DNA from: Luteimonas sp. FCS-9
GTDB taxonomy: Bacteria > Pseudomonadota > Gammaproteobacteria > Xanthomonadales > Xanthomonadaceae
Assembly (NCBI RefSeq): GCF_001014645.1
Contig: NZ_LASZ01000003.1
Location: forward strand, 62,001 to 126,000
Reading direction: 5' to 3'
Length of the DNA stretch: 64,000 bases
A program made the translations under genes and the position numbers. Under the pieces are notes generated by a model that was not told where the DNA came from, ran no database searches, and was given only the letters and a program-made list of their open reading frames with translations. Below, piece by piece: positions 1 to 64,000 of the stretch; the stretch's first letter is position 1; each line of letters begins with the position of its first letter.

Positions 1-1518
1 GCGTTCACCGTCGATCGCGACACGCATACGCTCGTGGGCGTGTTCCGCGATGCCGCGACGCCGATCCTGTGGATCGCGCCGGACGTCGCCCAGGACGCGC
101 TGCCGCGCTGGTCGCCCGACGGCCGCCAGCTGCTGTTCGCGCGCCGGCAGACCGCCGACGGCGCGCCGCGCAGCTTCGTGCCGCGGCCGTGGTCGATCTG
201 GGTCGCCGATGCGGGCACCGGCGAGGCGCAGCGCCGCTGGTCGAGCGGCGAGAGCCTGCGCGATTCGCTGCCCGGCGGCCTGCCGGCGCTGTTCGACTGG
301 GCGGCCGACGGCCGCATCGTGTTCCTGTCCTACCAGGACGGCTGGATGCATCTCTACGCGCTGGCGCCGGGCAGCGACACGCCCGCGCTGCTGACGCCCG
401 GCGCGTTCCAGGTCGAACAGGCGGTGCTCTCGGACGATCGCCGCAGCATCGTCTACAGCGCCAATGCCGGCGACGACCCGGACGACATCGACCGCCGCCA
501 CCTGTTCCGCGTGGCCGTCGACGGCGGGGCGCCGCAGGCGCTGACCGCCGGTGCCGGCTCGGAGTGGTCGCCTGCATCGACGCCTTCCGGCGCATTGCTG
601 TTCTTGTCGGCGACCGCGCAGCGTCCGCCGTTGCCCGCCCAGCGCGCGCCCGACGGCGGCATCCGGCTGCTGGCCGCGCCGACGCCCGGCTACCCGGTCG
701 ATCGGCTGGTCGTGCCGCGACGCGTCGAATTCGACGCGCAGGACGGCACGCGGGTACGCGGGCAGCTGTTCGAACCGCACGCGGGCACGGCCCGGCGTCC
801 GGCAGTCGTGTTCGCGCACGGCGGGCCGCAGCGGCAGATGCTGCTGACCTGGCACTACGGCACGTACTACGCCAATACCTACGCGCTCAACCAGTACCTG
901 GCCAGCCAGGGCTTCGTGGTACTGGCGGTCAACTACCGGCTCGGGCCGTTCTACGGTCACGACTTCCACTTTCCCGCCGACGCGGGCGTGGCCGGTGGCG
1001 CCGAGTACCGCGACATCCGCGCGGCGGGCCGCTTCCTGCAGGGGCTCGACGGCGTCGACCCGCAGCGCATCGGCATCTACGGCGGCTCCTACGGCGGCTA
1101 CCTGACCGCGATGGCGCTGGCGCACGATTCGGACCTGTTCGCCGCCGGCGTCGACGTGCACGGCGTGCACGACTGGACCGCGGACGAGTACGCGGCGATC
1201 TTCGACCGCCGGCACCACGCGGATGCGGACGCGGCCGAGCGCGCGCGACAGATCGCCTGGCGCGCCTCGCCGATCTCCGCCGTGCAGGGCTGGCGTTCGC
1301 CGGGGCTGCTGATCCACGGCGACGACGACCGCAACGTGCACTTCGGCCAGACCGTCGACATGGTCCACCGCCTGCGCGCGCTCGGCGCGCCGCACGAAAC
1401 GCTGGTCGTCGTCGACGACACCCACCACATGATGCGCTACGCCAACGAGCTGCGGGTCAACGCCGCGATCGCCGGCTTCCTGCAGCGGCACCTGCAGGCG
1501 CCGCGCCCGCAGGACTGA
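1..1518 (+). CDS. S9 family serine peptidase (prolyl oligopeptidase type), 5'-truncated by window edge
   Basis: The reading frame is open from base 1, so the N-terminus lies outside the window; about 505 residues are visible. The first ~230 residues hold repeated WSPDG-like and DWAADGR-like blades typical of the beta-propeller of S9 peptidases. The C-terminal ~270 residues are an alpha/beta hydrolase. Visible elements are the oxyanion-side HGGP, the nucleophile in GGSYGGY (about base 1080), an Asp in HGDDDRNV and a His in DDTHHMM. The family cleaves short peptides, often after proline or as dipeptidyl or acylaminoacyl peptidases; the exact specificity cannot be read here. Location (periplasm or cytosol) is unknown because the start is missing. 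A serine hydrolase follows after 35 bases on the same strand, so the two may be co-transcribed. Confidence 0.9.
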   Translation, partial: AFTVDRDTHTLVGVFRDAATPILWIAPDVAQDALPRWSPDGRQLLFARRQTADGAPRSFVPRPWSIWVADAGTGEAQRRWSSGESLRDSLPGGLPALFDWAADGRIVFLSYQDGWMHLYALAPGSDTPALLTPGAFQVEQAVLSDDRRSIVYSANAGDDPDDIDRRHLFRVAVDGGAPQALTAGAGSEWSPASTPSGALLFLSATAQRPPLPAQRAPDGGIRLLAAPTPGYPVDRLVVPRRVEFDAQDGTRVRGQLFEPHAGTARRPAVVFAHGGPQRQMLLTWHYGTYYANTYALNQYLASQGFVVLAVNYRLGPFYGHDFHFPADAGVAGGAEYRDIRAAGRFLQGLDGVDPQRIGIYGGSYGGYLTAMALAHDSDLFAAGVDVHGVHDWTADEYAAIFDRRHHADADAAERARQIAWRASPISAVQGWRSPGLLIHGDDDRNVHFGQTVDMVHRLRALGAPHETLVVVDDTHHMMRYANELRVNAAIAGFLQRHLQAPRPQD

Positions 1519-1553
1519 CCGCCACCTTTCTTCCCGTCCCAGGATCCGTTCCG

Positions 1554-2717
1554 ATGCGTCGATTCCCCGCCGTCTCCCACGCCCGCCTGTGCACCGCCAG
1601 CCTGCTGCTGGGCCTGTTGCTGGCCGCCGCACCCGCCTGGGCGCTCGACACGACCCGCCTGCAGGCGCAGCTCGAAGCGCTGCGCGAGGCGGCGCACGCG
1701 CCCGGCGCGACCGCCGCGATCATGGCGAACGGCGAACTGGTCTATTCGGGCGGCATCGGCGCGGCCGACGCAGAGAACGCGGTACCGGCCACCGGCGACA
1801 GCGTGCACAACATCGGCTCGGTGTCGAAGGTCGTCGCAGTGATCGCGGTGATGCAACTGGTGGAGGCGGGCAGGATCGACCTCGACGCCGAGATCCAGAC
1901 CTACGCGCCGTGGTTCCCGCGCAAGCAGGCGCCGATCACCGTGCGCCAGATCCTGACCCACACCTCGGGCATCCGCCATTACCGGCCCGGCGAGTTCGGC
2001 GAGGGCGACGTGCTGCGCTTCCAGCAGTTCGACAGTATCGAGGCCGGCTCGCGGCGCTGGATGGACGAGCCACTGCTGTCCGATCCGGGCAAGCACTGGA
2101 ACTACTCCACGTTCGCCACCAACCTGCTGCAGGCCGCGATCGAGCAGGCCAGCGGCCAGGACATGGAGACCTACATGCGCGAGCGCATCTGGGCGCCGTC
2201 GGCGATGGCCGATACCCAGTTCGACGTGCCGGCGCGGATCGTGCCGCGCCGCGGCCGCGGCTACGAATGGGACGCCGCGCGCGGCGTGCTCGAGAACACG
2301 GTGCAGGAGAACGTCAGCTACAAGTACGTCGGCGGCGGCATCCTGGCCAGCGACGTGGACATGGTGCGCATGGGACACGCGCTCAATGCCGGCCGGCTGC
2401 TCGGCGCCGAGGCGATCGCCGAGATGTACCGCCCGCAGCTCGACGCCGCGGTGACGCTGCTGCCGCCGCCCCCGGGCAAGGCGCCCTCGCGCGACGCGGT
2501 GCCGGTGCAGGGGCTGATCTGGCGCCAGCAGCAGGACGCGGCCGGACGCACGTACTACGCGCACAGCGGCAGCGTGAAGGGCACCTACTCGTACCTGGCG
2601 AACTGGCCCGAGGCCGACGTCGTGGTCGCGCTGCACGTCAACGCGCGCGGCGGCGACGCCGACCTGCGCGCGGCGGCCGAAGCGCTCGCGGGCGAGGTGC
2701 TGCCGGCGGCGAAGTGA
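1554..2717 (+). CDS. Secreted serine hydrolase, class C beta-lactamase / D-alanyl-D-alanine carboxypeptidase fold
   Basis: The 387-residue protein has a clear signal peptide (hydrophobic LLLGLLLAAAP, cleavage after AWA near residue 30). The SxxK catalytic motif is SVSK at residues 89-92. The second motif is Y184-S-T, where the family usually has YxN. A C-terminal HSGSVKG provides the third element. Such proteins hydrolyse D-amino acid peptides, esters or beta-lactams in the periplasm; many are not true beta-lactamases, so no resistance role is claimed. The ATG is preceded by AGGA at 1541-1544. It follows the S9 peptidase by 35 bases and both concern peptide hydrolysis. The Thr in place of Asn in the second motif is a mild departure from the family. 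Confidence 0.85.
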   Translation: MRRFPAVSHARLCTASLLLGLLLAAAPAWALDTTRLQAQLEALREAAHAPGATAAIMANGELVYSGGIGAADAENAVPATGDSVHNIGSVSKVVAVIAVMQLVEAGRIDLDAEIQTYAPWFPRKQAPITVRQILTHTSGIRHYRPGEFGEGDVLRFQQFDSIEAGSRRWMDEPLLSDPGKHWNYSTFATNLLQAAIEQASGQDMETYMRERIWAPSAMADTQFDVPARIVPRRGRGYEWDAARGVLENTVQENVSYKYVGGGILASDVDMVRMGHALNAGRLLGAEAIAEMYRPQLDAAVTLLPPPPGKAPSRDAVPVQGLIWRQQQDAAGRTYYAHSGSVKGTYSYLANWPEADVVVALHVNARGGDADLRAAAEALAGEVLPAAK

Positions 2718-2781
2718 GCCGTAGCGCGCGAGGACGGCGCGATGCAACGGCCTGCGCGCCGGTCGCGGAAGCACCGGTGCG

Positions 2782-3867
2782 TCAGGTCAGCAGGCGCACC
2801 AGCTGCGCGCGGTTCTCGACGTCGAGCTTGCGGTAGATCGCGCTGATCTGGCTCTCGATGGTCTTGGGCGAACGGCTCAGGCGTGCGGCGATGTCGGCGT
2901 TGCGCAACCCGTCGGCGATCAGCGCCGCGACCCGGCGCTCGCTCGGCGACAGCCGCTGCAGCAACGGCAGCGCATGCGCGGCCGGCGCCTCGGCCGCGGC
3001 GTCCGGCGCGAAGGTCAGGATGTGGTGCGCGCGGAACGACGACAGCGCCAGCGGCGCGCTGACCTCGACGCGCATCCGCAGGCCGCGGCGCGGATGCGCC
3101 AGCGCCACCATGCGGCTCTCGCCCAGCGCGTCGTCCGGCCAGGCGCCGGGCGTGCGCATCGCCTGTCGCAGGCCGTGCTCGACGGCCTCGGGCAGTCGCC
3201 GCCCGGGCGCCGCATCGCTCCAGCGCTGGCAGATGCGCCTTGCCTCGCTCGACAGGTACAGCGGCGTCAGCCGTTCGTCGACGACCGCGGTCGCCAGCGG
3301 CAGCCGGTGCAGCAGCGCCTCGAACGCGCGGTGGCGCACGCGCTCGGATTCCAGTGCGCGGACGCGCTGCAGGCCGGCGTCGAGCACCGGGTGCAGGTCG
3401 CCGAGGAACGCGAGTTCCGCATCCGACAGGCGGGTGTGTTCGGCACGGATGCGGATGCTCAGCACCGCGTCCAGCCGGTCGCCGTTCCAGAAGGCCAGGT
3501 GGATGAACTCGCGCCAGCCCGGCGCGGGATTCTGCGCGCGCAGGCGCGCGGCGGCCAGTTCGTCCTGCGAGGCGATCTGCGAGAACGTGTACCAGCGCAC
3601 CTGCGGGTTCGCCGCCAGGTACGGCGCCGAGACCGCCAGGCTCGTCACCGGCGGCGCGTGGTCCTGCGTCCCGGCGATGAAGTGGCGGCCCTGCTGCGGC
3701 TCGTAGCCGTCGATGTCGAACATCAGGCTGCACGAGTGGCAAGGCAGCACCTTGGTCACCAGCGCCGCGCAGGCCTGCCACAGCGCGCCCATGTCGAGCG
3801 CGCGCATCAGCGCCCCGCTGGCGACGGCGGCGGGCGAGGACGGGCGGACCGGATCGAGGATCAGCAT
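2782..3867 (-). CDS. LuxR-type helix-turn-helix transcriptional regulator
   Basis: The 361-residue protein ends with a typical LuxR/GerE HTH (LSPSERRVAALIADGL, then NADIAARLSRSPKTIESQ) in its last ~60 residues. The N-terminal ~180 residues contain a loosely GAF-like sensory region (ALWQACAALVTKVLPCHSCS). No receiver-domain aspartate or autoinducer-binding signature is evident, so the signal is unknown. I chose the ATG at 3867; an in-frame GTG at 3927 would add 20 residues, and neither has a convincing ribosome binding site. The gene diverges from the dgcN-dgcA pair across ~220 bases. That makes those genes plausible targets, but this is inference from position only. Confidence 0.8.
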   Translation of the reverse strand: MLILDPVRPSSPAAVASGALMRALDMGALWQACAALVTKVLPCHSCSLMFDIDGYEPQQGRHFIAGTQDHAPPVTSLAVSAPYLAANPQVRWYTFSQIASQDELAAARLRAQNPAPGWREFIHLAFWNGDRLDAVLSIRIRAEHTRLSDAELAFLGDLHPVLDAGLQRVRALESERVRHRAFEALLHRLPLATAVVDERLTPLYLSSEARRICQRWSDAAPGRRLPEAVEHGLRQAMRTPGAWPDDALGESRMVALAHPRRGLRMRVEVSAPLALSSFRAHHILTFAPDAAAEAPAAHALPLLQRLSPSERRVAALIADGLRNADIAARLSRSPKTIESQISAIYRKLDVENRAQLVRLLT

Positions 3868-4088
3868 GGGCGTGCCGGATGAGGAAACGAGGAGACGGTC
3901 GCGTCCTGCGGCAGGTTGACGCAGCACCGGCTGCGCAATCCCGTTCTAGCACCGGTCACGGCGATGTGACAAGCGTGTGAATCGGCGTGCAGGCGCAGAA
4001 TCCGGGTTTCTCCCGATACCCGGCGCACGGTACGCGTGCTGCAATCGTCGTTCTCGCAGAACCGGACGACGCCGTGACGGAGCAGTGG

Positions 4089-5150
4089 ATGGAAGGAACG
4101 ACCGGTGCGCCGGCCGCCGACGACAGTGGCGCAGCGCCGGTCCGCAGCGTGCGGCTGCGCGCGCCCTATCTGCTGTTCCTCGGCGAGGAGGCCTCGCCGC
4201 TGAAGGCCAAGACCGCCTTCGGCCTGCGCGACTGGGCGCCCGAGCGCTGTCTGGCGCAGCTGCGCATGCCAGGTTGCGGCGTGGACCTCGGACTTCCGGA
4301 CCTGGCACCGCGCGCCGCCGCGCAGGCCGGCGCACGCGCGCTGGTGATCGGCGTGACGCCGCCGGGCGGGCGCATCCAGACCGGCTGGACGGCGGTGCTG
4401 CGCGAGGCCGTCGAGGCCGGGCTGGACATCGTCAGCGGGCTGCACACGCCGCTGGAGTCGGTGCCCGGGCTGGCGGAGGCGGCGCGCGCGGCCGGCGTCG
4501 CGCTGGTCGACGTGCGCCGCCCGCCCGACGACCTGCCGCGCGCGACCGGTCGCCGCCGCAGCGGCCGCCGCGTGCTCGCCGTCGGTACCGACTGCGCGCT
4601 CGGCAAGAAGTACACCGCGCTGGCGCTGGCACGCGCGATGCGCGGCGCCGGCGTCGATGCCGACTTCCGCGCGACCGGCCAGACCGGCGTGATGATCGCC
4701 GGACGCGGCATCGCCATCGACGCGGTGGTCGCCGACTTCATCGCCGGCGCGGCCGAGTGCATCGCGCCTGCCGCCGCGCCCGAGCACTGGGACGTCATCG
4801 AGGGGCAGGGGTCGCTGTTCCATCCCGCCTATGCCGGCGTCACGCTCGGCCTGCTGCACGGCGCCCAGGCCGATGCGCTGGTGCTGTGCCACGATCCGGT
4901 GCGCCGGCACCTCGTCAGCTGGCCGGACTACCCGGTGCGCGGCCTGCGCGACGCGGCCGGGCCCTATGTCGAGGCCGCGCGGCTCACCAACCCGGGCGCG
5001 CGCATCGCCGCGGTCAGCCTCAACACCTCGGCGCTGGCCGAGGCCGACGCGCTGCAGGCGCTCGACGATGCCGCGCGCACGCTGGGCGTGCCGGCCTTCG
5101 ACCCATTGCGCACCCCGGCCGACCGCGTGGTCGCCTCGATCCTGTCATGA
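4089..5150 (+). CDS. dgcN: DUF1611 family protein, probable D-glutamate N-acetyltransferase DgcN
   Basis: The 353-residue protein matches the DUF1611 family: an N-terminal Rossmann-like half and a C-terminal P-loop half with GTDCALGKKYT at residues 166-176. In marine bacteria DgcN acetylates D-glutamate to N-acetyl-D-glutamate, and the partner DgcA racemises it. The next gene here is that partner and overlaps by ATGA (5147-5150), which strongly supports the assignment. The ATG at 4089 is chosen because GGAG lies at 4079-4082, six bases upstream; a GTG at 3987 would add 34 low-complexity residues without a ribosome binding site. Older annotations call this family an NAD-dependent epimerase/dehydratase or an EBNA-1-like protein. 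Acetyl donor use is inferred from the family, not visible. Confidence 0.75.
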   Translation: MEGTTGAPAADDSGAAPVRSVRLRAPYLLFLGEEASPLKAKTAFGLRDWAPERCLAQLRMPGCGVDLGLPDLAPRAAAQAGARALVIGVTPPGGRIQTGWTAVLREAVEAGLDIVSGLHTPLESVPGLAEAARAAGVALVDVRRPPDDLPRATGRRRSGRRVLAVGTDCALGKKYTALALARAMRGAGVDADFRATGQTGVMIAGRGIAIDAVVADFIAGAAECIAPAAAPEHWDVIEGQGSLFHPAYAGVTLGLLHGAQADALVLCHDPVRRHLVSWPDYPVRGLRDAAGPYVEAARLTNPGARIAAVSLNTSALAEADALQALDDAARTLGVPAFDPLRTPADRVVASILS

Positions 5151-6136
5151 GCCGGCGCGTGCTGCGGGTGCGGCCGCATGCGTGGCCGCTGAAGGAGCCG
5201 TTCGCGATCGCGCGCGGCGTGCGCAACGAGGCCGCGGTGATCGTCGTCGAGATCGCCGAGGGCGCGTGCGTCGGCCGCGGCGAGGCCGGCGGCGTCGCCT
5301 ATCGCGGCGAGACCCCGGCCTCGATGGCGCTGCAGATCGAATCGGTCCGAACCGCGATCGAGGCCGGTGCCGGGCGCGAGGCCCTGTGCGCGCTGCTGCC
5401 CGCGGGCGGCGCCCGGCATGCGCTCGATGCCGCGCTGTGGGACCTGGAGGCCAAGCGCTGCGGCGTTCCCGCGTGGCGGCTTGCCGGGGTGAGGCAGTGG
5501 CGGCCCGTGGCCTCGGCGGTGACGATCGGCATTCGTCCGCCCGAGGCCTGCGAACAGGCCGCGCGTGGTTATGCGGGGTTTCCGTGGATCAAGCTCAAGG
5601 TCGGCCGCGACGCGCCAGTCGAGGCGGTGGCCGCGGTCCGCCGGGGCGCGCCGCGTGCGCGGCTGATCGTCGACGCCAACCAGGCCTGGACGCGCGCGGA
5701 GTTGCGCACGCATGCGCGCGCGATGCGACCGTACGGCGTGGACCTGATCGAGCAGCCGCTGCCCGCCGGCGAGGACGCCGCGCTCGCGCCAGGCGACGCG
5801 GCCGGCATCGCGCTGTGCGCCGACGAATCGCTGTCGACGGCCGACGACCTGCCGGGCCTCGTCGGCCGCTACCGCTACGTCAACATCAAGCTCGACAAGG
5901 TCGGCGGGCTGACCGCCGCGCTCGCGCTGGCCGCCGCCGCGAAAGCGCATGGCTTCGCGCTGATGGTCGGCTGCATGCTCGGCGGCTCGGTCTCGGTCGC
6001 GCCGGCGATGGTCCTCGCTCAGCAATGCGCGGTCTGCGATCTCGACGCCCCCTGGCTGCAGGCCGACGACTGGCCCGACGCGATCGCCTGGCGCGACGGC
6101 ACGATGTACCTGCCGGTCCCGGCGCTGTGGGGCTGA
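5147..6136 (+). CDS. dgcA: Enolase-superfamily epimerase, probable N-acetyl-D-glutamate racemase DgcA
   Basis: The 329-residue protein is in the dipeptide epimerase / muconate lactonizing subgroup of the enolase superfamily. Catalytic features visible are K149-L-K151, metal ligands D176 (VDAN), E202 (IEQP) and D226 (ADES), and K248/K251 in NIKLDK. The two-lysine arrangement supports 1,1-proton transfer, that is racemisation or epimerisation. Start and stop overlap dgcN (ATGA), implying translational coupling. The pair would convert D-Glu to N-acetyl-D-Glu and then N-acetyl-L-Glu for assimilation. The alternative is an L-Ala-D/L-Glu epimerase acting on murein peptides; the dgcN partner favours the first reading. 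Confidence 0.78.
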   Translation: MSRRVLRVRPHAWPLKEPFAIARGVRNEAAVIVVEIAEGACVGRGEAGGVAYRGETPASMALQIESVRTAIEAGAGREALCALLPAGGARHALDAALWDLEAKRCGVPAWRLAGVRQWRPVASAVTIGIRPPEACEQAARGYAGFPWIKLKVGRDAPVEAVAAVRRGAPRARLIVDANQAWTRAELRTHARAMRPYGVDLIEQPLPAGEDAALAPGDAAGIALCADESLSTADDLPGLVGRYRYVNIKLDKVGGLTAALALAAAAKAHGFALMVGCMLGGSVSVAPAMVLAQQCAVCDLDAPWLQADDWPDAIAWRDGTMYLPVPALWG

Positions 6137-6167
6137 GTGCGGAACGCATCGCCGGTCGCCGCCGCGC

Positions 6168-8543
6168 TCAGCCGTCGGGTTCGAGGTCCGTGCCCCCCGG
6201 CGGACGGACGCCCAGCAGGTGTTCGACGAAGTGGTCCCACAACCGGAGCGTGTAGTAGCGATCGGTGCGGAAGAAGTCGTGGCCCCGGTTGGGCAGGTAC
6301 AGCAGGTCGAAGCGCTTGTTCGCGCGGACCAGCGCGTCGGCCAGCTGGAGCGTCAGCGCGGGGTAGGCGCTCTCGTCCAGGTCGCCGTAGGCCAGGAGCA
6401 GGCGGCCGCGCAGCCGCGGCGCCAGGTGGGCATTGTCCAGGTCGCGATAGAGGTCGGGGACCGACTGCGGCGTGGGCCGCGTCGTGGCGCCATCGCCGTA
6501 GTCGGGCAGCCCGAGCAGGTGCTCCATGCCGTAGAGGCCCTGGTAGTTGTGCGGCCCGGCCGAGGACGCCGCGACCTTGAAGAAGTCGGGGCGGGCGAGC
6601 AGCGAGCGTGCCGCGACGTAGCCGCCGAAGGAATGTCCGTAGACGCCGACGCGGTCGAGGTCGAAGCCCCCCAGGCGCGCCGCGAGCTGGCGGATCACCG
6701 CAACGTGGTCCTCGATCGCGGGCCCGACGAAGTCGCCGTAGCCGACGTCGGCGAAGGCGCGCGACCGGCCGCGGGTGCCGCGCGCGTCGATGGTGACCAC
6801 GACGAAGCCGAGCTCGGCCAGGCTCGCGCGCGAGACCGGGTTGAACGTCGAGACGGCCTCGGCGTAGCTGCGCGGCGCGTTGAGCGTCCAGGGTCCGCCG
6901 TAGGTCGCGTGGATCACCGGGTGGCGGTCCTGCGGCGAGAAGTCCGGTGGCAGCCAGACCGTGGCGAACAGCTCGGTCCGGCCGTCCGCGGCGAGCGCGG
7001 AGAGGCGACGCGGCGGCCGCCAGCCTGCTGCATCGAGCGCGCGGGTGTCCGCGGTCTCGAGCGGCATGAGGATCCGCCCGTCGTCGGCCGCGCGCAGGAC
7101 CGTCACCGGCGGGGCGTCGACGGTGGACCAGCTGTCGACGAAGACCGAGCGGTCGGGCGAGAACGCTCTCCGCGGCGGGGCTGGCGGCAGCAGCGTGGCG
7201 AACGGCGGTGGGATGTCGTGTTCGGCGTTCTCGGGCGTCAGCAGCAGGGGCTCGCCGCCGTCCAGCGAGACGCGATACAGGTGGCGGTAGTAGGGATCGC
7301 GCCCCGGCTCGCGGCCGCTGGCGGTGAAGAACACCTGCCGGCGCTGCGGGTCGACCTCGATCACGTCGCGGACCGTCCACGCGCCCTGCGTCAGCGCACG
7401 CATGTGCCGTCCGCTGCGCAGGTCGTACAGATGCAGGTGGCCCCAGCCGTCGCGCTCGGAGAACCAGATCGCCTCGCCGCTGTCCTCGAGCACGCGGACG
7501 TTGGGCGGCATGAACGGCATGCCGTGTGGCAGCAGGCTGGTCCGCGCGGCGGTTTCCTCGACGATGCGGCGGGTGCGGCCCTCGGCGACGTCGATCTCCA
7601 CCAGCGCCATCGCCTTCCATCCCGGCGTGTGTGCGATCCGCCAGGTCCTGCGCGCATCCCGGGACCAGCCCAGGTCGGCGTCGTGCAGGCGCCATCCCTC
7701 GCCCAGGTCGATCACGCGCTTGCGGCCGCTGTCGACATCGATGGCGAAGACCTCCTGCGGCGGCGGGGGCTCGCCGAGCAGCGACAGGCGTGGCGCATGC
7801 AGCTTCGGGCGCCAGCTGCCGTCCCGCGGGACGGATTCGAGGAAGGGGTAGGGCGCCACCGCGCGTTCGTCGAGCCGAGTACCGAACAGGCGGCTGCCGT
7901 CCGGCGCCCATGCCACGCCGACCGGTGCGGGCGTCGCCGGCGACGCGGCCAGCACGCGTTGCGAGGCGTCGGGCAGTTTTCCGTAGGCATGGTGCGCGGC
8001 GCCGTCGACAGTCAGCCGGCGGGTGCCGTCCGCCTCCCGCAGCGCCAGGTCGTGACCGGCGACGGACAGGGCACGTGTGCCCGAAGGAGATGCGAGCATC
8101 CCGGCCGTGGGCGCGGCCTGCATGGTGCAGCGCGGCACGTCGAGCCGGCAGTCGCCGATGCGCCCGTCGGCGAGACGGACCTGGACCCGCTGCTCGGCCG
8201 GCAGGATCGCGACGACGTCGACCGCGGCCGCAGGGCTGGCCGCGTCCGCGAGCGCGGCCTCGAGCGCTCCGCTATCGAACGCCGGCGACGACGTGCGCGC
8301 GTCGGGATCGACGATGCGGTACTCGGCCCGGCCGTCCGCGTCGCGCCGGTACCAGAAGCGGTGGCCGTCGTCGAACCAGTGGGCCTCGACCGCGCCGTTG
8401 CGGACCGCGGTCGACAGCGTCGCATCCAGCACCCGGGCGGCCCGGGCGTAGTCGGCCGCGGTCAACCGGGTCGCCTGTCCGTCGGCGAGGGGCGGCGCGA
8501 GCAGCAGCGCGAGCGCTGCGAGCGACGGGGCGATTGGCGGCAT
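6168..8543 (-). CDS. Secreted S9B dipeptidyl peptidase IV-like serine peptidase
   Basis: The 791-residue protein has a signal peptide (ALALLLAPPLADGQA), a DPP-IV N-terminal beta-propeller (~residues 100-520) and a C-terminal hydrolase domain. The nucleophile is in GHSFGGY, the acid in YGDLDES and the base in NRGHDFF. The family removes X-Pro or X-Ala dipeptides from peptides in the periplasm or outside the cell. The ATG at 8543 is preceded by AAGGAG with an 11-base spacer; a longer frame starting at 8819 was rejected because its first 92 residues are arginine/proline-rich noise and overlap the divergent gene. It converges on dgcA with a 31-base gap. Specificity at P1 cannot be decided from sequence alone. 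Confidence 0.88.
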   Translation of the reverse strand: MPPIAPSLAALALLLAPPLADGQATRLTAADYARAARVLDATLSTAVRNGAVEAHWFDDGHRFWYRRDADGRAEYRIVDPDARTSSPAFDSGALEAALADAASPAAAVDVVAILPAEQRVQVRLADGRIGDCRLDVPRCTMQAAPTAGMLASPSGTRALSVAGHDLALREADGTRRLTVDGAAHHAYGKLPDASQRVLAASPATPAPVGVAWAPDGSRLFGTRLDERAVAPYPFLESVPRDGSWRPKLHAPRLSLLGEPPPPQEVFAIDVDSGRKRVIDLGEGWRLHDADLGWSRDARRTWRIAHTPGWKAMALVEIDVAEGRTRRIVEETAARTSLLPHGMPFMPPNVRVLEDSGEAIWFSERDGWGHLHLYDLRSGRHMRALTQGAWTVRDVIEVDPQRRQVFFTASGREPGRDPYYRHLYRVSLDGGEPLLLTPENAEHDIPPPFATLLPPAPPRRAFSPDRSVFVDSWSTVDAPPVTVLRAADDGRILMPLETADTRALDAAGWRPPRRLSALAADGRTELFATVWLPPDFSPQDRHPVIHATYGGPWTLNAPRSYAEAVSTFNPVSRASLAELGFVVVTIDARGTRGRSRAFADVGYGDFVGPAIEDHVAVIRQLAARLGGFDLDRVGVYGHSFGGYVAARSLLARPDFFKVAASSAGPHNYQGLYGMEHLLGLPDYGDGATTRPTPQSVPDLYRDLDNAHLAPRLRGRLLLAYGDLDESAYPALTLQLADALVRANKRFDLLYLPNRGHDFFRTDRYYTLRLWDHFVEHLLGVRPPGGTDLEPDG

Positions 8544-8714
8544 GGCGGTCGGATCTCCTTGTCGCGATGCCGGACCGGCGAACGCCGCGCCCGGGGACCG
8601 TGGCCGAGTATAGGAGCGGCGTCCGCGCGGCCGATGCCGGTTGCCCGCATCCGCACCCGGCGTCCCACGCACGGCCTTCACCGGCGCGGGCCTACGGTCG
8701 GCTCGACGGGTTCG

Positions 8715-8729
8715 AGGAGGGCGGCTTTG
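8715..8729 (+). promoter_or_regulatory. Ribosome binding site deciding a TTG start
   Basis: AGGAGG at 8715-8720 is followed after six bases by TTG at 8727-8729, in frame with the GGDEF gene. This is a near-perfect Shine-Dalgarno arrangement. Downstream GTG candidates at 8811 and 8823 lack one and would cut into the N-terminal arm before the first membrane helix. Confidence 0.7.
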
Positions 8730-10343
8730 GCCACCGGGACGGGGCAACGCAGACCGGATGCCGCCGGCGCACGCCGGAACCGCGTCGTCGTCCGGCTGTG
8801 GAGCTTCTTCGTGAGACATCGGGTGAGCATCCGGGATCTGGGCATCCTCGCCGGGCTACTGACGGTGCTGGCCTACCTCGCGTTCGAGATCGAGATCATC
8901 GCGACCGAGGACACGATGAGTTCGGCGCAGCGCGGGATCGCGTTGAACGAAAGCCTGCTGCTGGGCACGGTGCTGGTGCTCGGGCTGCTGGTGTTCGCGA
9001 TCCGTCGCTACCGGGAGCTGCGGCGGGAGATCGCGCGCCGGACCGCGGCCGAGCGCCGGGCGCGGGAACTGGCGTACCAGGATCCATTGACCGGGTTGCC
9101 CAACCGGCGCCAGTTCGAGGAAGCGCTGGCCTGCGCGGCGGCCTCGCCGCCGGACGTGGGCAGGGTGCACGCGGTGCTGCTGCTCGACCTCAACGGCTTC
9201 AAGCAGATCAACGACGCGCACGGGCATGCCATCGGCGACGAGGTGCTGATCGTCACCGCGCAGCGGCTGCTGGCCGCGGTGCGCGACCAGGATCTGGTCG
9301 CGCGGCTGGGCGGCGACGAGTTCGTGGTGCTGGCCCGGCACCTGCTCGGTCCACAGGCCGTGACCGGCCTGGCGCTGCGGGTCGTGCAGGCGTTCGAACA
9401 GCCGGTCTCGACCGGCAGCGCGCAGCACCGCGTCGGGGCCGGCATCGGCATCGCGCTGCTGCCCACCGACGCGCACGACGGGCCCGAGGCGCTGCGCCGG
9501 GCCGACGTCGCGCTGTACCGCGCCAAGGCCGGCCGGCGCTCGGCATTCTGCTTCTTCGAAGAGGAGATGGACCGGCTGCTGCGCGAACGCGAACAACTGG
9601 AGCGCGCGCTGCAGCAGGCGATGGCCGAAGGCCGCATCGAGGCGCGGTTCCATCCGGCGATCGACCTGGCGAGCGGGCGCGTGGTCGGCTTCGAGGCGGT
9701 GCCGGCCTGGCGCGACGCGCAGGGCGAGGACGTGCCGCCGGAACGCTTCCTGCCGGTCGCCGAGGACAGCGGCCTGATCCACGCGCTGTCGATGGGCGTG
9801 CTCGAGCAGGCCTGCCGGGCGGCGGCCGGCTGGCCGGCGGACGTGACGCTGTCGATGGACGTGCTGCCGGTCCAGGTCCGCGACCGCGAGCTCGGCCGGC
9901 AGATCCTGGCGGTGCTCGAGCGCGCCGGGCTCGACCCCCGGCGCCTGGAGATCGAGATCGCCGAGAACGTGATCGTGCACAACCTGGACGCGGCAAAGGT
10001 CGCGCTCGCACCGCTGCGCGAGGCCGGGGTCTCGGTGGCGCTCGACAACTTCGGCACCGGCTACTCCAACCTCTACCACATGCGCGAATTCCGCATCGAC
10101 AAGGTCAAGATCGCACGCCGGCTGGTCGAGACGATGGGCCAGGACGAGTCGGAACGGATGGTCCGCGCGCTCGCCGGGCTGGGGCAGGGGTTGGGGGTCG
10201 CGGTCAGCGCCGAGGGGCTCGCCGGTCGCGCCGACGGCGATGCGTTGCGCGAGGCCGGGGTGCAGGAAGCGCAGGGTGCCGATGCACTGGTGACGGTCGC
10301 CGAGGCCGCCCGGCTGGTCGCCGGCGTGCCCGCGGTGCGCTGA
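8727..10343 (+). CDS. Membrane GGDEF-EAL protein with intact cyclase motif and degenerate EAL domain
   Basis: The 538-residue protein has two membrane helices (~38-58 and ~77-92), a short linker, a GGDEF domain and an EAL domain. The active site reads GGDEF at 195-199, and an RxxD inhibitory site (186-189) sits five residues upstream, so diguanylate cyclase activity with product inhibition is plausible. The EAL domain lacks key residues: EAL is E323-A-V, the DDFGTG motif is D440-N-FGTG, and the AEGVE motif is AEGLA. It is therefore probably an inactive phosphodiesterase that may still bind c-di-GMP. The start is the TTG with a strong ribosome binding site. It diverges from the DPP-IV-like gene across ~180 bases and has no obvious partner. 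Confidence 0.85.
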   Translation: MATGTGQRRPDAAGARRNRVVVRLWSFFVRHRVSIRDLGILAGLLTVLAYLAFEIEIIATEDTMSSAQRGIALNESLLLGTVLVLGLLVFAIRRYRELRREIARRTAAERRARELAYQDPLTGLPNRRQFEEALACAAASPPDVGRVHAVLLLDLNGFKQINDAHGHAIGDEVLIVTAQRLLAAVRDQDLVARLGGDEFVVLARHLLGPQAVTGLALRVVQAFEQPVSTGSAQHRVGAGIGIALLPTDAHDGPEALRRADVALYRAKAGRRSAFCFFEEEMDRLLREREQLERALQQAMAEGRIEARFHPAIDLASGRVVGFEAVPAWRDAQGEDVPPERFLPVAEDSGLIHALSMGVLEQACRAAAGWPADVTLSMDVLPVQVRDRELGRQILAVLERAGLDPRRLEIEIAENVIVHNLDAAKVALAPLREAGVSVALDNFGTGYSNLYHMREFRIDKVKIARRLVETMGQDESERMVRALAGLGQGLGVAVSAEGLAGRADGDALREAGVQEAQGADALVTVAEAARLVAGVPAVR

Positions 10344-10467
10344 TCGGTCGCACGCGCACGGCCGCCGCCGGCCGGCAAAGCGATGGCCGACTCTCTAGAA
10401 TGGGCAGGTCCATGTCTCCCGGTGGTCCGGGCCGTGGACATCAAGGCACAACGGTCGCAGGGGCACC

Positions 10468-10481
10468 TTGATCGAGATCAA
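10468..10481 (+). promoter_or_regulatory. Fnr/Anr box upstream of ccoN
   Basis: TTGATCGAGATCAA matches the Fnr/Anr consensus TTGAT-N4-ATCAA exactly. Its centre (10474.5) lies ~41.5 bases upstream of a start point that would follow the -10-like TAACAT at 10505-10510. That is the classic class II activator position. It predicts induction of the cco operon at low oxygen. Confidence 0.85.
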
Positions 10482-10504
10482 GGTGGAGCGACATCACGGG
10501 CGCC

Positions 10505-10510
10505 TAACAT
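10505..10510 (+). promoter_or_regulatory. Predicted -10 element of the cco promoter
   Basis: TAACAT lies 24 bases after the end of the Fnr box, as expected for a class II Fnr-dependent promoter lacking a good -35. The start point would be near 10516, only ~20 bases upstream of the ccoN ATG. This is a pattern prediction without other support. Confidence 0.5.
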
Positions 10511-10536
10511 TCCTCATCCAAGAAAGGGGGCGGCAC

Positions 10537-12015
10537 ATGCACGCCATAACTGAAACCTATAACGACAAGGTGGTCCGCCAGTTCGCGGTGATGACCGTGG
10601 TCTGGGGCATCGTGGGCATGCTGGTGGGCGTGATCATCGCCGCCCAGCTGTACGCGCCCGCGCTGAACTTCGATATTCCGTGGCTCAGCTACGGTCGCCT
10701 GCGCCCGCTGCACACCAACGCGGTGATCTTCGCGTTCGGCGGCTGCGCGCTGTTCGCGACCAGCCTGCACGTCGTGCAGCGCACCTGCCACGTCCGGCTG
10801 TTGTCCGACAAGCTGGCCGCCTTCGTGTTCTGGGGATGGCAGGCGATCATCGTCGCCGCGGCGATCAGCCTCCCGCTGGGCTGGACCCAGGGCAAGGAGT
10901 ACGCCGAGCTCGAATGGCCGATCGACATCCTGATCACGGTGGTCTGGGTGGCGTACGCGGTGCTGTACCTGGGCACGATCGCCAAGCGCCGGGTCAAGCA
11001 CATCTACGTGGCCAACTGGTTCTTCGCCGCCTTCATCATCGCGGTGGCGCTGCTGCACATCGTCAACAACATCTCGATCCCGGTCGGTCCGCTGAAGTCC
11101 TATCCGGTCTACAGCGGCGCGGTCGACGCGATGGTGCAGTGGTGGTACGGCCACAACGCGGTCGGATTCTTCCTGACCGCCGGCTTCCTGGGCATGATGT
11201 ACTACTACGTGCCCAAGCAGGCCGGCCGGCCGATCTACTCCTACCGCCTGTCGATCGTGCACTTCTGGGCGCTGATCGCGGTCTACATGTGGGCCGGCCC
11301 GCACCACCTGCAGTACACCGCGCTGCCCGACTGGGCGCAGTCGCTGGGCATGGTGTTCTCGCTGATCCTGCTGGCGCCCAGCTGGGGCGGCGCGATCAAC
11401 GGCGTGATGACCCTCTCGGGCGTGTGGCACAAGTTGCGCACCGACCCGATCCTCAAGTTCCTGATCGTCGCGATCTCGTTCTACATGATCGCCACGTTCG
11501 AGGGACCGATGATGTCGATCAAGACGGTCAACTCGCTGTCGCACTACACCGACTGGACCGTCGGCCACGTCCACGCCGGCGCGCTGGGCTGGGTGGCGAT
11601 GATCTCGATCGGCTCGATCTACTCGCTGATGCCGCGCCTGCTCGGCCTCAAGGAGATGTACTCCACCAAGTGGATCGACCTGCATTTCTGGCTGCACACC
11701 CTGGGCGTGGTGCTCTACATCGCCTCGATGTGGATCGCCGGCGTGATGCAGGGTCTGATGTGGCGCGCCACCAACGAGGACGGCACGCTGACCTACAGCT
11801 TCGTCGAGGGCCTCAGCGCGACCTACCCGTACTACCTGGTGCGCCTGCTGGGCGGCATCGTGGTCCTGTCGGGCATGTTCCTGATGGCGTTCAACTTCTG
11901 GAAGACGTACCGCCAGAGCCAGGCCGTCGCGGCCGACCAGCCGGTGCTGCCGCCCGATTCCTCCCACAACCCCGCCCCGGTGGCCGCCCAGGTCGTCGCA
12001 GGAGGCCAGGCATGA
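10537..12015 (+). CDS. ccoN: cbb3-type cytochrome c oxidase subunit I (CcoN)
   Basis: The 492-residue protein is the catalytic subunit of the high-affinity cbb3 oxidase in the inner membrane, reducing O2 to water with proton pumping. It has about twelve membrane helices. Heme and copper ligands are visible: H in [17 protein letters not shown] (CuB), GPHHLQYT (two CuB histidines) and HVHAGALGW (heme b3 and b). The tyrosine in [11 protein letters not shown] is the family's cross-linked residue. The ATG at 10537 is preceded by AAAGGGGG; an upstream in-frame ATT at 10468 lies in the Fnr box and was rejected. It starts the ccoNOQP operon and overlaps ccoO by ATGA. Confidence 0.97.
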
Positions 12016-12647
12016 GCGGCGAGAACAAGAACGCGCACGAGAAGGTCGAGAAGAACGTCGGCCTGATGGCGGCGCTGATCGCGGTGGTGGTCTCGTTCGG
12101 CGGTCTGGCCGAGATCGTGCCGCTGATGTACCAGGCCGAGGCGATCGAGCCGCTGCCCGGCGTGGAACCGTACCCGGCGCTGGAGCTGGCCGGGCGCGAC
12201 GTGTACGTCCGCGAGGGCTGCTACAACTGCCATTCGCAGATGGTGCGCACGCTGCGCTTCGAGTCCGAGCGCTACGGCCACTACTCGCTGGCCGGCGAGT
12301 CGGTCTACGACCGGCCGTTCCAGTGGGGCAGCAAGCGCACCGGGCCGGACCTGGCCCGCGTCGGCGGCCGCTACTCCGACGACTGGCACCGCGTGCACCT
12401 GCACAACCCGCGCGACGTGGTGCCCGAGTCGAACATGCCGGCCTATCCGTGGCTGGCGAAGAACCAGGTCGACGGCGAGCAGGTCGGTCGCCGCATGCGC
12501 GCGCTGCAGCGCCTGGGCGATCCCTACTCGGACGAGCAGGTGGCCCAGGCCGCCGAGGACGTGTCCGGCAAGACCGAGCTCGACGCCGTGGTCGCCTACC
12601 TGCAGGGCCTCGGCCGGCACGCACCCAAGGGAGGGGACACCCCATGA
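12012..12647 (+). CDS. ccoO: cbb3-type cytochrome c oxidase subunit II (CcoO, monoheme)
   Basis: The 211-residue protein has one N-terminal membrane anchor ([19 protein letters not shown]) and one covalent heme c site, CYNCH, in the periplasmic domain. The distal methionine is likely in [11 protein letters not shown]. It passes electrons from CcoP or cytochrome c to CcoN. Start and stop codons overlap with ccoN (ATGA at 12012) and with ccoQ (ATGA at 12644), so translation of the operon is coupled. Length is typical of the family. Confidence 0.97.
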
Positions 12648-12784
12648 TCTCCGGCATCGTCACCGCGATCCTGCTGGTGTGCTTCATCGGCGGCTGGATC
12701 TGGGCGTGGAGCCCGAAGCGCAAGAACGAATTCGAGGCAGCCGCGCAGCTGCCGCTGGACGATGACGAGGAGCAGGGGTCATGA
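12644..12784 (+). CDS. ccoQ: cbb3-type oxidase small subunit CcoQ/FixQ
   Basis: This 46-residue protein has a single membrane helix ([18 protein letters not shown]) followed by [16 protein letters not shown] and an acidic tail, the standard CcoQ layout. It stabilises the association of CcoP with the oxidase core. It overlaps both ccoO and ccoP by four bases. Confidence 0.93.
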
Positions 12785-13722
12785 GCAACGCTTGGTCGTG
12801 GTATGTCATCGCCATCGTGGCGTTGAACATCGTCGGCTGCGTCTGGTTGCTGGTCTGGACGTCGCGGCGCCGCCCCGGCGACCCGAAGCCCGAGGACACC
12901 AGCCACGTCTGGGACGGCGACATCACCGAGTACAACAAGCCGCTGCCCAAGTGGTGGATCAACCTGTTCTACCTGACGATCGTCTTCGCGATCGGCTACC
13001 TGATCTGGTACCCGGGCCTGGGCAACTTCGCCGGCACCAGCGGCTGGTCGTCGGCGGGCGAGCACGACGCCGAGAAGGCCGAGCGCGACGCCCAGCTCGA
13101 GGAGACCTTCGGCGTGTTCGCCGGCAAGCCGCTCGAACAGCTGGCCGGCGACCCGCGCGCGATGCAACTGGGCCGCTCGATCTTCGCCAACACCTGCGCG
13201 GCCTGCCACGGCTCGACGGCGCAGGGCGCGCCGGGCTATCCCAACCTGACCGACGACGTCTGGAACTGGGGCGGCGAGCCGGAGCGGATCCTGGAGACGG
13301 TGCTCGACGGTCGCCAGGGCATCATGCCGCCACTGGGCTCGGTGCTGGCCGGCATCGGCGGCGACGTCGCGGTGACCCAGACCGCCGCCTACGTGCGTGC
13401 GCTGCGGTCGTCGGACCTGGAGGAGACGCTGAGCACGGACTACATGGCCGCGCGCGGCGAGCAGCACTTCCAGGGACTGTGCGTGGCCTGCCACGGCGTC
13501 GACGGCAAGGGCAACCAGGCCCTGGGCGCGCCGAACCTGACCGTGCGCAACACGCTCTATCCGAACACGCTCGAGAGCATCCGCCAGACCATCAACGAGG
13601 GGCGTCACGGCACGATGCCGGCGCACCGCGAACTGCTCGGCGAGACCCGCTCGCGCCTGGTTGCGGCCTACGTCTGGTCGTTGTCCAATAGGCCGGCAGC
13701 GGACAACACGGCACAGCAATGA
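12781..13722 (+). CDS. ccoP: cbb3-type cytochrome c oxidase subunit III (CcoP, diheme)
   Basis: The 313-residue protein has an N-terminal membrane helix (residues ~4-24), a conserved HVWDGDITEYNKPLPKWW segment, a second helix (LFYLTIVFAIGYLIWY) and two heme c sites, CAACH and CVACH. It is the electron entry subunit of the cbb3 oxidase. Length and motif order match the family. Start overlaps ccoQ and stop overlaps the next small gene (ATGA at 13719). Confidence 0.96.
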   Translation: MSNAWSWYVIAIVALNIVGCVWLLVWTSRRRPGDPKPEDTSHVWDGDITEYNKPLPKWWINLFYLTIVFAIGYLIWYPGLGNFAGTSGWSSAGEHDAEKAERDAQLEETFGVFAGKPLEQLAGDPRAMQLGRSIFANTCAACHGSTAQGAPGYPNLTDDVWNWGGEPERILETVLDGRQGIMPPLGSVLAGIGGDVAVTQTAAYVRALRSSDLEETLSTDYMAARGEQHFQGLCVACHGVDGKGNQALGAPNLTVRNTLYPNTLESIRQTINEGRHGTMPAHRELLGETRSRLVAAYVWSLSNRPAADNTAQQ

Positions 13723-14015
13723 CCGACTTCACGGAACCGCGCTTCGACCACCCGCCACGTCCGATGGCGCAGCGGGTGGGCGCGATTCTGTGGCCGAGCT
13801 TCTTCTCGGCGGGCGTGTGCACGATGGTGTTCTTCGGCTTCGTCGATCCGCTCGCGCTGCGCGACATGACGTTCCCCGACCTGCCGCTGTCGCGCGAGCT
13901 GGGCTACACGCTGGGGTTCTTCATGTTCTGGCTGGCGACCGCGGCCTCCAGCCTGTTCACCTGGATCCTGCTGCGGCCGGCCAGCCGCTTCAACCGCCCG
14001 CTGTCGCCCGACTGA
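13719..14015 (+). CDS. Small two-helix membrane protein in the cco operon, function unknown
   Basis: This 98-residue protein overlaps ccoP by four bases and so is almost certainly translated with the oxidase. It has two hydrophobic segments (~residues 21-42 and ~65-87) separated by a loop with ALRDMTFPDLPL, and a short cytoplasmic C-terminus. There is no cysteine pair or histidine cluster that would suggest metal binding beyond single residues. I do not recognise a named family. Position suggests an accessory subunit or assembly factor of cbb3 oxidase. It is followed by ~170 non-coding bases before ccoG. Confidence 0.8.
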   Translation: MTDFTEPRFDHPPRPMAQRVGAILWPSFFSAGVCTMVFFGFVDPLALRDMTFPDLPLSRELGYTLGFFMFWLATAASSLFTWILLRPASRFNRPLSPD

Positions 14016-14186
14016 GCCGGGCGCGCGCCGCGCTGCGACATCGGGTCGCATCCCGGCACCCGGGCAGGGGCGGACAATACACGCAGTGGTCAGCGCGCCA
14101 GCCGGTCGCCCCCAACCGGTCAGCCAGATGAATCGCATCCAGCCCATGTGCCCGCAGTCTTCCCCCGCGCTCTCCGGAGCGGCCCG

Positions 14187-15731
14187 ATGAAGGGTTCGAT
14201 CCCGCTCGAGGTCGTCGACGATGGCGGCTCGCTGTACGTCAGCGAGCGCAAGGTCTATCCGCGCGACGTCTCCGGCCGGCTCAACCGGCTGCGCGTGGCC
14301 GCAGTGTTCTGGCTGCTGGGCATGTTCTACGTGTTCCCGTGGCTGCGCTGGGACGGCCGCCAGGCGGTGCTGTTCGACCTGCCGGCGCGCAAGTTCCACG
14401 TCTTCGGCCTGACCTTCTGGCCGCAGGACTTCCTGTTCCTGGCGCTGCTGCTGATCATCGCGGCGATGGCGCTGTTCTTCTTCACCGCGCTCGCCGGGCG
14501 CCTGTTCTGCGGCTACGCGTGTCCGCAGACGGTGTGGACCGAGGTGTTCCTGTGGATGGAGCGCTGGACCGAGGGCGACCGCTCGAAGCGCATGAAGCTC
14601 GACGCCGGTCCATGGACCGGCGAGAAGCTGCTGCGCAAGGGCGGCAAGCACCTGATCTGGGCGGTGTTCGCGTTGTGGACCGGCTTCACGTTCGTCGGCT
14701 TCTTCACCCCGATCACCGACCTGGCGGCGCGCGCGGCGACGCTGTCGTGGGGCGGCTGGGAAACGTTCTGGGTGCTGTTCTACGCGCTCGCCACCTGGGG
14801 CAACGCCGGCTTCCTGCGCGAGCAGGTCTGCAAGTACATGTGTCCCTACGCGCGCTTCCAGAGCGCGATGTTCGACCGCAACACGCTGATCATCGCCTAC
14901 GACCCGATGCGCGGCGAACCGCGCGGCCCGCGCAAGCGCGGCCTGGGCAGCGTGCTCGAGCGCGGCCGCGGGCTGCTCGACAAGCTGGTCGCCTACGACT
15001 ACGTGTTCCGCGCCGGCCGCCACCCGTCGGCGGCGAGCCAGAACGCGCAGGCGCGCGGCACGATCACCTGGGACGGCGACCTGGGTGCGGTGGAGCCGCT
15101 GCCCAAGTTCGCGCCCGACGCACTGGGCGACTGCATCGACTGCACGATCTGCGTGCAGGTCTGCCCGACCGGCATCGACATCCGCAACGGCCTGCAGTAC
15201 GAGTGCATCGCCTGCGGCGCCTGCATCGACGCCTGCGACGGCGTCATGGACAAGATGGGCTATCCGCGCGGGCTGATCCGCTACGCCACCCAGAACGCGA
15301 TCGACGGCAAGGACACGAAGGTGCTGCGGCCGCGGATCTTCGTCTACGGCGCGCTGCTGCTGGCGCTGTGCGCGGCCTGGGCGGTCGGCGTGGGCACGCG
15401 CAGCGACCTAATCGTCGAGGTGCTGCGCGACCGCAACGCGCTCTACCGCGAGGCCGACGACGGCAGCACCGAAAACGCCTACACGCTCAAGCTGGTGAAC
15501 AAGACCGACGCGGCGCGCGAGTTCAGCATCGTCGTCGAGTCGGCAACGCCGGGCATCGAACTGCGCGACAATGCCGATGCCGTGCCGGCGCGGGCGGAGG
15601 AAGTGGTCTCGTTCCCGCTGGTGCTCGTCGCGCCAGAGGGCGTGCGCGGCCGCCACGAGGTGCGGTTCGTCGTCGAGAGCGGCGACGGCACGCGCCAGAC
15701 AGTCGACAGCAGTTTCTTCGGACCGATGTGA
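14187..15731 (+). CDS. ccoG: Cytochrome c oxidase accessory protein CcoG (4Fe-4S, cupric reductase)
   Basis: The 514-residue protein has N-terminal membrane helices, then ferredoxin-like clusters: CGYACPQ, CKYMCPY, and CIDCTICVQVCP with CIACGACIDACD. A further helix (~residue 390) and a C-terminal Ig-like domain follow. CcoG reduces Cu(II) to Cu(I) for cbb3 assembly. The ATG at 14187 follows GGAG (14176-14179) by seven bases; a GTG at 14148 is possible but adds nothing conserved. Its stop overlaps the ccoH start by one base (TGATG). Confidence 0.94.
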   Translation: MKGSIPLEVVDDGGSLYVSERKVYPRDVSGRLNRLRVAAVFWLLGMFYVFPWLRWDGRQAVLFDLPARKFHVFGLTFWPQDFLFLALLLIIAAMALFFFTALAGRLFCGYACPQTVWTEVFLWMERWTEGDRSKRMKLDAGPWTGEKLLRKGGKHLIWAVFALWTGFTFVGFFTPITDLAARAATLSWGGWETFWVLFYALATWGNAGFLREQVCKYMCPYARFQSAMFDRNTLIIAYDPMRGEPRGPRKRGLGSVLERGRGLLDKLVAYDYVFRAGRHPSAASQNAQARGTITWDGDLGAVEPLPKFAPDALGDCIDCTICVQVCPTGIDIRNGLQYECIACGACIDACDGVMDKMGYPRGLIRYATQNAIDGKDTKVLRPRIFVYGALLLALCAAWAVGVGTRSDLIVEVLRDRNALYREADDGSTENAYTLKLVNKTDAAREFSIVVESATPGIELRDNADAVPARAEEVVSFPLVLVAPEGVRGRHEVRFVVESGDGTRQTVDSSFFGPM

Positions 15732-16228
15732 TGAAAGACGACAAGCGCCCGCTGTGGCGGATCCCGGTGATGTGGCTGGTCATCGGCCTGCCGCTGGCCT
15801 CCATCGTCGCCGGCGTCGGGCTGGTGGTGATCGCGACCCGCTCGGGCGGCGCCGACGTGGTGACCGACGACGTGCGCCGCGTCTCGCAGATCCAGACCGC
15901 GGACCTGGGACCCGATGCGCGGGCGCGGCAGATGGCGCTGAGCGCGATCGTGCGGATCGATGAATCCGTCGTCGAGGTCATCCCCGCGACCGGCACCTTC
16001 CCGCGCAACGCCGCGCTGCAGCTCGTGCTCCAGCATCCGACCCAGTCCCGCGACGACCTGCAGCTGGAACTGGCGCCGACCGAGACGGGGTGGCGTTCGT
16101 CCACGCGGATCGACGACGGCCACGACTGGATCCTGCAGCTGGCCCCCGCCGACGGCGCGTGGCGCCTGCACGGACGCCTGCCCAGGCAGCAGCACGCCGC
16201 CCGCCTGGCGCCGTCGCTGCAACCCTAG
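15731..16228 (+). CDS. ccoH: FixH/CcoH family cbb3 oxidase assembly protein
   Basis: The 165-residue protein has a single N-terminal membrane helix (VMWLVIGLPLASIVAGVGLVV) and a periplasmic domain, as in FixH. The family is needed for stable cbb3 assembly. Sequence conservation in FixH is low, so the call rests on size, topology and its place between ccoG and ccoI. It is translationally coupled to ccoG and ends eight bases before ccoI. Confidence 0.85.
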   Translation: MKDDKRPLWRIPVMWLVIGLPLASIVAGVGLVVIATRSGGADVVTDDVRRVSQIQTADLGPDARARQMALSAIVRIDESVVEVIPATGTFPRNAALQLVLQHPTQSRDDLQLELAPTETGWRSSTRIDDGHDWILQLAPADGAWRLHGRLPRQQHAARLAPSLQP

Positions 16229-16235
16229 TCGTGCG

Positions 16236-18632
16236 ATGACCGCCGCCGCGCATCCCGCGTCCGCGGGCTGCTTCCATTGCGGCGAGCCGCTGACCGCGCA
16301 CGCGGTGCGCGCCCCGATCGACGGCGTCGAGCAGGCGTTCTGCTGCGACGGCTGCACGGCCGCGGCGCAGTGGATCCGCCATGCCGACCTGGGCGACTAC
16401 TACCGCCTGCGCAGCGCGATGCCCGCGCCGGTCGGCAACGAGGCGATCGACTTCGGCATCTGGGACCGCGAGGATCTGCTGCGCGAGCACGCGAACGCGG
16501 TGCCCGGCGGGCGCGCGCTCACGCTGCTGACCGACGGCATGCGCTGCGCGGCGTGCGCGTGGCTGATCGACCGCGCACTGCGCCGCGAGGACGGCGTGCT
16601 CGACGTCACCGCCAACGCGGTCACCGGCCGCATCCGCATCGCCTGGGACCCGGCGCGCACGCCGTTGTCGCAGGTGCTGCAGCGGCTGGCCGCGCTCGGC
16701 TACCGTCCGTACCTGGCCGGCGGCGACGCGCGCGAACGCGCACGGGTGCGCGAGCGCCGGCGCTGGCTGCTGCGGCTGGGCATCGCCGGCCTGGGCACGC
16801 TGCAGGCGATGATGTTCGCCGAGGCGCTGTATCTGGACTTCGACCAGCAGATGCCGCTGGCCACGCGCGACTTCTTCCGCTGGATCACGTTCCTGGTGTC
16901 CACCCCGGTGGTGTTCTATTCGGGCTGGCCGTTCCTGGCGGGCATGGCGCGCGAACTGCGTCAGCGCCACGTCGGCATGGACACGCTGATCGCGACTTCC
17001 ACGCTGCTGGCCTACCTCGCCAGCCTGTGGGAGACGATCCGCGGCGGCACCCACGTCTGGTACGACGCGGCGGTGATGTTCGTGTTCCTGCTGCTGGCCG
17101 CGCGCATGCTCGAGCAGCGCGCGCGCAACGTCGCGACCGCCCAGGTCGATGCGCTGGCGCGGGCGCGACCGTCGCTGGCGGTGCGCGAGCGGGCCGACGG
17201 CACGCGCGAGTCGGTGCCGGCCGTCGAGCTGGCCGCGGGCGACATCGCCTGCGTCGCCGCCGGCGACGTGCTGCCCGCCGACGGCGTGCTGCTCGACGAC
17301 GCGGCGGTGTTCGAGGAATCGCTGTTGACCGGCGAGTCGGCGCCGGTGCGCCGCGTCGCCGGCGAGGCGCTGTACGCCGGCACGGTCTGCCGCGAATGGC
17401 CGGCGCGCGTGCGCGTGACCTGCACCGGCGCCGACACCCGGCTCTCGCAGCTCACCCGGCTGGTCGAGCAGGCGCAGTCGCACCGGCCGCGCCTGGCGCG
17501 GGTCGCCGACGGCATCGGCAGCCGCTTCGTCGCCGGCCTGCTGCTGACCGCGCTGGCGGTCTACGTGGGCTGGCGCATCCACGACCCGGCGCGCGCGTTC
17601 GAGGTCACGCTGGCGCTGCTCGTGGTCAGTTGCCCCTGCGCGCTGTCGCTGGCGGTGCCCACGGCGCTGGCCACCGCGCACGGCGCGCTGGCCCGGCTCG
17701 GCGTGCTCGCGACCCGGGCCGACGCGCTGGAGACGCTCTCGCGCGCGACCGACATGGTCTTCGACAAGACCGGCACGCTGACCGCCGCGCGCTCCGAACT
17801 CGACGAGGCGACCGGCTTCGACGGGTTTGATCCAGCACGTGCGCTGCGGATCGCCGCCGCGCTCGAGCGCGACGCCAACCACCCGATCGCGCAGGCGTTC
17901 GCGCACATCGTGGCCGATGCGCCCGCCGATGCGGTGGCCGTGGTGCCGGGGCAGGGCGTCGAGGGCACGGTCGAAGGCGTGCGCTGGCGGCTGGGTCAGG
18001 CCGGCTTCGCCGCCGCCCGCACCGACGACGGTGCGCTATGGCTCGGCGACGGCGCGCGCGCGGTGGCGCGCTTCACGCTGCGCGAGCACGTGCGCGACGA
18101 TGCCGCCGCCGCGCTGCAGCGCCTGCGCGGTCTCGGCCTGTCGCTGCACCTGTCCAGCGGCGATGCGCGGGCGCCGGTCGCAGCGCTGGCGACGCGCCTG
18201 GGCATCGACGATGCGCACGCGCGGCAGGCACCGGAGGACAAGCTCGCGCTGGTGCGCCGGCTGCAGGCCGAGGGCCGCACCGTGGCGATGATCGGCGACG
18301 GCCTCAACGACGCGCCAGTGCTGGCCGGCGCCGACGTCTCGATCGCGATGGGCGAGGGCGCCTCGCTCGCGCAGCGCGCCGCCGACCTGGTGACGACCGG
18401 TTCGACGCTGGCGCGGATTCCGGCGACGATCGAGGTCGCGCGGCGCACCCGGCGGGTGATCCGGCAGAACCTGGGCTGGGCGATGGGCTACAACCTGCTG
18501 GCGATCCCGCTGGCCGCCGCGGGGCTGGTGACGCCGTGGATCGCGGCGCTGGGCATGGCATTGTCGTCGCTGATCGTCACCGCCAACGCGCTGCGCCTGA
18601 CCCGGGCGCCGGCGACCGGAGAACCGCGATGA
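16236..18632 (+). CDS. ccoI: Copper-exporting P1B-type ATPase for oxidase assembly (CcoI)
   Basis: The 798-residue protein begins with a cysteine-rich ribbon (CFHCGE and CCDGC), followed by a heavy-metal-associated domain with MRCAACAW. Eight membrane helices, the CPC transport motif (SCPCALS), the phosphorylation site DKTGTLT, the HP motif (NHPIAQ) and the hinge GDGLNDAP identify a P1B ATPase. Its position after ccoGH marks it as CcoI, which delivers copper for cbb3 rather than giving copper resistance. The ATG at 16236 is chosen from the start of conserved sequence; the frame is open upstream through ccoH. It overlaps ccoS by ATGA. Confidence 0.95.
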   Translation: MTAAAHPASAGCFHCGEPLTAHAVRAPIDGVEQAFCCDGCTAAAQWIRHADLGDYYRLRSAMPAPVGNEAIDFGIWDREDLLREHANAVPGGRALTLLTDGMRCAACAWLIDRALRREDGVLDVTANAVTGRIRIAWDPARTPLSQVLQRLAALGYRPYLAGGDARERARVRERRRWLLRLGIAGLGTLQAMMFAEALYLDFDQQMPLATRDFFRWITFLVSTPVVFYSGWPFLAGMARELRQRHVGMDTLIATSTLLAYLASLWETIRGGTHVWYDAAVMFVFLLLAARMLEQRARNVATAQVDALARARPSLAVRERADGTRESVPAVELAAGDIACVAAGDVLPADGVLLDDAAVFEESLLTGESAPVRRVAGEALYAGTVCREWPARVRVTCTGADTRLSQLTRLVEQAQSHRPRLARVADGIGSRFVAGLLLTALAVYVGWRIHDPARAFEVTLALLVVSCPCALSLAVPTALATAHGALARLGVLATRADALETLSRATDMVFDKTGTLTAARSELDEATGFDGFDPARALRIAAALERDANHPIAQAFAHIVADAPADAVAVVPGQGVEGTVEGVRWRLGQAGFAAARTDDGALWLGDGARAVARFTLREHVRDDAAAALQRLRGLGLSLHLSSGDARAPVAALATRLGIDDAHARQAPEDKLALVRRLQAEGRTVAMIGDGLNDAPVLAGADVSIAMGEGASLAQRAADLVTTGSTLARIPATIEVARRTRRVIRQNLGWAMGYNLLAIPLAAAGLVTPWIAALGMALSSLIVTANALRLTRAPATGEPR

Positions 18633-18847
18633 GAATCCTCCTGCTGCTGATCCCGATCAGCCTCGTGCTGCTGGGCATCGCGATCGCCGCGTTCGTCTGG
18701 GCGGTCAAGCGCGGCCAGTTCGACGACCTCGACACGCCGGCGCTCGACATCCTGGTCGACGACGACGGCCGCGACGACGCGGGCCGGGCGCCCGCCATCC
18801 GCCCGCCGCAGGCGCCGGCGGCGCAGGATCGGCCGCGTGCCGATTGA
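18629..18847 (+). CDS. ccoS: cbb3-type oxidase assembly protein CcoS
   Basis: This 72-residue protein has one N-terminal membrane helix (LLLLIPISLVLLGIAIAAFVW) followed by the family signature AVKRGQFDDLDTPA. CcoS is required for cofactor insertion into cbb3. The C-terminus is a poorly conserved acidic and proline-rich tail. It overlaps ccoI by four bases and the following exporter gene by eleven. Confidence 0.93.
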   Translation: MRILLLLIPISLVLLGIAIAAFVWAVKRGQFDDLDTPALDILVDDDGRDDAGRAPAIRPPQAPAAQDRPRAD

Positions 18848-19583
18848 CTGGCTCGTGGTGCTGGCCGCGCTGACCAGCGGCCTGCTGGGTGGCCTGCACT
18901 GCGCGGCGATGTGCGGCGGCATCGCGACCGGCTTCTCGGCCGCGTCGCCGTCCGGCGGCTGGCCGCACGCGCTGCAGGTCAACCTGGGCCGTGTCGGCGG
19001 CTACGTGCTCGCCGGCGCGATCGTCGGCGGCTTCGGGCACGGACTGGTCGGCGTGTTCGGCAATCCCTGGATCGGCTTCGGGCTGCGCATGCTGCTGGGC
19101 GTGGCGCTGGTGCTGGTCGCGCTGCGGCTGTTCGGCCGCGGCGGCTTCGACCTGCTGCGCCGGCCGGGCGCGCGCCTGTGGGCCCGGTTGCAGCCGCTGC
19201 AGCGCCGCCTGCTGCCGGCCGACACCGTACCGCGCCGGGTCGCCTTAGGGATGCTGTGGGGTTGGTTGCCCTGCGGGCTCAGCCTGAGCCTGCTGACGGT
19301 GGCGTGGATGCAGGCCAGCGTGCCGGGCGGTGCGCTGACGATGGCCGCGTTCGGCCTGGGCACGCTGCCGGTGATGCTGCCGCTGACCTGGTCGGGCCAG
19401 CGCATGGGCCGATGGCTGCAGCGCCCGCGACTGCGCGCGCTGGCGGCGTCGCTGGTGCTGGCGGCCGGCCTGCTGACGCTCGCCGGCCCGTGGCTGATGC
19501 GGGTGCCGGCGCTGCACGGGCCGCTGTCGGCGATCGGCTGCGTGCCGCCGCCGCTGTCGCCGCATCGCGCGCCGGCGCGCTAG
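18837..19583 (+). CDS. TauE/SafE-like membrane protein associated with cbb3 assembly
   Basis: The 248-residue integral membrane protein carries an N-terminal GGLHCAAMCGG signature and about six helices. This subfamily is routinely found after ccoS and is thought to act in copper or oxidase maturation rather than sulfite export. The Cys and His in the signature could bind metal. The GTG start at 18837 lies inside the end of ccoS, an 11-base overlap. The stop overlaps by four bases with the stop of the convergent glutathione transferase gene. Confidence 0.83.
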   Translation: MPIDWLVVLAALTSGLLGGLHCAAMCGGIATGFSAASPSGGWPHALQVNLGRVGGYVLAGAIVGGFGHGLVGVFGNPWIGFGLRMLLGVALVLVALRLFGRGGFDLLRRPGARLWARLQPLQRRLLPADTVPRRVALGMLWGWLPCGLSLSLLTVAWMQASVPGGALTMAAFGLGTLPVMLPLTWSGQRMGRWLQRPRLRALAASLVLAAGLLTLAGPWLMRVPALHGPLSAIGCVPPPLSPHRAPAR

Positions 19584-20536
19584 CGTCCGAACGGCGGCAC
19601 CGGACCGGCGGGCACGATGCCGGTCGGGTTGATCTGCCGGTGGCTCTGGTAGTAGTGGCGCTTGATGTGGTCGAAGTCGACGGTCGGCGCGACCGCCGGG
19701 TGGCGGTACAGGCGCTGGGTGTAGGCGAGCAGGGCGGGATAGTCGACCAACCGGCGCAGGTTGCACTTGAAGTGGCCGTGGTAGACCGCGTCGAAGCGCA
19801 GCAGCGTCGTGAACAGCCGCCAGTCGGCCTCGGTCAGCGTGTGGCCGCACAGGAACTGTTCGCCCGACAGGCGCAGTTCCAGCCAGTCGAGCGTTGCGAA
19901 CACCGCCTCGACGGCCTCGTCGTACGCGTCCTGGCGGGTCGCGAAGCCGGCCTTGTAGACGCCGTTGTTGAGCCCGTCGTAGACGCGCGCGTTGACCGCG
20001 TCGATCTCCTCGCGCAGGGCCTGGGGGTAATAGTCGCCCTCGGCCGCGCCGACGCCGTCGAAGGCGGCGTTGAACATGCGGATGATGTCGGCCGACTCGT
20101 TGCTGACGATGGTGGCGCGTCGGGTGTCCCACAGCACCGGCACGCTGACCCGGCCGGTATAGCGCGGATCGGCAGCCGCGTAGAGCTGCCACACGGTGTC
20201 GGCGCCGTTGATCGGATCGGGCACGACGCCCGGCGCCTGCGCGAAGGTCCAGCCGTCGTCGGCCATCAGCCAGTGCGTGACCGACAGCCCGATCATGGCC
20301 TGCAGGCCCTTGAGCTCGCGGAAGAGCGTCGTGCGATGCGCCCACGGGCAGGCGCGCGCCACGTAGAGATGGTAGCGGCCGGGCTCGGCGGCGAAGCCGC
20401 CCTCGCCCGTGGGGCCGGCGCTGCCGTCGGCGGTGATCCAGTTGCGGAACTGCGTCTGCGGCCGGGCCAGGCGCCCGTCGGCATCGACCAGACCGTCGTC
20501 GTCGCGGTGCCAGCGGCCGTCGATCAGCATGCCCAT
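19580..20536 (-). CDS. Glutathionyl-hydroquinone reductase (Xi-class glutathione transferase)
   Basis: The 318-residue protein has the Xi-class layout: a thioredoxin fold with catalytic Cys in RACPWAHRT and an all-alpha C-terminal domain. The family (YqjG, PcpF) reduces glutathionyl-hydroquinones using glutathione, returning quinols to use. Conserved elements include SNESADIIRMFN and a C-terminal NPTGIVP. Length is typical. It is transcribed alone, converging on the cco cluster. The physiological substrate is not evident. Confidence 0.9.
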   Translation of the reverse strand: MGMLIDGRWHRDDDGLVDADGRLARPQTQFRNWITADGSAGPTGEGGFAAEPGRYHLYVARACPWAHRTTLFRELKGLQAMIGLSVTHWLMADDGWTFAQAPGVVPDPINGADTVWQLYAAADPRYTGRVSVPVLWDTRRATIVSNESADIIRMFNAAFDGVGAAEGDYYPQALREEIDAVNARVYDGLNNGVYKAGFATRQDAYDEAVEAVFATLDWLELRLSGEQFLCGHTLTEADWRLFTTLLRFDAVYHGHFKCNLRRLVDYPALLAYTQRLYRHPAVAPTVDFDHIKRHYYQSHRQINPTGIVPAGPVPPFGR

Positions 20537-20668
20537 CGTGCGGTCTCTCCAGGCGGCGGGATGGGCAGTGTGCCGCGAGAGGCGTCAAGCACGCGTGCCC
20601 GCACGCCGGCGACCGGCGCTTGACGCCGCCACCGGCAGACTGCGGGCCGTCCGAACACGAGATCGCCG

Positions 20669-21628
20669 ATGCACAGCCCGCCGCAGAATCCGCACGACCT
20701 CACGCGCCACGACATCCCCGGCATCCTGGCGACCATCGATGCGGAAGTGCGGGCGCGCTTCGACGCGTGCGAGGGCAAGGTCGCCGACTACATTCCCGCA
20801 CTGGCCTCCGTGCCGCGCGACCGCTTCGGCATGGCCGTCGCCACGCTCGATGGCGAGGTCTACAGCGTCGGGGACGCGCACGAGGCGTTCCCGATCCAGA
20901 GCATCTCCAAGGTGCACACGCTCACGCTGGCGCTCGACGCCGCCGGCGACGCGCTGTGGAAGCGGGTGGGGCGCGAGCCGTCGGGCGATCCGTTCAACTC
21001 GCTGGTGCAGCTCGAGCACGAGTGCGGCATTCCGCGCAATCCGTTCATCAACGCCGGTGCGCTGGTCGTCGCGGACGTGCTGCTGTCGCGGTACGTGGAT
21101 CCGGAAAGCACGATTCTCGCGTTCATGCGCGAGCGCTCGGGCAACCCCGAGGTCGGGCGCGACGAGGAGGTCTGGACCTCGGAGCGCCGCAGCGGCCATC
21201 GCAACATCGCGCTGGCCAACTTCATTCGCAGCTTCGGCAACATCGAGAACGACGTCGATGCCGTGCTCGACCTCTACTTCTTCCAGTGCGCGCTGCGCAT
21301 GGATTGCGTGGACCTGGCGCGCAGCGTGCGTTTCCTGGCCGGCCGCGGCGTGTGCCCGGGCACCGGCACGCGTGTGACCAGCGTCGAGCGCAGCACCCGG
21401 ATCAATGCGGTGATGATGACCTGCGGCACCTACGACGCCGCGGGCGAGTTCGCGTTCCACGTCGGCCTGCCCGCCAAGAGCGGCGTGGGCGGCGGCATCG
21501 TCGCCGTGGTGCCGAACGTGCTCGGCCTGTGCGTGTGGTCGCCGCCGCTCGACGACAAGGGCAATTCGGCGCTCGGCGCCTACGCGCTGCACCGCTTCAC
21601 GCGGATGACCGGGTTGTCGGTGTTCTAG
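20669..21628 (+). CDS. glsA: Glutaminase
   Basis: The 319-residue protein hydrolyses L-glutamine to glutamate and ammonia in the cytosol. It has the penicillin-binding-like fold with catalytic SxxK in QSISKVH, plus NPFINAGA and KSGVGGGI, all typical of the family. No signal peptide is present. The ATG at 20669 lies just before conserved sequence. It stands alone between the divergent glutathione transferase and the convergent glucanase. With dgcN-dgcA it adds to amide and D-amino acid use. Confidence 0.95.
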   Translation: MHSPPQNPHDLTRHDIPGILATIDAEVRARFDACEGKVADYIPALASVPRDRFGMAVATLDGEVYSVGDAHEAFPIQSISKVHTLTLALDAAGDALWKRVGREPSGDPFNSLVQLEHECGIPRNPFINAGALVVADVLLSRYVDPESTILAFMRERSGNPEVGRDEEVWTSERRSGHRNIALANFIRSFGNIENDVDAVLDLYFFQCALRMDCVDLARSVRFLAGRGVCPGTGTRVTSVERSTRINAVMMTCGTYDAAGEFAFHVGLPAKSGVGGGIVAVVPNVLGLCVWSPPLDDKGNSALGAYALHRFTRMTGLSVF

Positions 21629-21640
21629 GCGTGGGAATCG

Positions 21641-21666
21641 CGCGCGCCGCCGGCCGACGGCGCGCG
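21641..21666. terminator. Hairpin between convergent glsA and GH16 genes
   Basis: CGCGCGCCG at 21641-21649 pairs with CGGCGCGCG at 21658-21666 across an eight-base loop. It sits in the 47-base gap between two convergent stops. There is no T-run, so a bidirectional terminator is only likely. Confidence 0.45.
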
Positions 21667-21675
21667 CGTCCGCGG

Positions 21676-23034
21676 TCACGGGCTCTGGTAGTAGACGTCG
21701 TCGATGAACAGGTCCACCGGCTGGCCCGGCGCATCGCCGGCGACCATGAAGAACTGCTTGACCGCGTGCAGGTCGAGATCGTGGAAGGCCGAGAACGGGA
21801 TGCTGACCTCGTGCCAGGCACCGTCGCGGACCAGGCCGTACTGCTGGCCGCCTGGCGCGAAGCCGATCCAGCTGTCGCCGAACGAGGTGTTGATGCCCAC
21901 CCGGAACGGCGCCTGGCTGGCGGTGCGCATGCGGAACTTCAGGCTGCCGCCGGCATAGGCGCCCATGTTGCGCACGTCGGTGATGATGCCCAGGCCGAAC
22001 CAGTCGCCGGGATTGGCGCGGAAGGCCATTAGCTCGCTGCCCTCGAACGGCGCGGCGACGATCGGCGCGAGGTTGTTCCACAGGAACAGGTCCGCGTTGC
22101 TGCCGAAGTCCAGCGCGCCGGCCAGGCCGCTGCGCTCGGTGAACACGCCGAAGCGCCCCGCCGGCACGGCGTTGTTGCCGCCCAGGTACAACTCGCTGTC
22201 GGGATGGTCCTGGTAGAGCCGGATCCAGTCCACCTCCATGCGGCCGGGCAGCGGCGCGGTGACGCCCTCGGGCGTGTGCACGCCGGTGTAGGTGCCGCCG
22301 ACGGCGACGTTGAGCAGCAGGTAATGCGGAGCGTGGAACTCGTGCAGTTGCGGGCCCTCCACGTCGGAGATGTCGAACTCGAAGTACTGCTGGCCGTCGA
22401 TCGAGACGCGGATGAAGTCCGGGTCCCAGGTCAGCTTGTAGACGTGGAAGTCCTGGTGCAGCGGGACCGGGCTGTCGTAGACGTCGTCATGCGAGGCGTG
22501 CGAGCCGTTGTAGTCCCAGTGCACCGCCGCGCCGATGCGGCGGTTGGCCATGCCGTCGGCGATCGCCTGCGCCGAGCCGGCCTCCATCAGGTCGATCTCG
22601 CCGCGTGCCGGCCACACGCCGACCGCGCCGAGCAGCCAGTACGCCGGCCATACGCCGTTGCCGACCTCGGGAATCTTGATGCGCGCCTCGAGCGTGCCGT
22701 ACTTGAACTGCACGCGGCCCTCGGTCTTCAGGCGCGCGGACGTGAACGGACTGCCGTCGAAGGTCTCGCGCCGCGCCTCGATGATCAGGCGGCCGTCCTC
22801 GATGCGCGCGTTCTCCGGACGGCTGGTGTAGTACTGCATCTCGGCGTTGCCCCAGCCGCACAGGCCGATCTGGCAGCCGGTCCCCACGTCGTAGGTCCAG
22901 GTGTTGCCGTCGATCGACGGGTCGTCGAAATTCTCCTGCCAGACGGGTGTCTGGGCATGCGCGGCCGGGGCGAGGGTGGCCGCGGCGCCCAGGCAGGCGA
23001 CGAGCGGCAGGGCGAACAGGCGTACGCGATCCAT
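21676..23034 (-). CDS. Secreted glycoside hydrolase family 16 beta-glucanase (laminarinase-like)
   Basis: The 452-residue protein has a signal peptide ending AHAQT (~residue 29), a GH16 jelly-roll catalytic domain (~35-270) and a C-terminal ~165-residue beta-rich region resembling a carbohydrate-binding module. The catalytic motif is GEIDLMEA, in the ExDxxE form of bacterial laminarinases and lichenases. It would cleave beta-1,3 or mixed beta-1,3/1,4 glucans outside the cell. The ATG is preceded by AAGGAG (23041-23046 on the other strand), six bases away. A perfect LacI-type palindrome lies ~75 bases upstream, suggesting glucan-responsive repression, though no LacI gene is in the window. Confidence 0.9.
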   Translation of the reverse strand: MDRVRLFALPLVACLGAAATLAPAAHAQTPVWQENFDDPSIDGNTWTYDVGTGCQIGLCGWGNAEMQYYTSRPENARIEDGRLIIEARRETFDGSPFTSARLKTEGRVQFKYGTLEARIKIPEVGNGVWPAYWLLGAVGVWPARGEIDLMEAGSAQAIADGMANRRIGAAVHWDYNGSHASHDDVYDSPVPLHQDFHVYKLTWDPDFIRVSIDGQQYFEFDISDVEGPQLHEFHAPHYLLLNVAVGGTYTGVHTPEGVTAPLPGRMEVDWIRLYQDHPDSELYLGGNNAVPAGRFGVFTERSGLAGALDFGSNADLFLWNNLAPIVAAPFEGSELMAFRANPGDWFGLGIITDVRNMGAYAGGSLKFRMRTASQAPFRVGINTSFGDSWIGFAPGGQQYGLVRDGAWHEVSIPFSAFHDLDLHAVKQFFMVAGDAPGQPVDLFIDDVYYQSP

Positions 23035-23408
23035 GGCGGGCTCCTTGTGTTCGAAAAAGGGAAGCGGCCCGGCGGGGGAGCGAGCCGGACCCGAGCCTGC
23101 GTGTGCTTGACAGCGCTGTCAGCCAGCGAGGCACCCGGATGCTTCGTTCCGCGATCGGGTTCACGGAATCACGTGGCGGCCATGTGAAATCCGCGTGCCC
23201 GGACACGCCGCAATGCTGCGCGGCAGCACGCCCGGGCGCGGCGTGCGCACGACATCCGACATCGCAGCGCCGCCAACGCCCGGCGGTCCCGAGCATGCGT
23301 GATGGCCGGGGTGGGGCTGGGGCGCTGTCCCCACCGCGGCCTGGCGACCTGCACGCGGGCGTGCGGCCCGCTAAGCTGCGCGATCCCGTTCCCGCCCTCT
23401 TTTCGCCC
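23035..23408. other. 374-base divergent intergenic region
   Basis: This stretch separates the divergent GH16 gene and mutarotase gene. It contains the GH16 ribosome binding site and the palindrome at 23108-23121. Beyond these I see no RNA gene, repeat or open frame with coding character. Confidence 0.6.
23108..23121. promoter_or_regulatory. Perfect 14-base palindrome, LacI/GalR-family operator type
   Basis: TGACAGCGCTGTCA is identical to its own reverse complement and has the central CG typical of LacI-family operators. It lies between the GH16 glucanase (~75 bases from its ATG) and the divergent mutarotase. LacI-type regulators commonly control polysaccharide genes in xanthomonads. The regulator itself is not in the window. 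Confidence 0.65.
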
Positions 23409-24485
23409 ATGCCGATCCGCCCGTTGCTGCTGTGCTGCGGCCTGCTCGCCGGATGCGCCGGCGCCGGTCCCGCGCGCGACGCGCGGCCGGCCCAGGAGAC
23501 CGCCTTGCCCACGTCCCCGTCCGTGTCCGGAACCGCGTTCGCCGTCCCGGCCGACCATCCCGCCGCCGTCGCCGCCGCGGCGGCGCCCGCCCCGCCGCCC
23601 GCATTGCCCCAGGTGGCCGGCCTGCGGCTGGGGCGCTTCGCCGGCTTCGAGGCGCTGCTGGTCGAAACACCGCTGGCGACCGCCGCGGTCGCGCTGCACG
23701 GCGGCCACCTGCTGTCGTACGTGCCGGCGGGGCAGCAGGACGCGTTGTGGCTGTCGCCGTCGGCCAAGCCGCCGCCGGCTGCGATCCGCGGCGGCACGCC
23801 GGTGGTCTGGCCGTACTTCGGGCGGCAGGACCAGACCGGCGACGTGCCGTCGCACGGCTTCGTGCGCACGGTGCGCTGGCGGTTGCTCGCGGCATCGCGC
23901 GCCGACGACGGCACGCTGTCGATCGAACTGGCACCGCCGGACTACGCGGACCTCGGCTTGCAGCTGCGGATGACGCTGCGCATCGGCCGGACGCTGGAGC
24001 AGACGCTGGCGACGACCAACACCGGCGCCCGCCCGGTCGCGATCACCCAGGCGCTGCATACCTACTTCCACGTCTCGGACGTGGCGCAGGTCCGCGTGCG
24101 CGGGCTCGACGGGCTGACCTACCTCGACAAGAACGACGGCTACGCCGCGCATCCGCAGGCCGGCGACTGGGCGCTCGACGACCCGCGCGACCCGGGCCGC
24201 AGCGACCGCATCTACCGCGACGCGCCCGGGCGGTACGTGCTCGACGACCCGGGCCTGGGCCGCCGGATCGCGCTGGACGTCGCGGGCAGCCGCTCGCTGG
24301 TGGTCTGGAACCCCGGCGCGGCCGCCGCTGCGCGGATGGACGACATCGGCGAGGCGTGGCGCGGCTTCCTGTGCCTGGAGGCTGCCAACGCCGGCCCCGA
24401 CGTCGTCGCGCTGGCGCCCGGTGCGATCCACCGGCTGACGCAGACCATCCGCGTGCTGTCCGCGACCGGCGGCGCGGGCGACTGA
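23409..24485 (+). CDS. Aldose/hexose-6-phosphate mutarotase-like lipoprotein
   Basis: The 358-residue protein starts with a lipoprotein signal (LLLCCGLLAGCAG, lipobox LLAGC), then a ~45-residue Ala/Pro-rich linker. The rest is a YeaD-type galactose mutarotase-like domain. Family residues are visible: GGTPVVWPYFG, SHGFVR with the catalytic His, HTYFHVSD, and a C-terminal CLEAANAG with the catalytic Glu. Family members act on cytosolic hexose-6-phosphates, so an exported, lipid-anchored copy is unusual and may act on free sugars. It diverges from the GH16 glucanase, which would release sugars outside. The ATG at 23409 is the only start that includes the signal without arginine-rich noise. Confidence 0.82.
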   Translation: MPIRPLLLCCGLLAGCAGAGPARDARPAQETALPTSPSVSGTAFAVPADHPAAVAAAAAPAPPPALPQVAGLRLGRFAGFEALLVETPLATAAVALHGGHLLSYVPAGQQDALWLSPSAKPPPAAIRGGTPVVWPYFGRQDQTGDVPSHGFVRTVRWRLLAASRADDGTLSIELAPPDYADLGLQLRMTLRIGRTLEQTLATTNTGARPVAITQALHTYFHVSDVAQVRVRGLDGLTYLDKNDGYAAHPQAGDWALDDPRDPGRSDRIYRDAPGRYVLDDPGLGRRIALDVAGSRSLVVWNPGAAAAARMDDIGEAWRGFLCLEAANAGPDVVALAPGAIHRLTQTIRVLSATGGAGD

Positions 24486-24582
24486 CGGCCGGGCGCAGGC
24501 CCGGCGTGCCCGGTATGCTTGGCAGTCGGCCGCCCGGCACCGCCGGTGGCGGCCTCCCGAACGTTTTCGATGGAGATCGCGC

Positions 24583-26706
24583 TTGAAGAAGACCCTGCTG
24601 TCCGCGGCGACCGCCGTGGCGATGACGATGGCCGGCACCGCCGCGGCCCACGACCACCGCTGCCTCGACGAGACCTGCACGCTGCAGGCGCTGTTGCCGA
24701 GCGAGCCCGGCGCCGGCGGGGCGTCCGCATCGGGCGATGCCGTCGCCGCGCAGCGCATGGGCACCTGGGGCATCGACACCGCGGGCATGGACCCCGCCGT
24801 GCGCCCGGGCGAGGATTTCTTCGGCTTTGTGAGCGGCACCTGGGCGAAGACCACGCAGATCCCGTCCGACAAGTCGAGCTACGGTGCCTTCCTGGTGCTG
24901 CGCGACCTGTCGGAGGCGCGCGTGCGCCAGCTGGTCGAGGGCTACGACGTCGCCGACGCCGCGCATCCCGACCGCGCCAAGGTCGCCACGCTCTACGCCG
25001 GCTTCATGGACCAGGCGGCGATCGAGGCGCTGGGCGCGCAGCCGCTCGCGCCCAAGCTGGCCGCGATCCGCGCCGCGGGCGACAAGGACGCGCTGGCCAG
25101 GCTGATGGGCCAGAGCCAGGGCGACTTCGGCCGGAGCTTCTTCGGCCTGGGCGTGTCCGACGACCAGCGCGACCCGGACCGCTACACGCTGTACATGAGC
25201 CAGTCGGGCCTGGGCCTGGGCGACCGTGAGATGTACCTGCGCGAGAACTTCGCCCCGCAGCGCGAGCGCTACCAGGCCTACGTGGCGCAACTGCTCGAGC
25301 TCGGCGGCTGGGACGCGCCGCAGCGCAACGCCGAGGCCATCCTCGCGCTGGAGACGAAGATCGCCGAGGCGCACTGGACGCGCGCCGAGAGCCGCGACCG
25401 CGACAAGACCTACAACCCGGTCGAGCTGTCCGCCTTCGCGACCACCGCGCCCGGCTTCCCGTGGGCCACGTATTTCGCCGCGGCCGGCGTGCAGCAGGCG
25501 CCGCGCGCGGTCGTGCGCCAGAGCACCGCGATCCCGAAGATGGCGCAGATCTTCGCCGACACCGACGTCGCCACGCTGCAGGCCTGGCAGGCGTTCCACA
25601 CCATCGACAACGCGTCGCCGCTGCTGTCGAAGGCGTTCTCCGACGCCCGCTTCGAGTTCCGCAACAAGTTCCTGTCCGGCCAGCCGGAGGAGCAGGAGCG
25701 CTGGAAGCGCGGCGTCGCGTTCGCCGAGGGCACGATGGGCGAGGCGATCGGCCGTGACTACGTCGGGCTGTACTTCCCGGCCGATTCGAAGGCCAAGATG
25801 GACGAGCTGGTCGCCAACGTGAAGGTGGCGATGGGCGCACGGCTGGAGCAGCTCGACTGGATGGGGCCGGCGACCAAGGCCGAAGCGCGCAGAAAGCTCG
25901 ACGGCTTCGGCCTGAAGATCGGCCACCCCGAGACCTGGCGCGACTACAGCGGCCTCGAGGTCGAGGCCGGCGACGTGTTCGGCAACGCCGAGCGCTCGCT
26001 GGCGTTCGAGTGGGACTACCGCCGCAACCGGCTGGGCAAGGAGGTCGACAAGGGCGAGTGGGGCATGACCCCGCAGACGGTCAACGCCTACTACAACTCG
26101 GTCAAGAACGAGATCGTGTTCCCGGCCGCGATCCTGCAGCCGCCGTTCTTCGATCCCCAGGCCGACCCCGCGGTCAACTACGGCGCCATCGGCGGCGTGA
26201 TCGGCCACGAGATCATCCACGGCTTCGACGACCAGGGGCGCAAGTCCGACGGCGAAGGCGTGCTGCGCGACTGGTGGACGGCCGAGGACGCGGCGAAGTT
26301 CGAGGCGCAGGCGGCCAAGCTCGGCGCGCAGTACGAGGCCTACACGTTCCCGCAGCTGCCGGGCATGCACATCAACGGCAAGGTCGCGATGGGCGAAAAC
26401 ATCGGCGACCTGGGCGGCATCACGATCGCGCTCGAGGCCTACCGCCGCTCGCTGGACGGCAAGCCGGCACCGGAGATCGACGGCTTCAGCGGCGAGCAGC
26501 GGCTGTTCATGGGCTGGGCGCAGGTGTGGCGCACGCTGTGGCGCGACGATGCGCTGCGCCAGCAGCTGGTCAACGGCACGCATTCGCCGGGCCACATCCG
26601 CGCCTTCGCGCCGCTGCGCAACGTCGACGCGTGGTACGACGCGTTCGACGTGACCGAGCGCGATGCGCTGTGGATCGCCCCCGAGGACCGCGTCCGGATC
26701 TGGTGA
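24583..26706 (+). CDS. Secreted M13 family (neprilysin-like) zinc metallopeptidase
   Basis: The 707-residue protein has a signal peptide (LLSAATAVAMTMAGTAAAH), an M13 N-terminal helical domain and a C-terminal catalytic domain. Zinc ligands are in GHEIIHGFDDQG (HExxH) and the downstream GENIGDLGG (third ligand Glu and the conserved Asp). It cleaves small peptides in the periplasm or outside. The start is TTG at 24583 with GGAG at 24572-24575, seven bases upstream; this choice places the signal peptide at the very N-terminus. The usual C-terminal CxxW-like end reads RVRIW. It is monocistronic. Confidence 0.92.
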   Translation: MKKTLLSAATAVAMTMAGTAAAHDHRCLDETCTLQALLPSEPGAGGASASGDAVAAQRMGTWGIDTAGMDPAVRPGEDFFGFVSGTWAKTTQIPSDKSSYGAFLVLRDLSEARVRQLVEGYDVADAAHPDRAKVATLYAGFMDQAAIEALGAQPLAPKLAAIRAAGDKDALARLMGQSQGDFGRSFFGLGVSDDQRDPDRYTLYMSQSGLGLGDREMYLRENFAPQRERYQAYVAQLLELGGWDAPQRNAEAILALETKIAEAHWTRAESRDRDKTYNPVELSAFATTAPGFPWATYFAAAGVQQAPRAVVRQSTAIPKMAQIFADTDVATLQAWQAFHTIDNASPLLSKAFSDARFEFRNKFLSGQPEEQERWKRGVAFAEGTMGEAIGRDYVGLYFPADSKAKMDELVANVKVAMGARLEQLDWMGPATKAEARRKLDGFGLKIGHPETWRDYSGLEVEAGDVFGNAERSLAFEWDYRRNRLGKEVDKGEWGMTPQTVNAYYNSVKNEIVFPAAILQPPFFDPQADPAVNYGAIGGVIGHEIIHGFDDQGRKSDGEGVLRDWWTAEDAAKFEAQAAKLGAQYEAYTFPQLPGMHINGKVAMGENIGDLGGITIALEAYRRSLDGKPAPEIDGFSGEQRLFMGWAQVWRTLWRDDALRQQLVNGTHSPGHIRAFAPLRNVDAWYDAFDVTERDALWIAPEDRVRIW

Positions 26707-26757
26707 TCCTCACGCCGCACGCGTCGCCCCGGGCCCGCCCGGCGTCGACGCGCGCCT

Positions 26758-26779
26758 GACGCCGGGCGAGCCCGGCGTC
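26758..26779. terminator. Strong hairpin downstream of the M13 gene
   Basis: GACGCCGGGC at 26758-26767 pairs perfectly with GCCCGGCGTC at 26770-26779 (ten pairs, two-base apex). It begins ~52 bases after the M13 stop. No T-run follows directly (GGCGTTTCG), so intrinsic termination is likely but not certain. Confidence 0.5.
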
Positions 26780-26843
26780 GGCGTTTCGCCGGACACCGCA
26801 GACCTGCACGCGCGGCGTCCCGCCTGCAGGCACGGTGCCCCCT

Positions 26844-26910
26844 GTAGGAGCGGCCTTGGCCGCGAGGGCCTTCCCGGGAAAGCTCATCGCGCGCGCGAGC
26901 GCGCTCCTAC
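26844..26910. repeat. REP-like inverted pair (REPIN) between convergent genes
   Basis: GTAGGAGCG at 26844-26852 and its exact inverse CGCTCCTAC at 26902-26910 bound a stretch with inner palindromes (CGGCC-TT-GGCCG and GCGCGCGAGCGCGC). The GTAGGAGCGGC opening is the well-known repetitive extragenic palindrome of Pseudomonas and Xanthomonadaceae. It lies in the gap between the M13 and DUF885 genes. Confidence 0.75.
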
Positions 26911-26960
26911 GGGGCGATCGCATCGCGACGGGCGGCGCCCGGCGCGGGCCGCCTCGCCGC

Positions 26961-28808
26961 TCAGCCGGCGGTCGAGGCCTCGCGGACGTAGGCGTCGACC
27001 TCGCGTTCGAGCAGGTCGAGCGGCACGACGCCGGTCAGCAGCACGCGGTTGTGGAACGCGCGCGGGTCGAAGCGGTCGCCGAGCGCGGCGCGCGCCTTGT
27101 CGCGCAGCCGGACGATCTCGAGCTGGCCGATCATGTACGAGGTCGCCTGGCCGGGCATGACGACGTAGCGGTCGACCTCGGACGGCGGAATGCCGTAGTC
27201 GATCGCCTGCTGGCGGGTCCAGCGCATCGCGTGCAGGCCGGTGTCGACGACCAGCCGACGGGCGCGGAACAGCTCGGCGTCCAGCTGCCCGAGCCGGCCT
27301 TCCGGGTCGTCCGCGTACCAGCCTTCCTCGGCCGCCAGGCGCCCGGCGTACAGCGCCCAGCCCTCGCTGAAGGCCGAAATGCCACCCAATGCGCGCGTCT
27401 GGCGGAACTTCGGCAGCGCGGCGTTCTCCACCGCCAGCGCGACCTGGAAGTGATGGCCGGGCACGGTCTCGTGGTAGACCAGCGTGCGCAGGCCGAAGCG
27501 CGTGAGCCGCTCGGGCCGCAGCGGCATCTGGTAGACGCCCGGGCGCGAGCCGTCGAGCGGCGGCGCGGTGTAGCTGGCGGCCGCGCTGGCCCAGCGGTAC
27601 TCCGGGTAGGGCCGGGCGATCACCGCCGAGCGCGGGCGGATGTCGAACAGCGCGTCGCTGCGGCGCTCGGCGTCGCGCATCATCGTCTCGATGTCGGCCA
27701 TGATCGCCGCGCGCCCGGCGGCGTCGTCGGGATAGGCGAGGTCGCGGCGCAACTGCGCCAGCCGCGCCTCGACGCTGCTGTCGTCGCGCCCGAGCGAGCG
27801 CAGGATCGCGTCCATCTCGCCCTCGATGCGCGCGACCTCGCGCAGGCCGATCTCGTGGATCTGCCGTGCGTCCAGGTCGGTGGAGGTGAAGCGGCGCAAC
27901 TGGTAGGCATAGGCCTGTTCGCCGTCGGGGAAGCGCCACAGGCCGGCATCGTCGGTCGCGCGCGGCAGCTGCGCTTCGAGCTCGGCGATCGCACGCGACC
28001 AGGCCGGGTACACGCTGTCGCGCACGATGCGCGTCGCCGCCTCGACGGAGGACTGGCGCGTGGCGGCATCGAGCCCGTCGACGCCCTGCAGCCGTTCGTC
28101 GAACGTCGCGACCAGCGGATTGCGCTGCGGCGGCGCGGCCACGAACTGGCGCATCTGCGCGATCGTCGCCTCGAGGATGAAGCGCGGAGGCAGGATGCCG
28201 CGCGCGGCCAGTGCGTGGGCCTGCGCGGTGGCTTCGTCCATCCGGGCCTCGAACAGATCCAGCCTGGCGAGGTAGCTGTCGGCATCGCGCGCGTCGCGCA
28301 CCGGGTGCACGACCGTCATCAGGTTCGGCAGGCCGACGTTGGCGCCGCCGAACTGCTGCAGCGGATACGCGTAGTCGTCGTAGCGGTCGCCTTCGATCAG
28401 GCTGCGCAGCTGCCAGGCCATCAACTCGGCCGACACGCGCTCGGTGTCGGACATCGCCGCCGGGTCGAAGCGGGCGAGCTCGACCAGGCCGCGCTCGGCC
28501 AGCGCGATCGTCTGTGCGCGGAACGCGGGCGTCTGCGGCGTGAGTTCGCGGTCCAGCTGCCGTTGCAGGGCCTCGTCGAAGTAGCGGCTGGCGGTGGATG
28601 CGGACGGCTGCCGGCGCATCCATTCGTCGGAGAACCGCGCGAAGAACGCCGACACCGATGTGTCGGTGCGCTCGGCACTGCCGGCCGGCCGCGACGCGTC
28701 CGGGGTCGATGCCGTCGGCGCCGTGCCGCACGCGGCGACGGACAGCGCGGCGGTCAGGGCCAGGGCGAGGGGTGCGATGCGGCGGGATGCGGTCACGGGC
28801 GGTTCCAT
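26961..28808 (-). CDS. DUF885 family lipoprotein, predicted zinc peptidase
   Basis: The 615-residue protein has a lipoprotein signal with lipobox SVAACG. The body is a DUF885 domain, an all-helical metallopeptidase-like fold related to M32 carboxypeptidases. The zinc motif reads YHETVPGHH and is followed by SEGWALY, the signature of the family. Substrate is unknown; homologues are periplasmic peptidases. The ATG at 28808 gives the shortest frame with a complete signal. It lies 34 bases after the stop of the upstream fatty acid transporter gene on the same strand, so the two may share a transcript. Confidence 0.87.
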   Translation of the reverse strand: MEPPVTASRRIAPLALALTAALSVAACGTAPTASTPDASRPAGSAERTDTSVSAFFARFSDEWMRRQPSASTASRYFDEALQRQLDRELTPQTPAFRAQTIALAERGLVELARFDPAAMSDTERVSAELMAWQLRSLIEGDRYDDYAYPLQQFGGANVGLPNLMTVVHPVRDARDADSYLARLDLFEARMDEATAQAHALAARGILPPRFILEATIAQMRQFVAAPPQRNPLVATFDERLQGVDGLDAATRQSSVEAATRIVRDSVYPAWSRAIAELEAQLPRATDDAGLWRFPDGEQAYAYQLRRFTSTDLDARQIHEIGLREVARIEGEMDAILRSLGRDDSSVEARLAQLRRDLAYPDDAAGRAAIMADIETMMRDAERRSDALFDIRPRSAVIARPYPEYRWASAAASYTAPPLDGSRPGVYQMPLRPERLTRFGLRTLVYHETVPGHHFQVALAVENAALPKFRQTRALGGISAFSEGWALYAGRLAAEEGWYADDPEGRLGQLDAELFRARRLVVDTGLHAMRWTRQQAIDYGIPPSEVDRYVVMPGQATSYMIGQLEIVRLRDKARAALGDRFDPRAFHNRVLLTGVVPLDLLEREVDAYVREASTAG

Positions 28809-28842
28809 CGGACGAAGGCGCCTGCGATTCTACGCACGCCGC

Positions 28843-30147
28843 TCACGCGAACAGGAACACCGCGCCGATGATCACGCCCGAAGCGAACAGCAGCATCAGG
28901 CAGTAGCCCATGATGTCCTTGATCTTCAGCCCGGCGATCGCCAGCAGTGGCAGCGCGAAGAACGGCTGCAGCATGCTGGTCCACGCATCGCCCCAGGCGA
29001 CTGCCATCGCCACGCGCGCCAGATCCGCGTCCAGCGCCTGCGCCGCGGGCACCATCACCGGTGCCTGCACCGCCCACTGGCCACCGCCCGACGGCACGAA
29101 CATGTTGATCAGCCCGGCGGACAGGAACGTCCACAGCGGCAACGTCGAGGCGCTCGCGAACGAGGCGAACCACTCCGACAGCGTGGTCGCCAGCCCCGAG
29201 CCGACGAGGATCGCCATGATCCCGGCATAGAACGGGAACTGCACCACGATGCCCGCGCCGCCCTTGATCGCCTCCTGCAGCGCGGCGAGCAACCGCGCCG
29301 GCGTGCGGTGCAGCACGATGCCGAGCATCAGGAAGCCGTAGTTGACGATGTTGAGGTTGAGCCCGCCGCCCGTGGCGAAGTGGTCGACCAGGTAGGCCAG
29401 CCCGGCCGCGCCGACCGCCACCGACAGGATCCACCCGTGCTCCAGGCGCACTGCCGGCGTGGCGTCGTGCGCGAGCGCCGGCGGCGCGGGGTCGTCGGGC
29501 GGCGAGAACAGCACCGCCTCGTCGTCGCCCGGCGTCATCGCGCGGTTGATCAGCGGGATCGCGATCGCCAGCAGCGCGAGGATCAGGAGGTTGAAGGGCG
29601 CGAAGATCGTCTCGCTGGTGGGGATCAGCCCCATCGTGTCCTGCAGGAAGTGGCCTTCGGTGGCGATCGTCAGCGGGATCGAGCCCGACAGGCCGCCGTG
29701 CCAGACCAGGAAGCCGGAGTAGGCGCTGGCGACGAGCAGGCGGTAGTCCACCCGCACGTGGCGCGCGACCTCGCGCGCGAACAGCGCGCCGATGACCAGG
29801 CCGAAGCCCCAGTTGATCCAGTTGGCGATCAGCGCCACCAGCGTGACCACGACGATCGCGTTGCGCGGCGTGCGGCAGCGCGAGGCCAGCGCGGTGAGCA
29901 TCCGCGCGACCGGCGGCGTGCGCGCGAGGATGAAGCCGGTCACCAGCACCAGCAGCATCTGCATCGAGAAGCCCAGCAGCTCCCAGAAGCCGCCGCCCCA
30001 GTGCCGGATCAGCTCCAGCGGCGGCGTGCGTTCGATCGCGAGCGCGGCCGCGGCGGCGATCGCGGTGAAGATCAGCACGAAGACGTAGGCGTCGGGCAGG
30101 TAGCGCTCGACCAGGCGGACGGACAGGCGCGTGGCGCGCTGGAACAT
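28843..30147 (-). CDS. Short-chain fatty acid transporter (AtoE/TIGR00366 family)
   Basis: The 434-residue integral membrane protein has ~12 helices and the family signatures NWINWGFGLVIGALFARE, WHGGLSGSIPLTIAT and MFVPSGGGQWAVQAP. Members import short-chain fatty acids such as acetoacetate or butyrate. The ATG at 30147 follows GGAG by seven bases; an upstream in-frame ATG at 30261 was rejected because the 38 added residues are arginine-rich. No acetoacetate CoA-transferase genes accompany it here, so the substrate is inferred from family only. Confidence 0.88.
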   Translation of the reverse strand: MFQRATRLSVRLVERYLPDAYVFVLIFTAIAAAAALAIERTPPLELIRHWGGGFWELLGFSMQMLLVLVTGFILARTPPVARMLTALASRCRTPRNAIVVVTLVALIANWINWGFGLVIGALFAREVARHVRVDYRLLVASAYSGFLVWHGGLSGSIPLTIATEGHFLQDTMGLIPTSETIFAPFNLLILALLAIAIPLINRAMTPGDDEAVLFSPPDDPAPPALAHDATPAVRLEHGWILSVAVGAAGLAYLVDHFATGGGLNLNIVNYGFLMLGIVLHRTPARLLAALQEAIKGGAGIVVQFPFYAGIMAILVGSGLATTLSEWFASFASASTLPLWTFLSAGLINMFVPSGGGQWAVQAPVMVPAAQALDADLARVAMAVAWGDAWTSMLQPFFALPLLAIAGLKIKDIMGYCLMLLFASGVIIGAVFLFA

Positions 30148-30303
30148 GGGCGGTCTCCGAAAGCCGGCAAGCCGTCGAAGATACCCGGACCGGCCGCGCG
30201 ACGCCCTGGGACGATGGTCGATGCCCTTGTCGTGCGCGCCGGCGCGGCAATCGAACCGCAACCGGCAGCGACGCCGTCGTGCGGCGTCGCTGCGTGGGAC
30301 GGC

Positions 30304-30906
30304 TCAGCCGTGCACGCGGAAGCGCACGGCGTCGTCGATGAAGTCCTTGTCGCCGAACGGCGCTTCGTTCGAGCCGAACGGCATCTGCGCGCGCAGCTTC
30401 CAGCTCGCGGGCAGCGACCAGCGGGCGGCGACCGCGGCGTCGGGCAGCGGGTTGTAGTGCTGCAGGCTGGCGCCGATGCCGGCGTTGGCCAGCGCGGTCC
30501 ACACCGAGAACTGCGCGATCGCGCTCGAGTGCTCCGACCACACCGGGAAGTTGTCCGCATACAGCGGGAACTGGTCCTGCAGGCTGCGGATCACGTCCTG
30601 GTCCTCGTAGAACAGCACGGTACCGGCGCCGGCCGCGAAGCTGTCGATCTTCGCGTCGGTGGCGGCGAAGGCGTCGGCCGGCACGATCGCACGCAGCGCG
30701 TCCTTGACGATGCCCCAGAACGCGACGCTCTGGTCGCCGAACAGGATCACCCCGCGCGCGCTCTGCGAATTGAACGACGACGGGCTCAGGCGCACCGCCT
30801 CCTGGATCAGTTCGATGGTCGCCTGCTGCGGAATCGGCAGCGAACGCCCGAGGCTGTACTGGGTGCGGCGGCGGCGCGAGGCCTCGAGAAACGGGTTGCT
30901 GGACAT
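30304..30906 (-). CDS. Nitroreductase family protein
   Basis: The 200-residue protein matches the YdgI/HBN-type nitroreductases: N-terminal RRRRTQYSLGRSLP for FMN phosphate binding, LSPSSFNSQSAR, and NAGIGASLQHYNP. It would be a cytosolic FMN enzyme reducing quinones or nitro compounds with NAD(P)H. The ATG at 30906 is followed by conserved sequence; the longer frame to 31260 covers the non-coding gap. It is monocistronic, with a 156-base gap before the next gene start downstream. Confidence 0.9.
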   Translation of the reverse strand: MSSNPFLEASRRRRTQYSLGRSLPIPQQATIELIQEAVRLSPSSFNSQSARGVILFGDQSVAFWGIVKDALRAIVPADAFAATDAKIDSFAAGAGTVLFYEDQDVIRSLQDQFPLYADNFPVWSEHSSAIAQFSVWTALANAGIGASLQHYNPLPDAAVAARWSLPASWKLRAQMPFGSNEAPFGDKDFIDDAVRFRVHG

Positions 30907-31070
30907 GCTCGGCTTTCCTGGTGGGGAGGGACGGGCCGCGGTGCGGCGACCGGAAAGTGTGGCGCCGCGCACGCGCCCCGGTAGCGCGGGCGACGGAAAG
31001 GAGCGTTTCAGGCTGATGCGGGCTGGGGACGACAACCTTTCCCTGACGGGATGCTTCTGGCTATTGGCGA

Positions 31071-31108
31071 AAAACAAAAAAGCCGGCATTCCCAAGGGAA
31101 TGCCGGCT
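31071..31108 (-). terminator. Rho-independent terminator of the glycine-zipper gene
   Basis: AGCCGGCATTCCC (31081-31093) pairs with GGGAATGCCGGCT (31096-31108), a 13-base stem with a two-base apex. Read on the minus strand it is followed by a T-rich run (the A-run at 31071-31080). It starts ~22 bases after the stop of the 31130-31495 gene. This is the clearest intrinsic terminator in the window. Confidence 0.93.
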
Positions 31109-31129
31109 GGGCATTGTGAAGCGATGGGG

Positions 31130-31495
31130 TCAGCGATAGACGCGATCGCAACGTGTCTCGACGACGCGGTCGCCGCGGGTCTCCTGGCGGTTGCCCTGGA
31201 CGTTGCGACCGATCGCGCCACCCGCCACGGCGCCGCCGACGGTCGCGATCTTGCGTCCATTGCCGCTGCCGATCTGGTTGCCGATCAGGCCGCCGATGAC
31301 CGCACCGGCCGCCGTGCCGCCGACGCGATTGGGATCTGTGCTGTTGCGCTGGACCTCGACGTCCTTGCAGACCACGCGGCTGCCGTCGTCGAAGCGGCGC
31401 CCCTCGTCCTGGGGGCCGTAGTGCTGGGCGTGGGCGGTTCCGGCCGCAGCCAGCGAAAACAGGCCGAGGCAGGCGAGCGTGCGGAACGTGTTCAT
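31130..31495 (-). CDS. Glycine-zipper 2TM domain protein, exported
   Basis: The 121-residue protein has a signal peptide ending AHAQ and a central glycine-zipper region (GTAAGAVIGGLIGNQIGSG, then VGGAVAGGAIGRNVQG). Two cysteines, one before and one after the zipper, could form a disulfide. Members of this family (SlyB/RcnB-like) sit in the cell envelope, but their role is poorly defined. The ATG at 31495 follows GGAG by seven bases. It ends in a strong terminator and stands alone, which fits a well-expressed single gene. Confidence 0.85.
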   Translation of the reverse strand: MNTFRTLACLGLFSLAAAGTAHAQHYGPQDEGRRFDDGSRVVCKDVEVQRNSTDPNRVGGTAAGAVIGGLIGNQIGSGNGRKIATVGGAVAGGAIGRNVQGNRQETRGDRVVETRCDRVYR

Positions 31496-31628
31496 GGCGA
31501 TCTCCACGGAAGGACGGAAGGAACGCCGTCGATGCTCGCAGCGCGTTTGGCAACTCCACATGAAACCCGGGCTTTGGGAGCGCCGCGGTTCAGCGCGCGG
31601 GGCGCCGCGTGACGGCTGCGTCGCCGCG

Positions 31629-32429
31629 TCAGGCGTACTGCATCTTCCGCGTCATGCCGCCATCGACCACGATGTTCTGGCCGGTCACGAAGCCCGATGC
31701 CGGCGAGAGCAGATGCACCGCGAGCGCTGCGATGTCTTCCGGCGTGCCGGCCCGGCCGGCAGGGTGCTGGGCGTGGTCGCGCCTCGACAGCTTCGGACGT
31801 CGGCGCGCGGCCGGACGCCGCCAGTCGTCGGTCACGATCCAGCCCGGGCTGATCGCGTTCGCCCGCACGCGCGGCCCCTCGCTGATCGCCAGCGCATGCG
31901 TGAGCGCGACGAGTCCGCCCTTGGCCGCGGCGTAGGGCTCGGTGTGCGCCTCGGACTGCAGCACCCGGCTGGAGGCGATGTTGACGATCGCGCCCTGCCG
32001 TTCGCGCAGCATCGGCAGCGCGTGCTTGCAGCACAGGAACGCGCCGGTGAGGTGCGCGTCGACGAAGCGACGCCATTGCGCCAGCGGCAGCGTGGCGAGG
32101 TCGTCGACCTGCGGATCGGCCGGGCCGGCGTTGTTGACCAGGCCGTCGATCGGGCCCAGGCGCGCGGCTGCCTTCCGCAGGAAGCCGCGCACCGACGCCT
32201 CGCGGGCGACGTCCAGCGGCGCGAACCAGGCGCGGTCGCCGACGTTCCATTCGGCCAGGCAGGCGGCGCCGGCATCGCGATCCAGATCGCCGATCGCGAC
32301 GCGCCCACCGGCACCGAGCACCGCCTGCGCGATGCCGCGGCCGATGCCCTGTGCGCCGCCGGTGACGACGACCACGCGGTCGCGCATCGGCAACGGGTCG
32401 AGCGGGACGATCGGTGGGGTCAGCGACAT
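31629..32429 (-). CDS. SDR family NAD(P)-dependent oxidoreductase
   Basis: The 266-residue protein is a classical short-chain dehydrogenase. Visible are the cofactor motif TGGAQGIG, the structural NNAG, the catalytic Ser in NIASSRVLQ, the catalytic Tyr and Lys in YAAAKGG, and a C-terminal GQNIVVDGGMTRKMQY. The Asp after beta-2 (IGDLD) suggests NAD preference. Substrate is unknown. The ATG at 32429 drops 17 noisy residues from the longest frame. The neighbouring 89-residue gene is on the same strand 71 bases upstream. Confidence 0.9.
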   Translation of the reverse strand: MSLTPPIVPLDPLPMRDRVVVVTGGAQGIGRGIAQAVLGAGGRVAIGDLDRDAGAACLAEWNVGDRAWFAPLDVAREASVRGFLRKAAARLGPIDGLVNNAGPADPQVDDLATLPLAQWRRFVDAHLTGAFLCCKHALPMLRERQGAIVNIASSRVLQSEAHTEPYAAAKGGLVALTHALAISEGPRVRANAISPGWIVTDDWRRPAARRRPKLSRRDHAQHPAGRAGTPEDIAALAVHLLSPASGFVTGQNIVVDGGMTRKMQYA

Positions 32430-32500
32430 CGCGGCACCTGCGGGGCGAAACGGCAGGCCGCAGCGTCGCAGCGGCGGCATCGACGCCGCGTGCAGGCGGC

Positions 32501-32770
32501 TCAGCCGCCGCGGGTCTTCTTCGCTGCGCCGGTCGCGGCCTTCGGCGGCTCGGCGTCGACGCGCGTCAGCGTGCGGGTGACGCCCAGCACCTCGATGCGC
32601 CCGCCGGCCGCGCGGAACCGCGCGAGGTCGGCCGCAATGCGGTCGCTGGTCACGTTCGCGCCCCGGTCGCCGGGCTTGCGCGGGCCTGCGAACAGGTGGC
32701 CGGTGCTCGACGCGGTCGCGGGGGAGGCCTGCGGGGCAGGGGGGGACACCGTTTTCTTGGTGCGTGACAT
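32501..32770 (-). CDS. Small hypothetical protein
   Basis: This 89-residue protein begins MSRTKKTVSPP, has a low-complexity Ala/Pro/Ser N-terminal third, a more ordered middle (TSDRIAADLARFRAAGGRIEVLGVTRTL) and a basic Lys/Arg end. The middle could form a helix-turn and a beta strand. The ATG at 32770 has GGAG eight bases upstream. It follows the Cys-cluster gene after ~11 bases, so the two form a likely operon. I do not recognise a family. Confidence 0.65.
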   Translation of the reverse strand: MSRTKKTVSPPAPQASPATASSTGHLFAGPRKPGDRGANVTSDRIAADLARFRAAGGRIEVLGVTRTLTRVDAEPPKAATGAAKKTRGG

Positions 32771-32781
32771 CGGTCGCTCCT

Positions 32782-33087
32782 TCAGTACATCGTCAGGGGA
32801 ATGCCGCGTCGCCCGCTTTCGGCGTAGTCCTCGCGGACCGAGCGGCAATAGGCGCCGGCCATCGCGAATCGCCGGCAGATCTCGGGACGGCTGTCGTAGA
32901 TCGAACAGCGCATGCGGGCCGCGTCGATCGCCACGCACCAGCCTTCCTCGTCGCGCGCCATCACGTGCAGGCCCGCGTCGGTGACCTCGACGAACCGGTC
33001 CGGCACGTCATCGTCGCCCTGCAGCACCACCGTGAGCCGGCAGCAGACCGCGTCGCAGCGGGCGCAGTCGATCTCCTCTCCCGTCAT
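32782..33087 (-). CDS. YkgJ family cysteine cluster protein
   Basis: This ~101-residue protein has the family's cysteine pattern: CARCDAVCC near the N-terminus, then C in EEGWCVAID, C in MRCSIYDSRPEICR, and a final C in GAYCRS. The family probably binds zinc or an iron-sulfur cluster; its role is unknown. The chosen ATG at 33087 lacks a clear ribosome binding site, and an upstream start cannot be excluded because the frame is open to 33276. It precedes a small unknown gene on the same strand. Confidence 0.8.
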   Translation of the reverse strand: MTGEEIDCARCDAVCCRLTVVLQGDDDVPDRFVEVTDAGLHVMARDEEGWCVAIDAARMRCSIYDSRPEICRRFAMAGAYCRSVREDYAESGRRGIPLTMY

Positions 33088-33313
33088 CGACGGCGCGCCG
33101 GACGACGCGAGGCGTGCGACGAAGGCGAGGGCGGGAAGGGGTGATGGCCGGTCATTGCGCTTCCTGGGGAGCGTCGCCCGGGCGGGGCGGTACACGTGGG
33201 GGAAGCGAGGCGGGCGACGGCTCAGGTCGCGCGGGACGCGCGGAACGGGCGCAAGGCCCGGCGGCCAGCATAGCACCGCGGGCGCGCAGGTCCCCGCGCC
33301 CCGGCGGCGCGGT

Positions 33314-34366
33314 TCAGGAACGGCGCGTCGTGTAGCTCGCGTTGCCCAGGCCGGTTCCGATCGTCAGCACGCCCCAGCGGCGCACGCCGGTCATGCGCGG
33401 GCGTTCGCTCAGGCCCTGGACGACGGCGTCGTTGTGCAGCCGCACCTGCGCCTGGCGGCCGCCGATCCGGTCCAGGCGCGCCTGCAGCGCATCAGCCACG
33501 CGGAAGTCGGCGGCCTCCCAGTCGCCGGGCAGGTTGTGCGCGCCGTGCAGGATGGCGCCGTCGGGCGCGACCTGCCCGGGGCAGGCGACCCCGACGAACG
33601 GCGCCAGCCGCAGGCCCCGCGTGCGCGCATGCGCGATCAGCCCGTTGAGCATCGCCGCGGTGCGGGTCATCGCCTCGTCGCGGTCGGGCGCGTCGGTCGC
33701 GTGCCGCCACTGCGTGCGCTCGAGCACGGTCGCGCGGCTGCCGTCGTCGCGCGCGTCGAGGCGGGGCGCGACGATGCCGCAGCGGATGTTGGTGCCGCCG
33801 ATGTCGACCGCGAGGAAGGCGTCATGCCGCTGCATCCGCGCCGGGGCCAGCGGCACCCAGCCCAGCAGGCCTGCGTCGTCGCCGTCGTGGCGCAGCAGGG
33901 TCAGGTCGACCCCGGCCCGCGCGAGCTTGAGCAGGCGGGCGGCGCGGCGCACCGACAGCGCGCCGGTGCGGTTGCCCGGGAATCCACCGCCGATCACGAT
34001 CCGCTTCACACCGTCCCACTCCGGCTGCGCGAGGAAGCAGCGGATCACGCCCGCCAGCCGCTCGGCATGGTCCTCGATCGCGGCGTGCACGAGGTGCGCG
34101 GCGTCGGGATCGCCGCCGACGAGCACCAGGTCGATCTCCTTCTTGCCGATCGCGTCGGTCGGCGTGCGGCCGAACGGATCGCGGCTGCCGGTGAAGTGGT
34201 GGCGCCGGCGCAGGTCCAGCAGCTCGCGGAACGCGCGCTGGCTGGCGCGGTCGCCGATGAAGCCGCCGCCGTCGGCATCGCGCAGCGCGAGGTTGCAGCT
34301 GTCGATCGTCAGCCCGGGCAGGCGGGTGGCGGCGTGGCGGTTGCGGTCGTCGCGGGTGCGGGCCAT
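33314..34366 (-). CDS. ROK-type sugar kinase fold protein with circularly permuted halves
   Basis: The 350-residue protein carries ROK kinase elements in swapped order. The C-terminal-half element (IVIGGGF at ~124-129) comes first. The phosphate-1 motif VDIGGT follows only at ~187-192. Then come a substrate-side LPGDWE, a catalytic-type HND (~308) and the phosphate-2 loop GTGLGNA (~337-343), just before the C-terminus. In ordinary ROK proteins DxGxT is within the first ~15 residues and GGG is near the end. Homologues with this layout exist as an uncharacterised family, to my recollection. Substrate is unknown. The ATG at 34366 starts the conserved RDDRNRHA segment. Confidence 0.8.
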   Translation of the reverse strand: MARTRDDRNRHAATRLPGLTIDSCNLALRDADGGGFIGDRASQRAFRELLDLRRRHHFTGSRDPFGRTPTDAIGKKEIDLVLVGGDPDAAHLVHAAIEDHAERLAGVIRCFLAQPEWDGVKRIVIGGGFPGNRTGALSVRRAARLLKLARAGVDLTLLRHDGDDAGLLGWVPLAPARMQRHDAFLAVDIGGTNIRCGIVAPRLDARDDGSRATVLERTQWRHATDAPDRDEAMTRTAAMLNGLIAHARTRGLRLAPFVGVACPGQVAPDGAILHGAHNLPGDWEAADFRVADALQARLDRIGGRQAQVRLHNDAVVQGLSERPRMTGVRRWGVLTIGTGLGNASYTTRRS

Positions 34367-34500
34367 CGGGCGGGGTCGGCCGGAAGTCAGCCGGCATCGT
34401 GCCTGGGGTCGCGTCGCGTGGCGTGACGACCGCGTTGCTGGGCCGCGACGCACGCCGCAGGCCCATAGAATGGCCGGCCCGCCGCTTCGCTCGTCGCACC

Positions 34501-35172
34501 ATGGTGTCTGCACCACCGCCGCCCTCGGCGCCACCGTCGCCGGGCCCGGTCCCGCAGGTCTGGGCGCTGCTGGCGCTGGCGAGCCTGGTCGCGTTCTGCG
34601 TCAGCGCGGTCGCGCTGCATCTGCTGCGCCCCGATCTCGACCCGGTGCACAGCCAGATGAGCCTGTACCTGATCGGCGCCTGGGGGCCGTGGCTGCAGGC
34701 CGCGTACGTCGCGCTCGGCGCCGGGATGGCCGCGCTCGGCTGGGGGCTGCGGCGGGCCACCTGCACCGCCGCACGCAGCGCGGCGCCGTTGCTTCTGTTC
34801 GTGCTCGGCGGGCTGTCGCTGGCGACTACGGCATACGCGTGGATGGACCTGCCGGGCATCGACCGCACGCTCGAAGGCCTGATCCACGGCGTCTCCGCGC
34901 AGGGTGCGTTCCTGTTCGCGACCACCGGCATGGTGCTCCAGGCGGTGCGCCTGCGCCGCGACGTCGCGTGGCGGGCCTGCGCGCGCTGGGCGCTGCCGTG
35001 GGCGCTGCTGTGCTTCGCTTCGATCTGGGTGCTGGCGCTTTGGCGGGACGCGCCGCGCGGGCTGGCGCAGAAGACGGTGATCGCCGCGATCCTGGGCTGG
35101 CTGGTCGCGGTCTCGCTCGCACTGTGGCGACGGTCCCGCACGGCGGTGCCGATCCATACGCCCTCGTCGTGA
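34501..35172 (+). CDS. DUF998 family membrane protein
   Basis: The 223-residue protein has about six membrane helices and DUF998-like signatures: HLLRPDLDPVHSQMSLY at the first loop, AWMDLPGI and GLIHGVSAQGAFLF. The first motif, with conserved acidic and Tyr residues, is diagnostic for the family, whose function is unknown. The ATG at 34501 follows a Pro-free start region; upstream sequence carries a TAGAAT -10-like element at ~34465. It diverges from the ROK-type gene across ~135 bases. Confidence 0.75.
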   Translation: MVSAPPPPSAPPSPGPVPQVWALLALASLVAFCVSAVALHLLRPDLDPVHSQMSLYLIGAWGPWLQAAYVALGAGMAALGWGLRRATCTAARSAAPLLLFVLGGLSLATTAYAWMDLPGIDRTLEGLIHGVSAQGAFLFATTGMVLQAVRLRRDVAWRACARWALPWALLCFASIWVLALWRDAPRGLAQKTVIAAILGWLVAVSLALWRRSRTAVPIHTPSS

Positions 35173-35269
35173 GGCGCGTTCACACCAACCGCACCGGCGC
35201 GGTCACAGACTGCGGACCGCCGACGCGACATCCACCACGTCGCGTTTCCACCGACGCTTGGAGAACGAC

Positions 35270-35446
35270 ATGATCAAATGGGCCATCATTTTCGCCGTCA
35301 TCGGCCTCATCGCCGGCGCGCTGGGCTTCACCGGCGTCGCGGGTGCCTCGATGGGCATCGCGAAGTTCCTGTTCTGGGCAGCGATCATCATCGCGGTCGT
35401 GCTGTTCGTGCTCGGCCTGACGGTCGCCAAGAAAGTGACCAGTTGA
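35270..35446 (+). CDS. DUF1328 family small membrane protein
   Basis: This 58-residue protein is almost wholly hydrophobic: two helices around GVAGASMGIAKFLF, ending KKVTS. It matches the DUF1328 (YtjA-like) family of stress-linked inner-membrane peptides of unknown function. The ATG at 35270 is chosen because GGAG (35260-35263) lies six bases upstream; TTG at 35258 would start inside that site. A strong terminator follows 26 bases after the stop, so it is a single-gene unit. Confidence 0.88.
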   Translation: MIKWAIIFAVIGLIAGALGFTGVAGASMGIAKFLFWAAIIIAVVLFVLGLTVAKKVTS

Positions 35447-35472
35447 CGATCCCGTCGATCCGCAACGCACAC

Positions 35473-35501
35473 AACCGCCGGCATGCCGGCGGTTTTTTTT
35501 T
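35473..35501 (+). terminator. Rho-independent terminator of the DUF1328 gene
   Basis: AACCGCCGGC (35473-35482) pairs with GCCGGCGGTT (35485-35494) around AT, followed by an unbroken T-run to 35501. This is a textbook intrinsic terminator. Confidence 0.95.
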
Positions 35502-35996
35502 GCCCTTCTCCGGGGTGCGGAAATGGGAGCCCAACTTCGGATAGGCAGCAGCCTGCCAGCCGGAAGCCGCTCTTCCCTCGGTCAGGCCATCCTGTCCTGA
35601 CTCGGGCGCGCGCCATCCATGGCGCTCGTCGCGGCCACCGGCCGTCAGTCCGCTCCCATATACGTTTGCAGTCCCACTTCGGATGGACGCAGCGTCGCCT
35701 GCTGGAAGAATTTGCGCGCGCTCGCCATATGGCTGTTCGATCAGTTGTCGCATCCATGTCCAGTGCCTGCCGGGTGCCGTGACCACCAAGCGGATATCGG
35801 GCCGCGACTGGGCGCGGTACCCGGCAGGCGCCCACAGGAACGCCACTCCTTGTTCTCGCTCATCTGGGATCGAAAGCCGCCTATCGCTGCAGTCGTCGCG
35901 ATCGCGCGCGCAACGGACGCGCCGCCGACGCTCAAGCGTCCTTGACGCCAGCGTCGCTAGGCTGACCGCCACCGCTCCGTCGACCGAGGAACCCCC
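35502..35996. other. ~495-base gene-free stretch with imperfect repeats
   Basis: No frame on either strand has convincing coding character or a ribosome binding site. The base composition is visibly less G+C-rich than its neighbours. CCCAACTTCGGAT (~35530) recurs as CCCACTTCGGAT (~35673), and ATGGGAGC (35523-35530) is inverted at 35652-35659 (GCTCCCAT). It may be a dispersed intergenic repeat or the relic of a lost element; nothing identifies which. Confidence 0.5.
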
Positions 35997-36242
35997 GTGG
36001 ACCAGACCGTGCACCCTTTTTCCGAACTCTTCGCCCAGCTCGGCCTGCCCGATGACGAGGCCTCGATCCGCGCCTTCATCGCCGAGCATGCCCCGCTGCC
36101 CGACGACGTCCGGCTCGAGGAAGCCCCGTTCTGGACGCCCGCCCAGGCGCAGCTGCTGCGCGAGGAACGCATCGAGGACGCGGACTGGATCGTCGTGATC
36201 GACCAGCTCAATGTCGCGATGCACGCGACGCCCGATCCATGA
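35997..36242 (+). CDS. DUF2789 family protein
   Basis: This 81-residue protein matches DUF2789 over its whole length: HPFSELFAQLGLPDDEASI, then HAPLPDDVRLEEAPFWTPAQ and EDADWIVVIDQL. Members are small acidic helical proteins of unknown function. The start is GTG at 35997 with AGGA about seven bases upstream, and it places the conserved motif at the very N-terminus. Its stop overlaps the start of the amidohydrolase gene by four bases (ATGA), indicating coupling. Confidence 0.87.
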   Translation: MDQTVHPFSELFAQLGLPDDEASIRAFIAEHAPLPDDVRLEEAPFWTPAQAQLLREERIEDADWIVVIDQLNVAMHATPDP

Positions 36243-37618
36243 GCGGGCGCCGTTGGATCGCGGCCGCACTGCTGGCGCTGGCGCCGCTCGCGTTCTGCGC
36301 GCACGCTGCCGGCCCGGCGCCCGGCACGTCGCGGGCCGTCGCCTTCGTCGGCGTCGACGTGCTGCCGATGGACCGCGACGTCCGACTCGATGACCACACC
36401 GTCGTCGTGCGCGACGGCCGCATCGTCGAGATCGCCCCGACGGCCGAGGCCCGCGTTCCCGAGGAGGCCGAGCGCATCGACGGCGCAGGGCGCGTGCTGA
36501 TGCCCGGGCTCGCCGAGATGCACGGCCACGTCCCGGGCGCGGACCGGCCGGAGGAGGTCGAGGACACGCTGCTGCTGTACCTGGCGAACGGCGTGACGCT
36601 GGTGCGCAACATGTCCGGCGATCCCTCGCATCCGGCGCTGCGCGCGCGCATCGAATCGGGGGAGGTGGCCGGCCCTACGCTGGTCGTCGCCAGCCCCTGG
36701 CTGCGCGGCGAGGACGCGGCGGCGGTCGAGGCGGAGGTCCGTACCCATCGTGCGGCGGGCGCCGAGTTGATCAAGCTCGGCAGCATTCCGGCCGAGGCCT
36801 ATCCGACGATGGTGCGCACGGCCGATGCGCTCGGCCTGCCGTTCGCCGGGCACATTCCCTCGGGCGTCGGCCTCGTGGCCGCGCTCGACGCCGGGCAGGC
36901 CTCGATCGACCATCTCGACCGCTATGTCGAGTTTCTGGTGCCGGGGGCGCCGGTCGCCGACGCGGAGGCCGGCTGGTTCGGCAGTGCCTGGGTGGACCGC
37001 GTCGACACCGCGCGCATCGACGAGGCGGTCCGCCGCACGGTCGCCGCCGGGACCTGGAACGTGCCGACGCTGAGCCTGGTCGAGCACATGGCGTCTGCCG
37101 AGACGCCCGAACGCATGCTCGCGTGGCCCGAGATGCGCTACATGCCCGCCCGCGAGCGCACGCGCTGGCTGCGCGCGAAGCGCGAGTACGCCCAGCGCCC
37201 CGACTTCCAGCCCGACGCGGCCGCACGCCTTGTGGCGTTGCGACGCCAGCTGCTCAAGGCCCTCCACGACGGCGGCGCGCCGATCGCGCTGGGCTCGGAT
37301 GCGCCGCAGTTCTTCAACGTGCCGGGCTTCTCGGTGCATCGCGAGATGGCGATGATGCAGGCGGCCGGCCTCACCCCCTACGAGGTGCTGGTCACCGGCA
37401 CGCGCAACCCGGCGCGCGCACTCGGAACGCCCGACGACTTCGGCACCGTCGAGGTGGGACGCCGCGCCGACCTCGTACTGCTCGACGGCGATCCGCGTGA
37501 GGCGTTGGCGCATGCGCGCACGCCGGTGGGCGTCATGGTGCGCGGGCAGTGGTGGCCGCGCGACCGGCTGCAGACCGCACTCGAGCGCATCGCCGCACGC
37601 AACGCCAGCGGCGAGTGA
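36239..37618 (+). CDS. Secreted amidohydrolase superfamily protein
   Basis: The 459-residue protein has a signal peptide (ALLALAPLAFCAHAAG) and an amidohydrolase TIM barrel with flanking beta domain. Metal-site elements are EMHGHV (HxH), LIKLG (possible carbamylated Lys), FAGHI, SIDHLDR and LGSDAPQF (catalytic Asp). These resemble imidazolonepropionase-like or prolidase-like members. The substrate cannot be read. It is translationally coupled to the DUF2789 gene. A strong hairpin lies just after the stop. Confidence 0.88.
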   Translation: MSGRRWIAAALLALAPLAFCAHAAGPAPGTSRAVAFVGVDVLPMDRDVRLDDHTVVVRDGRIVEIAPTAEARVPEEAERIDGAGRVLMPGLAEMHGHVPGADRPEEVEDTLLLYLANGVTLVRNMSGDPSHPALRARIESGEVAGPTLVVASPWLRGEDAAAVEAEVRTHRAAGAELIKLGSIPAEAYPTMVRTADALGLPFAGHIPSGVGLVAALDAGQASIDHLDRYVEFLVPGAPVADAEAGWFGSAWVDRVDTARIDEAVRRTVAAGTWNVPTLSLVEHMASAETPERMLAWPEMRYMPARERTRWLRAKREYAQRPDFQPDAAARLVALRRQLLKALHDGGAPIALGSDAPQFFNVPGFSVHREMAMMQAAGLTPYEVLVTGTRNPARALGTPDDFGTVEVGRRADLVLLDGDPREALAHARTPVGVMVRGQWWPRDRLQTALERIAARNASGE

Positions 37619-37623
37619 ACGCG

Positions 37624-37656
37624 ATCGCCCCGCACGCAGGCCGCGTGCGGGGCGAT
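37624..37656. terminator. Bidirectional hairpin after the amidohydrolase gene
   Basis: ATCGCCCCGCACGC (37624-37637) pairs perfectly with GCGTGCGGGGCGAT (37643-37656), a 14-base stem and five-base loop. It lies between convergent stops at 37618 and 37703. There is no long T-run, but position and stem strength support termination. Confidence 0.7.
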
Positions 37657-37702
37657 GACGGAACGGTCGGCCGGGGGCGAGCCGGGCGCGCGGAAGCGCC
37701 GC

Positions 37703-38122
37703 TCAGGGCGTGCCCGGCGTGCCGGTGCACACGCGGTCGGGATGGTCGGTGCGCAACAGGATCGCGTCGTTCGCGCCGCGGGTCCACAGCACGTTGCCCT
37801 GGTCGTCGGCGTAGCGCGCGCCCTGCATCGCCGGATCGCTCTCGGTCCGCAGCACGACGTTGGCCCCATCGATCGCCACACTGGCCTGGCCGCGACCGTC
37901 GAACGTCGCATCGACCGGCGTGCCCTCGCAGTCGTAGTGCACCACGCGCGCGATCGGCGCGGCATCGGGCGTGGGCGTCTCCGGATCGGGCGGCATCGTC
38001 GCGCCTGCCGGCGCATCGGCCGCGGGCGGCGGAACGGTCTCGTCGGCCGGTGCCTGGGCCGGCGAACAGGCGGCGAGGGCGAGGCCCAGGGCGGCGATGA
38101 GCAGGGGTGGAGCGTGGCGCAT
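37703..38122 (-). CDS. MliC-like lysozyme inhibitor family lipoprotein (copy 1)
   Basis: The 139-residue protein has a lipobox (LALAACS), a Pro/Ala/Glu-rich linker and an MliC-type domain. Hallmarks are VHYDCEG, the beta-strand region, GARYADDQGNVLWTRG and a closing Cys in RVCTG that would pair with the first. MliC proteins inhibit C-type lysozyme at the cell envelope. The ATG at 38122 is preceded by AAGGAG. A paralogue lies directly upstream on the same strand (38232-38654). The closeness to MliC is by motif, not by alignment, so inhibitor activity is inferred. Confidence 0.78.
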   Translation of the reverse strand: MRHAPPLLIAALGLALAACSPAQAPADETVPPPAADAPAGATMPPDPETPTPDAAPIARVVHYDCEGTPVDATFDGRGQASVAIDGANVVLRTESDPAMQGARYADDQGNVLWTRGANDAILLRTDHPDRVCTGTPGTP

Positions 38123-38231
38123 GATCGTCTCCTTGCGTGTGGACACCTGGGACGGACATGGGGGGAGGCGCACAGCGGAGGCTACCTGCACCCCGGGCGA
38201 TCGGTGTGAAGGCCGCGTACGGGCGCGGCCG

Positions 38232-38654
38232 TCAGCTGTCGGTCTCCACGGACGTGCGGCAGACCTGCGCCGGTGCGCCGCGCACGGTGATGTCGGCCTC
38301 GTCCGAGCCCTTGGTCCACAGCACGTTGCCGTCGTCGTCCGCATAGCGGGCGCCGCTCGCGGCAGGCGTCGTGCGCAGCGTCAGGGTCCGGCCGTCGACC
38401 TGCATCAGCGCGGTTGCGCCGTCGTCCTCGTAGGCGACGGTGTAGGTGCGGTCGCCACAGTGGTAGCTGACCGTCGAGGGCTGCTCGCCCTCGGCCTCGC
38501 GCGCGGCCAGCGAGCCGGTCGGCGGCGGCGCTTCCATCGCTGCGGGCGTGGGCGGCGGCGACGCCGGATTGGGGTGGGCATCGGCGGCGCGTTCGTTCGA
38601 ACAGGCGACGAGGGCGAGGGCGATCAGGGCGGCGGACAACGGAGCTTGGCGCAT
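38232..38654 (-). CDS. MliC-like lysozyme inhibitor family lipoprotein (copy 2)
   Basis: The 140-residue protein has a lipobox (LALVACS), a Pro-rich linker and the same domain as its neighbour: VSYHCGDRTYTV, GARYADDDGNVLWTKG and a final Cys in QVCRTS. The shared GARYADD-GNVLWT core shows that the two arose by tandem duplication and then diverged. The ATG at 38654 follows AGGAA by about six bases. The gap to copy 1 is ~109 bases, enough for a separate promoter. Confidence 0.78.
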   Translation of the reverse strand: MRQAPLSAALIALALVACSNERAADAHPNPASPPPTPAAMEAPPPTGSLAAREAEGEQPSTVSYHCGDRTYTVAYEDDGATALMQVDGRTLTLRTTPAASGARYADDDGNVLWTKGSDEADITVRGAPAQVCRTSVETDS

Positions 38655-38825
38655 GGCGGTTCCTGGTGCGTGGGGCGGAGACGCCGGGCCTTCCGGCGTG
38701 GCATGGCGCCATCGTGGCCCTGCGGCCGTCAACGCGAAGTGGCGCCCGCGGACCGTGCACGGCGTCGTGACCGGATGCGAACGCGGCGGCCGGCACGATG
38801 CGCCTCCTTTCAGACGAGGCCCGCC

Positions 38826-39359
38826 ATGCGATTCCATCGAACGATCCCGCTGTGCGTCGCGCTGTGCGCGTCGCTCGCCGCCTGCCAGCCGGCCGCCGAT
38901 GCGCCTGCCGGCCGCCCCGACGCGTCCGCGGCCATCGGCGATGGCGCGGGTGACGTGCGTGGCGAGGACGACGTGGTGGTGTCGACCAACGAGCCGTTCT
39001 GGCAGGCGCGCGTGGATGGCGACACCGTGGTGGTGACCGGCGTCGATGCGCCGGAGCGGCGGTTTGCGGACGTGTCGTCGTCGATGACGGCCGACGGCCG
39101 GCGCATCGAGGCCCGCGACGCCGACGGCGGCATCGTGCTCATCGTGCGTCGCATGCGCTGCGAGGACGACATGTCGGGCGCGCGGTTTCCGATGACCGGG
39201 CTGCTGACGATCGACGGCAAGGGCCCGTACCGCGGCTGCGCGCGGCCGGCGTCGATGCCGGTGCCGCATCCCGACGACGCGGCCGCGCAGAGGTCGCCCG
39301 GGCACGGGGCGCTGCGCGACGGACGTGCCGGCGATCCGGCAGGTTCATCCAGGGGCTGA
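38826..39359 (+). CDS. COG3650-type lipoprotein
   Basis: The 177-residue protein has a lipobox (SLAACQ), a linker, and a domain with STNEPFWQARVDGDTVVVTG and CEDDMSGARFPMTG with a second Cys in YRGCARPA. That pattern matches the uncharacterised COG3650 family, often found with MliC or META-domain envelope proteins. The C-terminal ~30 residues are low-complexity. The ATG at 38826 has GAGG six bases upstream. It diverges from the two MliC-like genes, so three envelope lipoproteins are clustered here. Confidence 0.75.
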   Translation: MRFHRTIPLCVALCASLAACQPAADAPAGRPDASAAIGDGAGDVRGEDDVVVSTNEPFWQARVDGDTVVVTGVDAPERRFADVSSSMTADGRRIEARDADGGIVLIVRRMRCEDDMSGARFPMTGLLTIDGKGPYRGCARPASMPVPHPDDAAAQRSPGHGALRDGRAGDPAGSSRG

Positions 39360-39447
39360 TCGCCGACGGCGCAGTGGCGCATGGCGCGGTGCGGCCACGC
39401 CGCACCGCATGGGAGAATGCCGCGCCGTACCGTGCAGGTCCGCCACG

Positions 39448-40017
39448 ATGCCATCGCAGACGCCGCAGTCCGACCTCTTCGCCGCGCCGTCGCCGGTGCG
39501 CAGCCTGTTCTTCGCGCTGCTGCCCGATGCGGACACGCGCGCGCGGATCGAGGCGGCGGCGCGGGCGACGGTGGCGTCGGCCCGCATGACCGCCCCGCAT
39601 CGCCTGCACGTCACGCTGCTCTACCTGGGCGAGAGCGCGGGCGCGAACCCGCGCTGGATCGCAGCGGCCCGGCGCGCCGCCGATGCGGTGGCGGTGTCCG
39701 CTTTCGAGGCGACGTTCGATCGCGTCGCAAGCTTCCGCGGCGCACCGCCGCCCTGCGTGCTGCTGGGCGACGACGCATCCAATGCGCCGCTGCACGCCTT
39801 CCGCGCAGCGCTGCATGCCGCAGCGCTCGCGCAGGGATTGCGGGAGGCGGGACGGACCGCGTTCGTGCCGCACGTCACGCTGGCGCGGCCGCAGCAGGCG
39901 CTGCCCGAGGCCGTCGCGGTCCAGCCGATCCACTGGCCCGTGCGCGCGTTCTCGCTGCTGCACAGCGTCCGCGGCCAGTCCGACTACGAACGCCTGGGGA
40001 CGTGGCCGCTGGGTTGA
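39448..40017 (+). CDS. thpR: RNA 2',3'-cyclic phosphodiesterase (LigT/ThpR family)
   Basis: The 189-residue protein is a 2H phosphoesterase: the two HxT motifs are HVTLLYLG (~residues 54-61) and HVTLARP (~145-151). It hydrolyses 2',3'-cyclic phosphate ends of RNA to 2'-phosphates in the cytosol. The ATG at 39448 starts just before the conserved FFALLPD strand; the longer frame from 39325 adds arginine-rich noise over the end of the previous gene. It is a single-gene unit ending in a hairpin. Confidence 0.9.
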   Translation: MPSQTPQSDLFAAPSPVRSLFFALLPDADTRARIEAAARATVASARMTAPHRLHVTLLYLGESAGANPRWIAAARRAADAVAVSAFEATFDRVASFRGAPPPCVLLGDDASNAPLHAFRAALHAAALAQGLREAGRTAFVPHVTLARPQQALPEAVAVQPIHWPVRAFSLLHSVRGQSDYERLGTWPLG

Positions 40018-40023
40018 GCGCGG

Positions 40024-40043
40024 GCCGCGACCGGTGTCGCGGC
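40024..40043. terminator. Hairpin between convergent thpR and DUF3247 genes
   Basis: GCCGCGAC (40024-40031) pairs with GTCGCGGC (40036-40043) around CGGT. It fills most of the 33-base gap between two convergent stops and probably serves both. No T-run. Confidence 0.5.
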
Positions 40044-40050
40044 TGCGGCT

Positions 40051-40338
40051 TCAGGCGCTGCCGATCCGGTCGATCGCCGTGATCTCGCCGACCCAGACGT
40101 AGTGCGGCACCGCCGGATCCTCGAGATCGTCGAGTCGCAGCAGCGCATTGTGGCCCTCGGCCCCGTCGGCCGTGCGGAACACCTCGAGCGCGGGGCGCGC
40201 GGAGACCACGCCTTCGACCTGGGTGCCGTCGGCGATCGTCACCTGCACGATCGCCTCGTCGTCGAGCAGGCGGATGCTGCGTTCGAGTGCGTCGAGCTCG
40301 GCACGCTCGACGTGGATGCGGGGTGGCGTCTGGCTCAT
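40051..40338 (-). CDS. DUF3247 family protein
   Basis: This 95-residue protein matches DUF3247, a small family largely confined to Xanthomonadaceae with a compact Sm-like beta fold: RIHVERAELDALERSIRLL, ADGTQVEGVVSARPALEVF, then DDLEDPAVPHYVWVGEI. Function is unknown. The ATG is the first of the frame. Its presence is one of the lineage markers of the window. Confidence 0.88.
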   Translation of the reverse strand: MSQTPPRIHVERAELDALERSIRLLDDEAIVQVTIADGTQVEGVVSARPALEVFRTADGAEGHNALLRLDDLEDPAVPHYVWVGEITAIDRIGSA

Positions 40339-40410
40339 CGGACGGCTCCTGGGAGAGGGCCGTCCATGATGCCGCGGCCCGGGGCCAAGACCCGGTGAGG
40401 GTCGCGCGGC

Positions 40411-41139
40411 TCAGCGCTCGGGATCGAGCGGCTCGCGCAGCAGGCGGTCGTACTCGCTGCGAATGACCTCGTAGCACTCGCAGGCGCGATCGAGCAGATG
40501 CGCCGGCTCCACGACCTGGATCAGGCCGCGGCTGTAACGGATGCAGCCTTCCTCCTGCAGCCGCCGCGCGGCCTCGGTCACGCCTTCTCGGCGCACGCCG
40601 AGCAGGTGCGCGATCTGTTCCTGCGTCATCTTGATCTCGGTCGTGCCGATCCGGTCGTTGACCAGCAGCAGCCAGCGCGAAAGCTGGCGGTCCACTGTGT
40701 GGTGCCGGTTGCACACGCCGGTCATCGCCGTCTGCGTGAGCAGCGCCTGCATGTAGCGCAGGATGATGGTCTGGAACGGGCTGCCGAGCTGGAACTCGCG
40801 CAGCGCGACGTCGGCACGCAGCGCCAGCGCCTCGCCGCCCACCTGCACGACCGCGCGCAACGGAATGCTGCGCGCGCCCGCGAGCAGGCCTACGCCGACA
40901 ACGCCCTCGTTGCCGATCATCGCCACTTCGCTGGTGTCGCCGTTCTCCAGGGCATACATCATCGAGACGATGCCTTCGCGCGGGAAATACAGCGTGGAGC
41001 GGCCGGCGCCGGCTTCGTGCAGCACCTTGCCGACCGGCAGTTCCACGAGTTGCAGGTCCTTGCCCAGGCGGTCGCAGACCTCCGCGGGCAGATCCTGAAG
41101 CAATCCATTGAGAGGCGCCCAGGGCGCGTTGCTGTTCAT
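40411..41139 (-). CDS. Crp/Fnr family transcriptional regulator
   Basis: The ~242-residue protein has a cyclic-nucleotide-binding-like beta-roll (residues ~30-130) and a C-terminal winged HTH (MTQEQIAHLLGVRREGVTEAARRLQEEG). The N-terminal cysteine cluster of Fnr is absent, so it is not an oxygen-sensing Fnr and is unlikely to bind the box at ccoN by that mechanism. Similar proteins in xanthomonads respond to unknown ligands. I chose the ATG at 41139 by length; 41220 is possible, and neither has a good ribosome binding site. It diverges from a small unknown gene. Confidence 0.85.
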   Translation of the reverse strand: MNSNAPWAPLNGLLQDLPAEVCDRLGKDLQLVELPVGKVLHEAGAGRSTLYFPREGIVSMMYALENGDTSEVAMIGNEGVVGVGLLAGARSIPLRAVVQVGGEALALRADVALREFQLGSPFQTIILRYMQALLTQTAMTGVCNRHHTVDRQLSRWLLLVNDRIGTTEIKMTQEQIAHLLGVRREGVTEAARRLQEEGCIRYSRGLIQVVEPAHLLDRACECYEVIRSEYDRLLREPLDPER

Positions 41140-41328
41140 GCGGGGCGGTGCATCCGTTTCGGTCGTTACACCGTGGATTCTCGTTGCTGAATGGGGCGTC
41201 GTATGTGCGGCACCGCGCATACGCCAGGCTGAATGGGTGCGTTACCGCACAGACCGGTTCATGTTGGGCCCGCATCCTGCCGTCGCGCCACTGCGATGGG
41301 GACGGCCGAGGATGGCCGGGAGCGTCAG

Positions 41329-41517
41329 ATGAAGACCGACGATGTCGAGTTGTGCCGGATCTACGGACAGATGGCCCGTGAGTACCTGGGCGCGGTGCCG
41401 TGGGAGGACTGCGCCTCGCGGCTGGAGGCGGGATGGCTTCGCCTGCGGCGCAACGAGGCGCTCGAATGGGAGGATGCCGAACCGTTGATTCGCGCGTTCT
41501 GGGAGCTGGCAGACTGA
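41329..41517 (+). CDS. Small acidic hypothetical protein
   Basis: This 62-residue protein (MKTDDVELCRIYGQMAREYL at the start) is helical and acidic, with a WEDxxSRLEAGW-like centre and ending IRAFWELAD. The ATG at 41329 follows GGGAG by about six bases, which decides the start. It lies between the divergent Crp/Fnr gene and the molybdopterin oxidoreductase. I do not recognise the family, but codon use and the ribosome binding site look genuine. Confidence 0.7.
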   Translation: MKTDDVELCRIYGQMAREYLGAVPWEDCASRLEAGWLRLRRNEALEWEDAEPLIRAFWELAD

Positions 41518-41610
41518 GCGCTGTCTCGACGCGTCGCGACCACGTCCGTTTCACGTTCGCATCAGCGCCTGCGCGCTAGCGTCGGGGGCCGCTCGCTCGA
41601 AGGACGAACG

Positions 41611-43929
41611 ATGGCACAGACCCGCATTCGCCGGTACGACAGCCCCGCAGGCGGCTGGGGCTCGGTGCGTTCGCTGCTCCGACACGGCGTCGGGCCGGAC
41701 GTGCCCACGGTTGAGGGCGCGCGGCAGCTGGCCCGCCAGAACAAGGTCGACGGCTTTGCCTGCGTCAGCTGCTCCTGGGCCAAGCCCGCCGAGCCGCATG
41801 CGTTCGAGTTCTGCGAGAACGGCGCGAAGGCGACCATGTGGGAGCTCGACGAGGAACGCGCCGACGCCGCTTTTTTCGAGCGCCACACGCTGAGCGAATT
41901 GCGGCAGTGGGCCGATTGCGATCTCGAATCCCAGGGCCGGCTGGTCGAACCGATGCGCTACGACGCGGAGCGCGACCGCTACGTCCCGGTGTCGTGGGAG
42001 GAGGCCTTCGCGACGATCGGGCGCGAGCTCCGCGCGCTGGAGCGCGAGAGCGTGGTGTTCTACGCATCGGGGCGCGCCTCGCTCGAGACCTCGTACATGT
42101 ACGGCCTGCTGGCGCGGGTCTACGGCAACAACAACCTGCCCGACAGTTCCAACATGTGCCACGAGAGCACGTCGGTCGGCCTGCCGCGCAGCATCGGCGT
42201 GCCGGTGGGCACGGTGCTGCTGGAGGACTTCGCGCAGTGCGACTGCATCCTGTCGTTCGGCCAGAACGTCGGCGTCAACAGCCCGCGCATGCTGCACCCC
42301 CTGCAGGATGCGAGCCGCCGCGGCGCGCAGATCATCACGTTCAACCCGCTCTACGAGCGCGGATGGGAACGGTTCACCAATCCGCAGGAGCCGGTCGCGA
42401 TGGCGACCGGGCAGTCGACGCGGATCAGCAACGCCTATTTCCAGGTGCGCGCGGGCAGCGACCTGTCGGTGCTGCAGGGCATCGCCAAGGCGGTGCTCGC
42501 GCTCGACGACGCCGCACTCGCGCAGGGCCGCGAGCGCGTGCTGGACGTGGACTTCATCGCGCAGCACACGCAGGGCTTCGAGGCCTTCGCCGACTCGCTG
42601 CGGGCGAGCGCATGGGCGGACCTGGAACGCGAGTCCGGGCTGGCGCGCGCCGACATGGAGGCGGCCGCAGGCGTCTATGCGCGGGCCAAGGCCGCGATCC
42701 TGGTCTACGGCATGGGCCTGACCCAGCACCGGCACGGCGTCGACAACGTCCGCATGCTGTGCAACCTGGCGCTGATGCGCGGCAACATCGGCCGGCCCGG
42801 CGCCGGCATCTGCCCGGTCCGCGGGCACTCGAACGTGCAGGGCCAGCGGACCGTCGGCATCTCGGAGAAGCCCGAGCTGGTACCGCTGGACCGGCTGGAG
42901 GCGCAGTACGACTTCGTCGCGCCGAGGGCGAAGGGGCGCGACACGGTGTCGACCGTCGAGGGCATCCTCGACGGTTCGGTGCGCGCGTTCATCGGCCTCG
43001 GCGGCAATTTCGCGCGCGCCGCGCCCGAGACCGGGCCGCTGGAGGCGCGTTGGGGTGACATGGCGCTCACGGTGCAGGTCGCGACCAAGCTCAACCGCAG
43101 CCACCTGCTGTGCGGCCGCACGGCGCTGCTGTTGCCGTGCCTGGGGCGTTTGGAGGAGGACGTCCAGGCGACCGGCTCGCAGCGCGTGACGATCGAGGAC
43201 AGCACGACATGCATCCATGCTTCGCACGGCACCAGCCGTCCGGCCAGTCCACAGCTGCGCTCGGAACCGGCGATCGTCGCGGGCATCGCGCTGGCGACGG
43301 TCCCCGGCGACGCGGACGTGCCGTGGCAGGCCTGGGTGGACGACTACGCGAGGGTCCGCGACGCGATCGAGGCGACGTACCCCGAGCAGTTCCGCGACTT
43401 CAACGCCCGGCTGCACACGCCGGGCGGGTTCCCGCGTCCGGTCGCGGCGCGCGAGCGGCGCTGGGAGACCGAGAGCGGCAAGGCCGAGTTCCACGTGCCC
43501 GACGTGCTGTCGGCGACCGGCTTCGAGGACCGCCCGGGACGCTATCGGCTGCTGACGATCCGCAGCAACGACCAGTTCAACACCACCGTCTACGGCTACC
43601 GCGACCGTTTCCGCGGTATCGAGGGCACGCGCCGCGTCGTGCTGATGAACGCCGACGACATCCAGGCGCTCGGCATCGCGGCGGGCGAGGAGATCGCGCT
43701 GGCCACCGACGTCGACGACGGCGTGCGGCGCGAGGTGGGCGGGCTGCGCGTGGTGCCGTACCTGATCCCGGCCGGTTGCATCGCCGCCTACTATCCCGAG
43801 TGCAATCCGCTGATTCCCGTCGCTCACCACGCGATCGACAGTCATGTTCCGGCTGCGAAGTCCGTGCCGGTGCGCATCGTGCGCGGCGCCACCGACGCGC
43901 CGGTGCCCGCGGGCCCGGCGCCGGAGTGA
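41611..43929 (+). CDS. FdhF/YdeP family molybdopterin-dependent oxidoreductase
   Basis: The 772-residue protein is a large cytosolic molybdopterin oxidoreductase of the YdeP type. It has an N-terminal CVSCSW and CENG, SSNMCHESTSVGL around the likely molybdenum-ligating Cys, and GNIGRPGAGICPVRGHSNVQG. A C-terminal molydopterin-dinucleotide-binding domain carries RSNDQFNTTVYGYRDRF. YdeP is linked to acid resistance in E. coli, but its substrate is unknown. There is no Sec codon; the active-site residue is Cys. The ATG at 41611 is the first of the frame. No FdhD-like gene is adjacent. Confidence 0.9.
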   Translation: MAQTRIRRYDSPAGGWGSVRSLLRHGVGPDVPTVEGARQLARQNKVDGFACVSCSWAKPAEPHAFEFCENGAKATMWELDEERADAAFFERHTLSELRQWADCDLESQGRLVEPMRYDAERDRYVPVSWEEAFATIGRELRALERESVVFYASGRASLETSYMYGLLARVYGNNNLPDSSNMCHESTSVGLPRSIGVPVGTVLLEDFAQCDCILSFGQNVGVNSPRMLHPLQDASRRGAQIITFNPLYERGWERFTNPQEPVAMATGQSTRISNAYFQVRAGSDLSVLQGIAKAVLALDDAALAQGRERVLDVDFIAQHTQGFEAFADSLRASAWADLERESGLARADMEAAAGVYARAKAAILVYGMGLTQHRHGVDNVRMLCNLALMRGNIGRPGAGICPVRGHSNVQGQRTVGISEKPELVPLDRLEAQYDFVAPRAKGRDTVSTVEGILDGSVRAFIGLGGNFARAAPETGPLEARWGDMALTVQVATKLNRSHLLCGRTALLLPCLGRLEEDVQATGSQRVTIEDSTTCIHASHGTSRPASPQLRSEPAIVAGIALATVPGDADVPWQAWVDDYARVRDAIEATYPEQFRDFNARLHTPGGFPRPVAARERRWETESGKAEFHVPDVLSATGFEDRPGRYRLLTIRSNDQFNTTVYGYRDRFRGIEGTRRVVLMNADDIQALGIAAGEEIALATDVDDGVRREVGGLRVVPYLIPAGCIAAYYPECNPLIPVAHHAIDSHVPAAKSVPVRIVRGATDAPVPAGPAPE

Positions 43930-43937
43930 TCGCGCTG

Positions 43938-43974
43938 CCGGTGCCGTACGGCCGCGGAGGCCGTGCGGCACCGG
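43938..43974. terminator. Long hairpin between convergent genes
   Basis: CCGGTGCCGTACGGCC (43938-43953) pairs with GGCCGTGCGGCACCGG (43959-43974), 16 pairs with one G-T wobble and a five-base loop. It sits between the convergent stops of the molybdopterin oxidoreductase and the ATP-grasp gene and likely ends both transcripts. Confidence 0.65.
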
Positions 43975-43981
43975 GCAGGGG

Positions 43982-45052
43982 TCAGAGCATCGCAAGCTCG
44001 GCGTTGCCGAGCGTGCGGCCGTAGTGTCGTCGCAGGCGCAGCTTGCGCTCCAGGTCGTCGAGAATCGCCCCGCTGAAGTCCAGCCCGGTCAGTTCCTCGA
44101 CCATGTTGATGCCGCCGGGCGTGTCGACGTTCACCTCCATCAACTTGTCGCCGACGATGTCCAGACCGACGAAGTACATGCCGTCGCGGATCAGCTTGGG
44201 CGCGACAAGTTCGGCCAGCCGCAGCGCATCGGCATCGGGTACCGCCATCTCGTATTTGCCGCCCGCGCTGATGTTGCTGCGCGCGTCACCGCTGTCGTTG
44301 TACCGGCGGATGCAGGCGTAGGTCCCGTCGACCTCCAGCGGCCGGCCGTTGAGCATCAGCAGCCGCAGGTCGCCGTTCTTCGCGCCGGGCAGGTATTCCT
44401 GCGCGATTGCGTAGCCGTCGCGGGTGACCGCATCGATCATCTGGTTGAGGTTGCCGCCGCTGTCCTCGTCGACGACGAACACGCCCTGGCCGCCCGAGCC
44501 CTGCAGCGGCTTGATGACGCCGCGGCCGTCGTGGGCGGCGATGAAGGCCTTGATCTCGTCGGCGTCGCGGCTGATGCAGGTCACCGGGCGCACGTCCTCG
44601 GGGAAATGCTGGAAGTAGGTCTTGTTCGAGGCATCGGTCAGGTGCGTGGGGTCGTTGACGACGAGCACGTCGTGCAGCGCCACCAGCTGCGCGAACAGCA
44701 GCGCGCTGCCCGGCGCCCACGGCCGCTCGACCAGTTCCTCGGCCGGGTCACTGCGCAGCATCAGCACGTCCAGGTCCTGCACCGAGATCCGCTCGGTCTG
44801 ACGTTCGGGCCCCTGGATGTCGTCCAGAAGCGCGCGATCGTCCTCGTAGCGTTCCAGGCGCGGGATGCGCGCGCAGGCGCGGATCGTGCCGCCGGCGTCG
44901 TAGGTGAAGTCCCCCAGGCCGATCAGCGCGACGCGGTGGCCGCGGTGAACCGCCTGCCGGGCGAGGCGGATGGTCGTGTAGTTGTCCTGTTCGGTGGCGA
45001 CGTCGTTGACGACGAAGCCCAGGCGCATCGGGGAGTGGTCGGTCGTGCTCAT
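43982..45052 (-). CDS. GshB-like ATP-grasp ligase
   Basis: The 356-residue protein resembles prokaryotic glutathione synthetase: an N-terminal Rossmann-like half (MRLGFVVNDVATEQDNYTT), SDPAEELVERPW, the ATP-grasp Lys loop VIKPLQGSGGQGVF and the metal-binding FVGLDIVGDKLMEVNVDTPGG. Such enzymes join a carboxylate to an amine with ATP. Its operon partners are not glutathione genes, so a different peptide bond is more likely. Its ATG overlaps the stop of the upstream carboxypeptidase-like gene (45049-45052), and no gshA is nearby. The product is unknown. Confidence 0.85.
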   Translation of the reverse strand: MSTTDHSPMRLGFVVNDVATEQDNYTTIRLARQAVHRGHRVALIGLGDFTYDAGGTIRACARIPRLERYEDDRALLDDIQGPERQTERISVQDLDVLMLRSDPAEELVERPWAPGSALLFAQLVALHDVLVVNDPTHLTDASNKTYFQHFPEDVRPVTCISRDADEIKAFIAAHDGRGVIKPLQGSGGQGVFVVDEDSGGNLNQMIDAVTRDGYAIAQEYLPGAKNGDLRLLMLNGRPLEVDGTYACIRRYNDSGDARSNISAGGKYEMAVPDADALRLAELVAPKLIRDGMYFVGLDIVGDKLMEVNVDTPGGINMVEELTGLDFSGAILDDLERKLRLRRHYGRTLGNAELAML

Positions 45053-46269
45053 GCGGTGGCTTCCGGCGGGCGGTGGATCTGGTGGAGGTGTTCGACGGGC
45101 GTGCGTCGGCACGCGTCGAGGCGGGCGGGGAAGTCGTCCCCGGCGGTGTAGCGGGGCAGCAGTGCCGGCGGCACGACCCAGCCGTCGTCGACAAGCGACT
45201 CGAGCAGGTCGAGCTGCGACAGCGCGAACTTGCCCAGGAACAGCGCATCGAATTCGCCGCCGGCGGCGAGGTAGGCCAGCAGGTCGCGGACGCCGCGCAG
45301 ATACACCGCGTCTTTGGTCAGGCCGCCGCCGCGGCGGGCGCGCAGCGCGACGTCGAACGCATCGTCGGTCGGCAGGCCGTGTCCGGCGTGCAGGCGCTCG
45401 AAGATCGCCGGCAGGCCCGCGCCGTCGGCGGCCATCGCCGCCGCCACGACGCGGGCCGCGAGCACGCGCAGGCGCTCGCCGGGCAGGAAGCCGGCCAGGT
45501 ATTCGGCCAGCACGCCCAGGCCCTCCTGGGTGGGGTCGTACTGCGCCAGGCCGACCTGCAGCTGGCGCAGCGCCTGCTGCTGGCCGTTGTGGCGCGTGAC
45601 CACGTGCGTGCCGATCTCGTGCTGGATCAGCGGGTCCACGCGCGCGCGCGGCAGCCGGATGTTGCCGTCGATGTAGAAGGTGCCGTGGGAGACCATCAGC
45701 ATCGAACTGATGTCGGTGTCGACGACGACGTCGATGTGGAAGCCCGGCGCCTGCGCGCGGTACCAGTCGATCTCGGCCTCGACCGCGGCGCGGACCTCGT
45801 CGATGCCCGCGTCGGCCGCCAGCGGTTCGCTGACCGGCACGTCATCGAGGATGCGGCCGGCGACGTCGAGCAACTCGGGTTCGACGCCGCCGAACAGCGC
45901 GATGCTGGCGTCCACGAAGCCCGGCCGGTCGCGTTCGCGGACCAGATCGATCATCCGGCGCAGCTCGAGCTGCTTCTCGGCCAGCAGCGCCTGCAGCGCC
46001 GGCGGCTCGACCTGCGTCAGCGGAAGCGCGTCGAGCGTGCGGCGGGCCGCGTCGAGGTCGGTGTCCAGGTCGATGTAGCGTAGCTGTGGTTCTGACTTAC
46101 GGCCCGCGGCGTCGAATTCGCTCCACAACGCCTCGCCGTCGAGCGGCGAGAGGGCGAGCAGCCAGTCGAGCTGCGCGTCCAGGCGCGCCAGCGTCTCGTC
46201 GATGTGCGCCGCGACCGGGGGCAGGCTGCGCGCCTGCGGGCGCACGGGCGCCGAAGCGTCCGCACTCAC
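45049..46269 (-). CDS. DUF1704 (QEGLA motif) zinc metallopeptidase, MATCAP-like
   Basis: The 406-residue protein has the zinc motif HEIGTH at 217-222 (HExxxH) and DPTQEGLGVLAEY at ~245-257, whose Glu is the likely third ligand. This family is annotated as flavohemoglobin expression-modulating QEGLA protein. A human DUF1704 member, MATCAP, is a tyrosine carboxypeptidase acting on tubulin tails, so carboxypeptidase activity is likely here too. GTG at 46269 overlaps the upstream stop (GTGA), and the stop overlaps the next ATG, so all three genes are coupled. The apparent 661-residue frame upstream is a shadow of the amidohydrolase gene. Confidence 0.85.
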   Translation of the reverse strand: MSADASAPVRPQARSLPPVAAHIDETLARLDAQLDWLLALSPLDGEALWSEFDAAGRKSEPQLRYIDLDTDLDAARRTLDALPLTQVEPPALQALLAEKQLELRRMIDLVRERDRPGFVDASIALFGGVEPELLDVAGRILDDVPVSEPLAADAGIDEVRAAVEAEIDWYRAQAPGFHIDVVVDTDISSMLMVSHGTFYIDGNIRLPRARVDPLIQHEIGTHVVTRHNGQQQALRQLQVGLAQYDPTQEGLGVLAEYLAGFLPGERLRVLAARVVAAAMAADGAGLPAIFERLHAGHGLPTDDAFDVALRARRGGGLTKDAVYLRGVRDLLAYLAAGGEFDALFLGKFALSQLDLLESLVDDGWVVPPALLPRYTAGDDFPARLDACRRTPVEHLHQIHRPPEATA

Positions 46270-47132
46270 GCCAGGAACTCCGGCCGGACCGCCTCCACCG
46301 CGTGCTGCAGGCCGTCGCGCAGCGCATAGAGCGCCGGGATGTCGACCTGCCCGCTCCATTCGTCCATGAAGATCTTCTTGTACTCGGGCGAGATCGTGCA
46401 CACGCGATCGCCCCAGTGCGCGTAGACCCATTCGGGGAAATGCCCGCCGGTCGGGAAGCGGACGTTGCAGCGCACATCGGGCAGCACGCCGCGGACGGGA
46501 TGCCGGCGCAGCACGTTGGCAAAGCGCTTCGCGGTTCCGCCCCAGCGCGCGGCGTCGAGCGTGGTCACGCCGAGCTCGATGTCGGGATTGTCGTCCTGCC
46601 CGGCAGGCGCCGCCTCGGCACCGTCGCGACGATGGTTGTAGCTGTGGATGTCGATCAGCAGCGCGCAGCCCCAGCGCGCGACGGTGCGGTCGATCAGTTC
46701 GCCGATCATCGCGTAGAAGCGGTCGTACATCGCCAGCGACGCGTCGCGCTCGGCCTCGGTCAGCGGCGACGCCCAGACCTGCAGGCCCCAGGCGGCCTCG
46801 GGCGTGGCATAGATCGCCTGGTCGCGCGGCCGGTTGAGGTCGACCTCGAACCGCGAGGTCCGTACGCGCAGGCGGACGTCGCCGACCTGGCCGAGCAGAC
46901 TGGTGAGCGGGTCCTCCTCGCGCCAGCGCGTGTCTTCGTCGAGTGCCACGCGGTCGCGCAGCGACGACCGCAGCAGGTGGCCGTCGTGGATCGCAGTGGC
47001 GATCACCGGGCCGTCGGCGGCCACGAGGTCCCACGCATCCTCGCGCAGGCGCAGGGCAGGCGGGGTGGCGGGGGTGAGAAAGGTTTCGGGGTGGGGGCGG
47101 CGTGGATCGGGGTTGACTGGCATGTTGGCCAT
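46266..47132 (-). CDS. N-formylglutamate amidohydrolase family protein
   Basis: The 288-residue protein is a member of the FGase zinc amidohydrolase family, with IHDGH (N-terminal), RFEVDLNR, LIDIHSYNHRR and a C-terminal EYKKIFMDEW. Family members remove N-formyl groups or act as carboxylate hydrolases on small acylated amino acids. No histidine-degradation genes are near, which argues against a role in formylglutamate turnover. It leads the three-gene operon and overlaps the DUF1704 gene by four bases. The ATG at 47132 (or 47123) lacks a clear ribosome binding site. Confidence 0.83.
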   Translation of the reverse strand: MANMPVNPDPRRPHPETFLTPATPPALRLREDAWDLVAADGPVIATAIHDGHLLRSSLRDRVALDEDTRWREEDPLTSLLGQVGDVRLRVRTSRFEVDLNRPRDQAIYATPEAAWGLQVWASPLTEAERDASLAMYDRFYAMIGELIDRTVARWGCALLIDIHSYNHRRDGAEAAPAGQDDNPDIELGVTTLDAARWGGTAKRFANVLRRHPVRGVLPDVRCNVRFPTGGHFPEWVYAHWGDRVCTISPEYKKIFMDEWSGQVDIPALYALRDGLQHAVEAVRPEFLA

Positions 47133-47275
47133 GCTCGCAACGCCCCTATGATGCGGACGTGACCATGGCGGCCGCCGCGCTTGACGGTGCGTTAACCGGG
47201 CGCCATGACCGATGGGCGTTGTCGTGGCCCGTCCGGCTGGATAAGGTCGCCAGCCGTCCCGCCGTCTTCTCCCGG

Positions 47276-49432
<2,157 letters not shown>

Positions 49433-49451
49433 TCCGGGCGCGTGCCCCCCG

Positions 49452-50342
49452 ATGACGCGTCGGCCGCTGCCGCCGCGCGACGGCGTGCCGGCCAGCCGGC
49501 TGCAGTTGCCGCCCGGGCCGTGGGCCACGGTGCTGGACGCGTTGTGCGCGCGGTTTCCGCAGATTCCGCGCCAGACCTGGGAGGCGCGCTTCGCGCGCGG
49601 GCGCGTGCTGGCGGCCGACGATGCGGCGCCGCTGGCCGCCGAGGCGGCGTATCGCGTCGGCCTGGAGATCGCCTACTACCGCGAGGTCGAGGAGGAACCG
49701 CTCGCCACGGCCGGCGAACGGATCCTGCATGTCGACGCGCACCTGGTGGTCGCCGACAAGCCGCACGGACTGCCGGTCGTCCCGGCGGGCGGCTTCGTCC
49801 GGCAGACCCTGCTGACCCGGTTGATCGAGCGCCTCGACAATCCGCACCTCGTGCCGTTGCACCGCATCGACCGCGGCACCGCCGGGCTGGTGCTGTTCTC
49901 CGCGCAGCCCGCGACGCGTGCGGCCTACCAGGCCCTGTTCCGCGAGGGCCGCATCGCCAAGCGCTACGAGGCGCTCGCGCCGCCGCTGCCCGACCTTGCG
50001 TTTCCGCATGTCCGCCGCAGCCGGATCGAACGCGGCGAGCCGTTCTTCCGCATGCGCGAACGCGACGGGACGCCCAACAGCGAGACCCGGATCGATGTGC
50101 TCGAGCGCGGACCGGCCTGCTGGCGCTACGTGCTCGAGCCCGTGACTGGCCGGAAGCACCAACTGCGCGTGCATCTGGCCGCGCTCGGCGCCCCGATCCT
50201 GCACGATCCCTGGTATCCGGGCCTGCGCGACGTCGCGGACGACACCCCTGCGCTGCAATTGCTGGCCGCGTCACTGGCCTTCGACGATCCGCTCGACGGG
50301 CGGCCGCGCCGCTTCGAGTCGCAGTGGCGGCTGGCGCGGTAA
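49452..50342 (+). CDS. RluA family pseudouridine synthase
   Basis: The 296-residue protein has the RluA-type core: VVADKPHGLPVVP, then HRIDRGTAGLVLF with the catalytic Asp, and GRKHQLRVHLAALG near the C-terminus. It isomerises uridine in rRNA or tRNA in the cytosol. No S4 domain is evident, and the N-terminal ~85 residues are short of that fold. The exact target site cannot be assigned. It follows the S46 gene by 19 bases and may be co-transcribed. Confidence 0.9.
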   Translation: MTRRPLPPRDGVPASRLQLPPGPWATVLDALCARFPQIPRQTWEARFARGRVLAADDAAPLAAEAAYRVGLEIAYYREVEEEPLATAGERILHVDAHLVVADKPHGLPVVPAGGFVRQTLLTRLIERLDNPHLVPLHRIDRGTAGLVLFSAQPATRAAYQALFREGRIAKRYEALAPPLPDLAFPHVRRSRIERGEPFFRMRERDGTPNSETRIDVLERGPACWRYVLEPVTGRKHQLRVHLAALGAPILHDPWYPGLRDVADDTPALQLLAASLAFDDPLDGRPRRFESQWRLAR

Positions 50343-50386
50343 TGCACGTGCGGTCATCGGCCGCAGCGCTTCAGGCACGCGCCGGA

Positions 50387-51064
50387 TCACTCCGCTGTCG
50401 CTCGATCGACGATGGCCCGGACCGTGTCGGCGATACCGGCCGGCGTTTCCAGGAACACCTCATCGTCTTGGTCGTCGACCCGGCGTCCGTCGTCCTCGAT
50501 CACGAGATCGCCGCGCGACGTGCTCAAGGTCCTGACCGAAAAGCAGTATGGCGCGTCGTCCCTGCCGGTCGGGTACTTGATCAGGCTGACGAATTCCGCC
50601 ACACGCAACGGGCGTCGATCCAACGTCTCGCAGAAAGGATGGGACGCCATGATGTCCTCGACGACGACGGCATCGGCCAGTTCGGCCCCGATGGCGGATT
50701 TGCCGAGTGCGACCGCCTGCACCTGCCTGTCAGGCCCGTGCACCAGCCAACCGGTATTGTCGTGCGAGGTGCACACGCATTCGCAGGCCAGGAGACGGCT
50801 GTCCTCGCCCTGGTTCCAGTACAACGTGGGCGTGGCGCCCTCGCAGATGGTCCGGGCATCCTCGCCCTCGAGCGCCGCCTGGCAATGGCCGCCGGCATCA
50901 CAGGCGCGTGCCGCCGTAGGGGGAGGGCCTTCAGACAGCGCTGCCGCTGCTGTCCCTGCGACGTCAGGCGTTGCTGCGCCAACACGCTCGCTGCCCGAGC
51001 AGCCCAGCAGACACAGCGCCATGATCAAAAAGGCGCTCCTAGAGCTGGCAGATCGGCTGGTCAT
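50387..51064 (-). CDS. Lipoprotein, candidate T6SS immunity protein
   Basis: The 225-residue protein has an Arg/Ser n-region, a hydrophobic SAFLIMALCLLGC lipobox and seven further cysteines in the mature part (ACDAGGHC, TICEGATP, LACECVC and others). I do not recognise a family. It starts inside the end of the 1100-residue effector gene: ATG at 51064 has GGAGG (51071-51075) six bases upstream, and the stop of the effector gene lies at 51039. This 26-base overlap and the envelope location fit an immunity protein against a peptidoglycan hydrolase. The link is by position, not homology. Confidence 0.72.
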   Translation of the reverse strand: MTSRSASSRSAFLIMALCLLGCSGSERVGAATPDVAGTAAAALSEGPPPTAARACDAGGHCQAALEGEDARTICEGATPTLYWNQGEDSRLLACECVCTSHDNTGWLVHGPDRQVQAVALGKSAIGAELADAVVVEDIMASHPFCETLDRRPLRVAEFVSLIKYPTGRDDAPYCFSVRTLSTSRGDLVIEDDGRRVDDQDDEVFLETPAGIADTVRAIVDRATAE

Positions 51065-54000
51065 GGATGCCCTCCAGCAGTTGGAAGTTGACATTGGATC
51101 GGTTCGCGCTGTGCCCGCTCTCGGACGCCGCATACGCACTACGTTGAATGATTCCCATGCGGCGGCTCATCGCGTCGGCCCGCCAGCGACTGTTGGCTGT
51201 GCGGGCACGCTCCTGTACGACGATCTTGAGAAAATCGGTCTGTGTGGCAGGGCGCTCAGTGGCGTAGCGTTGCCTGATGCTGGCGAGAGACCCGCCCTTG
51301 TCGATCGTGCCTTGCTGTACGCATAGATCATACAGCGCGGCATAGGTCCCGACATGGATCTCCTGCATCAGATCCGGCGCGATTCCCCGCATCATTCCGA
51401 TCGCAGTCACGACATTCTCGTGATAGTCCAGGACAGCGTTCAGTTGGATCTCCTGGAATGCGGGCACATCGCCGATGTTGTGGAAGGCCTGCGACCAGGC
51501 AGCCCGATTCGTCCGCAGTACGCTGCGAGCCCAATCCAACTGCGCTTGCTGGCTCTGGTTGCGGATCGCGGTTTCCAGGGGCCTGTAATCCGCTGCGGCT
51601 GGGAAGGCGCCAGCGAATGCGCCGGGGTCGCGGTTGTACATCTGCAGCAACAGGGGGCCGAGCGTGTTCTGACCGAAGTTCCACTGGATCAACCCGAACG
51701 AGGTGCCCTGTCCGTCGAAGTCGTCCGCGAGTGCGTGATAGTCGAGATTGGCCCGGCCCTCATAGCCGCCGCTGACGCGCAGCGCGATCTCCTGCGCCGC
51801 CTTCAACGGGAAACAGGTGTTGGAGATTGTCTCGTAGAAGTTGTCGACCAGCGCGATCGGATGGATGCAATAGATGCGCGTCGACGATGGAAATCCCTCG
51901 AGGCTCGACGCGTCGTCCCACCACATGAGTTGCCCGATGCGGTTTTTCTCGGCGATCCAGTCATTCGCGTACTCGCCCGCCATCAGCGTGTCGAGCGCGT
52001 CCCACTTCGTCATGTCGCCGCCCCATTCGGTCTCGTAGTTCGCGATCAGGCGTGAGAGGGCCTGCGCCAGCCAAGGGCGACGCAGTGCGCTCCGCATCTC
52101 ATCGCGTGTCACGCCATCGCGCTGGTCGGCGTCCATAACCTGGCGCAAGCTTCGGAACAGCTCGCTCTGCTCCACGGTACTCGCAGTCTCCTGGAAGTGC
52201 TCCGCGGGTGTCGTCTCCCCGTTGACCTGAAGACTGTGTCGGAGGATGTCTCCATTGCTGCTTCGCTCCTGGACGATCTCGAAGCCGGGCCACGCCCAGC
52301 ACGAGCAGAGCTCCACATTGACGAGGCCCGTCTCCCGAACCCAGCCGGTCGCCGATTGTCCCCCTTCGAGGCCGACCTCGATTTCCCACCAGCGCTTGTC
52401 CGCCTCGTCGAAAAGCGGCTCGGGCAGGCTCGAGATTCGCATGATGCGAGGAAAGCCAGCGGTCGGACCATTGGCAGCGGACGGATCCAGCGGAAATGTC
52501 GACCATGCGTCCAGGGTCCGCCCCTGGAGCACGCGCGTTCCACCGGCATCTGACCGTCTAACCCAGAGGCGGGTTGTGGTAGGCGTCGCCACCTCGCGAT
52601 CCGGGTAGAGACGGCGTCGTGCGTCGTCGAGCGCGTTGAAATCTTCCAGCGATATCGTTCCCCCCTGCCGGTCAAGAATGCGAATCAGGTGCTGGTTGCC
52701 ACCATAGGTTCGCGTCAGGTCCCCGCTGTAGACGCCGAGGGTAGTCCGTGATGCAGTGTGCACTGTGGCGATCGCAGCCCCCACCCAGTCGCCGTCCTGT
52801 CTATCATCATCGAGTATCAACGCGTCCGACGCTGAGATTTGACGATCCGGCTGGGTCGGCAAAACGAGTTGTGCGCCACGTTTGACGTACAGTAACGTCT
52901 TCGCTGTGTCGGAAAGCTCGAGATCGCGCCGACGGCTCAACTCGATGAAGGCTTTGAGTTCCGACCCGGCGAACACCTCCAGATGCAGCAAAGGGCGTGG
53001 CGCACAGAACGGTCCGGCATCCCTGCGCCGCCGATATTGACCCAGTCGGCCCAGAATCTCGCCCGATGCAACGGGGACAGGTTCCGGAAGAATGTGAACG
53101 GTGTCGGTTGCCGCCGGCTCACTGACGCCAGATTTGTCCAGTTCCGGCGTGTAAATCCAGCCCAGCGGTGCATCCTGCGCGGCCGCATTCGCGGGATCCA
53201 GGGCAGGGCCGCCCTCCTCGTACGCATCGATCTTGCGCCACGCCGCGCTGCCTGCTTGGACGCGTAGTTTGACCCCGGGCGGAAGCCAGCCGGTGACAGG
53301 GGTCTTGCTGCTTCCGCCGCGACGGATCCTGATGCCCTTGCGTGCGTCCTGCGGATCGTAAGGATTACGATCCACCGCCTTTGTGCCTACGGAGAACCGG
53401 TCCTCGGGCGTCGTCCAATAGGGCGGGCGCGGTCCGTTCTTCGGATACTCGTCGACGCCCGCAAGATGCATGTAAAGGCTGAAAAAGGTGAGGCTCTCAT
53501 CCTCGTCGGTGCCTATGGCAGGTCTGGAATCTTCCGGCTCGGGATGTGCGGTCGACGTGTCTGTTGCCGCGGGCGCCGGGGGCAGTTTGAGCCGATGGCG
53601 GACCAGCGCGAACCCGCAAGAATACTCCGCCTCGCCGGTCGAGTACCTCGTCACGGGGTACGTCGAGTCCACCCGATAGGCCACGACCTCGCCAGCCATC
53701 AGGCTGCAGACGCCCGACTCCTGATCCAGCGTCGCGCCTGTGCTCCGGTCGAAGTGGACACCACCATGCCAGATTCCGTTCAAGCCAATCGGGAAGAAGC
53801 CGCTTTCCGATTCGGACAGCGCCCGCTGGTACAGCCCAGAGAGATCGTCCCCTTGTTCTGAGTCCTTCGCTGGAAACGGATACGACCAATCGCTTGGCGC
53901 CGTGCTGGGCGCATCTTCGGCCGGAAAGTCGAAAGTCGCCGGATCAACGTGCGTTCCATCGACAATCACTTCAAAGTGCAGGTGAGGACCGGTGCTTCCA

Positions 54001-54341
54001 CCTGTGCTGCCGACCTCGCCGATCGTTTGTCCTTGTAATACCGGTTGATCCACCGCGATCGGCGATTGGACGCGCATGTGCGCATAGCGCGTGCGAACGG
54101 TCTGCCCGTTGATCTCGTGCTCGAGCAGCAGGAACCAGCCCCAGCCGGTTTTGCTGGCTGCGTTGTACTGGTACCGGTTCTCGAGTACTCGACCGCCGGC
54201 TGCCGCCGGGATCGGGGTCCCGCTCGGCGCCGGCCAGTCGTCTCCCGCATGTCCCGTCACTACACCGGTAATCGGGTGGCGTTGCCGTCCAAATCTGCGA
54301 TTGCCACGCCGAAACAGCGGGCCGGGATTGTAGGCAGGCAT
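51039..54341 (-). CDS. Large T6SS-associated peptidoglycan hydrolase: M23 peptidase plus lysozyme-like domain
   Basis: This 1100-residue protein has an N-terminal M23 LytM domain with an intact site: H31 and D35 in HAGDD, H88 in YAHM, and H120-x-H122 in GPHLHFE. Residues ~190-470 look like a second, broken M23 copy: WHGGVHFD has His where Asp is expected, and the HxH motif reads LLH453, losing the catalytic His. Near the C-terminus (~850-890) a GYEG and DFDGQGTSFGLIQWNFGQ stretch resembles a lysozyme or chitosanase-like hydrolase. There is no signal peptide, consistent with T6SS delivery. It sits three genes from tssL and follows vgrG. Some codons are less G+C-rich than in flanking genes. Confidence 0.8.
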   Translation of the reverse strand: MPAYNPGPLFRRGNRRFGRQRHPITGVVTGHAGDDWPAPSGTPIPAAAGGRVLENRYQYNAASKTGWGWFLLLEHEINGQTVRTRYAHMRVQSPIAVDQPVLQGQTIGEVGSTGGSTGPHLHFEVIVDGTHVDPATFDFPAEDAPSTAPSDWSYPFPAKDSEQGDDLSGLYQRALSESESGFFPIGLNGIWHGGVHFDRSTGATLDQESGVCSLMAGEVVAYRVDSTYPVTRYSTGEAEYSCGFALVRHRLKLPPAPAATDTSTAHPEPEDSRPAIGTDEDESLTFFSLYMHLAGVDEYPKNGPRPPYWTTPEDRFSVGTKAVDRNPYDPQDARKGIRIRRGGSSKTPVTGWLPPGVKLRVQAGSAAWRKIDAYEEGGPALDPANAAAQDAPLGWIYTPELDKSGVSEPAATDTVHILPEPVPVASGEILGRLGQYRRRRDAGPFCAPRPLLHLEVFAGSELKAFIELSRRRDLELSDTAKTLLYVKRGAQLVLPTQPDRQISASDALILDDDRQDGDWVGAAIATVHTASRTTLGVYSGDLTRTYGGNQHLIRILDRQGGTISLEDFNALDDARRRLYPDREVATPTTTRLWVRRSDAGGTRVLQGRTLDAWSTFPLDPSAANGPTAGFPRIMRISSLPEPLFDEADKRWWEIEVGLEGGQSATGWVRETGLVNVELCSCWAWPGFEIVQERSSNGDILRHSLQVNGETTPAEHFQETASTVEQSELFRSLRQVMDADQRDGVTRDEMRSALRRPWLAQALSRLIANYETEWGGDMTKWDALDTLMAGEYANDWIAEKNRIGQLMWWDDASSLEGFPSSTRIYCIHPIALVDNFYETISNTCFPLKAAQEIALRVSGGYEGRANLDYHALADDFDGQGTSFGLIQWNFGQNTLGPLLLQMYNRDPGAFAGAFPAAADYRPLETAIRNQSQQAQLDWARSVLRTNRAAWSQAFHNIGDVPAFQEIQLNAVLDYHENVVTAIGMMRGIAPDLMQEIHVGTYAALYDLCVQQGTIDKGGSLASIRQRYATERPATQTDFLKIVVQERARTANSRWRADAMSRRMGIIQRSAYAASESGHSANRSNVNFQLLEGIHDQPICQL

Positions 54342-54354
54342 CCTTGCCTCCTTT

Positions 54355-54870
54355 TCAGTCGGGTTTCGTGCAGATCAGAATCGAGGCCGATGCGTCGTCG
54401 GGGTCCTGGACGAGTTCCGGTGCTGCGCCGGCGCGCGACCGCGGCGACGCTCGGAAATCCGTTCCAAGTCTCGCCAGCAGCGTCGATCGCGAGTGCTCGA
54501 GATCATCGGAAAAATAAAGGGCGAAGACAGGAAATGTCGTACGAGGCACCGCCAACCGACGAACAGCGAGTCCGTGGAACCGTTCGTCGATGCAATACGT
54601 GACCAGCGTGTCCGATGTTTCGCAACGATGCGCCTCGATCGTCCGAAGATATGGGCTGGTTGTCGTCTGCGAATGCTCGTCAATGAAAAGGTCAGCCAAC
54701 GCGCAGGTCGGAAAGCCGCGGGTGGCTTTTTCGAACTGCGGGGAGGGATCGTGCGCATCGGCTGCACTGCTCAGCGCCTCATCGGCGAGGCTGGCGCTGC
54801 AGCCAAAAAGGGCTGTCGATAGAACCATCGTCGTCGTTCCGATGGCGCGCAAGGCTGAGAACGTCCGCAT
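54355..54870 (-). CDS. Small exported lipoprotein between vgrG and the effector gene
   Basis: This 171-residue protein has a lipoprotein-type signal (TMVLSTALFGCSASLADE) and four cysteines in the mature part (PTCALAD, HRCETSD, TYCIDERF, ILICTK). I do not recognise a family. It starts nine bases after the vgrG stop and ends 14 bases before the effector start, so it belongs to the same operon. A second immunity protein or an envelope accessory protein is possible. Its base composition is less G+C-rich than that of tss genes. Confidence 0.72.
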   Translation of the reverse strand: MRTFSALRAIGTTTMVLSTALFGCSASLADEALSSAADAHDPSPQFEKATRGFPTCALADLFIDEHSQTTTSPYLRTIEAHRCETSDTLVTYCIDERFHGLAVRRLAVPRTTFPVFALYFSDDLEHSRSTLLARLGTDFRASPRSRAGAAPELVQDPDDASASILICTKPD

Positions 54871-54879
54871 GCTGTGGGC

Positions 54880-57408
54880 CTAGTCGGAGAAGCTGAGAAA
54901 GCGACGCGGCTCGATGTTGACGAGCCCGTCGGGCAGCGATAGATCCAGGTTACCCGACGAACCCGCTTTGAACGGATGCTGGCTCGCCTTGACCGTGAAT
55001 GTTCCGGAGCATCGGAAAGTGACGTTTCCGCCTTCCAGGACCACCTGGGACTGACCGGCCTGCAACACGATCTTCTGTTGCGCGAGAACATCGATCCGGG
55101 CATCGGTCGCGGTGACGGTCACGTGCTGGTCGGCCAGCAGTTCCAGCTCTCCTGTATGCGCCTGCAGGCTGGCCGGTCCGTTGGCGGCGACGACGCGCAG
55201 CGGGCCGCCGTGCGCGTAGAGCGCGGCGTGCTGGCCGGCGACGCCCGCGATCGTCTGGCCGGCCACGAGATGGACGTCGTCCTGGGCGGTGACGTGCAGC
55301 GCGCCACCTGCCTGGGCCAGCGCGCTCTTGGGCGTGGACAATGCGACTCCCTCGGGAGATTCGGCAATCAGTCTTGCGTCGGCGAAGCGCTCGACCGGCA
55401 CCGAGCCCGGATCGCGAGCGCCGGCCGCGGGTTTTGTTGCCGGCTGGCCCGCAACGTTGCCAGCGTAGGCGCCACCGGCCTCCGGATCCACGGCCTCGCG
55501 CAAGGCATCCAGGGTCGCGTTGGATGCGAAACCCGGCACCTGCTGTTGAACCAGGACGTCGTGCAGCCCGCCGGCGGTGCGCAGTGCGCCCTTGAGCTGG
55601 GCGACGGCCTCGGCCATGTCCAATTGGGTCGAGACCGCGTCGGGGCGCGCGGTGCTCGACAACAACAGCCCCTGCGCGGCGTGCACGCCGACCCAGCCTG
55701 CCGTCGCCAGTTCCAGCCCCTGGCCCCGCGCCGGTCCGCGCTGCCGGTCGTCGTGCTGGATCAGGTAGCCCAGCTCCAGACGGCTGTCCGACAGGGACGT
55801 GTGCAGGCGCGTGCGCAACTGGCCGGGCGCGTCGTCGACCAGCCATTGCTGCGTCCCGTCTCCGTCGTGGGCGCGGGTGTGCAGGCCGCTGACCGTGCCC
55901 GGATGGTTCGATGCACCGTCGATTCCACCCGCAAAAGGGGGAGACACCTCGCCGTTGTAGAGCTGGCCGGTGATGCGCGGCTGGTCGATGTCGCCGTGGA
56001 CGAACTCGACGAGGACCTCGCTGCCGATGCGCGGCAGAAAATGACTGCCCCAGTTGGGGCCGGCCAGCCATTCGGCGACAGGCACCCACGCGCCGCTGGT
56101 GTGGTCGCCGGGGGCATGCCCTGCAGCATCCTCCAGTCCGCCAGGATTGGGCTGCGTGCCACGCTGCCACGCGAACTGGATGCGGACTTCATGATCGCGC
56201 GTTGAGGTGACCGCCGCGTCGGGAAGGCCGACCACGCGTGCGGTCATCGGTCCCGCCAGAGTCGGGCGGGCAGGCGGGAGGGGAACGATGGGAGCGTCGG
56301 CCGGGACGCAGACGAACCGATTGCGGTAACTGCCGCGTTCGAGGCGCGGATCGTCCAGCAGTTCGACGATGTCGGCTCCCAGATTGTTGGTCGCCGCGTG
56401 TTCCACGTTCAGGGGCACGAAGGCGTGCCCGCCGTGGCGGTCGTGCTGTTCGAGAGTGAATGCGGCGCCGATTCGCAGGCCGCGCGCGCTGCCGGCACCG
56501 CGATGCAGCACGCCGGGCAGCCGCAGTGCATCGAGCAGGTGCTGCGCGGCCAGGTCGGCGTCGTCCTGGGTCGGAAACCGCCCTGCGCGGGGATGGGCGT
56601 GGCACTCCAGCGGGGGCAGTCCGCCGGCGCCCGCGTCGCGTTGTCCTGCGACCGTCTGCAGTCGCTCGCCATGCCAGCTCTCGACCTGGACCCGGTTCGG
56701 AACGAGGGCGTGGCGCTCGCCGAAATTGTCGATGGCGTCGTCGCGCTCGGCCGCGTCGACCCGATGGAAGCGGATCGCCGTGTCGACGGGCGTCTCGGCC
56801 TTGCCGTCGCGAATCACCAGGGTGAGCCCGGCGGCGGCCTCCCCCGATGGCGTGTGCTCGAAATGCCAATGCAGCCCGGCTTCGGCCAGGATACGGGTCA
56901 GGAACTCCCAGTCGGTCTCGCGGTACTGGGTGACGACCGGACGGACCGGCAGGGACTCGGTGACCTCGAAGCGCCAGTCGGCACCGGGATAGCGTCCGAG
57001 CAGACGCTCCGCGATGCCGCGTACGTCCAGGTCCTGGAAGATCGCGGCGTCGCGGCGGTAGGCGAGCGCCGTGGTCCAGGGGGACATCACCAGCCGGTAG
57101 CGGGCCAGGCCGCCATCGGCGCCCAGCGGCATCGCCTCGCTGCACAGTCCGCGCCAGCTGCGCAGGCGGCCGTCGGCCTGACGCAGCCGCAGCCGTAACG
57201 GCCGACCGAGAAACGCGCCCGGTGACAGCAGTGCCGAGGTCGACAGTACGTCGATGTCGAAGCGGAATGGCGCGCAGACCGCTTCGCGGCCTTCGAACCG
57301 TTCGACCACCAGCCCCGCGACGGGGGCGTCGAGCTGGATCAGTCGTGCGTGCTGAGACGGTGCCGCCAGGGCGGCGAGCGCCTCGCGGGCCTGAGACGGC
57401 ATGTCCAT
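54880..57408 (-). CDS. vgrG: T6SS tip protein VgrG (TssI)
   Basis: The 842-residue protein has the gp27/gp5-like VgrG core: RLIQLDAPVAGLVVERFEG, YRETDWEFLTRILAEAGLHWHFEH, and the OB region with HGDIDQPRITGQLYNGE. The DUF2345 C-terminal beta-helix follows (from ~residue 600). It forms the puncturing tip of the T6SS needle. No C-terminal enzymatic domain is visible, so cargo is probably separate. It lies seven bases after tssL. The effector and two lipoproteins follow. No PAAR or DUF4123 gene is present in the window. Confidence 0.95.
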   Translation of the reverse strand: MDMPSQAREALAALAAPSQHARLIQLDAPVAGLVVERFEGREAVCAPFRFDIDVLSTSALLSPGAFLGRPLRLRLRQADGRLRSWRGLCSEAMPLGADGGLARYRLVMSPWTTALAYRRDAAIFQDLDVRGIAERLLGRYPGADWRFEVTESLPVRPVVTQYRETDWEFLTRILAEAGLHWHFEHTPSGEAAAGLTLVIRDGKAETPVDTAIRFHRVDAAERDDAIDNFGERHALVPNRVQVESWHGERLQTVAGQRDAGAGGLPPLECHAHPRAGRFPTQDDADLAAQHLLDALRLPGVLHRGAGSARGLRIGAAFTLEQHDRHGGHAFVPLNVEHAATNNLGADIVELLDDPRLERGSYRNRFVCVPADAPIVPLPPARPTLAGPMTARVVGLPDAAVTSTRDHEVRIQFAWQRGTQPNPGGLEDAAGHAPGDHTSGAWVPVAEWLAGPNWGSHFLPRIGSEVLVEFVHGDIDQPRITGQLYNGEVSPPFAGGIDGASNHPGTVSGLHTRAHDGDGTQQWLVDDAPGQLRTRLHTSLSDSRLELGYLIQHDDRQRGPARGQGLELATAGWVGVHAAQGLLLSSTARPDAVSTQLDMAEAVAQLKGALRTAGGLHDVLVQQQVPGFASNATLDALREAVDPEAGGAYAGNVAGQPATKPAAGARDPGSVPVERFADARLIAESPEGVALSTPKSALAQAGGALHVTAQDDVHLVAGQTIAGVAGQHAALYAHGGPLRVVAANGPASLQAHTGELELLADQHVTVTATDARIDVLAQQKIVLQAGQSQVVLEGGNVTFRCSGTFTVKASQHPFKAGSSGNLDLSLPDGLVNIEPRRFLSFSD

Positions 57409-57415
57409 AGCGTGC

Positions 57416-58204
57416 TCATGGCAAGGTGATGGTGATATGTGCAGTGCGCTCGGGCATCTGCACGACGTCGGCGTAGGCGGCCAGCTCGCGCTCGGTCTGG
57501 CGATCCAGCCAGGCGTTGAGCCCCAGCCAGCCGAGCATCCCGAACGCGGCGACGATCGCCGCCGGCAGCCACAGCGGCGCGACGCGGCGCAACGCGTGGC
57601 GCACGCTGTCGGGCGGGGGCCAGTGCGGCGCGAAGCCGGTGCGGCGCCCCTTGAGGTAGATGATCTCGTCGCCGAGCCGGGCGGTCAGATACCCCAGCTT
57701 TTCCGGCCCCTCGAGCCGGTACCTGCCCTCGAAGCCCAGCAGCAGGCAGTAGTGGTAGACCTCGAGCGACTGCAGCCGCTGCGCGCCCTGGGCCCGCAGT
57801 GACTCGAGACGCTCGAAGAAATGCTCGCCTGCCAGGTGGTCGCCGAACAGGCGCAACTGCAGCGGCTGGAGTTCCCACTGGTCCCGAAGCGTCGAAGGCT
57901 GCGACAGGATCGCCTCGTCGACCGCGGCGCAGAACGCGTACTTCGCGGCGTAGATGTCCTCCGCCGCGATGCCCATCTTGACCGCGCTGCGCTCGATGCC
58001 GTCGAGCAGCCGCTGGACCGACTGCACGAAGGTCTCGGCGTCCTGCGGCAGCCGGCCGCGCTTGAGCATCAGCAGCAGGTAGAAGCCGTCGGCGAACAGG
58101 TCGAGCAGCGTGCGGGGGGCGGCGACCGCGCCGCCCTGCGGCGACGCCTGCTGCGGCGTCAGCGACGGCATCGGCGCGGGAACGGGAGGCAGGCCCCGAT
58201 TCAT
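57416..58204 (-). CDS. tssL: T6SS inner-membrane component TssL (DotU/IcmH type)
   Basis: The 262-residue protein has the DotU-like cytoplasmic domain (LLDLFADGFYLLLML, YAFCAAVDEAILSQP, EVYHYCLLLGFEGRYRL) and a C-terminal membrane helix (LWLPAAIVAAFGMLGWLGLNAW). There is no OmpA-like extension, so peptidoglycan anchoring would need another subunit. It forms the membrane complex with TssM and TssJ. ATG at 58204 overlaps the tssK stop (ATGA). Confidence 0.93.
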   Translation of the reverse strand: MNRGLPPVPAPMPSLTPQQASPQGGAVAAPRTLLDLFADGFYLLLMLKRGRLPQDAETFVQSVQRLLDGIERSAVKMGIAAEDIYAAKYAFCAAVDEAILSQPSTLRDQWELQPLQLRLFGDHLAGEHFFERLESLRAQGAQRLQSLEVYHYCLLLGFEGRYRLEGPEKLGYLTARLGDEIIYLKGRRTGFAPHWPPPDSVRHALRRVAPLWLPAAIVAAFGMLGWLGLNAWLDRQTERELAAYADVVQMPERTAHITITLP

Positions 58205-59553
58205 GACGCCACCGCGATCAGTTCGAGCTTGAGGTCGGCCAGCCCGGCGGGCGTGTAGATCATCAGCGACTGCGCCTTGAGCATCCGTTCGAAGAGGGGG
58301 CCGCGTGGTTCCACGGCGAAGTAGTGGCTGCCCGGCCGCACCGGGATCGCGGCCGGGACCTGCGCCGCATGCGTGAGCTTGACGCCCGGCAGCGCGGACA
58401 ACACGCATTTCTCGACGTCGTCGGGCGCACCGACCTTGAAGCGCACCGGCACGCTCTGGATGAGCTCCTGCGCGGGCATGTCGGCCGCCACGGCGATGTA
58501 GAACGCCGAATCGTCGTCGATGCGCTGCGAGTCGATCCGTCCCAGGTGGAAGGATGGCTTGATCTCCGACAGCGCGATCTGGAAGTAGCGCGCCGAGATC
58601 ACGGTATCGAGCAGTTCGCGGACCATCGAGAACAGCTGCTCGAACCCGGCCTCGGGCTGTGCGTGGTCGTAGTGCGGGAGGTCGTCGAGCGCGTACTTGC
58701 GCGAGAACGTGAGCAGGCCGCCCGCGAGCCGCAGCAGTTCCTGGTGCAGGCGCTCGGGGTGCAGGCCGGGGTGCTGGAAGAGATGGGAGAGCGTGGCGAA
58801 GGCCGAACTTGCGGTGTGCAGCAGCCAGAACGAGGCGATGTCCCCCGAACGGAACTCGATGATGTGCTGCGAGGGCTGCCGGTGCAGCCCGTACAGCGCG
58901 TCGACCTTCGCATGCAGCGAATCGAGCAGCGCGCGCAGCTGCATGTGCACGCCCGGTGACGCGGCGATCTGCAGCGACGGCGGCACGAAGGTCTCGTCCA
59001 CCTCGAAGGCGCCGGTCGACGTGCGCCGGATGCGGGCGACCGGCAGCGACACGTAGGCATCGCGCGGCGCGTCGTCGGTCAGCAGCCGCACGGACTTGCG
59101 CAGGTAGGCCAGATCCGCCTCGGCGGCGTCCGTGAACAGATCCGGCGTGGCGAGATTCTGCTGCACGAACCGGGTCGCAGCCTGCGTGTCGCCGGCGTGG
59201 CTGTTGCCGCCGTGTTCGCGCAGCAACGGCAGCGCCAGATGGACGGTCGTGGCGGCGACGCCGTCCGGCAGGTCCGCCAGCGACAGCGACTCGGGCAGCG
59301 TGTCGTGCGCGGGCGCGTCGAGGCCCTCGCCATCGGGGAACACCGCCGAAACCTCCAGCATCCGCAACGTCCCGTGGGCCAGGCCCTGGCGATCGATGCG
59401 TACGCGCCGCAGGCCCCAGGCGTGCGGATGCAGGCTCTGGGCGAGTTCGTGGAGACGGGCCTCGTGGTAGGCGTCCTGGCGCTGGAAGTGCTGCGGGCGC
59501 AGGAAGAGTCCCTCACCCCAGAAGACCTTCGACATCGGGCTTACATGCGACAC
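58201..59553 (-). CDS. tssK: T6SS baseplate component TssK
   Basis: The 450-residue protein is a canonical TssK: SKVFWGEGLFLRPQHFQRQD near the start, and HYDHAQPEAGFEQLFSMV and LGRIDSQRIDDDSAFYIAV later. It links the baseplate to the membrane complex. The GTG at 59553 is chosen because AAGGAAG (59559-59565 on the other strand) lies five bases upstream; ATG at 59535 has no such site. It follows tssJ after ~167 bases and overlaps tssL. Confidence 0.95.
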   Translation of the reverse strand: MSHVSPMSKVFWGEGLFLRPQHFQRQDAYHEARLHELAQSLHPHAWGLRRVRIDRQGLAHGTLRMLEVSAVFPDGEGLDAPAHDTLPESLSLADLPDGVAATTVHLALPLLREHGGNSHAGDTQAATRFVQQNLATPDLFTDAAEADLAYLRKSVRLLTDDAPRDAYVSLPVARIRRTSTGAFEVDETFVPPSLQIAASPGVHMQLRALLDSLHAKVDALYGLHRQPSQHIIEFRSGDIASFWLLHTASSAFATLSHLFQHPGLHPERLHQELLRLAGGLLTFSRKYALDDLPHYDHAQPEAGFEQLFSMVRELLDTVISARYFQIALSEIKPSFHLGRIDSQRIDDDSAFYIAVAADMPAQELIQSVPVRFKVGAPDDVEKCVLSALPGVKLTHAAQVPAAIPVRPGSHYFAVEPRGPLFERMLKAQSLMIYTPAGLADLKLELIAVAS

Positions 59554-59720
59554 GCCATCTTCCTTGTCAGTGTTGCGCGCGTCGCTCGACCACAGGACGC
59601 TTCCGTGTTTCCGATCGGCCCATCCTCGCCGCTCGCGCCGGCCGGATCAAGCGCCAGGCGGCACGATACCCGAAAGAAATACCCGCCCGCGATTCGGAAA
59701 ACTCCGAATTCCATGTCGGG

Positions 59721-60356
59721 TCATCGTGCATCGGCGCATCGGACCGACACCAGGCTCGAGGGGGCGGCGGCCGTCCGCGTGCGCAGCGCCGGGCTGCTGG
59801 TGGTCAGCGCGCAGGCGTGGACCCCCAGCGTGATGCCGTCGCGCTCGAGGTCGGCATGGGCCGCGTCGAAGCGCAGGCGCCATCGTCCGTTCGCTGGCGC
59901 CTGGAACAGTGCCACCACGCCGATGGCGCCCGTGCCGGCCGCGACCTGCGTCGGTCGCTCCTGCCGCGCCCCGGGCGCGAGGACGATCTCGTCGACCGCA
60001 AGCAGATCCTGGCCAAGTGCCTGTTTTTCCGAATCTTCATCGAGAAACGCCGCAAACGGGGCGGCGTCGAATCGCTGGCCGTCGCGCAGCTGATAGATCT
60101 TGAGCACGACGGCGCTGGGGCGGCCGCCCACGCCGGCATTGAGGTTCTCGCCGCCATGGAGGCGCACCGGTACGAGACGCGCGCGCTCGGGGCTGGGCTC
60201 GGAGATGCCGATGCGCTGCATCGCCTTGCCGAACAGCCCCGGCGTGTCGGGCGTCGAGCCGCAGCCGGCTGCCAGCAAGGCCACCAGCACTGTGACCGCG
60301 GTCGCTTCGAGTCTGCGGACGGATGTCCGGTTCCCCCGCTTCATGTCCGTTCGCAT
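59721..60356 (-). CDS. tssJ: T6SS outer-membrane lipoprotein TssJ
   Basis: The 211-residue protein has a lipobox (LLAAGCGS) and a TssJ beta-sandwich: VVLKIYQLRDGQRFDAAPF, a conserved loop and APGARQERPT. It anchors TssM to the outer membrane. ATG at 60356 or 60344 (MKRGN) are both possible. It diverges from the TPR lipoprotein gene across ~250 bases. Confidence 0.9.
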   Translation of the reverse strand: MRTDMKRGNRTSVRRLEATAVTVLVALLAAGCGSTPDTPGLFGKAMQRIGISEPSPERARLVPVRLHGGENLNAGVGGRPSAVVLKIYQLRDGQRFDAAPFAAFLDEDSEKQALGQDLLAVDEIVLAPGARQERPTQVAAGTGAIGVVALFQAPANGRWRLRFDAAHADLERDGITLGVHACALTTSSPALRTRTAAAPSSLVSVRCADAR

Positions 60357-60453
60357 ACTTGAAATCCCATTCCCTGGTGATTTTTAATGGTCCGGTGACG
60401 ACGGCGGGGCAGGTTGCCCGTCCGTGGTCGCGGCCGGGAGCGTCGAGCGCCGC

Positions 60454-60483
60454 TTGACGATTCCGGTGCGCTGCGACTATATC
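60454..60483 (+). promoter_or_regulatory. Predicted sigma-70 promoter for the tssB-tssC-hcp operon
   Basis: TTGACG (60454-60459) and TATATC (60478-60483, or CTATAT from 60477) are spaced 17-18 bases, close to consensus. Transcription would start near 60490, giving a ~115-base leader before the ATG at 60606. No sigma-54 or other regulator site was found by eye. Confidence 0.6.
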
Positions 60484-60605
60484 GGTTGTGGTCGCAGATG
60501 GTGTGGACAGGATGCGATTCGTCCCCGGGTGCCGTGGAACGGCGGCGGGGCGACCGCGCGATGGACGTCGCGTGGATGGAACCTTCAGGATTGATCGGGA
60601 TTGTC

Positions 60606-61247
60606 ATGAAGACGAAAGGAATGGCGTGGGTCGTGCGGCCGCTGGTCGGATTCGCACTGGTGGCGATGCTCGGCGGCTGTGCCTTCCGAAAGGAGGCGCG
60701 CGAGTCGGGCGGGGATTATGCGGGGCTGCTCGCGGTGGCCGAGGCCGATGCCGCAGCAGGCCGCAACGAGGCCGCGCTGATCGGCTTCGCGGACGCGGGG
60801 AAGGCCGATCCGACGCGCAAGGATCCGTGGGTACGGATCGCGCAGATCGAATTCAACAACGAGAACTACGCCCGCGCGATCGTCGCGGCGGAGGAAGTGC
60901 TGCAGCGCGACGGAGATGATCTTGTCGCGGACGGCATCCTCACCGTCAGCGGGTTCCGGATCGCGAACCAGTCGCTGCTGCGGCTGCAAAGGCGCGGTGC
61001 GCTCGGTTCCAACACGGCCAGGCGCGAGGCCGAGGCCCTGGCCGGCACGCTGCGCGCCACGATGGGGGCCGACATCCTGCAGGAGGAGGCGCCCCCGCCC
61101 GAGCGCGAGACCCGGCGACGCGGCTCCTCCGGTGCGGCCCCGCGACGCCCTGCTGCCGCGCAGCCCGCGGCGCGACCTGCCCAGCCCGAGCCTGCGCCCG
61201 CACGACCGGCGTCGTCCGATCCGTTCCAGCGCATCGGCGGGAATTGA
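60606..61247 (+). CDS. T6SS-associated TPR-containing lipoprotein
   Basis: The 213-residue protein has a lipobox (VAMLGGCAF) and one or two tetratricopeptide-like repeats (LLAVAEADAAAGRNEAALI, then KDPWVRIAQIEFNNENYARA), followed by a Pro/Ala-rich C-terminal tail. Similar lipoproteins precede tssB in Xanthomonadaceae T6SS loci; their role is unclear. The ATG at 60606 is chosen because it starts the signal peptide; an upstream GTG-type frame from 60414 is not conserved in character. tssB follows after 39 bases. Confidence 0.8.
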   Translation: MKTKGMAWVVRPLVGFALVAMLGGCAFRKEARESGGDYAGLLAVAEADAAAGRNEAALIGFADAGKADPTRKDPWVRIAQIEFNNENYARAIVAAEEVLQRDGDDLVADGILTVSGFRIANQSLLRLQRRGALGSNTARREAEALAGTLRATMGADILQEEAPPPERETRRRGSSGAAPRRPAAAQPAARPAQPEPAPARPASSDPFQRIGGN

Positions 61248-61286
61248 TCCCGCGCGAGCCTCCCCATTCGTCAGGAGACGAATCAG

Positions 61287-61790
61287 ATGTCCAAGAAGGA
61301 TAGCGTCCAGAAGCGCCTGCAGAAGGTGCGTCCGCCGCGCGTGCAGCTCACCTACGACGTCGAAAAGGGCGATGCGATCGAGCAGAAGGAGATTCCGTTC
61401 GTCGTCGGCGTGCTCGGCGACTTCAGCGGCAATCCCGAGCAGCCGCTCGCGAAGGTCAAGGACCGCAAGTTCGTCAACGTCGACCTCGACAACTTCGACG
61501 AAGTCGTGGAGGGCATGGCGCCGCGTGCCACGTTCCGCGTGCCGAACAAGCTGAGCGAGGAGGGCGGCGAGTTCGCGGTCGAGCTGAAGTTCAAGTCGAT
61601 CGACGACTTCCGGCCCGAATCGGTCGTGCAGCAGGTCGAACCGCTGCGCCGCCTGCTCGAGTCGCGGGCGAAGCTTGCCGACCTGCGCAACAAGATCGCC
61701 GGCAACGAGAAGCTCGAGGACCTGCTCTCGGACGTGCTCAACAACACCGAACAGCTCAGGCAGCTCGGCCCGAAGGAAACCCAGGAGTAA
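61287..61790 (+). CDS. tssB: T6SS contractile sheath small subunit TssB (VipA)
   Basis: The 167-residue protein is typical TssB: QKRLQKVRPPRVQLTYDVE, KEIPFVVGVLGDFSGNPE, DRKFVNVDLDNFD and a C-terminal helix ending in LRQLGPKE. It forms the sheath with TssC around the Hcp tube. A GGAG (61275-61278) lies upstream of the ATG. The next gene starts four bases after its stop. Confidence 0.97.
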   Translation: MSKKDSVQKRLQKVRPPRVQLTYDVEKGDAIEQKEIPFVVGVLGDFSGNPEQPLAKVKDRKFVNVDLDNFDEVVEGMAPRATFRVPNKLSEEGGEFAVELKFKSIDDFRPESVVQQVEPLRRLLESRAKLADLRNKIAGNEKLEDLLSDVLNNTEQLRQLGPKETQE

Positions 61791-61794
61791 GCGC

Positions 61795-63285
61795 ATGGCC
61801 GCACAGGCGAGCACTGCCGAAGCCGCAAGCCCCGTCGTCGCCGAGGGCGGGCTGCTGGACCAGATCATCGAGACCAGCCGCGTCGCGCGTTCCGACCAGG
61901 AACGCACGCGTGCACGGGACATCATCTCCGAACTGGCCAGGGAAGTCCTCGACGGCACCGTGGTGGTGTCTGACAACCTCAACCTGACGCTCGACGCCCG
62001 GGTGGCCGAGCTCGACAGGCTCATTTCCGAGCAGCTCAGCGCGATCCTGCACGCGCCCGAGTTCCAGAAGCTCGAGAGCAGCTGGCGCGGCCTGCACTAC
62101 CTGTGCGAGCAGACGTCGACCGGTTCGCAACTCAAGATCAAGGTGTTCAACGCGCCCCAGAAGGACCTGGTCCGCGATTTCAAGTCGGCCATCGATTTCG
62201 ACCAGAGCGCGCTGTTCAAGAAGATCTACGAGGAGGAGTTCGGCACCTTCGGCGGAGCGCCCTTCGGCGCGCTGATCGGCGATTACCACATCGGGCGGCA
62301 GCCCGAGGACATGTACTTCGTCGAGCAGATGTCGCACGTGGCCGCGGCCGCGCACGCGCCGTTCATCGCGGCGGCATCCGAGGACATGTTCGGGCTGGAG
62401 AGCTTTACCGAACTGGGCAAGCCGCGCGACCTGGCGAAGATCTTCGACACGGTCGAGTACGCGAAGTGGAAGTCCTTCCGCGACGGCGAGGACAGCCGCT
62501 ATGTGGGCCTGACACTACCGCGTTTCCTGGGCCGCCTGCCGTACAACCCCAAGGACGGGACAACGGTGGAGGGGTTCAACTTCGTGGAGGAGGTCGACGC
62601 CGCCGATCACGGCAAGTACCTGTGGTGCAACACCGCCTACGCGATGGGCGCGCGGTTGACCAAGGCGTTCGAGGACTATGGCTGGTGCGCGGCGATCCGT
62701 GGCGTGGAAGGCGGCGGCCTGGTGGAGGACCTGCCGACCCACACCTTCCGGACCGACGATGGCGAGGTCGCACTCAAATGCCCGACCGAGATCGCGATCA
62801 CCGACCGGCGCGAGAAGGAGCTCAGCGACCTGGGCTTCATCCCGCTGGTGCACTGCAAGAACACCGACTACGCCGCATTCTTCGGCGCGCAGTCCGTACA
62901 GAAGCCGAAGAAGTACAACACCGATGCCGCGAACGCCAATGCGATCCTCTCGGCGCAACTGCAGTACATCTTCGCCGTCTCGCGCATCGCGCACTACCTC
63001 AAGTCGATGATGCGCGAGAAGATCGGCAGCTTCGCCTCGGCCGGTAATGTCGAGGACTTCCTCAACAGGTGGATCGCGCAGTACGTGCTGCTCGACGACA
63101 ACGCCGGGCAGGAGGCCAAGGCGCAGTATCCGCTGCGCGAGGCGTCGATCCAGGTTTCGGAGGTGCCGGGCAAGCCCGGTGTCTACCGCGCGGTGGCCTT
63201 CCTCAGGCCGCATTTCCAGCTCGACGAGCTGTCTGTTTCGTTGCGTCTGGTGGCCGAACTGCCGGCCACGGCCAAGAAGGCGTAG
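61795..63285 (+). CDS. tssC: T6SS contractile sheath large subunit TssC (VipB)
   Basis: The 496-residue protein is the second sheath subunit: SSWRGLHYLCEQTSTGSQLK, FGALIGDYHIGR, FEDYGWCAAIRGVEGGGL and RIAHYLKSMMREKIGSF are all hallmarks. It contracts to drive the needle. ATG at 61795 is the first that follows the tssB stop; the longer frame overlaps tssB. A 142-base gap with two small hairpins separates it from hcp. Confidence 0.97.
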   Translation: MAAQASTAEAASPVVAEGGLLDQIIETSRVARSDQERTRARDIISELAREVLDGTVVVSDNLNLTLDARVAELDRLISEQLSAILHAPEFQKLESSWRGLHYLCEQTSTGSQLKIKVFNAPQKDLVRDFKSAIDFDQSALFKKIYEEEFGTFGGAPFGALIGDYHIGRQPEDMYFVEQMSHVAAAAHAPFIAAASEDMFGLESFTELGKPRDLAKIFDTVEYAKWKSFRDGEDSRYVGLTLPRFLGRLPYNPKDGTTVEGFNFVEEVDAADHGKYLWCNTAYAMGARLTKAFEDYGWCAAIRGVEGGGLVEDLPTHTFRTDDGEVALKCPTEIAITDRREKELSDLGFIPLVHCKNTDYAAFFGAQSVQKPKKYNTDAANANAILSAQLQYIFAVSRIAHYLKSMMREKIGSFASAGNVEDFLNRWIAQYVLLDDNAGQEAKAQYPLREASIQVSEVPGKPGVYRAVAFLRPHFQLDELSVSLRLVAELPATAKKA

Positions 63286-63427
63286 CGATGTTGCCTTGTT
63301 GTGCGTCCGGGGGCGCAGACCCTGCTGTGCAGTGACGCAGCCGCCCGGACGGGCGGCAGATCAACAATCGCCGGCTCGCGCCGGCATCCTCAATCTCACG
63401 GAAGAACGGAACAAGGAAAACCAGATT

Positions 63428-63925
63428 ATGCAACATGCATTCCTGTCAATCGACACCATCAAGGGCGAGTCCCGCGACGACAAGCACAAGGACTGGATCG
63501 AGATCAAGTCGTTCTCCCAGGACCTGCTGCAGCCGCGCTCGGCGACCGCGTCCACGTCCGGCGGCCAGACCGCCGCGCGCGTGAACCTGTCGCCGATCGA
63601 GGTGGTCAAGTCCATCGACCTGTCGACCACGCCGCTCAACCAGGCCTGTGCCAGCGGCACCACGTTCCCGAAGGCCCGCATCGAGTTCATGCGCGCCGAC
63701 AAGGACGGCAACGCGATCAACTACTATCTGGTCGAGCTGCTGAACGTGCTGGTCCATCGCGTGACGACGACCGTTGATGAGGACGGCATGCCACAGGAGG
63801 TCGTGCAGCTGAGCTTCGCGGCCATCAAGTGGACCTACAACCAGCAGAAGGCGGAAGGCGGCGTCGGCGGCAAGACCGTCGCCCAGTGGAGCGCGAGCAA
63901 GAACGTGCCCAACTACAGCGCCTGA
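63428..63925 (+). CDS. hcp: T6SS tube protein Hcp (TssD)
   Basis: The 165-residue protein matches Hcp: FLSIDTIKGESRDDKHKDWI, EVVKSIDLSTTPL and a C-terminal AAIKWTYN. It stacks as hexamers into the inner tube and chaperones effectors. ATG at 63428 has AAGGAA about 12 bases upstream. A strong hairpin follows. The tssE, tssF, tssG and tssH genes expected downstream are outside the window. Confidence 0.95.
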   Translation: MQHAFLSIDTIKGESRDDKHKDWIEIKSFSQDLLQPRSATASTSGGQTAARVNLSPIEVVKSIDLSTTPLNQACASGTTFPKARIEFMRADKDGNAINYYLVELLNVLVHRVTTTVDEDGMPQEVVQLSFAAIKWTYNQQKAEGGVGGKTVAQWSASKNVPNYSA

Positions 63926-63935
63926 TTGCGCTGGG

Positions 63936-63966
63936 ATGCGGTGGCGCGACGTCGCCACCGCATTTG
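63936..63966 (+). terminator. Hairpin after hcp, likely attenuator or terminator
   Basis: ATGCGGTGGCG (63936-63946) pairs with CGCCACCGCAT (63953-63963) around CGACGT, followed by TTT. It begins 11 bases after the hcp stop. Such elements often raise hcp over downstream tss genes by partial termination. Confidence 0.65.
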
Positions 63967-64000
63967 GCGCCGCGGCGGTTCCGCCATGACACGGGCTGGA

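Follow-up and report, generated by a model that had tools for sequence, protein, structure and literature searches.

The minus strand of the window (the whole stretch of 64,000 nucleotides from Luteimonas sp. FCS-9 that was analysed) carries three open reading frames between positions 43982 and 47132, and this locus raises the question of what a carboxylate-amine ligase does in the company of two amide hydrolases. The genes are read in the order FGase-fold amidohydrolase, MATCAP-type carboxypeptidase and ligase, with the following features.

46266..47132, minus strand: predicted zinc amidohydrolase with an FGase fold (PF05013), 288 aa, encoded by the leading gene of the operon
46830..46841, minus strand: DLNR (residues 98-101), a motif of FGase-fold proteins; D98, N100 and R101 are shared by 32/32 stand-alone members and the HutG of the same genome
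46266..46269, minus strand: GTGA, overlap of the amidohydrolase stop and the carboxypeptidase start (sequence read)
45049..46269, minus strand: predicted metallocarboxypeptidase of the DUF1704/MATCAP type (PF08014), 406 aa; a short form that lacks the FGase-like domain at the N-terminus
45604..45621, minus strand: HEIGTH, residues 217-222 of the MATCAP-type protein, which form its HExxxH zinc motif; H217, E218 and H222 invariant
45517..45528, minus strand: QEGL of the MATCAP-type protein, in which E249 is the putative third zinc ligand; Q248, E249 and G250 invariant
45049..45052, minus strand: ATGA, overlap of the carboxypeptidase stop and the ligase start (sequence read), conserved in 18/18 intact Luteimonas/Lysobacter loci
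43982..45052, minus strand: predicted GshB-derived ATP-grasp carboxylate-amine ligase, 356 aa (NF009110, PRK12458)

Identity of the three enzymes

The initial annotation had described four-base overlaps at both junctions, and both were found, as GTGA and ATGA. All three genes are present in 19/19 Luteimonas/Lysobacter loci, one of which (L021) has a broken MATCAP frame, and the ATGA junction is retained in the other 18; this joint retention argues that the arrangement is more than chance. A phage origin was rejected, since a search of 50,697 phage records by megablast, which detects near matches only, gave no match to the operon.

When the ligase was compared with family models, it scored 157 bits against GSH-S_ATP (PF02955, cut-off 23) and passed NF009110 only just (409.3 bits, cut-off 408), but failed both GshB models, TIGR01380 (180.8, cut-off 299) and NF003573 (201.9, cut-off 272). 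In the window's family, 8 of the 27 genomes with an NF009110 match at E <= 1e-95 have one over the cut-off. Two Vibrionaceae ligases lie over the NF003573 cut-off of 272 (280.7, 291.7) and under the TIGR01380 cut-off of 299 (248.5, 244.4). The true GshB of the same genome is encoded elsewhere (428 bits, cut-off 299), and GshB proteins form their own split in the tree, with a support of 0.993, apart from the ligase family. The nearest solved structure to the ligase is GshB, with which it shares the family fold (PF02955/PF02951), and an alignment of 47 ligases with 22 GshB proteins showed that many positions invariant in GshB are retained, some of which we take to be ATP-, Mg- and acyl-binding residues. 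In contrast, T313 is present in 22/22 GshB proteins and is replaced by G in 47/47 ligases, and the ligases carry RPWA and DGxxA inserts in most rows (gapped in 5/47) and are tied to a MATCAP gene. The suggestion of a GshB-like ATP-grasp ligase was thus sound, with the refinement that the enzyme belongs to NF009110, distinct from glutathione synthetase. The NF009110 family is annotated as 'glutathione synthetase'. RimK-type glutamate ligases, which modify ribosomal protein S6, are ATP-grasp enzymes that act on a protein C-terminus. The window ligase resembles them (TIGR00768, 56 bits, below the cut-off of 143.4; PDB 5zct and 4iwx are similar) but is nearer to GshB and has other partners.

The amidohydrolase matched the FGase model PF05013 with 76 bits (cut-off 28.9) and the HutG model TIGR02017 with 19.1 bits (cut-off 278.75), and the genome's true HutG lies elsewhere (353 bits, cut-off 279). 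The AF2 model of the amidohydrolase is weak (mean pLDDT 62) and was used solely for its match to solved FGases, namely 2q7s at E 1.4e-7 and 2odf at E 6.4e-4. The FGase core residues H49, DLNR, H163 and E250 are common to the window amidohydrolase and the genome's own HutG, whereas W34, W115, W120, Y165, N166, K252 and K253 are invariant in 32/32 amidohydrolases and absent from the one HutG compared. An N-formylglutamate-amidohydrolase-like zinc enzyme had been proposed; the fold is borne out by PF05013 and the core residues, and identity with HutG is not. Because the score is 19 bits against a HutG cut-off of 279, 'FGase' is used here for the predicted fold of this protein, not for its activity.

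The MATCAP-type protein scored 251 bits against PF08014 (cut-off 27) and lies under the cut-off of the QEGLA model TIGR02421 (270.7 bits against 338.65), which is passed by its relatives in S. meliloti (350.8), in the genome G243 (406.3) and in Photobacterium DA100 (459.9). We superposed its AF2 model (pLDDT 87.5) on human MATCAP 7z5g with a Z of 22.6 and an rmsd of 3.2 over 291 aligned residues, and the next family in this comparison was DUF885 (3iuk, Z 15.9). HEIGTH and the QEGL glutamate, which had been likened to those of human MATCAP, were both located. The zinc ligands had been named as a point on which the assignment could fail; H217, E218 and H222 together with Q248, E249 and G250 are invariant in 32/32 window-type and 22/22 canonical DUF1704 proteins (54/54 aligned), so that they are conserved. 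L021, with its broken frame, was dropped from this alignment, and the window-type count includes L070 and L080, neither of which has a ligase or an FGase gene next to it. E249 is presumably the third zinc ligand. From the fold and the intact zinc site we infer that the window protein is a metallocarboxypeptidase, which would remove a C-terminal residue. In the long MATCAPs of rhizobia and others, an N-terminal domain could be aligned with FGase by hhalign (probability 90, E 1.8e-6 and 1.7e-6); single-domain scores for this domain are weak (E 0.0005 to 0.6), and the Pfam FGase model fails to detect it.

Linkage of the ligase and the MATCAP gene

Sampling covered Pseudomonadota and plasmid records together with 14 genomes taken as controls, and PF08014 had no match in these 14. 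In the 299-genome Pseudomonadota sample, the NF009110 ligase adjoins a MATCAP gene in 9/10 cases, the tenth lying at a contig start. At E <= 1e-95 the two adjoin in 2/2 cases of a second class (240 genomes) and in 53/54 Vibrionaceae cases, and 10/10 checked ligase rows of the window's family (of 29 rows at the same threshold) are MATCAP-linked, five by HMM on L205-L209 and five by coordinates. Since the linkage recurs in three samples, a chance neighbourhood was rejected. Conversely, MATCAP without ligase is common: 9/35 PF08014 matches adjoin an over-cut-off ligase in the 299-genome sample, an adjoining ligase is found in two of the six genomes with a PF08014 match in the 240-genome sample, and 53/66 MATCAP matches are ligase-linked in Vibrionaceae, the other 13 (four of them at least 629 aa) having no adjoining ligase. 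The objection that the genes might rarely co-occur therefore did not hold where the ligase and the MATCAP type paired with it are concerned; canonical-type DUF1704 genes do occur alone. Exceptions were Vibrio sp. HDW18, an additional ligase away from any MATCAP gene in Ensifer sp. PDNC004, a MATCAP gene beside an AstE/AspA gene without ligase (G093), and a long MATCAP-ligase pair with no FGase found nearby (L077). At the G093, G173 and G113 loci, the pair or trio lies beside a Zn-protease / transglutaminase-7TM / ATPgrasp_ST set. Based on these observations, the trio is a conserved module across Gammaproteobacteria, rhizobia and further Pseudomonadota.

The flanks were surveyed for about 6 kb each way. 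The 11 Luteimonas-side loci contain an S46 dipeptidyl peptidase (10), an FdhF/YdeP oxidoreductase (9), a CRP-type regulator (11) and RluA (10). As none of these occurs in the eight loci L013-L020, we read them as local synteny and rejected them as module partners. When 33 loci from Luteimonas, Lysobacter, alphaproteobacteria and other classes were compared, homologues of any one ORF beyond the trio were shared across lineages in at most six loci, the commonest being an ABC-transporter ATPase (6/33 at most), and DUF413 was absent from all 33.

Fused hydrolases and a DUF413 neighbour in Vibrionaceae

In Vibrionaceae, 52/53 ligase-paired MATCAP frames measure 660-701 aa, the remaining one being 441 aa, and judged by frame length the amidohydrolase and the carboxypeptidase are almost always one fused protein. 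Pfam placed both domains in a single ORF in L073, as did HMM searches in L121, L122, L145, L180 and L194. The four ligase-linked fusions that were examined retain the FGase core residues, with D for N223 in one of them, and the two examined without an adjoining ligase have lost some of them (H163 to Y in Vibrio sp. HDW18; an unalignable N-terminal half in G693). The initial annotation had treated the trio as one functional unit, a carboxylate-amine ligase with two amide hydrolases, and the conserved linkage and the fused hydrolases agree with it. Its strongest support comes from features that the window sequence could not reveal: the FGase-MATCAP fusion, the DUF413 gene of Vibrionaceae and the FGase-like domain of the longer MATCAPs.

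In addition, the ligase is preceded in 54/54 ligase-bearing Vibrionaceae genomes by a DUF413 (MaoP-like) gene, whose product has an acidic tail; this was read in the sequence for 49 and from coordinates for the other five. In the genus g345 this tail ends in Tyr, Ile or Phe in 35 of 37 distinct tails and in E or D in the other two, the Photobacterium-like pattern being -D[LIM]D[YIF]; as all these tails are from a single genus, the rows are not independent. Acidic tails are general to DUF413, and the terminal residue alone differs. The tails of five Vibrio-like (g20) operons and of G581 end in D or N, which counts against a simple tyrosine story. G589 has an operon copy ending in D and an unlinked copy ending in F. 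The 54 operon rows of this comparison include identical (L122, L148) and repeated (L145 in L247) entries, an extra downstream copy (L247), and two loci without a neighbouring ligase (L121, L245); L268 gave no match, and the 38 unlinked rows are a selection from a longer list.

Possible functions of the module

We suggest, as the likeliest reading but at somewhat less than an even chance, that the trio is one peptide-editing module, in which the ligase lengthens a C-terminal carboxylate tail and the hydrolases trim it. The reversible tailing proposed in the initial annotation would be a cycle of this kind. By its fold and its conserved residues, the ligase would activate a carboxylate as an acyl phosphate, as GshB does, and join it to an amine, so that a peptide or acidic C-terminal tail grows by one residue. 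The MATCAP-type enzyme, to judge from its fold and intact zinc site, would take the C-terminal residue off the same kind of tail. In the least certain step, the amidohydrolase, which is physically linked with MATCAP, would cleave a related amide bond, so that the state of the tail would be set by the balance of adding and trimming. The reading builds on the conserved linkage, the gene overlaps, the fused hydrolases, the retained catalytic residues, the MATCAP fold, the distinctness from glutathione and histidine enzymes, the DUF413 gene of Vibrionaceae and the co-induction in Photobacterium damselae described below. Against it, a simple add-and-trim cycle needs no FGase-fold enzyme, and no candidate substrate gene is conserved beside the trio in the 33 loci compared outside Vibrionaceae. 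The exceptions to linkage, the poor detection of the N-terminal domain of long MATCAPs and the NF003573 scores in Vibrionaceae also count against it.

TTL is the ATP-grasp ligase of the tubulin tyrosination cycle. It is opposed there to the MATCAP/TMCP carboxypeptidases, which have the DUF1704 fold and HExxxH (PMC10499314). The trio may be a bacterial counterpart of such tubulin-tail editing. It differs in that it has no tubulin, its ligase is GshB-derived, it forms one operon and an FGase-fold hydrolase is added. The acidic DUF413 tail of g345, with its Tyr/Ile/Phe end, also resembles alpha-tubulin. A bolder and rather unlikely version is that Photobacterium-like Vibrionaceae run the counterpart of the tyrosination cycle on DUF413, where the ligase would add and the FGase-MATCAP fusion remove the terminal residue, perhaps switching stability or a DNA-organising role with salinity, while in Luteimonas, rhizobia and others these enzymes would act on different tails. 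Amidoligase-peptidase systems were reportedly predicted by Iyer, Abhiman, Burroughs and Aravind (2009), and the trio resembles these in joining an ATP-grasp ligase with unrelated peptidases.

Nearly as likely as tail editing is a small-molecule pathway, in which the ligase makes a peptide-like metabolite (such as an osmolyte, a thiol or a siderophore precursor) and the hydrolases deblock or recycle it, with no protein modified. GshB, the nearest solved relative of the ligase, is itself a small-molecule ligase, FGase-type enzymes are known as a family to act on small N-acyl amino acids, and no protein partner is common across lineages. An osmolyte would also fit the strong salt response in Photobacterium damselae, where adjacent 'GshB' and QEGLA genes, probably module members, were co-induced 38.4-fold and 27.5-fold at 1% NaCl (low salt; PMC10308900). 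However, the clusters share no amino-acid-modifying gene or transporter beyond scattered ABC ATPases (at most 6/33 loci), the extra gene in all 54 Vibrionaceae genomes encodes a small tailed protein rather than an enzyme, and the human homologues of MATCAP have protein tails as their substrates (PMC10499314, 2023).

One ligase with two amide hydrolases would also suit salvage, in which the hydrolases break imported or turned-over peptides (gamma-glutamyl or cell-wall peptides, for example) and the ligase rebuilds a usable one. The S46 dipeptidyl peptidase in 10/11 Luteimonas-side loci points the same way, but it is missing from L013-L020 and unannotated in the rhizobial clusters examined, and we regard salvage as distinctly improbable. 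Public records annotate the trio as enzymes of glutathione and histidine metabolism, and the Vibrionaceae ligases do pass one GshB cut-off (NF003573). We nevertheless consider redundant glutathione and histidine metabolism hardly credible and rejected it on the scores (181 and 19 bits for the window genes against the GshB and HutG models), the paralogues and the tree: the genome holds a true GshB and a true HutG elsewhere, GshB is a separate clade, and the link to MATCAP would be left unexplained. The initial annotation had likewise set the trio apart from this metabolism.

Since the module is widespread under misleading names, the published P. damselae transcriptome was probably interpreted as glutathione biology (PMC10308900). 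Searches of PMC on the topics DUF1704, QEGLA, gshB2 and DUF413/MaoP gave, among the papers listed, none shown to describe the trio; subscription literature lay mostly outside their scope, and a description elsewhere is possible. To our knowledge, the ligase/MATCAP cycle has so far been known on tubulin. If tail editing is true, bacteria own a genetically simple version of this cycle, and the carboxypeptidase family of human MATCAP gains a bacterial partner context. Human members of that family have been characterised only recently (7z5g in 2022; PMC10499314 in 2023).

The three-gene operon and its conserved linkage

The trio is encoded by genes that overlap as follows.

43982-47132, minus strand: three-gene operon, with the FGase-fold gene first, then DUF1704/MATCAP, then the GshB-like ATP-grasp ligase in transcription order
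Gene junctions of the operon, minus strand: four-base overlaps GTGA and ATGA

The overlaps are thus as the initial annotation described them, and HEIGTH and QEGL stand where it had placed them in the MATCAP-like protein. The three proteins matched PF05013 (FGase-fold, 76 bits), PF08014 (DUF1704/MATCAP, 251 bits) and PF02955 (ATP-grasp, 157 bits), respectively. The zinc residues of MATCAP, whose conservation the annotation required, are invariant in 54/54 aligned proteins. The AF2 model of the window MATCAP (pLDDT 87.5) matched human MATCAP 7z5g with a Z score of 22.6 and an rmsd of 3.2 over 291 residues; the second-best family, DUF885, scored far lower (Z 15.9). TMCP/MATCAP enzymes have the HExxxH motif and tubulin tails as their substrates (PMC10499314). 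The FGase model was weak (pLDDT 62), and its best PDB matches were the FGases 2q7s and 2odf.

When Luteimonas/Lysobacter loci were retrieved by a MATCAP query (n=19), all three genes were present in 19/19, and the ATGA junction was kept in the 18/18 intact loci. At L021:5665-7154 (Luteimonas sp. 4-12), the MATCAP gene is spread over several frames, either a pseudogene or an assembly error. The window operon is flanked by an FdhF/YdeP-family molybdopterin oxidoreductase (41611-43929) and an S46 dipeptidyl peptidase (47276-49432), found in 9/11 and 10/11 Luteimonas-side loci, respectively; neither flanks the trio in any of L013-L020.

Among 299 evenly sampled Pseudomonadota genomes, 10 ligases in 8 genomes exceed the cut-off of NF009110, the ligase family (409-488 bits; next best 241). 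A MATCAP gene adjoins nine of them, and the tenth begins at base 48 of its contig. Among 240 genomes of the class of genome G035 (E <= 1e-95), two ligases below the cut-off (377 and 404 bits) both adjoin MATCAP. For the family to which genome G243 belongs (150 genomes; taken as Vibrionaceae from the named relatives at loci L121 and L122), MATCAP adjoins the ligase in 53/54 cases, and in the 54th it lies 53 kb away on the opposite strand. The co-occurrence expected by the annotation therefore holds for ligase and MATCAP in all three samples. The full trio also occurs on Sinorhizobium meliloti pSymB and on Shinella, Mesorhizobium and Aminobacter plasmids. Ensifer sp. PDNC004 carries an extra unlinked NF009110-type ligase on one plasmid (L125) and a full trio on another (L126).

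PF08014 matches lack an over-cut-off ligase beside them in 26/35 cases of the 299-genome sample and an adjoining ligase in 13/66 cases in Vibrionaceae, indicating that the ligase depends on a nearby MATCAP far more than the reverse. Around canonical DUF1704 genes, which we set apart from the ligase-paired type, an ATP-grasp gene was nearby in 1/22 loci (L061, divergent, other strand), and an HMM search found FGase in 0/22. The window genome (3.9 Mb), whose nearest named relatives belong to Luteimonas, has a second, canonical DUF1704 gene (L068:5674-7065) without ligase or FGase neighbours.

Three architectures of the hydrolases

Architecture (a), Luteimonas/Lysobacter: FGase, short MATCAP and ligase as separate genes
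Architecture (b), rhizobia, G006, G037, G093 and G113 (genomes of other classes) and, in part, L205-L209 (window's family): long MATCAP with an N-terminal domain of ~250 residues
Architecture (c), Vibrionaceae: single FGase-MATCAP protein adjoining the ligase
L121:7104-9134 and L194:1489-3525: two FGase-MATCAP fusions without adjoining ligase, with damaged FGase domains

The N-terminal domain of the long MATCAPs aligned with FGase by hhalign (probability 90, E 1.8e-6 and 1.7e-6); a Pfam search gave no FGase match in it, the DxHS histidine motif is not retained, and the HDGH region aligned too poorly for its conservation to be read. Most architecture (b) loci also hold a separate FGase gene, and none was found near L077. 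In Vibrionaceae, the paired MATCAP frames are 660-701 aa in 52/53 cases, and both domains were detected in one protein by Pfam in L073 and by HMM in five further loci. When six fused FGase domains were aligned, the core residues were intact in the 4/4 adjoining a ligase, one with D for N223, and the 2/2 not adjoining one were damaged, by H163 to Y in Vibrio sp. HDW18 and by an unaligned N-terminal half in genome G693. The fusion of FGase with MATCAP and the decay of FGase where the ligase is missing both argue that the three activities form one set.

Relation to glutathione and histidine metabolism

NF009110 carries the family name 'glutathione synthetase', and the ligase retains many GshB-invariant residues, which we take to include positions for ATP, Mg and acyl binding. 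At 280.7 and 291.7 bits, two Vibrionaceae ligases even exceed the threshold of NF003573, yet they remain below that of TIGR01380. The window ligase falls under both GshB cut-offs (TIGR01380, 180.8 bits against 299; NF003573, 201.9 against 272) and passes NF009110 (409.3 against 408). A 77-sequence tree places the 22 GshB proteins in a split of their own (support 0.993). Unlike GshB, which has T at position 313 in 22/22 proteins, the ligase has G313 in 47/47 rows, and RPWA and DGxxA inserts set most ligase rows apart, being gapped in 5/47. The FGase-like protein scored 19 bits against the HutG model (cut-off 279), and true GshB (428 bits) and HutG (353 bits) lie elsewhere in the window genome. 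Based on the model scores, the separate true enzymes and the tree, we reject glutathione or histidine metabolism as the role of the trio, in agreement with the initial annotation.

In Photobacterium damselae at 1% NaCl, A0J47_RS17020 ('GshB') was up 38.4-fold and A0J47_RS17025 (QEGLA) 27.5-fold, and the authors treated RS17020 as glutathione synthetase (PMC10308900). Since the locus numbers are adjacent and the Photobacterium gene order (L122, Photobacterium sp. DA100) agrees, RS17020 is likely the NF009110 ligase and not glutathione synthetase. RS17020 is among the genes that low salt induces most in P. damselae (PMC10308900).

Candidate substrate and proposed mechanism

L145-L174, L250-L267, L073 and L122: DUF413 (MaoP-like) genes upstream of the ligase, with an acidic tail, and a Y/I/F end in one genus

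DUF413 is the family that includes E. coli MaoP, reportedly a protein that organises the chromosome (PMC5023128), and its gene is annotated maoP in Vibrio sp. HDW18. In 54/54 Vibrionaceae genomes this gene immediately precedes the ligase (49 by sequence, five by coordinates); none was found adjoining the trio in other lineages at the loci compared. Acidic tails are a general trait of DUF413. The terminal residue is Y, I or F in 42/54 rows near the module against 1/38 unlinked rows, the latter chosen from a longer list, and the sole exception comes from a ligase-bearing genome. In the Photobacterium-like genus g345, one of whose loci matches that of Photobacterium sp. DA100 exactly, 35/37 distinct tails end in [LIMV][DEN][YIF], and entropy is 0.71-1.32 bits at -1 to -4 and 1.35-3.13 at each of -5 to -20, these rows being non-independent members of one genus. 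The DUF413 proteins of five Vibrio-like (g20) operons and of genome G581 end in D or N. We suggest the DUF413 protein as a candidate substrate of the module in Vibrionaceae.

Linkage, gene overlap, fusion and intact sites of the trio are shown by the data, and a shared substrate and opposed activities are inferred from them. Most likely, the ligase would add a residue, MATCAP would trim, and the FGase-fold enzyme would cleave a related bond inside the same complex. That the trio instead serves a small-molecule pathway is nearly as likely. No description of the trio was found among the papers listed; the 2009 amidoligase survey from the Aravind group may mention it.

In genomes of another class, Zn-protease, inactive transglutaminase-7TM and ATPgrasp_ST genes come after the ligase at L076 (Pfam names), L079 and L081 (by similarity), a predicted further amidoligase set, which is present in part at L090. 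At L074:5158-8119, a long MATCAP gene adjoins an AstE/AspA-type gene, and neither ligase nor FGase was found in its vicinity. Both this pair and the additional set fit a wide range of ligase-hydrolase pairs.
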